Below are positions 1-37,558 of a DNA stretch of 37,558 nt, one piece after another. The stretch is from positions 1 to 37,558 of the IMG/VR virus record IMGVR_UViG_3300032311_000171. The stretch is one strand, 5' to 3'. How positions within the stretch are numbered: position 1 is the first letter of the stretch; each line of letters opens with the position of its first letter. The position numbers and the translations under genes are program-made. This DNA comes from a virus. Under the pieces are notes generated by a model. That model was given only the letters and a program-made list of their open reading frames with translations. It made no database searches and was not told the origin of the DNA.

Positions 1-199
1 CGTCAGTCAGGTGCTTGCCGTCGATGCACAACGCCTGCATCTTCTGGTAGCCATCTATCAGGGCGCTCATCTGCTTGCCGTCTTCCTCCCTGTGCCGGCG
101 GAGGTCGGCAATCTCCTGGGCACCTTCCAGCATCAGCTCGGCCGGTTCTTCCCGTGGACGCTTGGCTGCCCACATGGACATGCGGTCTTCAATTTTCAT
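1..199 (-). CDS. Partial small coiled-coil protein (C-terminus outside window)
   Basis: Open from an ATG at 199 to the left window edge, about 66 codons and incomplete. The peptide starts MKIEDRMSMWAAKRP and is rich in charged residues with helix-forming spacing (LMLEGAQEIADLRRHREE), so a helical or coiled-coil protein is likely. Its start overlaps the end of the preceding 32-residue gene by 11 bases, which fits translational coupling. I do not recognise a family. It lies at the distal end of the leftward DNA-metabolism operon. Confidence 0.6.
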   Translation of the reverse strand, partial: MKIEDRMSMWAAKRPREEPAELMLEGAQEIADLRRHREEDGKQMSALIDGYQKMQALCIDGKHLTD

Positions 200-287
200 G
201 GTTGCTCAAGATGATGAGGAGGATGACTATGACTAGGAGGAACATGGTGAACGTGCCTTCGCCCATGGTGTCTATGAACGTCAGCAT
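189..287 (-). CDS. 32-residue single-span membrane peptide
   Basis: A very short ORF from ATG at 287 to TGA at 189. It begins MLTFIDTMGEGTFTM, continues into a solid hydrophobic segment (FLLVIVILLIILS, about residues 16-28) and ends in a short polar tail. It looks like one transmembrane helix. The ATG sits inside the stop region of the upstream 46-residue gene (ATGCTGA), and the next gene starts before it ends, so three tiny genes are chained by overlaps. A role in lysis or at the host membrane is possible but unproven. The upstream GGGG is a weak ribosome-binding site. Confidence 0.5.
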   Translation of the reverse strand: MLTFIDTMGEGTFTMFLLVIVILLIILSNHEN

Positions 288-421
288 GATCCCCACGTAC
301 TAACGAGTTTGTCCTGGAGGTTTGCGATTATGACCTTCAGCATCTGGATGTGTCTTTGCAACGTAGCGTTCTCGTTCTTCAATCGCTCCACCTCCTGCGA
401 GGAATAGTCCTGAGTCTCCAT
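281..421 (-). CDS. 46-residue leucine-zipper-like protein
   Basis: ATG at 421, stop at 281. The peptide begins METQDYSSQEVERLKNENAT and continues with LQRHIQMLKVIIANLQDKL, a convincing heptad pattern of a short coiled coil. About 122 bases overlap the end of the preceding nuclease-like gene in another frame. In that stretch the nuclease frame gives a charged tail with no visible fold, so this frame may be the functional one here. The upstream ribosome-binding site is weak. Function unknown; it could act as a small dimerising regulator. Confidence 0.5.
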   Translation of the reverse strand: METQDYSSQEVERLKNENATLQRHIQMLKVIIANLQDKLVSTWGSC

Positions 422-905
422 CGACAAGGTCCAAATAGTGATGTGGGTATAAGAGGTCGGTGAGTTGGCTGGCTGGTCTGAGGAACTTCTTGGGAGCAAC
501 GAGGGTCGGAACGTCATGCCCTCGTCCGCGGTCGAAGACAGTCTGTTCTTTCCAGCTGTTGTCCCGATCAAGGGGAGTGAGCCACACCCACTCTCCGGTT
601 GGCCGGGAGATGTAGATGTAGGCAAGGTGCTGCAATCGCTCGCGTCCAAGTCCTCGCATGTCATCAACGAACACGGTGTCATAGGGGTAATCCTCCGGGG
701 AAGTAAAAGTTAGTGACCGCTCCTTAATCTCCAAGCTGAAAAGCCCAAGTGCATCGGGTGTCTCAACGTGGTCCTTGTTCTTGTTATGAACCCTTACAAC
801 TATCTTCTTGCCATGGGCTGCCGACCTGCCCGCCTCGCGGACAGCCTCAACCCAGTTACGCTCGGCCCTGTGCCCGCCCTCAAGCGCATTCTTGAACGAG
901 CGCAT
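300..905 (-). CDS. Putative PD-(D/E)XK nuclease-like protein
   Basis: 201 residues from ATG at 905, chosen because GGAGAG lies six bases upstream; longer frames overlap the previous gene without coding character. The N-terminal half shows a helix with acidic residues (AERNWVE, residues 14-20), then TPD at 49-51 and SLEIK at 57-61. This is the spacing of the E...D...ExK active site of restriction-endonuclease-fold nucleases. Aromatic beta-rich sequence follows (HLAYIYIS, EWVWLTP). Phage enzymes of this fold include Holliday-junction and recombination nucleases, and the recombination operon context agrees. Assignment rests on the motif only. The start overlaps the HTH gene by 26 bases. Confidence 0.55.
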   Translation of the reverse strand: MRSFKNALEGGHRAERNWVEAVREAGRSAAHGKKIVVRVHNKNKDHVETPDALGLFSLEIKERSLTFTSPEDYPYDTVFVDDMRGLGRERLQHLAYIYISRPTGEWVWLTPLDRDNSWKEQTVFDRGRGHDVPTLVAPKKFLRPASQLTDLLYPHHYLDLVDGDSGLFLAGGGAIEERERYVAKTHPDAEGHNRKPPGQTR

Positions 906-1368
906 TGAGTTCTCTCCGGTGTGACGGGAGCCGCGACCGATACGTGCCGGCGACACGCAGGGCTTCGGCTTGCTCAAGGATTTCCGTGGGTGTCGGATCG
1001 CCAGGCTGAAGCCCATCGTCCAAGTACTCCAGCTCCTCGCGGATCGGCTCGGCCTCGCGGAGTTCGGCCGCACGCTCCCGTACCAGATAGGCCCAGCGGG
1101 GTGTGCGGCCAAAGATTTCCGCGATGTCCCGGTTGTCCAGCCCGTAGTCACGCATCACCACCAGGGCGAGGCGCTCAGGGCTTGGCTTGACAGGCAAGCT
1201 CCTTAGCAGACGGCATGCGCCCTTTGTCTGCTGGATGTCCAGCCCCAGGCTCATCGCTACCACCGTCGCTGACTCCTGATTGATCACCACCCGGCGGTGC
1301 AGATCGTCTGCGAAAGCCAAAGAATGCTGCAATCGAATCTCGCCATCGTCGCCAAAAGGTACGCTCAT
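880..1368 (-). CDS. Helix-turn-helix DNA-binding protein
   Basis: 162 residues from ATG at 1368, preceded by a strong purine-rich site (AAGGAGGAGAAGAAAG). Residues about 64-105 (SPERLALVVMRDYGLDNRDI, then AEIFGRTPRWAYLVRERAAE) have the shape of a sigma-like or resolvase-like helix-turn-helix. An acidic helical region follows (REELEYLDDGL). A second helix-turn-helix-like segment may lie at 31-56. A DNA-binding role is likely, either regulation of the early operon or targeting of a partner. The gene sits between the split helicase and the nuclease candidate. No close family recognised. Confidence 0.6.
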   Translation of the reverse strand: MSVPFGDDGEIRLQHSLAFADDLHRRVVINQESATVVAMSLGLDIQQTKGACRLLRSLPVKPSPERLALVVMRDYGLDNRDIAEIFGRTPRWAYLVRERAAELREAEPIREELEYLDDGLQPGDPTPTEILEQAEALRVAGTYRSRLPSHRRELNALVQECA

Positions 1369-1483
1369 CTTTCTTCTCCTCCTTGAGAAACTCGGTTGGA
1401 AACACATGATCAACATCGAACTGATTCAGAATCGCATCGACCGTCTCATCCAAGAGAAAGTCAGGACGCTTGGGGGATTCCAT
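1175..1483 (-). CDS. Small overlapping ORF of unknown function
   Basis: 102 residues from ATG at 1483, with GAGAGG four bases upstream, inside the end of the helicase gene (23-base overlap). The first 41 residues (MESPKRPDFLLDETVDAILN onward) occupy DNA used by no other gene and look coding: acidic and amphipathic. The rest runs about 190 bases through the start of the HTH gene in another frame and reads as low-complexity RRR/GGD sequence. Either this is a short acidic protein with an incidental overlapping tail, or a frameshift joins it to the next gene. Function unknown. Confidence 0.45.
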   Translation of the reverse strand: MESPKRPDFLLDETVDAILNQFDVDHVFPTEFLKEEKKDERTFWRRWRDSIAAFFGFRRRSAPPGGDQSGVSDGGSDEPGAGHPADKGRMPSAKELACQAKP

Positions 1484-2504
1484 GTCGCCTCTCCCACTCC
1501 CTGCAGAACAGACCCTTCACCCATCCGCTGATGCTCGGTGCATCGCATGCCCATCGGATGTAGTGATCTGGAAGCTGGCTCATCTTCAGCCCGCCGTACT
1601 TGCCCCGGAGAGGGTTCGTATACGTGCCGACCGGCCTCTTGCCCTTCCATGTAATGTCGATCTCTTGGCTGGCCACCCGGCCAAAGCCCCGGCCTTGCGT
1701 GTTCTTCCGCATGGCTTCGATGGCCTTGGCGGATGCGATCCGCTCGGCCTCCTTGGCGGCGATGTCAGCCATCTCCTCGGCAGTCAGTGGCTTCTTGGAT
1801 TCAGCAGCCGCCTTCTTGACTGCCTTCTTCACTTCCTCGTCAGCGGCAGGGCAGAACATGTCCACGCTGGTGACGAGAGAATGGTCGATGCTCCCCGTTG
1901 TGCAGTCCACAATCTTGAAGTGCTTCTTGGCTGATGCCGCGATGGAGATGTGCCGTGCCGCTGGAGTGCTGCCTTCAAAGTCCACAACGCCAGGCAGGGG
2001 ACGAGTCGCCCGCCCAACGCATTGAAGCCAGAAGGACCGTGAGCGTGTCGGCCTGCCAAGGATCAGGGTGGCTGTGGGTGGATAGTCAAAGCCCACGGCT
2101 ACAACTTGGCAGTTGCACAGGACCTTGGCCTCGCCTGACTTAAACGCTCGGAGTGCCTCACGCCTCTCGTCCTCGGGCTGTGTGCCGTACACGTACACGG
2201 CAGGGATGCCGTAGTTGTTGTTGAGGTAGTGGGCCGCAGCCTTCGATGACGAGACAGATGCCGTGAAGAGGACGGTCTGGCCCTCCATCTCCTCCGCCGT
2301 GATCAGGCACAGGCGTTGGATGTTGGCTTCCTTATTCAACTCGGCCTGTAGGGCCTGCTGCTGGAAGTCACCGCCAACGATCTTGATGCCAGACAAGTCC
2401 AAGGACTCCACCCGTGCTAGTTTGCACACGGGGGAAACAGCCCACCCGTATTCGATGGCCCACCGCAGGTCGTATCCGCCGACGAGTTCTTCGTAGAATT
2501 GCAT
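1461..2504 (-). CDS. Superfamily 2 helicase, C-terminal half (separate ORF)
   Basis: 347 residues. It begins MQFYEELVGGYDLRWAIEYG, the linker that in intact phage SF2 helicases follows the TATP motif. RecA domain 2 motifs follow: FTASV near 80-84, VVAVGFDYP near 134-142, and motif VI QCVGRATRP at 161-169. Then comes a Lys/Ala-rich helix (about 225-265) and a C-terminal domain. The ATP site lies in the preceding ORF, so this product alone cannot hydrolyse ATP. An AGGAG site lies six bases before the ATG, and a TGA lies one codon upstream in this frame. That favours separate translation over a simple sequencing frameshift. It overlaps the first half by 88 bases. Confidence 0.85.
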   Translation of the reverse strand: MQFYEELVGGYDLRWAIEYGWAVSPVCKLARVESLDLSGIKIVGGDFQQQALQAELNKEANIQRLCLITAEEMEGQTVLFTASVSSSKAAAHYLNNNYGIPAVYVYGTQPEDERREALRAFKSGEAKVLCNCQVVAVGFDYPPTATLILGRPTRSRSFWLQCVGRATRPLPGVVDFEGSTPAARHISIAASAKKHFKIVDCTTGSIDHSLVTSVDMFCPAADEEVKKAVKKAAAESKKPLTAEEMADIAAKEAERIASAKAIEAMRKNTQGRGFGRVASQEIDITWKGKRPVGTYTNPLRGKYGGLKMSQLPDHYIRWACDAPSISGWVKGLFCREWERRHGIPQAS

Positions 2505-3007
2505 GCCTCACTCCTGAGCATTGGCTTCCCATCCATGCGAAATGGCGTGGCTGTAAAGCCAGCGACCATTGCCCCCTTCGACTGGAAATGCGTGAGCATC
2601 TCCACCACCGCCTCGCTGCACATCATGTGTGCTTCATCAACGATCACCAGTTGGAAGTCATCGAACCTCTCGTAACGCTTCTGCCCGCCCCTCCGGGAGA
2701 GCAGCGTTTGCTTCGATGCCACCACCACCCTGGGCGAGAACCAGTCATCAGCACCCGCCCTGTACTCAGCCATCTCAATGTCAGGGTCTTCCCCGAGGAT
2801 GTCCCTGACTTTGTTCACCGCTTGCCATAGAAGTTCCTTGAGCGGGACGATGATGAGCGTGCGGCCCGGGATTCGATTCGCCAGGCTGCAGAACACCACC
2901 GTCTTGCCCGCTCCCGTGAACATGGGATTGAGCGTGGACTTCACTCCGCGTTCCATCGCGGCGATGTTGTCGCACACCACTTGCTCTTGATAGTCACGTA
3001 ACTGCAT
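2417..3007 (-). CDS. Superfamily 2 (DEAH-type) helicase, N-terminal half
   Basis: 196 residues. It carries RecA domain 1 of an SF2 DNA helicase: MQLRDYQEQV at the start (Q-motif-like RxYQ), Walker A MFTGAGKT at 29-36, motif Ia IVPLKELLWQ, Walker B DEAH at 124-127 and motif III TATPF at 152-156. After about residue 165 the reading leaves the conserved track and continues out of frame with the second half for about 28 low-value residues to a stop. Phage helicases of this type unwind replication or recombination intermediates. AAAGGA precedes the ATG, and a strong hairpin lies just upstream. Confidence 0.85.
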   Translation of the reverse strand: MQLRDYQEQVVCDNIAAMERGVKSTLNPMFTGAGKTVVFCSLANRIPGRTLIIVPLKELLWQAVNKVRDILGEDPDIEMAEYRAGADDWFSPRVVVASKQTLLSRRGGQKRYERFDDFQLVIVDEAHMMCSEAVVEMLTHFQSKGAMVAGFTATPFRMDGKPMLRSEACNSTKNSSADTTCGGPSNTGGLFPPCAN

Positions 3008-3027
3008 GTCTCATTCCTTTGAGAAGA

Positions 3028-3062
3028 CCTGGGGGCTGGGCGGAGGGTTCCCAGCCCCCAGG
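3028..3062 (-). terminator. 13-bp-stem hairpin between ssb and the helicase
   Basis: CCTGGGGGCTGGG (3028-3040) is a perfect inverted repeat of CCCAGCCCCCAGG (3050-3062) with a nine-base loop. It fills most of the 79-base gap between SSB and the helicase. In the minus transcript it is followed by TCTTCTC rather than a clean U-tract, so it may be a leaky terminator, an RNA-stability element or a processing site that lowers helicase expression relative to SSB. Confidence 0.6.
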
Positions 3063-3086
3063 CGGCGCGCACTTTCTTCCTTCAAA

Positions 3087-3428
3087 TCACCTAAAGTCCG
3101 AGAACGCTTCCTCAATGGCAGGCTCTTCACGGCGCTTCCCGCCGCACAACTGGACCTTCATTACCTTGATGACCTTCTTCGACTTGCGTTCGCCGTCCTT
3201 TTCCCAAGACTGCGTCTGAATCTCCCCTTCCACCAGCACCTGCGTGCCGCGGACGAGGTATTCCACAACGCCACCGGGCTTCCAGAACTCACAGTCGAAG
3301 AACTCAACACTGTCCTTGTAGCCGTTGACAGCGAGGCTGAACTTCGCAACCTCGTTCTCGCCGGCCATGCGACTCTCGGCATCCTTGGTCAGATTGCCGA
3401 GACAGATGAAACGCTGGTAACCGCTCAT
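3087..3428 (-). CDS. ssb: Single-stranded DNA-binding protein
   Basis: 113 residues from ATG at 3428, which overlaps the ERF stop as ATGA. The sequence has the bacterial SSB OB-fold pattern: MSGYQRFICLGNLTKDAESR, then AKFSLAVN, FFDCEFWKPG, VEYLVRGTQVLVEGEIQTQS and a final beta strand. It coats single-stranded DNA during replication and recombination. The usual acidic C-terminal tip ending DIPF is absent and the protein ends FSDFR, so interaction with host SSB partners may differ. Together with the two genes upstream it forms an exonuclease, annealase and SSB set. Confidence 0.9.
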   Translation of the reverse strand: MSGYQRFICLGNLTKDAESRMAGENEVAKFSLAVNGYKDSVEFFDCEFWKPGGVVEYLVRGTQVLVEGEIQTQSWEKDGERKSKKVIKVMKVQLCGGKRREEPAIEEAFSDFR

Positions 3429-4063
3429 GCGTGAACCTCCCAAACCTTCTGGAACTCGGCCTCAATCCGATGGAACACTTCCACCGGGATGGCCTTCTCT
3501 CTGGCACGGAGTCGCACCATGTCTAGGTGCTTCTTCGCGTGATCCTTACTCTCGGCCTCGTTGATCGCCTTGATCGCACCCTGCTGGTAGGCAAGGCTCT
3601 TGGCGTCCACCTTTGGCTCCGACTTCTTCTGCTGCTGCTGCTCACCGAGGCTGTTGCCGTCATCGTCAGCCTCGCCACTGAACCCGCCGCACAGAGCCAT
3701 CAGTAGCGTCCGCTTGGCGTAGGTCATCGCCGCCCCAAAGGACTGCATGTCGCTCTTGCCCATGAGCAAGGGAGCTGCACCGCTGATCCACTGACCGGAC
3801 GAATGACGCAGGGTTCCGATGACGATCCACTGACCAGCAACAAGGCCCGGGCGGAAGTCGGGCAGACTCAGCCCGTTCTTTGTGAGCGGCCCGCGGAGCG
3901 AGTCGCAGCACTGTGCATAACTGGCGAACTTGCTTTTGAAGTGCGGGTTCGCACTGTCATAGGCAACGATCACGTACTCTGCCTGGGCCTTGGCCAAGGA
4001 CTTGGTCAACTCCGATGTCTCGGGCGAACAACTCGGCCCGAGGATGTTGTTGTCGTAATTCAT
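3425..4063 (-). CDS. erf: ERF-family single-strand annealing recombinase
   Basis: 212 residues from ATG at 4063, overlapping the exonuclease stop as ATGA. Hallmarks of the ERF (essential recombination function) family are visible: SELTKSLAKAQAE near 18-30, ANPHFKSKFASYAQCCDSLR, LTKNGLSLPDFRP, and the signature SFGAAMTYAKRTLLMALCG followed by GEADDDGN. A Gln/Lys-rich linker leads to a helical C-terminal domain. ERF proteins pair complementary single strands made by a partner exonuclease; here that partner and an SSB are adjacent. Family assignment is confident; recombination partners in the host are not known. Confidence 0.92.
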   Translation of the reverse strand: MNYDNNILGPSCSPETSELTKSLAKAQAEYVIVAYDSANPHFKSKFASYAQCCDSLRGPLTKNGLSLPDFRPGLVAGQWIVIGTLRHSSGQWISGAAPLLMGKSDMQSFGAAMTYAKRTLLMALCGGFSGEADDDGNSLGEQQQQKKSEPKVDAKSLAYQQGAIKAINEAESKDHAKKHLDMVRLRAREKAIPVEVFHRIEAEFQKVWEVHA

Positions 4064-4911
4064 ACCTCTACGTACTCCTCTTCCTTCTTGGCCCACGCCG
4101 GGACAACGAGTTCGTTGATCTCGTTAGCGTCAGCAGGCATATACATGCCTGTGGAGCGGCGTAGACGAACCTCCTCCATGGTGTTGAGCATCCGGCGCCC
4201 GGCTGCCTCAACAAGTTCAACTGGCAGATGAAACACCTTGCAGCCGTAGGGCGGCATGGTCTGCACAAATACGAATGGCATGCGGAAGTGCGGCAGGCCG
4301 ATGGCCTTGGCAGACTCCACGTACAGCCACTCCTGTTCGTAGTAGCCGTATTCACGCGCACTAAAGAAGAGCTTGTCCCATGGCTGGGATGTGGTCTTGA
4401 GGTCCCACCACAGAATCTCGCAGCATGCGTCTGGACGGGTCTTGAGCGGATGGCCGTCAATCTCAAAGAAGACACTCACCTGTGTCTCAATGGTCTTCTT
4501 CATCAGGTCATGGGCAGCGTCGTTGCCAAGCATTGAGCCGTGCATCTGCTTGTAGGCCCACGCCTGATCAGGCGTGCAGATAATGGCCGTCTGCTGGGCA
4601 GCCCATTCCTTGTATGCCTTGGTGGACTTGGAACCATTGGCCCCGAGGACATCGTCCGGGGGGGTGACCACCATGTCCTCAAACCGCCTGCCGCCGAGGA
4701 TGCCGGTGATGATCTCGTCAAACTCAGACCCCTTGGAGGTCCCTGAGTTGCCCCCGAAAAAGGTCTTGCCCTGCTCAAGCCACAGCTGCACCTCGCCGCC
4801 GTACTTGGCGACCGTGTGCAGGAAGGACCGGGAGTCGAAGTCCGACTCCATTCGATACGCCTGGTTGCTCATGCCGATCACTTTGGTCGGCAGTTCCTTG
4901 ATAGTGGTCAT
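4060..4911 (-). CDS. RecE-like PD-(D/E)XK exonuclease
   Basis: 283 residues from ATG at 4911, with TGGAGGTG upstream. The catalytic core is TRPDA (D161), then WWDLKTT (D170, K172) and the downstream YGYYEQEWLYVESA helix (Q193). This matches RecE/exonuclease VIII-type and related phage nucleases. Such enzymes resect one strand of linear duplex DNA and hand the single strand to an annealing protein, here the adjacent ERF. The unusually spaced N-terminal half (about 1-140) has no motif I recognise but commonly varies in this group. It is the first clear gene of the recombination operon. Confidence 0.85.
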   Translation of the reverse strand: MTTIKELPTKVIGMSNQAYRMESDFDSRSFLHTVAKYGGEVQLWLEQGKTFFGGNSGTSKGSEFDEIITGILGGRRFEDMVVTPPDDVLGANGSKSTKAYKEWAAQQTAIICTPDQAWAYKQMHGSMLGNDAAHDLMKKTIETQVSVFFEIDGHPLKTRPDACCEILWWDLKTTSQPWDKLFFSAREYGYYEQEWLYVESAKAIGLPHFRMPFVFVQTMPPYGCKVFHLPVELVEAAGRRMLNTMEEVRLRRSTGMYMPADANEINELVVPAWAKKEEEYVEV

Positions 4912-4924
4912 CCGTACACCTCCA

Positions 4925-4950
4925 GAAAATGAAAGCCCCGTCCGTGGGGC
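4925..4950 (-). terminator. Hairpin with U-rich tail before the exonuclease gene
   Basis: GCCCC at 4935-4939 pairs with GGGGC at 4946-4950 around a short loop. On the minus strand it is followed by TTTCATTTTC and then the ribosome-binding site of the exonuclease gene. It fits a weak intrinsic terminator after the small membrane protein gene, or an attenuator ahead of the recombination genes. Confidence 0.45.
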
Positions 4951-4962
4951 AGGGTCGATCCT

Positions 4963-5214
4963 TCAATCCCCATCCTTGGGGCAGAACTCCTTGATCGCTT
5001 CGCCCAGATGTCCAAGCACCAGCAAGGTGCAGACGAGGCCCAATCGATTGAGCCAGAGGGCAGTGGTCAGGGCGGCGAGAAACGCCAGCCGTAGGATTCG
5101 GTGATCCCGAAGGACGCACCAAACTAGGGCACTCCGGAGAGTGCTATAGACAATTGAGCTAGGGGTGCCTGTAAGCATTTGCGGATTGTACGGAATGCGC
5201 TGGGGGGTTTCCAT
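4963..5214 (-). CDS. Small membrane protein, 83 residues
   Basis: ATG at 5214 to TGA at 4963, with AAGG and AGGGG just upstream. A polar N-terminus (METPQRIPYNPQM) leads to two closely spaced hydrophobic stretches, about 41-55 (LRLAFLAALTTALWL) and 57-70 (RLGLVCTLLVLGHL), and a short charged tail. Two short membrane spans are likely. The start diverges from the integrase with 48 bases between, so both promoters must lie in overlapping DNA. A holin-like or membrane-signalling role is possible; no family recognised. It may be the first gene of the leftward early operon. Confidence 0.55.
   Translation of the reverse strand: METPQRIPYNPQMLTGTPSSIVYSTLRSALVWCVLRDHRILRLAFLAALTTALWLNRLGLVCTLLVLGHLGEAIKEFCPKDGD
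5129..5144. promoter_or_regulatory. Perfect inverted repeat upstream of the integrase
   Basis: GCACTC-CGGA-GAGTGC is a perfect six-base inverted repeat 118 bases before the integrase ATG and inside the divergent membrane-protein gene. It could be a binding site for a regulator or an arm/core element of the phage attachment site. I could not define a convincing promoter or an attP core by eye. Confidence 0.3.
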
Positions 5215-5262
5215 CGCCCCTGCCTTCGGAGACAAAGCTCGCCGCCAGAGAGGGGTGCTCCC

Positions 5263-6087
5263 ATGCTGCTTTACCACTTCGCCCTTGACTACGCGATGAA
5301 GTCCGGGGCTTCCTCCGGGTACGCGGAACAACTTCGCGTCCTGACCAAACGACTGCCTTGGCAGGTCAGTGAACTGACCGTTGCCAACATCGACGGCTAC
5401 CTGACTCAGGCTCTCCATAGCCTTGCTCCACAGACGGTGCAAAATCACAGGAGGATGTTGATCACCCTCCGCCGTGCTGCCCTCCGAGGCAACCTGCTGG
5501 TGGACGATTGTACAGGCGAGGTTCGCCGTGTCAAGTGCCCCCGTCCGTTGCCCCGTGCTTGGAGCCATGAAGAGATACGCCGACTGATCGCGGCAGCCCA
5601 AGAAATGCCGGGCGGAACCCAGAAATGTAGATGGAAGATTCTGCTTCCAGCGTGGATTCTTGTGGCCTACAGCAGCGGTCTTCGGCTCGGAGATATGCTG
5701 ACGCTGCGACATGATTCCATCCGTGGAGCCAGAGTTGCATTGGTGATGGCCAAGACAGCCCGCCCGCATGTAGTCATGCTGGACAGCGCCGCCCTCCAGG
5801 CCATCGCATCCCTCCCAATCTCAGGCCCCCTTATCTTCGGGGGTCTGGTCGGAAGGTGCGTACTTATACGGGCGTTCAGAAGACTTGTCAAGCGGGCCGG
5901 AATGGCCGGGTCAGGGCGGTTTCTTCGCCGCTCGTCCGCGACCTATGCAGCCATCGCCGGAATGAACCCCTCGGACCACTTGGGCCACATGACCCCCGGA
6001 CTCGCACGGCGGTGCTACGTCGATCCGGTCTTGGTGGCTGAGCTGAAGAACCCGGTGCCGTCAGTCGCTCTAGCCGTTGATCCCTAG
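5263..6087 (+). CDS. int: Tyrosine recombinase / phage integrase
   Basis: 274 residues from ATG at 5263, chosen because GAGAGGGG lies seven bases upstream; an in-frame ATG at 5179 adds 28 residues without family character. An N-terminal SAM-like core-binding domain (about 1-90) precedes the catalytic domain. Box I arginine lies in SSGLRLGDML (R141), the beta-hairpin lysine in VMAKTARPH (K164), the second histidine in LGHMTPG (H242) and the nucleophile in RRCYVDP (Y252). The usual HxxR of box II is RFLRR here (R219, R222), so the first histidine is replaced by arginine. It catalyses site-specific integration or excision. It is the only plus-strand gene and converges with the 1256-residue gene (18-base overlap). 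Confidence 0.88.
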   Translation: MLLYHFALDYAMKSGASSGYAEQLRVLTKRLPWQVSELTVANIDGYLTQALHSLAPQTVQNHRRMLITLRRAALRGNLLVDDCTGEVRRVKCPRPLPRAWSHEEIRRLIAAAQEMPGGTQKCRWKILLPAWILVAYSSGLRLGDMLTLRHDSIRGARVALVMAKTARPHVVMLDSAALQAIASLPISGPLIFGGLVGRCVLIRAFRRLVKRAGMAGSGRFLRRSSATYAAIAGMNPSDHLGHMTPGLARRCYVDPVLVAELKNPVPSVALAVDP

Positions 6088-9000
6088 CATCTGCATCGGG
6101 TCCATGGCCATCTGCTGCTTCTTCTTTTCACGGGCACGCTTGGCTGCCTCGGACTGGATGATCTTGTAGAGGAGGTACATGTCTTGCTGTTCCTTCGGCA
6201 TCGACATGAGTGCCTCGTCTGGAACCGTAAGGTTCTCGTAGGTCCGCACGCCGGGTGTGGCCTCAAGCAACTGGTTGAGCATATCCCGGGCGGCGAGTTG
6301 CTTGGTGCGCTGAACGTCAACGTCTTGGAACTTCAGCCCAGTGAGAGCGTTGACGAAGAACTTGGAAGCCTTGGATGCTGGATCAAGGCGATCATCCATC
6401 ACCTGACGCACCGTGCCCAAGATGCGCGAGCCGCCGGGGGCATTGGAGATGACTTGCTCAAGCACCCGGCCAGGCGACCCAAGCGGTTGCTCAAGCATTG
6501 AGTAGAGGTCCGACAGTTGCCTGTTGGAATAGAACTGTCGGTTGGTTGCCAGTTCCAGCGGACCCTTGATGAGCGGGTTCGTCTGCCCGAGGATGTTGAG
6601 GGCCGTCTTCTGCAGCGTGTCGCCCGCCTTGTCGAACAGGCTGTTGCCCACGCCGGGGCTGAAGAGATTGATGACGCTTTCGTACGGCAGGTCGATGTTC
6701 GTAAGGTAGCGCCGCAGCGGGCTTGATGGGTCAAGGCTGACGAACGGAAGGCCAGTTGGCACAGGGATGCTTGCCGACTGCCGAAGGTTCTCGGGAGTGA
6801 AGTTCTCTTCCGTGGGCTGCGAGGCCCGAGAGATGGCGCGGATGGACTTGCCCATCAGGCCAGCCGGGTTGTCTACAAGCTGATCCGCGATCAGAGGCGT
6901 GATGCCTCGCGTGTATGAATAGAACGGAAAAATCCGCTTCATCACATCGCGCTCAAAGTCGGTGAATGCGTCTGGCTTGTAGTTAACCTGGGTCAGGTCA
7001 GTGATTCGCCGTGCCTCTTCCGGGGCCACCCCCCTGCGAATCTGGTTGAGGTACGTGCCGTAGCGGTTGCCTGAGTCGGTGAACTCCGCAAGCCGGTCGC
7101 CGCCCTCAAGGATCGGATTGCGATTGCCCGATGCAGTGCGAAGGCGGAACGGCCAGTAGTCAGACTTCCAAGGCATCCAGCCATCAGTGAGCTTTGCGCC
7201 CTTAAACACATCCAGCATGGAGGGTGTGTCTGGGGCTGCACCGCCTGGGTACATCTCTCGCAGGTTGGCCGACCCTGCGCCAGCCAGCAGTTCGTCTGCC
7301 GCCGTGCTCGTACCCAAGCCCTGTGACCCAGCGCCGATCAGGAACTTGCGAACGGCCTCTTCCTGCGACAGACCTTCATATCCGGGAGCCTTGGCCAAAC
7401 GCTCTGCTACGGATGGCAGCAACCCAAACAGCCCGCGCCCGTAGTAGTTGCCGGTTCGCATCCGCGTTCCGGCAGCCCAGTCCAATGGGTTGAAAGCATT
7501 CTTCATCGCCGCAGCAAACGCACCCGAGTAGGCGTCACGCGAGTAGCGGCTTGGCCAGATGAGAGCCAGCGTCTTAAACATCTTGGCGTAATCGTCGTAA
7601 GCCTGAGCGAGCGGCCCAAGCTCCGGAGGCATCCGCCCGCGGTCGGCAACCCTAGCCCAATCGTCTACGAACTTCTTGTTGAACGAGACGTTCTCTAAGT
7701 TGTCCACGCCAAGGCGAGACGCCAGAACCTCGGAGGCGTTTTCGCCCGTAAGGCCAAGGGCTGAGAGAGCCTCTTCTGGCGTGTAGTTGACAGCCCCCGG
7801 AACTCCTTCGGCGCGAACGCCACTGAAGTTCCTGCCGAGGATGTCGTACATCTGATCGGCGTTGACTTCTGCCCGGCCGCGACCAAGGGCGTAACGAGCC
7901 ATCTCGTTGAACGTGTTCTGTCCAAAGAGCGGAATCTGCTTCTCGGCATGCTGCGGGTCCAGCGTGCGGAGCATCTCAGACAAGTCGCCGTAGAGCTGCG
8001 ACTTGTAGTACTCACGCTGCACCTGCGGCAGAGAATTGGTGAGTGACTCAAGCGAAGCCCTGGCCGCCGCCTCGCGGGCTGTCTCGCCTGAAAGCCGCGC
8101 CTGATTAAGCTCCTTGCGTGCATTGGCTATGTCTTTGGCAAGCCAATGTTCGTCGGGAAGTTCGGGAACGTCGTAAACGTACTCAAGCGGCCCTTCGCCA
8201 AGTGCCTCTGCTGCCTCGTCGCTCAGGCGTGGATCGCTCGCGGGCCGCGCCTTCTCGTCAATCCATCCGTACAGGTCGCCAGCATTTCCGATGTCCACTT
8301 CGCCAGCGTGAGTCAGGTCATGTTCTGGCCCGCTGTACAGATCAAAGTCTTGGTGCCGGCCGCCGCTGACCTCAGGGTGGTTGCGAGTAACCCAGTCCTC
8401 AATGATTGCTCGCCCTTCGTCAACGTCAGCCTCGCGCAGTGCCTTCTGAAGATCGGCATCCAGCGACATCCTGTTGAGGATGTCTGTCCCGCCGATAACG
8501 TCGTACGCAGGGTTCCGGCCCCGTCCGTAGTTGTCATCGAACGTGACCGGGCGATTGCCCCGGCTGTATGGCTTCTTGAGTTTCTCTGGCGGGATTGTGC
8601 CAGCAGCCCAATTGGGAATGAGCGGATTGTCGAAGACGGTCTGCTGCCTGGGGACCAATCCAACGCCGGCCTTGGACTGAAACTCTTGGAGCGGCATGCC
8701 GAGTTCTTCGGCGTTGCGCATGGCGGTGTCGCGGTAGTTTGCAAACCAGTCGGTGAGTTTCTGCACCTCTGGGATGCTGAGTGCGCCGCCCATCTCACGC
8801 ACGGCCGGGATGTCTTCGCCATGCTCAAGCAGATTGCGAACGGCCTGCGAGACTTCTGGATCACTCAGCGAATACCCGGCGTTGCGAAGACCTTCATTGG
8901 CGTCCATCTGCAACTTGGCGAGGGTCGCCCGGTCGGATGTCTCGCGTGCCCGCCGAGCCGCCATGATGGTCTTGGCATCCCACTGTCGGTCGCGGTCAAC

Positions 9001-9840
9001 GAACCCGAGGACATCGGGATTGAATGCTCGCTCCAGCTCTCTCGCTGCACGGCCAGTGAATGGGTTGGTCATCAACCCTTCGCCAAGCGTGTCGCCCGTC
9101 TTGGCTAGCCAGTCGCCCGCAGCCTTGCCGTATAAGTCAGTGGCGCCGTCTTTCATAAACGGAAAGGAGACGCGATTCATCTTGGCAAGCGGTGCGGCGA
9201 GCATGTCATCCGTGCCGCCTGCGTTCTTAAACTTCAGCAACGCTTCAGCCCGAGAGGCGTCTGACGGCATTGCGGAAAGCAGGTCGTTCACGTTCTTGGT
9301 GCGAAGTGCCTCGCGCTCGCCCATGCCAAAGACGTTGCGAGCCTGCACGCCAAAGTCTTGGAGCATGCCAGCCCGGGCCGCTGCTTGGCCTGCGGCAGTC
9401 TTGGCGCCCTTGCCGACCAGTTGGTTCAGACCAAGCGACAGGTATGTGGTCGGATCAAGAAGCACTTCGGCCGCCAGCCCGCCCCCGAAGTTGCTCCACG
9501 TATCCTCGTCGCCAACCATCCCGTACTGACGCAACAGCTCGCGTCCATCGACCCGCTCGTCGCTTGTGTCCCAGAGAGCGGAGATGCCCTTGCCGATTCC
9601 GCCCGAGAGCGTGCCTCGCACCATGGCGCCGGGGGTGTCAAGAATCCACCCAAGGCCAGCAAGGCCGGAAGAGCCAGCGGATGCAAGCTGCTGCATCAGG
9701 CTGCTCTGATCCTCCTTTGGCATCAGGTCAGCGATCTGCCGCCGACGCTTCTGCCCAGTCAGGGGGTCAATGTCGTACTCGGACTGCCCGGTCAGCAGTC
9801 CATCTGGATCATAGAGATCGAAGAGCGGGGAGCGTGCCAT
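6070..9840 (-). CDS. Giant polyvalent-type internal virion protein (LPD38-like)
   Basis: 1256 residues, the largest gene here. The N-terminus has a pattern known from very large phage proteins: ILDTPGAMVRGTLSGGIGKG near 66-85, then GRELLRQYG, and LAAEVLLDPTTYLSLG. The C-terminal third has ALIWPSRYSRDAYSG and, near 958-980, DFERDVMKRIFPFYSYTRG followed by TPL and NPAG. That is the motif I associate with large polyvalent protein domain 38 (LPD38). Such proteins are thought to be packaged and ejected with the DNA. The middle is helical, charged and unrecognised. It follows the 538-residue gene with no spacer (TAAATG) and ends against the integrase. Motif recognition is from memory. Confidence 0.7.
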   Translation of the reverse strand: MARSPLFDLYDPDGLLTGQSEYDIDPLTGQKRRRQIADLMPKEDQSSLMQQLASAGSSGLAGLGWILDTPGAMVRGTLSGGIGKGISALWDTSDERVDGRELLRQYGMVGDEDTWSNFGGGLAAEVLLDPTTYLSLGLNQLVGKGAKTAAGQAAARAGMLQDFGVQARNVFGMGEREALRTKNVNDLLSAMPSDASRAEALLKFKNAGGTDDMLAAPLAKMNRVSFPFMKDGATDLYGKAAGDWLAKTGDTLGEGLMTNPFTGRAARELERAFNPDVLGFVDRDRQWDAKTIMAARRARETSDRATLAKLQMDANEGLRNAGYSLSDPEVSQAVRNLLEHGEDIPAVREMGGALSIPEVQKLTDWFANYRDTAMRNAEELGMPLQEFQSKAGVGLVPRQQTVFDNPLIPNWAAGTIPPEKLKKPYSRGNRPVTFDDNYGRGRNPAYDVIGGTDILNRMSLDADLQKALREADVDEGRAIIEDWVTRNHPEVSGGRHQDFDLYSGPEHDLTHAGEVDIGNAGDLYGWIDEKARPASDPRLSDEAAEALGEGPLEYVYDVPELPDEHWLAKDIANARKELNQARLSGETAREAAARASLESLTNSLPQVQREYYKSQLYGDLSEMLRTLDPQHAEKQIPLFGQNTFNEMARYALGRGRAEVNADQMYDILGRNFSGVRAEGVPGAVNYTPEEALSALGLTGENASEVLASRLGVDNLENVSFNKKFVDDWARVADRGRMPPELGPLAQAYDDYAKMFKTLALIWPSRYSRDAYSGAFAAAMKNAFNPLDWAAGTRMRTGNYYGRGLFGLLPSVAERLAKAPGYEGLSQEEAVRKFLIGAGSQGLGTSTAADELLAGAGSANLREMYPGGAAPDTPSMLDVFKGAKLTDGWMPWKSDYWPFRLRTASGNRNPILEGGDRLAEFTDSGNRYGTYLNQIRRGVAPEEARRITDLTQVNYKPDAFTDFERDVMKRIFPFYSYTRGITPLIADQLVDNPAGLMGKSIRAISRASQPTEENFTPENLRQSASIPVPTGLPFVSLDPSSPLRRYLTNIDLPYESVINLFSPGVGNSLFDKAGDTLQKTALNILGQTNPLIKGPLELATNRQFYSNRQLSDLYSMLEQPLGSPGRVLEQVISNAPGGSRILGTVRQVMDDRLDPASKASKFFVNALTGLKFQDVDVQRTKQLAARDMLNQLLEATPGVRTYENLTVPDEALMSMPKEQQDMYLLYKIIQSEAAKRAREKKKQQMAMDPMQMLGING

Positions 9841-11457
9841 TTATCCCGTGAACCCACCGTCAGCACCGCCGGCACTGGGAGCCGTGGCGCCAGCAGGCGG
9901 AACTGCTGCTTGGCGACCACCCTTGCGAGCTGCAATGCTGTCAACTATCTCCCGGGCCTGCTCTCGCGTGGTGCCTGGGTATCTCTGCATGATGTCATTT
10001 ACCGCGGCCTCCTGCTCGGCAGGGGTGAACTCATCAAACCCGAAGGCAGAAGACACCCAGCCAGAGTCGTAGGCATAGTTGTCGCCAATGTGGCCCTCGG
10101 CCCAAGTCAGCATGTCTTGCCGGTCCTTGGCCTTCTGCTGCTCAAGTGCGGCCTGCTGCAGGGGAGTGGCGCCGGGGTTGTTCGCCAAGAATGCCGTCAT
10201 GGCACGCTGCGCCATGCTCGCTGCTGCCTCGGCGTTCGCAGCGTCCACCTGAGCGTGCAGTTGCCCGCCAGGGAGCATGTACTTCATGGCGTTTGCTCGG
10301 TCCTCGGAATTCATCCCAACAAGTGAGTTGGCAATCCACCGATTGCCAGAGTTGAGGTTGTGCGACCCGCCAGCAAGCATGGCCGTGGCCCGCCAGTTCT
10401 GGCGAGCTGCCTCACGCTCACTATCCATGCGCGCCTTCTTGGACGCATACGCGGCCCGTCTTCCCTTGAGGTCTTCCGCCTGCTTGGCCTTCATCTCAGG
10501 ACCAGGCGTATACACCGGCACCTTCTGGCCGTCAGGGCTTCGCATTTCAACGGGGACCCATCCGCGCTCCACCATGTCAGGTCGGCCGTCCCCGGCGCGG
10601 CCAGGGCCTCCCGGGAACAGCGGGCCATCGCCGTCGCCGCCCGTCGCCGCGCTCACCTTATACACCACGCCATTCGGAGTAACGACAGGTACGTAGCCTC
10701 TGGCCGTCATGTCCCTGTCTCGCTGCGACAGCTGCCCAGGCTTACGGAGGTTGTAAGCATCAGCCTCTTCGGCAGACAGGCCGCGTGCGGGTGCCGGCGG
10801 GCGACCATCAAGAGTTCTGGGGCCAGGGGCCGTGTAGTCGGCAAAGTCTGGCGCCACGGCTTCGGTGCCGCCGAAAGGACGGCCCGTCTCCTCGGGCATG
10901 TCGTAGTCGCTTGGGTAGTTGGCGTAGTCCATTTCGCTGGTGTAGCCCCCGCGGGCGTGCGACCGGCGACGGGCGGCGTTACTGCCGTATACGCTCCGGG
11001 AGCTATGACGCTCACCTTGGCTTGGATTACGGATGTCAACCTTTCCCAGCTTTGCCGCATTCCCGGCCTCGTCGTAGCCGTACTCGGGGTGTCCAGTCTC
11101 GGCATTGTAGTTGGTTTCAAACGCGGCCATCCGCGCGTTGTCGGCCTTGCTCTCAGCGATTCGTTGGCGCAGTGGTTCGTTGTATTTCGGCGTGTTGTAG
11201 TGATCAAACAGCTCTGGCGACATCTCTTCGCCATGGATTTCTCGCAGGCGGTCCACAACCATGGCGGCAGTCTCAGGATCATCGCCAAGCTCAACAAGCC
11301 GGTCGATCTGCCGCTGGCGAACGTCGCGAGGAGGAGGTGCAGCTTTGCCAGCCGTAGGCTCCACAGCGATAGGCGTTGCGGCAGCCTCAAGGTTGGCGTC
11401 CACGTTGTCTACGGGAACGTACGAACCATTGGGAAGGCGGCGATGCTTGACGGCCAT
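9841..11457 (-). CDS. Internal virion protein candidate, 538 residues
   Basis: The N-terminal third is acidic and helical (RDVRQRQIDRLVELGDDPET). The middle is a disordered, Pro/Gly/Tyr-rich linker containing two related short motifs, RGYVPVVTPNGVVYKV and RGWVPVEMRSPDGQKVPVYTP. The C-terminal half is Ala/Gln-rich helix (AGGSHNLNSGNRWIANSLVG, then MKYMLPGGQL, VDAANAEAAASMAQRAM). The helical, Ala-rich make-up and the position directly upstream of the 1256-residue gene fit an ejected or minor head protein. No enzymatic motif seen; function inferred from context only. Confidence 0.6.
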   Translation of the reverse strand: MAVKHRRLPNGSYVPVDNVDANLEAAATPIAVEPTAGKAAPPPRDVRQRQIDRLVELGDDPETAAMVVDRLREIHGEEMSPELFDHYNTPKYNEPLRQRIAESKADNARMAAFETNYNAETGHPEYGYDEAGNAAKLGKVDIRNPSQGERHSSRSVYGSNAARRRSHARGGYTSEMDYANYPSDYDMPEETGRPFGGTEAVAPDFADYTAPGPRTLDGRPPAPARGLSAEEADAYNLRKPGQLSQRDRDMTARGYVPVVTPNGVVYKVSAATGGDGDGPLFPGGPGRAGDGRPDMVERGWVPVEMRSPDGQKVPVYTPGPEMKAKQAEDLKGRRAAYASKKARMDSEREAARQNWRATAMLAGGSHNLNSGNRWIANSLVGMNSEDRANAMKYMLPGGQLHAQVDAANAEAAASMAQRAMTAFLANNPGATPLQQAALEQQKAKDRQDMLTWAEGHIGDNYAYDSGWVSSAFGFDEFTPAEQEAAVNDIMQRYPGTTREQAREIVDSIAARKGGRQAAVPPAGATAPSAGGADGGFTG

Positions 11458-11466
11458 GACTACTCC

Positions 11467-12540
11467 TTACCTTGCGTTTCTCATCTGATCGCCCATGGCC
11501 TGGAGGCGACGAACCTCCGCCATGACCTTCTGCGTATCGGCCACTTCACCGCCGGCTTCCATGCGACGAGCGTTCAAGTCTTGGAGAAGTCGCTGTGCCT
11601 CGCCGTGGTAGTCGGTCGGCATTGCTGGCTTGTAACTGGGCGCACTCTTCTGCTGATTCGCCATCCCAAGTAGCCGGTCAATCTCGGCCATCATCTGCTT
11701 GGCTTCCGGCACCTCGCCACCAGCGGCCCGGCGCATGGCATTGAGCTTGCCCATCAACTCGCGGGCCTGGAACGAGTAGTCCACAGGAGCATTACGCTTG
11801 GCCTCGCGAGCGAGGTACTGACGCTTGAACCTGTCAGCAAACTCCTGCTCATCTGGCGGCATGTCAGGCTCAACGCTTGGCACCGGCCGGGATTCTGCCG
11901 CGAGGTCCTCAGTGCCAGAGGTGTCGGTCATGTCGCCTCGGACAGGAGTCTCGCCTGACGGGTACATGGAACTTAGTCCAGCACCAATGCCGACAGTGGC
12001 AGCGGCAGCGCCGAGTTCTCCAATACCTTCGCGCATGCCTTGGGCACGCTGGGCAGCGGCATCACGCGCGGCAGTGGCGGCGGAGTTGCGAGCGTTGATG
12101 TCCTGCCCGGCAATGCGAGCAAGCTGCGGGTCTTGGTTCCGCAGGTTGGGAGTGCGACCACGGCGGAGGTTGTCGTTGGCCCGATAGCCCTTGTCCAGCT
12201 GATGCCAGAGAGGTGAGCCAAGCTCAAAGTCTGGCTCCGAAAGACGGGGGGCGTCATCAATGGCCTGACGAATTGAAAAGTTGTACGGAGTCTCGCCAGC
12301 GAGAACTGGCGGGGAAGGAACATCTGGCCCAGCGTCAGCCCATGATCCGGTGCCTGTTGGCCAGCCGTTGGGGTCAACTGGAAGCGAGCGGCCGGTGGCG
12401 TCGTACAGCGCATCGGGGGAGGTGGTTGTTCCACGGCGAGCGGCAGCCATCACATCGTCAGCAACGTCAAGCGGGACGCCAGCCGAGGGTCGGCCCGCAA
12501 GCCGGCGAATTACATCAAGGGTTTCGTCCCACTTAGACAT
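11467..12540 (-). CDS. Hypothetical internal protein with internal duplication
   Basis: 357 residues from ATG at 12540, preceded by GGAAGAAGA and overlapping the upstream stop by eight bases. It starts MSKWDETLDVIRRLAG, close to the start of the ADP-ribosyltransferase gene (MNKWDEAGDAVRSVI). A hydrophobic glycine-rich stretch lies at about 174-193 (GELGAAAATVGIGAGLSSMY). Two copies of a 35-residue helical unit follow, at 259-293 and 315-349, each with the core AGGEV. A membrane-interacting, packaged protein is a reasonable guess. No family recognised. Confidence 0.6.
   Translation of the reverse strand: MSKWDETLDVIRRLAGRPSAGVPLDVADDVMAAARRGTTTSPDALYDATGRSLPVDPNGWPTGTGSWADAGPDVPSPPVLAGETPYNFSIRQAIDDAPRLSEPDFELGSPLWHQLDKGYRANDNLRRGRTPNLRNQDPQLARIAGQDINARNSAATAARDAAAQRAQGMREGIGELGAAAATVGIGAGLSSMYPSGETPVRGDMTDTSGTEDLAAESRPVPSVEPDMPPDEQEFADRFKRQYLAREAKRNAPVDYSFQARELMGKLNAMRRAAGGEVPEAKQMMAEIDRLLGMANQQKSAPSYKPAMPTDYHGEAQRLLQDLNARRMEAGGEVADTQKVMAEVRRLQAMGDQMRNAR
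11494..11766 (-). repeat. Tandem 35-residue duplication inside the 357-residue protein
   Basis: Residues 259-293 (start ARELMGKLNAMRRAAGGEV) and 315-349 (start AQRLLQDLNARRMEAGGEV) match at about 17 of 35 positions by direct comparison, with a 21-residue linker. Each unit looks like a helix, an AGGE turn and a second helix, i.e. a helical hairpin. Confidence 0.65.
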
Positions 12541-12820
12541 TCTTCTTCCCCTTCTTCTTAGGAACGTCAGGGAGTTCGTCCTTGCCGTGGTACGGCAGGT
12601 CATCATCCGTGACCATCGGCGTGTTGGGCTTGCCGTGCATCTCCTCATGGAGGTCGGCCAGCTCGTTCTTCTCTTCCTTGGCGTTACGAGGCCCAGTTTT
12701 TTTGCCAAGATTCTTGACTATCTTCCTCTCCTCCTCGTCATCAGCGACAAGGAGTTGCTTGACCAGCCGCTTCAGTGCGGTGTTAGTGAGATCGTCTAGA
12801 TCAAAATCTATACGTGCCAT
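12533..12820 (-). CDS. Small charged protein, 95 residues
   Basis: The start is taken at ATG 12820 (MARIDFDLDDLTNTALKRL) because it has GGAA seven bases upstream and a coherent helical N-terminus; a longer frame to 12859 overlaps the previous gene more. The first half is an acidic/basic amphipathic helix (KRLVKQLLVADDEEERKIV). The second half is Lys/Asp/Pro-rich and probably disordered, ending KKKGKKNV. It sits between two internal-protein candidates and overlaps the upstream gene by 20 bases. No recognised family; could be a small scaffolding or DNA-condensing factor, but that is a guess. Confidence 0.55.
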   Translation of the reverse strand: MARIDFDLDDLTNTALKRLVKQLLVADDEEERKIVKNLGKKTGPRNAKEEKNELADLHEEMHGKPNTPMVTDDDLPYHGKDELPDVPKKKGKKNV

Positions 12821-13271
12821 TGTAGTTTCCGAAGGAACCGAGATTGCTTGTGTTACCAATGCTCCCCAGCAAGCCGCCGAGAGCGTTACCCTGGAAGTTC
12901 AGTACGTTCTGCTGTCGTTGCAGAGCGGCCATTGCATTGGCGTAGTCGTTCTGCTGTGCGATGTTGGATATGCCCTGACCAAAGTTCTCTTGGTTGGTCT
13001 GGTACTGGAGCGTGTTGTTCGCGTTGGTGGACGCATCCTGAGCGGGAACCTGATACGCTTTAGCAATGCCGTCAGCGAGGTTCTGGGCGGCTTGGATTCC
13101 TGCCACAGCCATCGTCCCCTTGCCACGCGACACGCCATTGCGGTCCATGGCCTTCATGTTGAACCGCGGGTCGGCCGCTGCTTGGGCATTAGCCAGTTCC
13201 GTGTTGAACATGCCCTGCGTGTTCGGGACCAACTGCGGGGCGAATGTCGAAGTCGTTGTGGCGTAGTTCAT
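12801..13271 (-). CDS. Ala/Asn/Gln-rich virion protein candidate, 156 residues
   Basis: Starts MNYATTTSTFAPQLVPNTQG. The body is rich in Ala, Asn, Gln and Gly with almost no charge in its second half (NDYANAMAALQRQQNVLNFQ, GNALGGLLGSIGN). The composition matches the neighbouring 121-residue and 776-residue proteins. Its start overlaps the upstream stop by one base (TGATG), so the three are probably made together in fixed ratio and may assemble together. Likely an internal or ejected virion protein; no family recognised. Confidence 0.6.
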   Translation of the reverse strand: MNYATTTSTFAPQLVPNTQGMFNTELANAQAAADPRFNMKAMDRNGVSRGKGTMAVAGIQAAQNLADGIAKAYQVPAQDASTNANNTLQYQTNQENFGQGISNIAQQNDYANAMAALQRQQNVLNFQGNALGGLLGSIGNTSNLGSFGNYNGTYRF

Positions 13272-13636
13272 CAGAAAAGATTCCCCAGAATTCCGTTAAG
13301 CCCGCCAGACAACTTGCCGAGGTAGTCCAGCTTCATTGACTGCTGGGAGTTGGCGAGGTTGTTGGCGTTCTGCTGGGCCGTAGCCATCTGCTGCAGCCCA
13401 GAGAGGGCCGTGGACTGCTGGGCCTGCTGGGCATTGGAAAGGTACTGGTTATTGGACGTTGCCGCGGCACGCTCGTAATCCAAGCCCGCGGCCATGGCGC
13501 GAGCGTTGTAGACATCCGCTGCCGATCCCGGGTACTGGAGAACGCCACCCTGCGCAGCCAGCCCAGCAAGAGCTTGCTGCTGCATGCCTTGGGTGACCGG
13601 CGGCTTGTTCTGTATTCCGGTGTCGTATGAGAGCAT
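13271..13636 (-). CDS. Ala/Gln-rich virion protein candidate, 121 residues
   Basis: The start is ATG 13636 (MLSYDTGIQNKPPVTQGMQQ), which shares its A with the stop of the 776-residue gene (TGATG). A longer frame to 13711 only overlaps that gene. The protein is an Ala/Gln/Asn-rich amphipathic helix (NAQQAQQSTALSGLQQMATA) ending in LGKLSGGLNGILGNLF, a hydrophobic glycine-spaced tail that could insert in a membrane. Companion of the hendecad protein by position and composition. Function unknown. Confidence 0.6.
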   Translation of the reverse strand: MLSYDTGIQNKPPVTQGMQQQALAGLAAQGGVLQYPGSAADVYNARAMAAGLDYERAAATSNNQYLSNAQQAQQSTALSGLQQMATAQQNANNLANSQQSMKLDYLGKLSGGLNGILGNLF

Positions 13637-15966
13637 CAGCCGTACCACGCCTTGTTCATGCGGTCGAAGGTTGCGTTGCCGGTGGGCTTCATCGGGTTGG
13701 CCTTCTTCCATGCTGCCATGCTTGCCGCATCTGCAGCGCGAGCGTCGGCCATCATTTGTGCCTGCGATTGCATCGGACGTTGCTGTGCCTGCTGGAACCC
13801 GCCGTTGGCCATCTTGTACAGATCAGTGACCTGATTCATGGCGCTTTGCCGGCCAGCGTTGTTGGCGGTGTTGAACGACCCATACGCAGAACCAAGCTGT
13901 GAGCCGAGCGAGCCAACCTGACTTGCGCCCTGCTTGAGAGCCGAGCCAAGAAGTTCAGCACCGTCTCGCGGGATGTTGGCGTAGAACTGGTTCATGCCGT
14001 TGTTGAGTTGGCCGTAGCCGCTGGACATGGCGCTCTGCATGTTTCCAAGGCCACTGTTCACCCAGCTGCTCAACAGGTTGTCGTTCGTAGCCATCGAACT
14101 GCCGAGCTGATCCCGACCGGCCTGCCCAGTCTGCATGAGGTAGCTCGCGATGGGCGACGAGTTGATGGAGTTGCGAGACTGATTGATCGCGTCATAGCCC
14201 TGACTGAGCGACGATCCGATCCCTGACTGCGACCGAGAGAAGTCGTTGTTGATGCCGCTCATGGTGGTGTTCAGCATGCCGGGGATGGCGCCGGCCTGGC
14301 TGGCCGTGTTCCGCAGCGCCCCGAAGGCGTTAGCCCCATCGCGGTCCATCGCCTGCATGGAGGTGTTCAGCATGCCGGGAATTTGGCGGTTGGCCGATGC
14401 CAGCCCGCTGTTGAGGTTGGCGTACCCCTGTTGGCCAGAGGACCTGATGCCCTGCATGCCCGAGTTAAACATGCCGGGGATGTTGGAGAGCTGGTTTGAG
14501 AGAGCGCCGAGCTGGCCGTAGGTCGAAGCGGAGTTATTCCCAATCGCCCCACCTCCCGCCGCACCCGTTCCGTAAAGGCCGCTGAGGACCTGCTGGTCTG
14601 CACCACCCATCTGTCCCGCGGCGTATGGCATCTGGTTCGGGAACGGTGCCAGGTACTGCGGACTCTGGTACCAAGCCGGCGAAGTGTTGGGCGAGTATCC
14701 GCCACCACCAAAACCCCCACCGCCCCCATAGCCTCCACCGCCACCACCAGACGAGTAGCCGCCAGATGCGTACCCGAGCGGCTCGCCAGCCGCCGTCATG
14801 CTTACGCCGCCGCTACCGCTGCCTCCGCCGTACCCACCACCGCCAAACGCGCTGCCAGCAACGCCGATCTGCCCAAGCCCAAGCTCCCGAGCCAGGCCAA
14901 GTTTGGCCATGTCTGCCTGATAGCTGGCGCCCGTGTTGTATCCGGCGAGATTTGTGTTGGCCAGCGAGGACAGCATGTTGCCGCGCGCCGTCTGCGATGC
15001 CGACCCGTACTGCGCCTGGGCGGTCCCCAGCGTGCCGTACATGTTACCGAGGGCGGTGTTGGTGGCGGCTCCGAAATTACCTGCGGCGGTGCCAAGGCTT
15101 CCGGCAGCCTGACCGTACGCATTGCCCATAGCGCCGGCCATGTTGCCGTAAGCGCCGGCCATGCTTCCGCCAAGGGCAGCGTTGGACGAGTTGTAGCTGT
15201 TGAGCGCGGAGCCATAGGCCGACCCGAGCGCCCCGGCCGTGTTGCCCCGAGCCGTCGCCAAGCCAGCGCCAAGGTTGCCGGCCGAGTTTGCAATCCCGCC
15301 CAAGACGCTGCCGTACGCAGTGCCGAGAGAACTGGCCGCGTTCGACCTCGCGGTGGAGGTTCCGGTCCCGAGCTGGCTGTAAGCGTTTGCCCCAGCGCCG
15401 CCGAGTGATGCTGCGGAAGCACCAAGGCCGGCGAGGGCATTGTTCTGGGAAGCCCCGTAGGAACTCATGGCCCCTTGGTTCGCGGCCTGCATGTCGGCCA
15501 TGGCCTTGTAGGCGGCAGACTGATTCTGGGCTTGGGCGCCAAACGCTCCGCCCATCATCTGGCCCATGGCGCTCAGGCCGGCTGTGCCGATGTTGGCGGC
15601 TGCAATCTGCCGCGCGGCCTCGGTCTGGCCCATCGCAGAAGTCTGATTGGAGTACAGGTTCTGGAGGTTGTTGCCGTAGTTGCCGTACAGATTGGCCAAC
15701 GAAGAGCCAATCCCGCTCATGCCTTGGTTGTAGGCGTTAAAGGCGTTAGCGCCAGATGTGGCGTAATTGCCGTAGATGTTGGCCGGCTGGCCGTACAGCG
15801 TCCCTTGGGCGGCGGCTTGGGCAGCCCCAATTTGGCCATTGGCGGCAGCCTGGGCGGAGTCAACTTGGGCGTAAGCCTTTAGGTGATCCGAGGCGACTTT
15901 GGCAGCCGCGGCTTGGGACACCGGGTCGCCGCTGAAGGTGTAGTTCGGGACTTTGATAAAGGCCAT
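13636..15966 (-). CDS. 776-residue hendecad-repeat virion protein
   Basis: Starts MAFIKVPNYTFSGDPVSQAA, with GGAG six bases before the ATG. The protein is almost uncharged and made mostly of Ala, Gly, Ser, Asn, Gln and Tyr. Residues about 156-342 form some 17 consecutive 11-residue units such as AGALGSAYGSA, GGSMAGAYGNM and AGAMGNAYGQA. A glycine hinge at about 372-424 (GGGGGGYGGGGGFGGGGY) follows. A second 11-residue array lies at about 496-604, with three IPGM[FL]N units 33 and 32 residues apart. Spacing 3-4-4 of small or apolar residues predicts a right-handed coiled coil. The position among internal-protein candidates suggests a structural or ejected protein. No homologue recognised; a sheath, conduit or membrane-spanning assembly is inference. 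Confidence 0.75.
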   Translation of the reverse strand: MAFIKVPNYTFSGDPVSQAAAAKVASDHLKAYAQVDSAQAAANGQIGAAQAAAQGTLYGQPANIYGNYATSGANAFNAYNQGMSGIGSSLANLYGNYGNNLQNLYSNQTSAMGQTEAARQIAAANIGTAGLSAMGQMMGGAFGAQAQNQSAAYKAMADMQAANQGAMSSYGASQNNALAGLGASAASLGGAGANAYSQLGTGTSTARSNAASSLGTAYGSVLGGIANSAGNLGAGLATARGNTAGALGSAYGSALNSYNSSNAALGGSMAGAYGNMAGAMGNAYGQAAGSLGTAAGNFGAATNTALGNMYGTLGTAQAQYGSASQTARGNMLSSLANTNLAGYNTGASYQADMAKLGLARELGLGQIGVAGSAFGGGGYGGGSGSGGVSMTAAGEPLGYASGGYSSGGGGGGYGGGGGFGGGGYSPNTSPAWYQSPQYLAPFPNQMPYAAGQMGGADQQVLSGLYGTGAAGGGAIGNNSASTYGQLGALSNQLSNIPGMFNSGMQGIRSSGQQGYANLNSGLASANRQIPGMLNTSMQAMDRDGANAFGALRNTASQAGAIPGMLNTTMSGINNDFSRSQSGIGSSLSQGYDAINQSRNSINSSPIASYLMQTGQAGRDQLGSSMATNDNLLSSWVNSGLGNMQSAMSSGYGQLNNGMNQFYANIPRDGAELLGSALKQGASQVGSLGSQLGSAYGSFNTANNAGRQSAMNQVTDLYKMANGGFQQAQQRPMQSQAQMMADARAADAASMAAWKKANPMKPTGNATFDRMNKAWYG
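14941..15501 (-). repeat. Array of about 17 eleven-residue protein repeats
   Basis: Codes for residues 156-342 of the 776-residue protein. Units align without gaps; the consensus is roughly x-G-x-[LM]-x-x-A-x-G-N-[ML], with Ala at position 7 in most units. DNA identity between units is low, so the pattern is kept at protein level. Confidence 0.75.
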
Positions 15967-15991
15967 GAGTTTCTCCTACTGACTAATGCCC

Positions 15992-17017
15992 TCAAAGGGC
16001 GTTCTTTTCCACGGTCCCCTCTGGCGTGAAGTCAATATCCTTGGTGCCGTCCTCCTCAATAGCGCAGGATTCCGCGTTAAACTTGTATTTTGGCACCTTA
16101 ATCTTGGCTTTTTTGCCCTTGAACGCATGCGTGTGCGGGAGGGGCTTTGCGGGAAGACCATCCTTGCCATCCTTACCGTCCTGGCCTCCGCCCTGGATGA
16201 TGTTTATCACCGTGTTGGTGATGTAATTAATCAGGTTTATGGTGCGGTTGTCGTTCGTAATGAACGTCTTGTTTTCGTCCAGGTACGTGTCGCCCTGATG
16301 GATCACATCCCCTTGGTTGATGACCGTGGACTGATTGATCACATCGCCCTGGTTGACGGTGTTTTCAAAGTAGGAGTCACCCTCAAAGTTGTTGACGGTC
16401 TGGTTGTAGCTGTTTTGGGTTGTCTGAAGGGTGGTGGAGAAATCGTTGTAGCTGTTATCTGTGTACTGGTTGTTGTACCAGTTGCTGACGTTGTTGTTCT
16501 GGATGGAGTTGTTGACGTTGTTTGTTGAGTTGTTGTAGGTGTTGTAGTCGGTCTGATTGTTTATGTTGAAGTTTTGGGAGTTGTCGTAGTTGTTGGTGGT
16601 CTGATAGTTGTCGCCATAGAACGTGTCACCCCCAAAGAAATTACTGGTGTTGTCATTGTTGGTGGTGAAGTAGCTGTTGTTGGTGTCACCGCCGTAGTTG
16701 TTGACATTCCAGACGTTGGGCGGGTAGTTGTTGATCGTCCGGTAATCTCCGCCGTTTAGGTAATTCTGGAGATTATTCGTTGTGTTGTTGGTGTTGCTGT
16801 CGTAGTAGTTGTTAGTGACGCTTCCTACTCCTGGGGGTGAATTAATCACGCCCCCCGGCGGTGCTTGGCTGCCCGCTCCAGTATTAATTGACACGGGACC
16901 GTTCTGCCGCAAGCCTTGGATGCAGTTGGCGAAGACTTGCAGCAGCGCCTGAGACTGCTGCTGGCCTGCTGGGAGGGCGAGAGCAGCGGCTAAGGCATTG
17001 CTCTGCTGTGTGTACAT
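15992..17017 (-). CDS. Asn-rich fibre protein with collagen-like segment
   Basis: 341 residues. A helical N-terminus (1-40) is followed by an Asn/Thr/Tyr/Asp-rich tract at about 69-215. Then come NQGDVI repeats (221-246), a short hydrophobic coil (TINLINYITNTVINIIQ, 259-275), a collagen-like GQDGKDGKDG (278-287) and a basic-then-acidic end. The layout is that of a trimeric tail-fibre or spike shaft: beta-rich shaft, trimer coil and collagen triplets. It likely extends from the virion for host contact. The start overlaps the nozzle stop as TAATG. Asn-rich tracts are striking in a GC-rich genome. Fibre role is inferred from composition and position. Confidence 0.6.
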   Translation of the reverse strand: MYTQQSNALAAALALPAGQQQSQALLQVFANCIQGLRQNGPVSINTGAGSQAPPGGVINSPPGVGSVTNNYYDSNTNNTTNNLQNYLNGGDYRTINNYPPNVWNVNNYGGDTNNSYFTTNNDNTSNFFGGDTFYGDNYQTTNNYDNSQNFNINNQTDYNTYNNSTNNVNNSIQNNNVSNWYNNQYTDNSYNDFSTTLQTTQNSYNQTVNNFEGDSYFENTVNQGDVINQSTVINQGDVIHQGDTYLDENKTFITNDNRTINLINYITNTVINIIQGGGQDGKDGKDGLPAKPLPHTHAFKGKKAKIKVPKYKFNAESCAIEEDGTKDIDFTPEGTVEKNAL

Positions 17018-19383
17018 TACGCAGTCACTCCACCGATGGTGACGCCGTGCAACACAATCGGGGAGGAGGACTGAGAGCCTGACAGGGCGACGGCTAAATG
17101 CCTGTCTGCACCAGACGAGCGGTCGTTGGCCCTGCCGGAATACCGGGCCGTTGAGTAGCCATTGGAATCGCCAAGCGCCGACCGTCCGGTTCGCATGTCA
17201 ATCACCACGCCAGTCGGGGAAGCCACAACTCCTTCGCCGCGGTCGGAGTCAACGGCATTCGATCTAGCCGTGGATGAGTTGTTGTAGTGAACCTTGAGCG
17301 TCAGGTCGGCCGTGGTGGCGGTGGGCTTGTACAGGACACCGATCTGACGGGTTGGTTCGTCCGTGATCACCAGCGGGCCAGTGCGCAGTTCGTACGGGAT
17401 GGTTGCGGTGGTGTTCCCGCTTGTGTCCACAAGGCCCGTGTTGGCCTTGAGGAGCTTCCCATCGGCGGAGCCAGAGACTAAGGACTGCTTGCCGCTTATG
17501 CGGATGACGGTGGAGGCGCCGACCCCTTGGGGATATGTCTCCTCCCACCAAGTTTTTGTCGCAAGTGAATAGCACAGTGCCCTCGGGGGAGTGGTGCCGT
17601 CCGTGGACTTGCAGTAGTGGAAACGAATCACCCGCGAAACCGGGTCGGCCTGGACAAAGAAGTTGGCCGACTTGGAGAAGTCAATGACACTGTCTCTCCA
17701 GTAATCATCCACCGCTACAGATAGCGGCTCCATGCTTGAGCCGTCGAAAGCGTACATGCCAAACGAGTCAACGCAGTACAGCCCACCCTCAAAGGTGGTC
17801 CAGCATCGCTTGTTTAAAAGCCCGCGGTATCCGGCCAGAGTGACGGCCGCGTCGATGACCGGCTGGGCCACGTACGTGAGGCGGTACATGTGCTTCTCTT
17901 GGGCGACGAGCATCATGGCGCCATAGGGAATCAAGGCCACCACCCGGTCTTGGGAGCCGGTGTTGTTCTGGATCACAATCTCATTCACGTACGGAACGGA
18001 TTCTGCCTCATCTGTCTCAGAGAACAGCAGCGTGTTTGGTCGCGTGCCGTTGGTGTTGGCCCCGTACCAGGCGCGGTCTTGGAACCAGCAGGCGTCTTCC
18101 ATGTCCGTGGGCGGCACTTCAAAGCGATACGCATTGAGCTGGCCTGACGGGAGAGTGATCGGCATCAGGCCGTATCCAGAACGAGTTGGACTGATCAGCG
18201 TAGCCTCGTCCATGGTGTCCGTGTACGTGGACGGCAACACCCCGCCAGACCTCTCCAGGAGCGCAATGCGATAAAGGACAACAGCCTGGTTTGCTGATGT
18301 GCGCCACAGCTCCACGGCCACGGCCCGTGAGTCCGCGGCGGCATTGGACCAGTTCCAAGTAAAACCCGAGGCGCCCTCGCCGGCCTCAACGGTGACAAGC
18401 TCCGAGAGGCTAGAAGGAATAGGCCCGCCGTCCCCAATAAGCGTGTTGTCTAGGAACCTGTATCCGCAGCGGTACGATCCTCGCATAGGCGAGCGGATAA
18501 GCGTTTCGGCCCTAGCGGCATTGCCGAGGACACTCGCTGTCGGAATGACTGCGTAAGCGCCTTGTGACGTTACGACAGGGTCGGCCGGCGCGCCAGAAGT
18601 ATTGGCGATGCAATAGGCTGCGGCCCCGGAGCCACTGATGGAAGAGAACTGCACAGGCACCGTCCCAGCAAACCCCGAGCCTCCTGTGACCGTGAGCCCC
18701 GTTACAGCGTACGACATGATGCACTTGACGGCGGCACCCGATCCTCCACCGACTGCGTAGATCGTTGCGGTGGCTCCTGTCGTAGCGCCCGAGCCGGGGT
18801 TGACAACCCTGACTCCGCTCACGCGGCCATCGGTGATGTCAACTTCCCCGATGGCGCCGGTGAACCCAGTGTTCCCGAAAAAACTGATGGTCGCGCCGTT
18901 TGTGTAGCCCGATCCGGAGTTGGTTGGTATGACCGCCCCGATGCTGCCATCAACAACAACCTGCACAGTGGCCCCGCTACCGCGCCCGCCACTCAGTGCG
19001 ATCTGGGGGCGAGATGTGTAATTCCTGCCAGCGTTGGTGACGATGACATTGGCTACTCCTCCGTTCTTGAGCTTAGCCAAGCCTTGGGCGTGATTAGTGT
19101 TTCCTTCGGCCAGGCCACCTCCAGAGAACGCTACAGTGGGCGGCTGGAAATATCCTGAGCCAGACGCGATGACTTCTACGGCAGCGACGATGTTGGCCGT
19201 CGCTGCGATAGTGGACATCGTTAGCCCTGCGGTTGGGGCCTGCATGCCGATGTACTCAGCATTCCCGTCGCCTGACCACCTTACCCCACGCCCGCCACCG
19301 TTCACGCCGTAGATGTACTTGTACTGACCCTTAAACAGCGAAACCTTGGTTGACCCAGTGAGCGTAGCGCCGTTGATCTTCAT
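17017..19383 (-). CDS. Tail nozzle-like protein with inserted beta repeats
   Basis: 788 residues. After a short N-terminal beta region, residues about 68-262 hold five GSGY/GGSG-type beta repeats typical of phage adhesins (for example ASGSGYFQPPTVAFSGGG). The rest, about 290-788, resembles the beta-propeller of podovirus tail nozzle or tail tubular B proteins: RCGYRFLD, VELWRTS, WFQDRAWYGA, LLFSETDE, NEIVIQNNTGS, GMYAFDG, ATKTWWEE. The nozzle closes the short tail after DNA packaging. The usual N-terminal piece is in the preceding 89-residue gene, overlapped by ATGA. Assignment rests on motif recall and on position next to the connector candidates. Confidence 0.7.
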   Translation of the reverse strand: MKINGATLTGSTKVSLFKGQYKYIYGVNGGGRGVRWSGDGNAEYIGMQAPTAGLTMSTIAATANIVAAVEVIASGSGYFQPPTVAFSGGGLAEGNTNHAQGLAKLKNGGVANVIVTNAGRNYTSRPQIALSGGRGSGATVQVVVDGSIGAVIPTNSGSGYTNGATISFFGNTGFTGAIGEVDITDGRVSGVRVVNPGSGATTGATATIYAVGGGSGAAVKCIMSYAVTGLTVTGGSGFAGTVPVQFSSISGSGAAAYCIANTSGAPADPVVTSQGAYAVIPTASVLGNAARAETLIRSPMRGSYRCGYRFLDNTLIGDGGPIPSSLSELVTVEAGEGASGFTWNWSNAAADSRAVAVELWRTSANQAVVLYRIALLERSGGVLPSTYTDTMDEATLISPTRSGYGLMPITLPSGQLNAYRFEVPPTDMEDACWFQDRAWYGANTNGTRPNTLLFSETDEAESVPYVNEIVIQNNTGSQDRVVALIPYGAMMLVAQEKHMYRLTYVAQPVIDAAVTLAGYRGLLNKRCWTTFEGGLYCVDSFGMYAFDGSSMEPLSVAVDDYWRDSVIDFSKSANFFVQADPVSRVIRFHYCKSTDGTTPPRALCYSLATKTWWEETYPQGVGASTVIRISGKQSLVSGSADGKLLKANTGLVDTSGNTTATIPYELRTGPLVITDEPTRQIGVLYKPTATTADLTLKVHYNNSSTARSNAVDSDRGEGVVASPTGVVIDMRTGRSALGDSNGYSTARYSGRANDRSSGADRHLAVALSGSQSSSPIVLHGVTIGGVTA
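18598..19182 (-). repeat. GSGY-type beta-repeat insertion in the nozzle protein
   Basis: Encodes about residues 68-262 of the 788-residue protein. Five degenerate units of about 40 residues follow the scheme V-x-x-x-GSGY-x-x-x-P-x-V/I-x-(beta)-GGxGSGA. Similar repeats are widespread in phage fibres and virion surface proteins. Confidence 0.6.
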
Positions 19384-19649
19384 GTCGGCCCCTTGGCGTA
19401 GAACAGGACACCAGAAGCGTTCTGGTACACCACCGTCTCAAGCGTGCCGCTCTGAAACCTTTGGAGGGTTGTGATCGGGATCGTTGAGCCAGAATGAGTG
19501 GTCCAAGACATCGAAGTCATGCCCTTGCGAACCGTCAGTTGGCCGGGGTTAAGGCACTGGAGATTGACTTGGGTAACTGCTGCGCCGGGAGGGATGGCGT
19601 ACGGACTGACGTTGGTAGCAAGCCCAGCCCACTTTTCGATGATGATCAT
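19380..19649 (-). CDS. N-terminal piece of the nozzle protein (separate ORF)
   Basis: 89 residues: MIIIEKWAGLATNVSPYAIP, then PGAAVTQVNLQCLNPGQLTV and a beta-rich end GVLFYAKGPT. The phrase 'NVSPYAIPPGAAVTQVN...PGQLTVRKG' is how podovirus nozzle or packaged-DNA stabilisation proteins normally begin. The continuation they need is at the start of the next gene, which overlaps by ATGA. This looks like one protein split in two, or joined by a frameshift. It is probably a structural component of the tail. Confidence 0.65.
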   Translation of the reverse strand: MIIIEKWAGLATNVSPYAIPPGAAVTQVNLQCLNPGQLTVRKGMTSMSWTTHSGSTIPITTLQRFQSGTLETVVYQNASGVLFYAKGPT

Positions 19650-20794
19650 GCGCCCTCGTCAGCCTTGAGCGGACTCCTCCAGCCACCGTCATGCCAGATT
19701 TCTCGCGTCCTGCCAGAGAGCGGGGCGAGCTGGTCTTGCTCTAGGGCCAAGCGGAGGTCGCGCTGGTAAGTGGAGAAAGACTGGTCTGCCTTGCCGCCGC
19801 GGATGCGATCCAGCCAGTAGGCGGCGCAGGAGTGAAGGACGGTCTGCATGTGCCTTGCCACATCGGCCGGGTCAGTGACGATAGCCTTCTGAAAGGAGAT
19901 GTTGGCGTCGGGCGAGTCAACGATAGCCGTGTCGCTGGCGTTCACTGTGGTTGTGATTTCGGTGATGACGGCTTCAGACACGTACGGGGTCATCGACTCA
20001 ATCGGACCAGGGAAATCTGAGGAGGTTCCGATCCGCATTACGGACCCGACCATGGGTGCAGAAAATGCGCCAGTGGCAGCAATTCGCTCCGATGGGTCGC
20101 TGGACGAAACGGAATTAAACCGCATCGACGGCTCATGGCCCGAGTACCTGATCTGCCTCGGGTAGCGACGGTAGGTGAAGTCCAGCGTCTCTTGCGATGT
20201 CGGATAACCAACGAGCTTGAGGATGTACCCAGACCCATTGGGGTTCTTGAGGACGGTCCAGTGCCATGGTCGGCCCGACCTGTTCCCGACCCGCTCCAGT
20301 TTCATCGCCTCGTCAGGCTTCAGATACAGGCCAGACCACCAGTTGAACTCGTTGGACGGCTCGTCCATGTTGCGGAAATCGGCCGGCAGGGCGTAGTCGG
20401 TTTGGTAGAGAACGTATGCCTGACCGGCTGCGAGAGTGCTTGCAAACGTCAGAGTTGTGTCCAGCGCCAAGATTGTTGGGGACACGCGCGTGGCGACTTT
20501 GGCAATCGAACGGCCAATGGACACCGAGCCGCTCTCGGCCCATGTGGGCCAAGTTCCGCCAGAGAGCGTGAGTTGGTTGGTAGTGGCGTTAAAGGCCACC
20601 GTCCCAGTCTGGTACTGGGGCTGGGTGATGATCCGGCCGTGCTGGTAGTAGTGCGACCACTCAGTGACAGTGGTGACTTCGCTATAGGCACGCTGCACGG
20701 CAGTGCGGATGTCTCGCTGTTCAGCGTCCTGCGGGCCGCCGTAGGAGGAGACGATGAGATTCTCAACAAGATCGAAGTAGGTCAGGTACGACAT
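19646..20794 (-). CDS. Head-tail connector / tail tubular A-like protein
   Basis: 382 residues. The N-terminal half is helical (LTYFDLVENLIVSSYGGPQD, then DIRTAVQRAYSEVTTVTEWS), with a beta insertion and the phrase YALPADFRNMDEP. A C-terminal helix follows (CAAYWLDRIRGGKADQSFS). Adaptor proteins that dock under the portal often have this plan, and the neighbour downstream is nozzle-like. I infer a connector or gatekeeper role that joins portal to nozzle. Start and stop overlap both neighbours (TGATG and ATGA). Confidence 0.6.
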   Translation of the reverse strand: MSYLTYFDLVENLIVSSYGGPQDAEQRDIRTAVQRAYSEVTTVTEWSHYYQHGRIITQPQYQTGTVAFNATTNQLTLSGGTWPTWAESGSVSIGRSIAKVATRVSPTILALDTTLTFASTLAAGQAYVLYQTDYALPADFRNMDEPSNEFNWWSGLYLKPDEAMKLERVGNRSGRPWHWTVLKNPNGSGYILKLVGYPTSQETLDFTYRRYPRQIRYSGHEPSMRFNSVSSSDPSERIAATGAFSAPMVGSVMRIGTSSDFPGPIESMTPYVSEAVITEITTTVNASDTAIVDSPDANISFQKAIVTDPADVARHMQTVLHSCAAYWLDRIRGGKADQSFSTYQRDLRLALEQDQLAPLSGRTREIWHDGGWRSPLKADEGA

Positions 20795-21102
20795 CAGGCC
20801 CCCCCTGGCAGCAACGCAACAGCCTCACCCCACGGGATCACCTCCACGTTGGGCAGCAGCACCGCAGCGTCGGCGTGAATCCACATTTCATGCAGGAACC
20901 CGCCCGGATCCACCATCGTCAAGATGTCGCCGCACAGCATGAGCCTGCCGTCTGTCAGCACTCGCGGCATCGGAATAGCATTTGGCGAACCATACTCGGC
21001 GTGCAGTTCTGCAAGGCGAGCAGCGAGTTGTGGGCTGAACACCAGTGCGATGGACTTGCCGTAGGCGTCGGTGATCGGAAGCGTGAGGCCAGCGAGTGTC
21101 AT
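20794..21102 (-). CDS. Conserved-looking hypothetical, 102 residues
   Basis: MTLAGLTLPITDAYGKSIAL onward: a compact alpha/beta protein with alternating strands and one helix (PQLAARLAELHAEYG). There is no enzymatic motif and no signal or membrane segment. It overlaps both neighbours by one base (TGATG), between the adhesin and connector candidates, so a small structural or assembly role is likely. No family recognised. Confidence 0.6.
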   Translation of the reverse strand: MTLAGLTLPITDAYGKSIALVFSPQLAARLAELHAEYGSPNAIPMPRVLTDGRLMLCGDILTMVDPGGFLHEMWIHADAAVLLPNVEVIPWGEAVALLPGGA

Positions 21103-22721
21103 CAGACGTTCCGTGTGAGCGCGGTCTGGAATGCGATCATGGCCGCGCTGAATGCAGCGGCCTGTGTGTCATCTAATCCTGCGCCGATTGAGTACGCTCC
21201 AATCCTGCCAGAGAAGTAGTTTGCAGGCGAGCCGTTCAGATTGTTTGCACCGACAAACCAGTTCGCTGTGTGCGTTGTTGGGGTCACAGCAGTAGTCGAA
21301 GTAGCAGCAAGAGAGCCATTCTTGTACGCATTGAGCGATGTACCTCCGGTGCGCGATACAATAGTGTGCCCAACTCCCGCCTGCGCCGGAGTCGCTAACG
21401 GCGTGAACGATCCACCTTCTCCCCACGCCCCATACAAATATCCAGCCGCTCCTCTGTTGAGTTCAATGGAATAGTTATTGGCGAATCCCGCGCCAAGAGC
21501 AGACACCACTCCATAAATCGTAGATGCGCTGAATCCAGACATGAGGTACGCACTTAGGTGTCCCGTTGCTATTACCGGTGCAGCCGCTGGAGTCAGTCCT
21601 GTGTTGAGGTACTTGCTTGCATTTGAAGCACCGGGAACCAGTCCGCCAGACGCTCCAGTCTCGGCGTAATCTCCAACAACAAACGGGCCATTGTTCGCGT
21701 CGGTGGTGCTGCCGTACTGAGTCCCACCAAGCGATGGCCCGCGATACAACGGCACAAGACACGCGGCCAATCCGTCAGATGCTCCGCTTGTGCCGCCGCA
21801 GAAAAGGTTGAGCCGATAGAAGCGGTCGCGGATTCCAGCCGAGTCGATGGCTGTACAGAACGTATTCACCGCCGCCGCCGTGCTGGCACTCACCGTGCCT
21901 GAGTTTGCATAGACTCGGTTGATCCAGTCTTGCGCATCGGCGTTGCTGACTTGTGGAGCGATGGTGATGCCCCACTTGGCAGCGAGGTATCGTTCAAGAC
22001 GTTGACGCTCAAAGGTTGAGAGTGCCTTGCTGTACGCAATCATCTCGCAGACTGTGCCACCCCATGGCGTAGACGATGTAGCACCGACTTGCACCGGGCC
22101 ACCAAATGTATTGTTCGGCGATGTCCCTGCGGTAATGGTTTGCGCAACTCCACCGATGCCGTCAGACCACATAGACAGGCTTGCTGGCAGCGAACCAGAA
22201 ACGGCCGTGGCCGAAAATACTTGCGCTCTGCCTGTGGCTATCGGAGCAGCCCCGTATACAGCACCGGCAACGCGAGACGCCCCGTAGTACGAGCCTGAAT
22301 ACAGAGTGCTTCCGTCTCCAAACTGGTAGTTTGTGTTGTCTCCGCTTCCAAAAAACGTGTTGATCCCGCGAGATGCTTTTTGCACAACAGCGATCACCGA
22401 GAACGGTGCAGGCAGAGAAAGTGCTGCTGTAGATAGTGAACTATTGGTGGCCGCAATCGCCAGTTGCTTCCGCCCATTCTGCGCCGTCGCACTGATCGTC
22501 GGCCTGTTTCCAGCCGTCGCCTGCGTAACGTGCCTCGCATTGCCGCTCTTGTCCAGCCATGCACCCACCGGATCGCTGCTCGCGGTGGCGGGCGTCGTTG
22601 CCGCAGCGTCTTGGAACAGCGTGGCCGCATCGCTCGCGTCAAGCCAGAGGGCGAGGCCGCTGATGGACTTCGGGTTGAAGCCTGTTGCTTGGGGGCGAAG
22701 GAGGCGAGGAGACAGGCCCAT
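21102..22721 (-). CDS. LamG-like adhesin / receptor-binding candidate
   Basis: 539 residues. It begins with ISGLALWLDASDAATLF, the hallmark start of concanavalin A/LamG-like jelly-roll domains, followed by WLDKSGNARH and a long beta-rich stretch. The first domain closes with VCEMIAYSKALSTFERQRLE and KWGI. A second jelly roll lies at about 330-530 (VGDYAETG, SIELNRGAAGYLYG, NWFVGANNLNG, RIGAYSIGAGLDDTQ). Two lectin-like domains suggest carbohydrate binding on the host surface. It lies in the portal-to-nozzle gene block, so it may be a tail-spike or head-decoration adhesin. Confidence 0.7.
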   Translation of the reverse strand: MGLSPRLLRPQATGFNPKSISGLALWLDASDAATLFQDAAATTPATASSDPVGAWLDKSGNARHVTQATAGNRPTISATAQNGRKQLAIAATNSSLSTAALSLPAPFSVIAVVQKASRGINTFFGSGDNTNYQFGDGSTLYSGSYYGASRVAGAVYGAAPIATGRAQVFSATAVSGSLPASLSMWSDGIGGVAQTITAGTSPNNTFGGPVQVGATSSTPWGGTVCEMIAYSKALSTFERQRLERYLAAKWGITIAPQVSNADAQDWINRVYANSGTVSASTAAAVNTFCTAIDSAGIRDRFYRLNLFCGGTSGASDGLAACLVPLYRGPSLGGTQYGSTTDANNGPFVVGDYAETGASGGLVPGASNASKYLNTGLTPAAAPVIATGHLSAYLMSGFSASTIYGVVSALGAGFANNYSIELNRGAAGYLYGAWGEGGSFTPLATPAQAGVGHTIVSRTGGTSLNAYKNGSLAATSTTAVTPTTHTANWFVGANNLNGSPANYFSGRIGAYSIGAGLDDTQAAAFSAAMIAFQTALTRNV

Positions 22722-22722
22722 G

Positions 22723-23052
22723 TCAGCCCTTTGCCATGACGGTCATGGCGCATGTGGTGGCGCCAGCGACGATGGGGACAACGTAGTTGGACGAGAAGCA
22801 GGCGTCTGGAACCGGCATGATGCCGACCGTCAGTGCCGTGGTGACCGCAGCACCGTCAGCGTAAATCTGAAGCGGAGCCACCACAGGATCGACGGTTCCG
22901 TACCAGTTGATCTGCGTGCCGCCGCCGGTGCTGGCAACCATCACGCACGCGCCGCCGAAACGGCCGAAGGGGAACTTGCCCGAGGTGGTCGCCGCCGAAG
23001 AGTTGGCGGTGACAACCATGCCGGGGGAGAAGTGGCGAGCGATTTCGTTCAT
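22723..23052 (-). CDS. Small beta-rich structural protein candidate, 109 residues
   Basis: MNEIARHFSPGMVVTANSSA followed by a Gly/Ala/Thr/Val-rich beta sequence with few charges (VMVASTGGGTQINWYG, GATTCAMTVMAKG). The start overlaps the upstream stop as ATGA. It lies one base before the adhesin gene. The composition suits a small virion surface or decoration protein. No family recognised. Confidence 0.55.
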   Translation of the reverse strand: MNEIARHFSPGMVVTANSSAATTSGKFPFGRFGGACVMVASTGGGTQINWYGTVDPVVAPLQIYADGAAVTTALTVGIMPVPDACFSSNYVVPIVAGATTCAMTVMAKG

Positions 23053-23582
23053 CGGTTCTTGACCCTGTAGGCGTGTTTTTCAATGACCTTTTCACGGAGT
23101 TCGGCAGTCTTGGCCCCGGGGTTCTTCTTCTTCTCCCGGCGCACCAAGTCCTTGACGATTGATTCGTTGATGAGCGTCCGCTTCGGAGGGACGGGGCCGG
23201 GGTCATAGTTGACGCTCCCGGTCACCATCATCTGACGCTCTTTGGCTACGCGGAGAACGTCATCGTTCCCGGACACCCAAGCCTTGGGGTCACGCCAGCC
23301 GCGATGGTTGGCGATTCCGCCGCAGTAGTACTTGCCCGAGATGTTGATACCCGCCGCCTTGGCTTCGTCAGCCACGTACTTGGCTTGGCGGAGCGGCATG
23401 GCATCTAACTGCTGGTTGTTGTAGCGGCCTTCCATGAACGCCCGGTCGGTGCCTTGCGTCCCGGGAGGGGATTGCAGGGCACACATCTCTGCGAACCGGG
23501 GATTCTGGCCGTCCTCAACCATGCGGCGGTAATGAGCCTGCACTGACGAGGAGGCGTTGGCGATGTCGAATGGGAGGTCCAT
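23049..23582 (-). CDS. Conserved phage hypothetical downstream of the portal
   Basis: 177 residues from ATG at 23582; a TTG at 23588 would add two residues. A helical N-terminus leads to the block MPLRQAKYVADEAKAAGINI, then SGKYYCGGIANHRGWRDPKA and WVSGNDDVLRVAKERQM. I recall this arrangement from other phage proteins of unknown function encoded near portals. A basic helical end follows (KDLVRREKKKNPG). No nuclease or protease motif is evident. It starts six bases after the portal stop. Confidence 0.6.
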   Translation of the reverse strand: MDLPFDIANASSSVQAHYRRMVEDGQNPRFAEMCALQSPPGTQGTDRAFMEGRYNNQQLDAMPLRQAKYVADEAKAAGINISGKYYCGGIANHRGWRDPKAWVSGNDDVLRVAKERQMMVTGSVNYDPGPVPPKRTLINESIVKDLVRREKKKNPGAKTAELREKVIEKHAYRVKNR

Positions 23583-23588
23583 ATACAA

Positions 23589-25619
23589 CTACTGTCCCGG
23601 GGGAGGGGCTTCTGGCTGACCTTGTGGCGGCTGTTCCTGCGGAGGGCCTCCTTGCGGGGGCTGACCTGGAGGAGGCCCTGGGGGTGGCGGAGGGGGAGGG
23701 GGCACGGCGAAGTCGGCCACATCCATCTGGTTGACCTCGCCCCACTTGGCCATGAGGGTGTTGAAGAGTTCCGGCTTGCCGGCCTGCAACATGCCCTGAG
23801 CGACAGGCATCATCACCTGCATCAGGTTGTTGAGGTTCTCTGTCTTGGTAGCAATGTTGGGCTTCCTCGCGGAGCCGGCTTCGACCCGGTAGTCGTACTC
23901 CCTGACAATGGAGTCAGGGTCTTCCTGCTGTACGTGCATCCGCCACGCTTGGGCTGCCATCGGACCCATGAACGGGGCAACGTCTTGAGGTTGAATCAAC
24001 CAGCGGGCAAGGAGCGCTTCCTTCCTTGCGACATCCGACAGAGCGTCCTCCAGCGTGTTCGCATAATCGTCTGGCCTGACCGAGATTTGCTCGGCCTTCA
24101 CGTTGGCTTCTGCAGCTGACCGGAACTGATTCCTGGTCATCCCGTAGATGAGCTCTGTCAGGCCCACTCGCCGGTCGAAGAGGTTCGTCACCTCCGCGAT
24201 GATCTTGTATAGGTCTTCGGTGACTGCAGGAAGCTGGAAGACTGAGATCACATCGTTGACCGACCGTCCGATGGCTTCGGAGATTTCCACAATCTTGAAA
24301 CCGCCCTCCGACTTCTCAAGCAACTTGCTCTTGAGGTTCTCGTCCGCAGCCTTCGACACACCAATCAGCACTTGGCTGGACGCTGCGATGCGAGTTGCAA
24401 GGAAGGACATCGCCCAATTAATGAATCGAAGCTCACCGATCCCGGGCCGGATCAGCGACACTGGCCATGAGTAGCCAGGCTTGCCGTGCCACGCCAAGAG
24501 TGTGAACGGCCACCCGTTCGGCTCGGCCCAGAATGGGATGGGCCACTGGGTATTCATAAACAGTTGCTGGGGAATACCCGTCTCGTCAACTTGCTCTTGG
24601 AGCATCTTGGGCGGGCAGTTCAGCGGGAAGTCCACGCCCTCGGCAACGACGATGTAGCAGTTCGGCCCCATGGCATCGAACTTGCCACGGAGGTCTTTGT
24701 CAGAGTCCTTGAGCCGGTCACCGAATCCGATCTTGGAGTAGACCTCCCAGTAACAGATAAGGTCGGCCGTCTTGCCGTTTCTCTTCTGAGTCCTGTACCC
24801 GCGCTGATCCTCATTCACCCGAGACGAGTAAGACTCGGCGTGACCCTTGAGGTCTTCAATCGACAGTCCAAACTTCGCCGCCACTTCATCGACTGGCTGA
24901 ACACGCTTGCGCGCTGCCCAGCGGATGTCTTCAAACTCGTCGGCATCCGGGTCCCAAGTCAGGTTGTCAATGGAGTCAAAGAACGAGCCAGCCATCTTCA
25001 CGTTCGACCCGGGCGGGGAATACAGCTCATGCCACCACACGCCGGCGCCCTTGATGAACGCCTCTTCCACAACCTTCCGAGAGTGACGCTTTAGGTCCAG
25101 TTCGTTGGGTGTGTAGTTGAGGTAGTCTTCCAAGAGTTTGGAGACAACCTTGCGGCGCTCAAATGCGAACTGCTGCTGCTGCATGCCCTGCTGGTATGCT
25201 TGAACTCCAGGATCGGGCATCATCACCGGTTGGCCGTCAGGCCCCATTACAGGGCCTTGAGGCCCCATCTGCGGAACCGGGGGCTGCGGGAAGATTCCCA
25301 ACAGCTGCGGGCCGATGATGGGGAACTGCCTGGCGCTGACCGTCCGGTTGGGGTTCCGGTGGTGAATGACCGCCGAGAACAGACGCACAGCCTCCCAGAC
25401 ACGGTTGACCGTCATCCGAAAGGCAGGTGGGTCGATGCCGCGGTTGTAGCCCCGCTCGCCCATGGCATAACTGTTTTCCCACATAACCGATGGATCGCTC
25501 GCGTAGAACCCCATCGCTTCTTTTGCATCGTCTGTGAACGCCTTCTTGTGAGCCTCTCCCAAGCTGATCAATTTTAGCCAGTTCTTCGCAATCGGAGCCA
25601 GAGGGTTGTCGTTGCTCAT
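23589..25619 (-). CDS. Portal protein
   Basis: 676 residues, in the size range of podovirus-type portals. Portal-like features: an N-terminal helical region with NRVWEAVRLFSAVIHHRNPN, a central GAGVWWHELYSPPGS and IDNLTWDPDADEFEDIRWAA, and a late helical stem/crown region (IAASSQVLIGVSK, AEVTNLFDRRVGLTELIYGM). The portal is the dodecameric channel for DNA entry and exit. Two unusual low-complexity parts are present: a Pro/Gly/Gln insertion at about 108-150, and a C-terminal tail from about 636 made largely of Pro, Gly and Gln. The start overlaps the HNH gene as ATGA. Confidence 0.85.
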   Translation of the reverse strand: MSNDNPLAPIAKNWLKLISLGEAHKKAFTDDAKEAMGFYASDPSVMWENSYAMGERGYNRGIDPPAFRMTVNRVWEAVRLFSAVIHHRNPNRTVSARQFPIIGPQLLGIFPQPPVPQMGPQGPVMGPDGQPVMMPDPGVQAYQQGMQQQQFAFERRKVVSKLLEDYLNYTPNELDLKRHSRKVVEEAFIKGAGVWWHELYSPPGSNVKMAGSFFDSIDNLTWDPDADEFEDIRWAARKRVQPVDEVAAKFGLSIEDLKGHAESYSSRVNEDQRGYRTQKRNGKTADLICYWEVYSKIGFGDRLKDSDKDLRGKFDAMGPNCYIVVAEGVDFPLNCPPKMLQEQVDETGIPQQLFMNTQWPIPFWAEPNGWPFTLLAWHGKPGYSWPVSLIRPGIGELRFINWAMSFLATRIAASSQVLIGVSKAADENLKSKLLEKSEGGFKIVEISEAIGRSVNDVISVFQLPAVTEDLYKIIAEVTNLFDRRVGLTELIYGMTRNQFRSAAEANVKAEQISVRPDDYANTLEDALSDVARKEALLARWLIQPQDVAPFMGPMAAQAWRMHVQQEDPDSIVREYDYRVEAGSARKPNIATKTENLNNLMQVMMPVAQGMLQAGKPELFNTLMAKWGEVNQMDVADFAVPPPPPPPPGPPPGQPPQGGPPQEQPPQGQPEAPPPGQ

Positions 25620-26281
25620 CCAAACACCTTTAGCGACGGGCCGCGATGAATCATTGACTCAAGTTGTTCGACGCGCTTGCGAAGTTCCCACACCTCTCGG
25701 TTGTGATCTGCGTGCAACTGCTGGTGCTTGCCGCTAGGGATGACAATCAGGTTCTCCCATCGGTTGTCATCGCGAATGCCGTTGATGTGATGGACTTCCT
25801 CGGTTTGGAGAAGTGGCCTGCCGAGAGTCTCGGAGGCCACAAGGCGATGCTCCAGTACATAACCCTTCTTGCTAGCCATCGGGTTATCCCGGCGGAGGAC
25901 ATGCACATAGCCTTGCTGCGACTTGTGCCTTCCGCCGCGCCAGTTCGCGTTATTGCTTCCCGTCAGCCGCCAGCCGCGAGGGCGAGCAAGTTTCAGTTCC
26001 CGTACTCGCACCTTGATCGGAGAAGCGCTGCACCCAAACATCTTGCCGATGTCCTTGCAGCTCAAGCCTTGGTCAACGTACAGCTCTCGGAGCCTGTCAT
26101 CAGTTATTGCGTCCAAGATGCCTTTGTATTGCCGCACCCGGTACCCATGCTCTTTCAAAATCCTTGAGATGGTGTTCACGGACTTTGGCATCCCGGGCAT
26201 CTTGGACACCTTGTTCAGCGACACGCCGGCAGCGTGCATCGCCGCCACAGCCGCCACATCAAAAACCGCTTTCGCTGGCAT
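25616..26281 (-). CDS. HNH homing-type endonuclease
   Basis: 221 residues with GGGAG before the ATG. Two helix-turn-helix-like segments lie at about 20-45 and 62-95 (SCKDIGKMFGCSASPIKVRV). The nuclease block follows: NANWRGG near 111-117, GYVLEHRLVASETLGRPL, EEVHHINGIRDDNRWENLIV at 161-180 (H164, H165, N167, N173) and SGKHQQLH at 183-190. This is the HNH_3 type common in free-standing phage homing endonucleases. It nicks or cuts DNA to spread itself. It lies between the terminase-linked small gene and the portal and is coupled to the portal by ATGA. No intron is visible. Confidence 0.85.
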   Translation of the reverse strand: MPAKAVFDVAAVAAMHAAGVSLNKVSKMPGMPKSVNTISRILKEHGYRVRQYKGILDAITDDRLRELYVDQGLSCKDIGKMFGCSASPIKVRVRELKLARPRGWRLTGSNNANWRGGRHKSQQGYVHVLRRDNPMASKKGYVLEHRLVASETLGRPLLQTEEVHHINGIRDDNRWENLIVIPSGKHQQLHADHNREVWELRKRVEQLESMIHRGPSLKVFG

Positions 26282-26290
26282 ACAGTCTCC

Positions 26291-26617
26291 CTACTGTCTA
26301 TTGCCCTTCCGGCCCTCAAGTTCGGCCACTTTCTTCTCAAGAAGGGCGACTTTCTCGGACAGGATGGCTTCTTTGCCCGCCGGCCGGGGTCCCCAGAAGC
26401 CGTATTCCTTCCAGGCAGGGAACTCTTGGACCCCCGGATCGTCCCGGTGGTGGACGCTGGCCTTCTCAACCCCGCCATAACCAGGGACCACGGCCCACAG
26501 CGTCAGGGTCCGCGAGGCTGTGGTGGTCACAAACGCCATGACAGGCTCCGCACCCTCATGGGCGTAGAACAGAACCATGTCACCAATCTTCACTTCGGGC
26601 ATTTCGTAGCTAGTCAT
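26291..26617 (-). CDS. Conserved small phage protein after the terminase
   Basis: 108 residues from ATG at 26617, which overlaps the terminase stop as ATGA; a longer frame to 26707 lies inside the terminase gene. A beta-barrel-like first half (VKIGDMVLFYAHEGAEPVMA, then TLTLWAVVPGYGG) contains the block ASVHHRDDP, and a coiled-coil tail follows (EKVALLEKKVAELEG). I recall similar 'GDxVLFY...VxHxDDP' proteins beside terminases in other phages; their function is unknown. Confidence 0.7.
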   Translation of the reverse strand: MTSYEMPEVKIGDMVLFYAHEGAEPVMAFVTTTASRTLTLWAVVPGYGGVEKASVHHRDDPGVQEFPAWKEYGFWGPRPAGKEAILSEKVALLEKKVAELEGRKGNRQ

Positions 26618-28299
26618 TTCCGGCTTCCCATCGGGCCAAGGATCACGCAGGCGTCTTCGGACGCCCGCTCTCGTTTCTTCTTCCTGTCTAAGTAGTCCAC
26701 CCACCAAGGAGTAGGACCATAGGTCTTGGGTGGCTTGTGGTATCTCGGTTCGTTGGCACAGAGGTATTCCAAGACCTGGCAGGCGTGGACCTCGCCTCGG
26801 GTCTGTGGCTCGTCAGTCACGTAGACCTGGCCGTTGACCGTCGTTGTCTTCTTCCTGTACCGCTTGATTTCTCTGAGGAGGTTCGGGCACCCGCCCTCCA
26901 AGAACTTCAACTTGGTGGTCCCGTCGCCCTTGATGTGCAAGGCCTGCCTGACGAGAGCCGTGCGGGCTTGGATGTCATCCGATCCCGGAATGAACTGCGT
27001 GTTCGTCAACTGGAAGCGGAACTTGCGCTTCTTGAGTTCCTCGGAGTAAAGCTCATGCGGAAGTCTTCCGGACCCAAGGTCACGCAGGGCACCGCCGTGC
27101 ATGTCCATGATCCCGGTGTAGATGTTCTGCTCCATCGCCTTGGAACAGAACTGCTCGCCCCAGATCAGCGCATTGCAGTTGCGGATGTACAGCTCGTCAT
27201 AGATGAGCCAGAACTTCTCGTCTGGCGGAATCGCAAGGAAGAGAGTCGCCATGACCGCATGGCCGGGGTCGATGCCAACGTACCTCGTCCAGTCCGATGG
27301 GATGCGACCATCGGGGAGTTCGGACCTTTGCATCATGTGGACTGACGCATTGAAGGTCGGGTACATGAGCGTCGATTCGGTGGTGAACTCGCCTTCCGCA
27401 CGCATGCGGAGTTCGTCCATCCCGAGGGCCGACCACCGTTCGATGTTCTTCTTCTTCTCTTCGGGGTCGATGTGGTCGTTGTCCAAGAACCGAAGGACGA
27501 ACTTCTTGATGAGCGGGACTTCTTGACCTAGTTCCTCGGCCTTGTCGGCACGCTCACACAACCCAAGGAGCGCGTCGTTCTTGCTCCACGGCATAGCAGA
27601 CCACACAAACCGACCCTTGCGGTCAGACAAACGAGCCTGCATTTCGCCCACCCAACGCTCGTTATTGATGTCCTCGTCTATATGTACAAGGTCGGCTTGA
27701 AAGCCTTGTGGCGGCTCGCCTTCAGACGAGAAACAGTAAATGGTCCAGCCGTTGTTGAGTTCCGCCTTGTTGAGGTAGCCAGCGTTCTTCTGCACCCATG
27801 ACATGTCCTTGATCAGCCGGGGCGGAATCAATGGCGGAGCGGGCTTGGAGTCCTTTTGACGAGGGGCATCAGAGCCGGGGTTGAAGGCCCGCCACTTGCC
27901 GGTGTCCTGATCCTTGATGATCCGGAAAGCCCCGGCCTTAAACAGCATGGGGTAGACCACCATGCCGATGTGCTGCCAGTTCTTCCCGATGATCACAAGG
28001 TTGCCGCCCTCCTTGGGATACTTCCCGTGAGGGTCTTGCCCTGTGGCAGCGCGAGCATCCTCAACGAATGAACACGCACTCTTGCCTGACCGATTGCCAC
28101 CGATCACCAGGCGCTCCGATGACATGCACTTGTGGAAGTCTTCCTGCTTTGGCATTGGGATATACAGACGCAACGCCTCAAGGCGACGTTCGGACAGTTC
28201 GGCTTGAACGTCCTTCATCTGCCCAAGAGCGTGCTGCGTCAGCCCGCCGATTGGGCCTTCAACTGGGGGTGGCGGTGAAATCTTGGGGTGCTTTTTCAT
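26614..28299 (-). CDS. terL: Terminase large subunit (packaging ATPase and nuclease)
   Basis: 561 residues, a full-length enzyme. ATPase: Walker A GGNRSGKS at 67-74, Walker B LVHIDED at 204-210, coupling motif SAMPW at 234-238. RNase H-fold nuclease: first aspartate in YVGIDPGH (D344), second in GIMDMHGG (D399), and a conserved late helix HACQVLEYLC. It pumps DNA into the prohead through the portal and cuts the concatemer. It overlaps the Cys-rich mini-protein by 41 bases at its start, and the next gene follows by ATGA. A short proline run (SPPPPV) marks the N-terminus. Confidence 0.93.
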   Translation of the reverse strand: MKKHPKISPPPPVEGPIGGLTQHALGQMKDVQAELSERRLEALRLYIPMPKQEDFHKCMSSERLVIGGNRSGKSACSFVEDARAATGQDPHGKYPKEGGNLVIIGKNWQHIGMVVYPMLFKAGAFRIIKDQDTGKWRAFNPGSDAPRQKDSKPAPPLIPPRLIKDMSWVQKNAGYLNKAELNNGWTIYCFSSEGEPPQGFQADLVHIDEDINNERWVGEMQARLSDRKGRFVWSAMPWSKNDALLGLCERADKAEELGQEVPLIKKFVLRFLDNDHIDPEEKKKNIERWSALGMDELRMRAEGEFTTESTLMYPTFNASVHMMQRSELPDGRIPSDWTRYVGIDPGHAVMATLFLAIPPDEKFWLIYDELYIRNCNALIWGEQFCSKAMEQNIYTGIMDMHGGALRDLGSGRLPHELYSEELKKRKFRFQLTNTQFIPGSDDIQARTALVRQALHIKGDGTTKLKFLEGGCPNLLREIKRYRKKTTTVNGQVYVTDEPQTRGEVHACQVLEYLCANEPRYHKPPKTYGPTPWWVDYLDRKKKRERASEDACVILGPMGSRK

Positions 28300-28441
28300 A
28301 CTCGCCGCAACCGTCTTCAGCCGTCACCACTGGGTACGCACATGTCTCCTGATCCACCCAATTCGGCGGATACCGGCGGCACTGCGCCCACGGTCCCGAC
28401 TCCCGGATCGGCCGGAACCAACGGCAGGTTTCGCACTTCAT
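28259..28441 (-). CDS. 60-residue Cys-rich zinc-binding mini-protein
   Basis: ATG at 28441 with GGAG seven bases upstream. The pattern is C3-x2-C6, then C21 in CRRYPP, and C45 in TAEDGCGEYE. This is a known small phage/bacterial type (KCxxCxxW...CRRYPP...DWCGEW) expected to bind one zinc. It overlaps the end of the zinc-ribbon gene by 125 bases and the start of the terminase by 41 bases. Only 17 of its bases are not shared with another gene. Placement suggests a packaging accessory role; function is unknown. Confidence 0.7.
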   Translation of the reverse strand: MKCETCRWFRPIRESGPWAQCRRYPPNWVDQETCAYPVVTAEDGCGEYEKAPQDFTATPS

Positions 28442-28937
28442 CTACTATCTCCACTTTCTTGAGACTCATCGCCGCCTCCAGAACCTGTCTCCGGAGTTCG
28501 GCTTCCAGTTCTTCTTCACTCATCAGCTCAAGCGGCTTCTTCGCGCCGCCCATGGCCGTATTCCCTACAACCAGTCGGACTACCGAGTCCAGCATCTTGG
28601 TCCTAAACGCACCACCCACGGGAGCGTCGTAGAACTGCTTCATGTAGGCGTTAGCGAATCCGCGGACGCCACCGAAGTACTCCATGAGGACTTCCAGCAA
28701 CTCCGAGGAGTGCGGGATGTTTGCCCCACCAATCCTCGCCGCGGCCGTGAAGAGATCGACTGCGCCCTTCTCAATCTCTTCTAGCTTCTTGTTCCGCTTC
28801 TTCTTCCTGGCGCCACGCTCGCCTTTGTTGCGGCACTTCCTGCACTTGGCATGGAAGCCGTCCTTGGACTTGTGGAAGTTCGCCGTGGTGGCGGGGTAGG
28901 AGGTCCCGCACTCAATGCAAGTCTTGTAGTCAGACAC
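28317..28937 (-). CDS. Zinc-ribbon protein, candidate small terminase
   Basis: 206 residues from a GTG at 28937; no ATG fits, and the ribosome-binding site is weak. The N-terminus is a zinc ribbon (C7-x2-C10 and C32-x2-C35) followed by a Lys/Arg-rich linker and helical core (EGAVDLFTAAARIGG-like, LLEVLMEYFGGVRGFANAYM). The last about 40 residues are Gly/Pro/Val low-complexity, exactly where the gene overlaps the Cys-rich mini-protein. The position just before terL and a DNA-binding-like N-terminus suggest the small terminase, which selects DNA for packaging. The start overlaps the glycosyltransferase stop by eight bases. Confidence 0.6.
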   Translation of the reverse strand: MSDYKTCIECGTSYPATTANFHKSKDGFHAKCRKCRNKGERGARKKKRNKKLEEIEKGAVDLFTAAARIGGANIPHSSELLEVLMEYFGGVRGFANAYMKQFYDAPVGGAFRTKMLDSVVRLVVGNTAMGGAKKPLELMSEEELEAELRRQVLEAAMSLKKVEIVDEVRNLPLVPADPGVGTVGAVPPVSAELGGSGDMCVPSGDG

Positions 28938-29811
28938 TCGCCGGCAATCGCCTCATAATGTCAGCGGGAGCCTTGAGGTCCACCAGCTTGACGTTCATGT
29001 CCACGCCTGCCTCAAAGGACTGCCGCATCTTCTGGGCAATCTGGCTGGCATCGATGAACTGGGGCTTGCTGACGCACTTGGGCTTCCAGTGACCAGCCCA
29101 CGCATCCCAGTTGCAGTAGACCGGGTTGTAGCCCAGGGTCTGGGTGCCAACGAGGGAGAGGTCGCGGGTCTGCGTCACATCCTCAGTGGATGCCTTCTCG
29201 GCACAGAACTTGTCCTTCCACTCATAGTAGAACCACGGCTTATCTTCTGCCGTCTTGGGTTCCGTGAGGTCAAACGCCCGCATGTCGTACATGATCAGGC
29301 CGGTCGGGAGCGCAGCGCACTCCTGGATGCCAGCCAGCTTCACGGCGGTGTGCCGGTCGTACATCTCAAGCTGGAAGTCCGGGTTGGGATTCTCGGACTG
29401 CATGTGCTGCCACCGGAACACGTAGACGCACTCCACAGGCGGAGGACCGCAGTAGGGCGCGCCGATGACGCACGGACCCTTGGCGTAGTGATCCACCAAG
29501 AAGTCGAACGACGAAGTGAAGAACGGCTTTACGCCCTCTTGGCCCATGAGGATGTCGGGCTTCATGTCAGAGTCCACCATCACCAGAACGTCAACCTCGT
29601 TCTGCCGCGCCATGAGGACGGCCCGGTTGCGGGTCATGGTGATCGGCGTGTCAGCCAAGTTCCAGACGCGGATAGTTCCAATCCGCTCGTCTTGGGAAGC
29701 GTTGGCTACAAGCGGAACCATCCACTCTCGGATGTCAGGAACCTCAGAGGAGATTCCGCCGTTGCCGCCGTAAGAGAAAGTGCAGATACCTACGTTGAAC
29801 TTTTGCTGCAT
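28930..29811 (-). CDS. GT-A fold glycosyltransferase
   Basis: 293 residues with GAGGTG upstream. It starts KFNVGICTFSYGG, has a nucleotide-binding-like N-terminal half, TRNRAVLMARQNEVDVLVMV and the metal-binding DxD at DSD (80-82), then GPCVIGAPYCGPPP and a long acceptor region (AALPTGLIMYDMRAF). This is the plan of GT2-like enzymes using a nucleotide sugar. In phages such enzymes decorate virion proteins, DNA bases or host surface polysaccharide; I cannot tell which. It lies among head genes, so virion glycosylation is attractive. No membrane span seen, so cytoplasmic. Confidence 0.75.
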   Translation of the reverse strand: MQQKFNVGICTFSYGGNGGISSEVPDIREWMVPLVANASQDERIGTIRVWNLADTPITMTRNRAVLMARQNEVDVLVMVDSDMKPDILMGQEGVKPFFTSSFDFLVDHYAKGPCVIGAPYCGPPPVECVYVFRWQHMQSENPNPDFQLEMYDRHTAVKLAGIQECAALPTGLIMYDMRAFDLTEPKTAEDKPWFYYEWKDKFCAEKASTEDVTQTRDLSLVGTQTLGYNPVYCNWDAWAGHWKPKCVSKPQFIDASQIAQKMRQSFEAGVDMNVKLVDLKAPADIMRRLPASV

Positions 29812-29861
29812 AAAACACCTCGGGGGTTGGTGTACAAGCGTACCCTAAACGGTCGCTATGG
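29812..29861 (-). promoter_or_regulatory. 50-base gap with imperfect inverted repeat
   Basis: The gap ahead of the glycosyltransferase contains GGTGTAC-AAGC-GTACCC, an inverted repeat with one mismatch that includes TGTACA. It could be an operator, promoter element or RNA hairpin. The ribosome-binding site GAGGTG for the downstream gene is also here. Confidence 0.25.
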
Positions 29862-30599
29862 TCAAGCCTGATACATGGGCTGCTTGGGCCGCGGGAGTGG
29901 GTTGAAATCGCGGCCCCCGAATTGCGTAAGACTGCGGGGGTCAAATGGTTTGGCGAGTTTCGTTGGCCCAGTCCTCTCGCCGTAATTCAAGTAGTAATTC
30001 TTCGTCGCCTCGCTGGCCTGGTTCCACTCGTCATCATTGACATATCTGGTGTCGTACCAGGCCCCGGCCCTGTCGGCGAATGCGCCTTGAATCGCGCTCG
30101 CCCAATCCTTGTTGGCCAAGCCCTGAGCGTTGGCAAGCTGGTAATCCCTAACCGCGCGTTTAGAACTCATTCCAGCCCCGCCGTAGCCACTAACGTGATT
30201 CAAAAAATTTGGAGACTTGTAGTACTCCGCAGTACCCGGTTCGGGATTATGTGCCTTCATAACCTCGCCAGACGCTCTTACGGCGTTGGGGTCAACGCCC
30301 CATGCGCGCTGGGCCATCTCTTGAACCCTGGGGTCAACGCCCACGCCTCCGGGACCTCGTCCATCACCGCGACCTCCGGTGACAATATTGGTCCGTGGCG
30401 CTGGGGGCCGTGGTGACGGCTCCTGCGCCGGTGGCGTGACATAGGGGGCCTGTTGTTGCGCGGGCTTTGGTGCGTAGGCCGAGAACGATGACCCGTACGG
30501 AGTTCCGCGGCCTGACGCGGGAACAGGGTTAGCCTGCCCCGTCTTGTAGGCAGGTTGAGAGAAACCAGAGCTGGATGCTGGGGCAAATGTTGAAGGCAT
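29862..30599 (-). CDS. Pro-rich virion protein candidate, 245 residues
   Basis: The first about 85 residues are Pro/Ala/Ser/Gln/Gly-rich and disordered (GRGTPYGSSFSAYAPKPAQ). The remainder is folded-looking and mostly helical (RVQEMAQRAWGVDPNAVRA, VRDYQLANAQGLANKDW, YYLNYGERTGPTKLAKPFDP). The gene follows the 559-residue protein, with which it shares the TPY-x-SAY/QAY-type motif and a low-complexity N-terminus, so the pair may be related or work together. No family recognised. Confidence 0.55.
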   Translation of the reverse strand: MPSTFAPASSSGFSQPAYKTGQANPVPASGRGTPYGSSFSAYAPKPAQQQAPYVTPPAQEPSPRPPAPRTNIVTGGRGDGRGPGGVGVDPRVQEMAQRAWGVDPNAVRASGEVMKAHNPEPGTAEYYKSPNFLNHVSGYGGAGMSSKRAVRDYQLANAQGLANKDWASAIQGAFADRAGAWYDTRYVNDDEWNQASEATKNYYLNYGERTGPTKLAKPFDPRSLTQFGGRDFNPLPRPKQPMYQA

Positions 30600-30624
30600 T
30601 GCTTTGCTTTCTGTAAGTCAAGCG

Positions 30625-32304
30625 TTACGAGCGGGCCTGCCACGGGCGGTTGGTAAACGTCGGCTGGCTAACTTGTGGTGCGGGCGTAGCGTTCCTATCT
30701 TTATACCTCTGCCATATGTCTGCCTCAGTGGTCCCCGGAGGCAGGGTTGGCGCTTGGCCGTATGGCATTCCCTTCGACGGCGGCTCAATGGATTGCGCCT
30801 TGCCTGCGCGGTAATCATCCATGGCCTGACTAAATTTTTGCTGACCCTGTGGATCGTATGGGCCTTTCAAGTACTTGTTCACCATCGCGTCATGGTACGC
30901 ATACTGCGACTGCTTGGCTGAATACCTAGCCATGGCGTCGTTGAAGTACTGATCCTTGGCGTCTGCCGCAGACTTGCCTGCCTTCCTGGAAAACCAATCG
31001 TCGGTAGGAGCGATGCCTTGTTGCGATGCCGAGGCATAGATCAGGTTTTTCAGTCGGTCGCCGTACGCCTTCTGCTTGGCCGGGTCCGCGGACTGGTATT
31101 GGTTGTACAGTTCATAGCCTGCTGGCGAGTTCAGCACTTGGCCAACCGCATTGTCCAATCCCGTGTTCACATAATCGTTGTACGTGGCGGCTGGGGTTTC
31201 ATACTTCCCGGCGGCTTTGTTCTGAAGGAACTGCAAGCGGTTTGCGTCTATGCCAGTGCGTGGCGGTGTGTACGTTGCCGGCGTGGGGCGGGCGATGACG
31301 GGGGCGCCGTAGGGGTTTGCTGGGCCTGTTGGCGGCTGTGGAGGTGGGCCTACAGTGCTGACGGGTGAGTAGGCGTTCTGGGCCAATTCCTGCTGTCGCC
31401 AGTATTCGGCGTGAGCCTCGGGAGGAGCTGATTTGGAAGGAGCCCAATTCACAGGAGTGCTGGCCTGCATGGCAGTCGAAGGCAGGCCGGAACTTTGAGG
31501 CGGCGCTGCAACAGGCTGCTTGTCTGGGACCCAGTACTGTGTGCCGTCAGGATTCCCGGCCGCATGCCCAGGCCCTTGGTTCTGCATGGCCTGCTGCTGC
31601 TGAAACTGGGCCAAGGATGGCGGAAAACTTTGCTGCTGCTGCTGGGGCTGGTAGTACCCCTGCTGGTTGGCGAACGCGAACGGATCGCCTTGCCCGCCAA
31701 AGGATTGGTTCAGCCGCTGGATCAGGCTGTCGCCGTAGTTGGGCGCCATGGACGGGGCACCACCACCGAGGCCAGCCTGTTGCATGGCCTGCTGATAATT
31801 CAGCCCCGGAGTCATTCCAGCGGTGGGATCGGTCATGCCGCCAGAGTTGAATGCAATCTGATTCTGAATCCGCTGCTGGTTGAGCTGGTTAATGAACGCA
31901 TCCCGCTCCGCAAATGGGTCCATGCTCTGGCCCCACGGGGTCTGGGCGGCACCCATCTGGAACGGAGGCGGACGCTGGCTCGCGGGCGCGGCAGCGTAAG
32001 ACCCCTGCCAATCTCCGGTGACAGTCTGGCTTGCCGGGCGCAGAGTCGGCTTGTTGGGCTGCGAGTACGCTTGGTACGGGGTGCCTTGAGACTGTGGCGG
32101 AATTGACTGGGCTTGCCCCTGCTGGGCGTAGGCTTGGTACGGTGCGCTCTGCGTTTTTGGCGTGCTGGTCGGCTGAGGCGTGGATGGGTTCCTTGGGCCA
32201 AAGGATGGCTCAAACGCGGAGGCTATGTCCCTCTGCGGGCCGCGGCTGAAGTCGTTGGTGGTATAGCTGCCCTTGAAAGGTCCATCCTTAAACTGCAAGG
32301 CCAT
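30625..32304 (-). CDS. Pro/Gln-rich virion protein candidate, 559 residues
   Basis: About 340 residues of Pro/Gln/Ala/Ser-rich sequence contain short repeats such as APYQAYAQQGQAQS and TPYQAYSQPNK, and a QQQQQ run. A helical C-terminal domain follows (NRLQFLQNKAAGKYE, GYELYNQYQSADPAKQKAYG, YFNDAMARYSAKQSQYAYHD). There is no catalytic motif. The long disordered arm plus helical end suits an internal head or ejection protein, or a scaffold accessory. The ATG overlaps the upstream stop as TGATG. Confidence 0.55.
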   Translation of the reverse strand: MALQFKDGPFKGSYTTNDFSRGPQRDIASAFEPSFGPRNPSTPQPTSTPKTQSAPYQAYAQQGQAQSIPPQSQGTPYQAYSQPNKPTLRPASQTVTGDWQGSYAAAPASQRPPPFQMGAAQTPWGQSMDPFAERDAFINQLNQQRIQNQIAFNSGGMTDPTAGMTPGLNYQQAMQQAGLGGGAPSMAPNYGDSLIQRLNQSFGGQGDPFAFANQQGYYQPQQQQQSFPPSLAQFQQQQAMQNQGPGHAAGNPDGTQYWVPDKQPVAAPPQSSGLPSTAMQASTPVNWAPSKSAPPEAHAEYWRQQELAQNAYSPVSTVGPPPQPPTGPANPYGAPVIARPTPATYTPPRTGIDANRLQFLQNKAAGKYETPAATYNDYVNTGLDNAVGQVLNSPAGYELYNQYQSADPAKQKAYGDRLKNLIYASASQQGIAPTDDWFSRKAGKSAADAKDQYFNDAMARYSAKQSQYAYHDAMVNKYLKGPYDPQGQQKFSQAMDDYRAGKAQSIEPPSKGMPYGQAPTLPPGTTEADIWQRYKDRNATPAPQVSQPTFTNRPWQARS

Positions 32305-32474
32305 CAGACATCCTCCTGCTTTGCGGAATCAGTCCCCATGCCCGACCCTTGCAGCATTCGCAGCTTGGCCATGTCCGCGTACGGATTCTCTTGCCGAGCC
32401 TCGGCAATGAGTTGACGCAGGAAGTCCAAGTTCTGGACGGCTGGATCGCTCATAAGAAGAAGTAGTTCGTCCAT
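32304..32474 (-). CDS. 56-residue helical protein
   Basis: ATG at 32474 directly after the U-tract of the terminator. The peptide begins MDELLLLMSDPAVQNLDFLR and continues QLIAEARQENPYADMAKLRM, a clean amphipathic helix, then a short polar end. A second ATG at residue 8 (MSDPAVQNLDF) may be the real start, since neither has a clear ribosome-binding site. The stop overlaps the next start as TGATG. Function unknown. Confidence 0.55.
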   Translation of the reverse strand: MDELLLLMSDPAVQNLDFLRQLIAEARQENPYADMAKLRMLQGSGMGTDSAKQEDV

Positions 32475-32476
32475 TT

Positions 32477-32516
32477 AAAAGAAAACAGCCGGCCGGCTTG
32501 CGCCTGCACCGGCTGT
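32477..32516 (-). terminator. Intrinsic terminator after the capsid gene block
   Basis: ACAGCCGG (32485-32492) pairs with CCGGCTGT (32509-32516). On the minus strand the stem is followed by TTTTCTTTT. It lies 26 bases after the 77-residue gene and would end transcripts carrying scaffold, capsid and decoration genes, making those mRNAs more abundant than downstream ones. Confidence 0.8.
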
Positions 32517-32542
32517 CCCCCGAAAGCCCATAAGGGCAATAC

Positions 32543-32776
32543 TCAAGCCGACTTGACCAAGCCGAGCGCCAAGAGCGCGTTGGCAATGGTGGTGGTGCTG
32601 CTGGTGTTTGGGCACACAGGCTGCACGGTCGCAGCGGCACCGAAGAACCCAAGGCTGACAGTAGACGCACCAATCGTCAGGGCGCTGGTACCTCCCGTGA
32701 GGTGCTGCAGTTCGTCCCAGATCGTATTGGCAAGCTGCTGGTTGGCCAGCCCGATGATCAACTGGTTTCTGCTCAT
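32543..32776 (-). CDS. 77-residue protein after the decoration protein
   Basis: ATG at 32776, with GAGGT five bases upstream that overlaps the previous stop. A longer frame to 32893 lies inside the upstream gene. The peptide begins MSRNQLIIGLANQQLANTIW; a helix is followed by an Ala/Thr/Ser-rich apolar half (SLGFFGAAATVQP, IANALLALGL). It is the last gene before the capsid-block terminator, so it is probably made at high level and is a candidate minor head protein. No family recognised. Confidence 0.65.
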   Translation of the reverse strand: MSRNQLIIGLANQQLANTIWDELQHLTGGTSALTIGASTVSLGFFGAAATVQPVCPNTSSTTTIANALLALGLVKSA

Positions 32777-32783
32777 CAGTACC

Positions 32784-33410
32784 TCAGTTAAAACGGGTCT
32801 TGATGTGACACAAAGGCGTGCTGCCCGTGGTGTTGCCGGCCGAGACGGCGTAGCCAATGAGGCCCGCCATGTCGGTGGCACCAGCGTAGGCATTAGGCGT
32901 CACTCGGCCGCTGACCGTGGTGCCGGTGCTGTTGGCAGCCGTGATGGCGGCCAGACGCCCACCCGCAGCAATGTCCGTGCCCGAGAGAGCCGCCGACACT
33001 TCGGTGGGACCATCGACGGTCACCCAGAAGATGTCGTTGGCCGCAACACCCGCGGCAGGAAGCCACTCATCAACCACGCCAACACGCTCCTCGTTGGTGA
33101 CCGCCGAGTAGCCGGTCACTTCCGAGAAGAGCTTGCCGGCGGCAGTGTTGAACACCACAACTCGCTTCGGGAGAAGCGAGACGCCAGAGGTGTTCTTCAC
33201 GCACACGCACACCTTGCGGCGATTGGTGCGGACCTGACCCGTGACGGGGTTCACATCCGTGAACTCCTTCACAACGCCAGTGAAGTTGTCACCGTAAGCC
33301 GCGTTGGACTGGATGCCGTAGAGGCTGTCGTTAGGAACAGAGGTCTGGGTAGACGAGAGCGAGAAGAACGTCTGGCCCAAACCGAACGGAGGATCAACCT
33401 GCAGACCCAT
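32784..33410 (-). CDS. Head decoration-like protein
   Basis: 208 residues: MGLQVDPPFGLGQTFFSLSS onward. Beta-rich with a capsid-binding-like N-terminal arm (NAAYGDNFTGVVKEFTDVNP), RRKVCVCVKNTSGVSLLPKR and a later Gly/Ala barrel (DIFWVTVDGPTEVSAALSG, IAAGGRLAAITAANS). The WVTVDGPTEV...GTDIAAGGRL phrase recalls small phage capsid-cement proteins of the DUF2190 kind. It directly follows the major capsid gene, where such proteins usually lie. Expected to stabilise the head exterior. Confidence 0.65.
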   Translation of the reverse strand: MGLQVDPPFGLGQTFFSLSSTQTSVPNDSLYGIQSNAAYGDNFTGVVKEFTDVNPVTGQVRTNRRKVCVCVKNTSGVSLLPKRVVVFNTAAGKLFSEVTGYSAVTNEERVGVVDEWLPAAGVAANDIFWVTVDGPTEVSAALSGTDIAAGGRLAAITAANSTGTTVSGRVTPNAYAGATDMAGLIGYAVSAGNTTGSTPLCHIKTRFN

Positions 33411-33427
33411 AGCTATCTATTCCTTTC

Positions 33428-34558
33428 TCAGGAGGCGATGATTTTGAAGAAGTTACGCGGCGACTTGAACTTGAGGTTGCCGAGCGTTGACACCACGTAG
33501 CGGTACTGCTGCGTGATTTCGTCGTAGAAAGGTCCCTCGCTGTTCATCAGCTGACCTTCCATGCACAGCAGCTCCATGTTGCCGATGCACAGGCCGTAGC
33601 CCGAGTTGGCAGTGGTGGAGACGGCACCAATCGAATTCTCCTGCGAGATTTCGACCCCGTCCAGCTCAAATACGTCAGTGAATCCATAGCTGCGGAGGCC
33701 GTTCGCACGGGAGACGATCACTCGCTCCTTGGCGTCCAGCGTGTTCAGCATGTCGATGTAGAGCCGACGATCAAGCAGGACCATGTCAATCTGGTCTTCC
33801 TTGGTGTCGTTGCGACGGGTCTGGTGAAGACCCTCGCGGATCGCCTTGACGCAGTTGTCCTTCCACGTAGTCGAACCGAAGTACGAAGAAACTGCGTTCA
33901 CAATAACAGGCGTAAAGAAGTCGAACTCCGGATCGGCATAGCCGTTGGGCCAGTTGCCGGCCCGCTGCGAACCACCGTACGCACCGAGGACGGTCGAAAG
34001 ACCGGCGTAGGTGTCGTTGGGGTAGTAGAACGGGTCGGCGGCGTTAGCCGTGCGACCAGCGGGCGAAGTGCCCGAATCGACCTGGAGCGTCTGGGTCGCG
34101 CCCATAAAGCTCTCAATGCCGTGGAATCGCAGCTCGTTACCCGCGAGGTAACCATCTTGCAGCCACTCACGCGCGAGGTACTGTTCCATGCTCGTCAGGA
34201 GACGGCTGGCCATCTTACCAGCGACGTTTACAAGAGCCTGAGCGGAGCGGTTCTCCAGCATCTCTTTCTTGTAGATAGCGTCAGTAACTTGTGCACCACG
34301 GTACTCAAGCTCGGCTCGCTTCCAGAGGTTCTGGCGTGCGAACGTACGCGGAGTCTCTCCATTATTTCCGCTCGGAGTATGATTTCTGTACTGGATTTCC
34401 CAGTCGAAACCCCTTCCCGACATGTTAGTACGGATGTTACCACTGCCCTCAAGGGCGGCGAACACTTTGTACTTCCGCAACGACGCAATTTCTTCAACCG
34501 CCAAATGGTTGACAATCGTCGTTGCAATACTGCGTGCCCAGTCAGTCGAACTACTCAT
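33428..34558 (-). CDS. Major capsid protein
   Basis: 376 residues, in the normal size range for an HK97-fold capsid protein. An N-terminal helix (WARSIATTIVNHLAVEEIAS) precedes SGRGFDWEIQYRNHTPSG, RAELEYRGAQVTDAIYKKEM and a long spine-helix-like region (LVNVAGKMASRLLTSMEQYL). Later come IDMVLLDRRLYIDMLNTLDA and the strand-rich end LMNSEGPFYDEITQQYRYVV. It forms the icosahedral head. The scaffold gene is directly upstream (TGATG overlap), the decoration-like gene directly downstream. Exact capsid family cannot be named without a profile search. Confidence 0.85.
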   Translation of the reverse strand: MSSSTDWARSIATTIVNHLAVEEIASLRKYKVFAALEGSGNIRTNMSGRGFDWEIQYRNHTPSGNNGETPRTFARQNLWKRAELEYRGAQVTDAIYKKEMLENRSAQALVNVAGKMASRLLTSMEQYLAREWLQDGYLAGNELRFHGIESFMGATQTLQVDSGTSPAGRTANAADPFYYPNDTYAGLSTVLGAYGGSQRAGNWPNGYADPEFDFFTPVIVNAVSSYFGSTTWKDNCVKAIREGLHQTRRNDTKEDQIDMVLLDRRLYIDMLNTLDAKERVIVSRANGLRSYGFTDVFELDGVEISQENSIGAVSTTANSGYGLCIGNMELLCMEGQLMNSEGPFYDEITQQYRYVVSTLGNLKFKSPRNFFKIIAS

Positions 34559-35553
34559 CAGATTACTCCATCGTTAACGAGTTGGCCGCGAAGCCGATCT
34601 TCAAAAGACATCCGCTGGCGCGGTGCCCGCGGCTCTGTGGTTCCTGCACTGCGATTCGGGGTACGGGTTGCGCGTTCCCGGAGGAACTGCATGTTCTGTT
34701 GCGCCACGGGGTCGGCCGGCGCTTGGGGCTGCGGGGCGTACTGCGGTGGAGCCGACTGCATCTGCTGGTAGCGGACATTCAGCAGGTCGCGCTGCAGCAT
34801 GCCAGTGGCGTATTTCCAGCGGGCCTCGGGCGAGGTAATCCCGATCTCGGAAGCCTGCTGGATGTACGCCTGGATCGCCTGTCCCTCGCGGGAGATGTTT
34901 CCAGTTTGGTCGTAAAGCCAGTCAGCGTTCTGTCGCTCAAGGTCCGAAACGTAGTTGGTGGCCTGGTACTGGTTGAGCTGCTGCTGCACCAGTTCCTGAG
35001 CCTTCTGCATTGCGACCTGCTCAACGAACGGCTTGAGCGTGTTTTCGGGGTCCGTGACGAACTTGCGGGCGAAGTCGGCCGTGTACGCCTGATACTCACG
35101 CAGGGCCTGCTGGGCCTCATACGGAGCGGACGGGTCGATGACTTCCTTGCCCGTGGACGGGTCGCGGACGATGAAGGACTTGTAGGTGTCCTTGATGGCG
35201 GGAGGGTTCCACCACTTCGGCGTCTCGGCAGGCTTGGGCTGTGCGGCCTTGGCCTGCTCCTGCTGCCACTGGCGGAAAGCAGTCTCGTTCCGCAGGTACT
35301 CGTTGGCGTAGGGAACAACCTGCTGGTACTGCTGAAGGGCGCGCTGCGCTTCCTGATAGCCGTTGTAGGAACGGTACAGGTTCTGCGCGATGGCCAGATC
35401 GTCTTGGCCTTGGAAGTCGGGGAGAGCCTTGAACGCTTCGTAGGGCGACGAGAAGCCGCCGTACTGTTCGTTGCTGGCCGGCGCTTCGGAAACGGGGGCT
35501 TCCGAGACTGGTGCCTCGGCTACCGGCGCGTCGTTGAGAAGTTCGTCTGACAT
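34558..35553 (-). CDS. Scaffold protein
   Basis: 331 residues, acidic at the start (MSDELLNDAPVAEAPVSEAP with EAPVSEAP repeats) and otherwise long Gln/Ala-rich helices (YQEAQRALQQYQQVVPYANE, VEQVAMQKAQELVQQQLNQY), with a basic C-terminus (RAPRQRMSFEDRLRGQL). This is the usual profile of a phage scaffold: acidic and coiled, with a basic end binding the capsid. It lies directly before the major capsid gene. It would template prohead assembly and then leave. A ribosome-binding GAGG lies ten bases upstream, inside a hairpin loop. Confidence 0.8.
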   Translation of the reverse strand: MSDELLNDAPVAEAPVSEAPVSEAPASNEQYGGFSSPYEAFKALPDFQGQDDLAIAQNLYRSYNGYQEAQRALQQYQQVVPYANEYLRNETAFRQWQQEQAKAAQPKPAETPKWWNPPAIKDTYKSFIVRDPSTGKEVIDPSAPYEAQQALREYQAYTADFARKFVTDPENTLKPFVEQVAMQKAQELVQQQLNQYQATNYVSDLERQNADWLYDQTGNISREGQAIQAYIQQASEIGITSPEARWKYATGMLQRDLLNVRYQQMQSAPPQYAPQPQAPADPVAQQNMQFLRERATRTPNRSAGTTEPRAPRQRMSFEDRLRGQLVNDGVI

Positions 35554-35554
35554 T

Positions 35555-35587
35555 GTTAGTTAGCCTCGGGGGAGGGGTCTAACTAAC
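35555..35587 (-). promoter_or_regulatory. 9-bp inverted repeat holding the scaffold ribosome-binding site
   Basis: GTTAGTTAG (35555-35563) and CTAACTAAC (35579-35587) are perfect inverted repeats around a 15-base loop. The loop carries the GAGG ribosome-binding site of the scaffold gene, and the stem ends at the ATG. It may present or hide the site, or be a transcription-level element at the head of the capsid block. Confidence 0.5.
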
Positions 35588-35612
35588 TAATGCACAGGAC
35601 TAGGGGTTTTTG

Positions 35613-36461
35613 TTACGGGGACTCTTCGTACTGCGATGCAACCCCAGTGCCAACAGCGCCAGGCACTGCGTACTTGCGGAGGATGCGGATTGAATCCTCG
35701 GCGCCAGGAAAGACCACGTAGTTGCGAGTTCCAGCACCTGCGGCGCGCGAGGATTGATCGAAATACCTTGCGCCCGGTATGCCATGTCGCAGCAGGGATT
35801 CAGAAACCTTCGCAGCTGATGCGGCCCTACTCAACATCGGATTGTCGGTGATGGAGTTGTAGGCTCGCAGAAGGCTCTCGGTCGCAATCTTGGCACGCGC
35901 TCCCCTGTCGGCAATCTCTTTGACGGCCATCCTTTGCCACTTGTTGTCGGGCGCCTCAAATGCAGCCCCAAGCATCGCGGCCTTATGCTCGCCTGTCGCG
36001 GGAGCGTCCAAGTCTAATAGGGCTTCTTCCGGATAGCCTATCTCAACCTCGTACATGTGCCCCGTCCGCTCGCGAGGCGTGATCGGAACCCCTGATTCAA
36101 CAAGCTCTCTAGCCTTCCTGATGATGTCCTGCTGGTCGCTGGAAGTGTAGCCGTACTGGCCCGGCTGAGATGCGTGCATCCCCAAAACCTTTAGCGTGCT
36201 GGGGGCGTCCCCTCCGTTAGCCGCGAGATACTCGGCCGCAGCCTGCTCAGGGCTTGTGTAAGGAGCGTCGAAGGCAAGCATGTCTCTGTAGTGCTTGGCA
36301 ATTGGTTCTGACTCGGCAAAGTAAAGTCCGTGTCCAAAAGCCTGCGCGCCTTCTCCCGTTCCGATCTTGCTTGCATCAAAACGATCAAAGTCATGCGGGC
36401 TGCCGTGGTAGGCCCTGATGACAGAGCGGACGGCATCGCCGGCTTCGTCCCACTTGTTCAC
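35613..36461 (-). CDS. ADP-ribosyltransferase of the polyvalent-protein type
   Basis: 282 residues from GTG at 36461, chosen because it overlaps the upstream stop as GTGA and gives MNKWDEAGD, like another internal protein here; a GTG at 36470 is also possible. ART hallmarks: RAYHGSPHDFDRFD (H19), then GTGEGAQAFGHGLYFAES (Y47) and IAKHYRD. Late strands ARYFDQSSR and GTRNYVVFPG follow, with Asn where classic enzymes have the catalytic Glu. This matches my memory of ART domains in phage polyvalent proteins, which modify host proteins with ADP-ribose from NAD after ejection. Here the domain stands alone. The Asn could mean a changed reaction or a variant active site. Confidence 0.75.
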   Translation of the reverse strand: MNKWDEAGDAVRSVIRAYHGSPHDFDRFDASKIGTGEGAQAFGHGLYFAESEPIAKHYRDMLAFDAPYTSPEQAAAEYLAANGGDAPSTLKVLGMHASQPGQYGYTSSDQQDIIRKARELVESGVPITPRERTGHMYEVEIGYPEEALLDLDAPATGEHKAAMLGAAFEAPDNKWQRMAVKEIADRGARAKIATESLLRAYNSITDNPMLSRAASAAKVSESLLRHGIPGARYFDQSSRAAGAGTRNYVVFPGAEDSIRILRKYAVPGAVGTGVASQYEESP

Positions 36462-37363
36462 TCTTCCCACGGCAGCTTGCCCTTCCAGTAGTTGTCGTAG
36501 GTTTTTAGGGCGGTGTCTGGATTTGCCATCGCAACATCGGGGGCGACTTCCATGAGGGCGCCAAGAGCCGTCATGCCAGCGGCCTTGGCTGCGGCGGGGA
36601 ACGCGCCTTTGAGTGACCGGGCAGGGAGTTGAGAGATTCCCCTAATGCTGGACGGCCAGGATAGGAAGGCATCCATCACTGGGCCGGCGAACTTGGCAAC
36701 ATCCGGACCAGTGCCCGAGTCCTCCAAGAAGTCGCGGCCCGCCTCCAGGACGGGAATATCCTTGTGGACCCTCTCTGCTATCGCACGGTCCCGGACTCCG
36801 GAGGGGAAGATGCCTGTCTTGGATTCCTTCTGCAGCGGGGCGACATTCGACTGTTCTCGCCAGTAGGAAGGCTTGTTGGCCCCCAAAGCATTCCCAGTGA
36901 GGGTGTTGAGAGCGTATTCGTAGTTGTCGTATGCCTCGGGGTGGGGACCTCCTTCTCCACCAAGGGCCTCATGCACTTCGTTGCCCAGCATCTTGCCGGT
37001 GGCGTAGATCGCAGCTGGCATGGACTGCGCCCACTGGGCGGCATGCCAGATTGGGTAGTCGCCCTCCCGGTCTTCGTAGGCCGATGTGTACGTGGAGGGG
37101 GACTTGCGATAGAAGTCCGCGGCTGCCCTGATCGGCTCTGGGATGTTTTCGTAGGCGTGCAGACGAGGGTACTTCTGGTTCAGTCGCTCCAGAACGTACG
37201 CCGCTCGCCTGTCGGAATCCAGGCGAGGCAATGACTTGCGTCTCTTGGTCCAGACGCTCCAGTCGTTAGTCGCCATGTCCGCAAGGGATGTGCCGCCATT
37301 GGCGAGCGGAAGCGCTCGGGCTTCCTCCATAAGGGCACGCAGGTCCTCCATCGGGTCAGCCAT
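36458..37363 (-). CDS. Internal virion protein candidate, 301 residues
   Basis: Starts MADPMEDLRALMEEARALPL. The body is helical with many Trp/Tyr (YPIWHAAQWAQSMPAAIYAT, NYEYALNTLTGNALG). The phrase KGAFPAAAKAAGMTALGALM near 260-280 forms an apolar glycine-spaced helix. The style resembles the N-terminal part of large polyvalent phage proteins, and the ADP-ribosyltransferase follows with a GTGA overlap, so the two may be parts of one ejected set. No catalytic motif seen. Confidence 0.55.
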   Translation of the reverse strand: MADPMEDLRALMEEARALPLANGGTSLADMATNDWSVWTKRRKSLPRLDSDRRAAYVLERLNQKYPRLHAYENIPEPIRAAADFYRKSPSTYTSAYEDREGDYPIWHAAQWAQSMPAAIYATGKMLGNEVHEALGGEGGPHPEAYDNYEYALNTLTGNALGANKPSYWREQSNVAPLQKESKTGIFPSGVRDRAIAERVHKDIPVLEAGRDFLEDSGTGPDVAKFAGPVMDAFLSWPSSIRGISQLPARSLKGAFPAAAKAAGMTALGALMEVAPDVAMANPDTALKTYDNYWKGKLPWEE

Positions 37364-37558
37364 TTAGCACTTCCACGCGCGCAGGGACTTGTTGATCCGG
37401 CTGTCGGGGTCGTTGGCAGTCTCTTTGCTGGTGAGCTTCCTTTTCCTGCCCTTCATTCGGGCACAGAAGGAGTCTCGCCTTGGGCCACCTTCCGGCTGTG
37501 GAGCCTTGAGGTGCGACCCGTGGGCGCGGTTGTATGACTCACGGCCACGGGCGTTCAG
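37364..37558 (-). CDS. Small conserved phage protein (N-terminus outside window)
   Basis: 64 residues plus stop, open to the right window edge. It reads LNARGRESYNRAHGSHLKAP, then QPEGGPRRDSFCARMKGRKR and KLTSKETANDPDSRINKSLR, ending AWKC. The 'LNARGR...LKAPQPEGGPRRDSFCARMKG...NDPDSRINKxLRxWKC' pattern is a widely conserved short phage protein of unknown function; I believe it is the DUF6321 type, but that name needs a profile check. Strongly basic with two Cys (in SFCAR and WKC). Its stop touches the start of the next gene (TAAATG). Confidence 0.75.
   Translation of the reverse strand: MNARGRESYNRAHGSHLKAPQPEGGPRRDSFCARMKGRKRKLTSKETANDPDSRINKSLRAWKC

Follow-up and report, generated by a model that had tools for sequence, protein, structure and literature searches.

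A hendecad-repeat protein with length-matched arms in an uncultured short-tailed phage: a probable antiparallel helical hairpin and candidate ejection-channel component

The window analysed here, the 37,558 nucleotides of IMG/VR virus record IMGVR_UViG_3300032311_000171, encodes a 776-residue protein (P0001, the hairpin protein) that is a hendecad (11/3) helical repeat protein. Its two halves have stayed equal in length through evolution, and the protein is therefore most likely a hairpin rod, doubled back on itself. From its gene position and by analogy, this protein of an uncultured freshwater-type phage may be a T7 gp14-like ejection-channel protein, a reading to which a probability of about one half is given. 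What appears new against the literature searched is the length-matched hairpin form, together with its change of length in paired steps, and not the repeat itself.

The gene lies on the minus strand, running from an ATG at 15966, preceded by AGGAG, to a stop at 13636 that overlaps the start of a 121-aa gene in the sequence TGATG. The protein was divided into the following segments.

13636..15966, minus strand: hairpin protein P0001, 776 aa, identified by an open reading frame with AGGAG, same-locus orthologs and dN/dS
15592..15924, minus strand: distal half of the N arm, residues 15-125, with a low-confidence model helix at 15-100 and a lag-11 z of 4.4 (residues 1-155)
15397..15633, minus strand: conserved core motif AARQ..NIGTAGLSAMG..NQ.A, residues 112-190, with columns nearly invariant family-wide
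14941..15501, minus strand: first 11-residue array, residues 156-342, 17 gapless units, from composition, periodicity and register
14521..14943, minus strand: Gly-rich hinge or tip, about residues 342-482, with ASGGYSSGGGG at 400, from the model coil at 359-484 and gaps in the long clade
13792..14520, minus strand: second 11-residue array, forming the C arm, residues 483-725, with GMNQFY at 657, from periodicity, helices and arm matching
13639..13791, minus strand: charged C-terminal tail, residues 726-776, from charge and model helices at 730-775

The composition is dominated by Ala (139 residues), Gly (138), Ser (87), Asn (70) and Gln (61). Only 49 residues (21 D+E and 28 K+R), or 6.3%, are charged, and the original prediction of a nearly uncharged 776-residue protein was thus borne out as a real open reading frame on the minus strand. 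The C-terminal tail is 19.6% charged, compared with 2-8% in the arms. Comparison with orthologs gave a dN/dS of 0.11-0.24 for the reading frame, indicative of purifying selection at the protein level. The distal half of the N arm begins after a conserved YTFxGDPVSQAAAAK motif. An AlphaFold2 monomer model was of low confidence (pLDDT 52.6, pTM 0.24), too weak to tell whether the arms touch, and placed low-confidence helices at residues 15-100, 112-197, 217-287 and 294-336, a short one at 349-358, coil at 359-484 and helices again at 496-720; for most of the tail helices at 730-775 the pLDDT was about 90.

The repeat was examined by identity autocorrelation over the whole of P0001, in which the top lags were 33, 11 and 22 (z of 7.9, 7.8 and 5.3; 0/1000 shuffles), and by Fourier analysis of the bulky hydrophobic residues, which gave a peak at 3.663 residues, close to 11/3, that was reached by 0/500 shuffles. 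Residues 156-342 alone gave the same 3.66-residue peak. Both tests thus place the predicted 11-residue period far above shuffled sequence. The claim of about 17 gapless units in residues 156-342 was matched by a clean register: bulky residues occupy position a in 41% of the units, d in 76%, h in 35% (mostly Tyr) and k in 59%, occur once at i (6%) and are found at none of the remaining positions, while g is Ala in 71% and f and j are polar in 76-82%. The earlier description of apolar residues at positions 4, 7 and 11 is therefore right, with Tyr at position 8 in addition, and register and Fourier peak together support helical hendecads with a small-residue core. The period was absent from ten neighbouring proteins used as controls, and it was present in almost all orthologs, some of which mix 11 with spacings of 18 and 29 and do so without F/W markers.

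The orthologs themselves were found by locus. Direct sequence search recovered close relatives only (L001 and L002 at 92%, L003 at 71%). The portal protein is far better conserved than the hairpin protein and was used as the anchor for a locus search, which showed, at the corresponding position downstream of the portal in related viral contigs, genes of 264-837 aa that are rich in A/G/S/N/Q. Most of these proteins share the core motif, a hinge motif (ASGSYGG) and a C-terminal MNQFY motif, and those with a single match to the hinge motif are 328-837 aa long. No homolog of the hairpin protein was found in 50,697 phage records and no cultured phage was matched; sequence searches of PHROGs, Pfam and the PDB with the family returned nothing, or chance coiled coils, and a BFVD fold search with the low-confidence model gave nothing significant.

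The relationship between the two halves was revealed by insertions and deletions. In the long clade, 22 residues at position 291 in the N arm and 22 at position 483 in the C arm are both missing from P0001 and L001. The mirror image of 291 about the centre at 391.5 is 492, compared with the observed 483, positions here being blurred by the repeats. The other indels in this clade fall in the Gly hinge, in the C-terminal tail, in a few cases at the extreme N terminus, and as a single residue at 523. Similarly, each arm of L114 is missing 29 residues that L115 and L138 have. The paired sequences differ between the arms and are thus not one duplication copied twice.

Because the indels were paired and equal, distances between three landmarks (the core, hinge and MNQFY motifs) were measured in 14 orthologs. 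Core-to-hinge and hinge-to-MNQFY distances were 274/257, 292/277, 292/278 and 294/280 in the long clade, and 99/98, 81/78, 94/89, 103/102, 89/93, 101/97, 101/99, 101/99, 88/84 and 97/92 in the shorter proteins. The mismatch between the inner arms was therefore 5 residues or fewer in the ten shorter orthologs and 14-17 in the long clade. With one protein per clade (n=10) the arm lengths correlated with r=0.999 (permutation p 5e-5), and with r=0.936 when the long clade was left out, while control pairings of mismatched landmarks gave r of about 0. The outer arm segments agree as well (r=0.84, slope about 1), less exactly, with one ortholog at 108/61. Among orthologs found later, L138 measured 101/99 and L140 101/117, the latter off by 16 near the hinge; L051, L061 and L155 fit roughly, at about 62-77 residues per arm with ambiguous alignment. 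The hinge lay at 0.45-0.56 of the length in 21/21 distinct length variants measured (328-837 aa).

Expansions near the hinge are paired between the arms, and distal ones are paired with distal ones, a pattern that an antiparallel hairpin predicts and a simple tandem rod does not. The matched arm lengths thus argue strongly that P0001 is an antiparallel α-hairpin, and this is considered quite probable. It could instead be that both arms are equal because both lie along the same partner, and not along each other. The original prediction had a glycine hinge followed by a second 11-residue array. The second array stands (lag-11 z 3.4 for residues 446-776; model helices 496-720), but the Gly region is better placed at the tip of a hairpin than between consecutive rods, and the picture of one right-handed rod with a separate array gives way to length-matched arms of one hairpin. 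A search of the literature returned no description of a length-matched hairpin form with paired-step variation. Equal arms about a hinge are familiar from SMC and Rad50 proteins, in which the antiparallel arms must stay equal in length; the hairpin protein shows similar arms without ATPase heads or a hinge domain, and the functions are unrelated.

The gene order around the hairpin gene, with proteins given by their length in residues, is portal-179-109-539-102-382-89-788-341-hairpin-121-156-413-538-1256-268-exonuclease-Erf. Related contigs keep it, apart from some genes that are replaced or went undetected in individual loci. The neighbours that bear on the function are as follows.

23589..25619, minus strand: portal protein (phrog_156, E=1e-9)
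17017..19383, minus strand: 788-aa protein with a nozzle-like C-terminal half (profile match to 9nwi_Y, E=3e-4)
15992..17017, minus strand: 341-aa Asn-rich fibrous protein, between the nozzle and hairpin genes
13271..13636, minus strand: 121-aa Ala/Gln-rich protein ending GGLNGILGNLF, its start overlapping the stop of the 776-aa gene
12801..13271, minus strand: 156-aa Ala/Gln-rich protein, from composition and locus position
6070..9840, minus strand: 1256-aa large, conserved protein that closes the cassette, where P22 and T7 have gp16, placed by position only

The C-terminal half of the 788-aa protein matched, at a single moderate profile E-value of 3e-4, a 513-aa chain that occurs six times in PDB entry 9nwi, which is from Pseudomonas phage Pa223 (PMC13299392). 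The profile gave weaker matches to the podophage nozzles 8zkm and 8zkk, while the window protein used as a single-sequence query matched no PDB chain. This nozzle-like gene upstream of the hairpin gene supports the earlier assignment to a short-tailed phage. The N-terminal half (residues about 50-290) carries GSGYTSPPTVTFSGGGGSGA-type repeats and matches numerous profiles of phage baseplate, fibre and virion structural proteins. Further upstream, the genes for the 89-aa and 382-aa proteins (19380-20794, minus strand) are very conserved and have no confident family; by position they could encode an adaptor or connector.

The hairpin gene follows the nozzle-like gene in the structural cassette, as podophage ejection proteins do, and the P22 order 4-10-26-14-7-20-16 parallels the cassette around it, which would put the hairpin gene and its followers in the place of the injection proteins. 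Of the roles first proposed for the protein, a DNA conduit is the likeliest by gene position. In most loci a relative of the 121-aa protein is encoded after the hairpin gene, and the 156-aa protein is likely a second small ejection-type protein. P22 gp7 resembles the small proteins beside the hairpin gene, being 58% Ala/Gly/Ser/Asn/Gln and 10% charged and ending GIGLLGSLF. The likeness to P22 gp7, gp20 and gp16 is otherwise one of gene order and position: profile comparison, with the flanking small proteins included, detected no homology to the P22 injection proteins. The hairpin protein itself showed no similarity to P22 gp7 or gp20 or to T7 gp15 and matched no ejection PHROG, and profile comparisons with the ejection, adaptor and nozzle proteins of P22 and T7 were negative. 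The 11-residue period was absent from the ejection proteins of P22, Sf6 and T7. For the 1256-aa protein no homology was found, P22 and T7 gp16 included, and a PDB fold search with the model of the 1200-aa large protein returned nothing; a cyanophage pre-ejectosome match at E=2.8 was discarded.

The closest functional parallel is T7 after DNA ejection, in which six copies of the internal virion protein gp14, each formed of two antiparallel α-helices and a loop, carry the channel on from the nozzle through the outer membrane as part of the gp14-gp6.7 channel (PMC11784390). The hairpin protein shares with gp14 the position after the nozzle in a podophage cassette and the proposed antiparallel helical hairpin. 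However, gp14 has 196 residues (25-143 resolved), compared with 264-837 in this family, and the proposed hairpin would be 3-7 times longer; gp14 lacks the 11-residue period and is 20% charged compared with 6%, and the PDB and PHROG searches gave no match connecting the two proteins.

On the ejection-channel reading, the N arm (about residues 15-345) would pack antiparallel along the C arm (about 483-725) through a narrow stripe of small residues with 11/3, and also 18/5, spacing. The Gly-rich segment would form the tip loop, and the charged N- and C-termini would lie together at the base. Several hairpins side by side could then build a helical barrel or sheath, by which the channel of the short tail would be continued through the cell envelope during DNA ejection. 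Length would evolve through the gain or loss of equal blocks, of 22 or 29 residues (6 or 8 helical turns), in the N and C arms alike, and a hairpin of 165-420 residues per arm might do a gp14-like job across a longer span, reaching at most about 60 nm in a fully helical form. A further, tentative possibility is that such matched 22- and 29-residue blocks tune a scalable DNA-delivery hairpin, giving a conduit that, if fully helical, would measure roughly 25 to 60 nm; the tuning would perhaps suit the envelope thickness of different hosts. For few short-tailed phages has the way in which they span the envelope been worked out in detail, and sequence searches often miss their ejection proteins, which have diverged too far. 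In this family the architecture can be read from the covariation of length between landmarks, and the relatives of 328 to 837 residues form a series along which conduit length could be traced.

The statement that no described phage protein is of this type was too strong. In ΦX174 protein H, consecutive 11,3 hendecads occur in the α-helices of the DNA-translocating tube (PMC7354561), and tape measure proteins contain variable numbers of 11-residue repeats, with mixed 11-11-18 spacing (PMC3271669). Phage proteins that guide DNA were thus already known to contain the repeat, and the present family suggests that a related chemistry of 11/3 helices and small residues recurs in such proteins of unrelated phages. 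The likeness to H lies in hendecad α-helices in a DNA tube. H differs in forming a tube of ten copies, in which three hendecads are combined with eleven heptads and the units are charged, belongs to an unrelated virus group and is not described as a hairpin (PMC7354561); the PDB search matched the hairpin protein to no chain above chance.

One alternative, considered unlikely, is that the protein is an external fibre or appendage, a multimeric α-helical hairpin stalk on the tail with the Gly-rich tip touching the host. The upstream neighbour is indeed a fibrous Asn-rich protein, and the gene at its place is collagen-like, with GPAGPAG repeats, in L137:1972-2892 and L139:1972-2892. Helix-turn-helix rods are reportedly also used by the head fibres of phi29, to judge from the title of Xiang and Rossmann (2011). 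However, the tip motif and the repeats are conserved across lineages and are not fast evolving, neither a receptor-binding nor a lectin domain was found, and the very low charge and small-residue packing would be unusual in an exposed stalk.

A long helical ruler in a tail tube that sets tail length, as in tape measure proteins, is quite unlikely. The 11 and 11-11-18 repeats described for tape measure proteins (PMC3271669) match the spacings of 11, 18 and 29 seen here, with variable copy number in both, and ortholog length varies widely. A tape measure is, though, one extended chain, for which equal lengths about a Gly hinge and paired indels are not predicted, and the same source, in the part available, describes no central hinge with length-matched arms. 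Tape measures belong to long-tailed phages and carry F/W markers, here replaced by L/M/Y/A; the hairpin gene comes directly after a podophage-type nozzle, and of the window proteins that were scanned none was recognised as a tail-tube protein.

An internal core or scaffold around the portal that stays in the head unejected is likewise improbable. The gene position fits this equally well, and in the mature T7 head the portal barrel is where gp14 and gp15 are first located (PMC11784390), but a fully helical rod could reach about 60 nm, which would seem long for a fixed core in a head of about 60 kb. The 11/3 amphipathic period is also found in synucleins, LEA proteins and ice-binding alanine-rich helices. 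A membrane-lying or ice-binding 11-mer helix of that kind is nevertheless very improbable, as the polar face of P0001 is almost uncharged and lacks KTKEGV-like or Thr-Ala-rich units, no transmembrane segment and no hydrophobic stretch above 0.98 on the 19-residue scale was found, and the gene keeps its place in a structural cassette.

A search for the host with the portal in a genome collection returned three contigs only, all from Planctomycetota bins: L129 and L131 from a Pirellulaceae MAG and L130 from a Planctomycetota MAG, a weak hint. In L130, host genes are joined directly to a portal fragment and the contig may be a chimera. As one of the three is probably chimeric and another is a whole binned phage with broken frames, no host is claimed.

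Elsewhere in the window, 35613-36470 (minus strand) gave a weak match, below the curated cut-off, to ART-PolyVal, the ADP-ribosyltransferase of polyvalent proteins. Finally, in L016:15511-20220 the portal is 93% identical, yet the 89-aa and 788-aa (33%) proteins have diverged, and the hairpin position is occupied by an unrelated-looking short form of 264 aa, which suggests that the nozzle-to-ejection module was exchanged as a unit.
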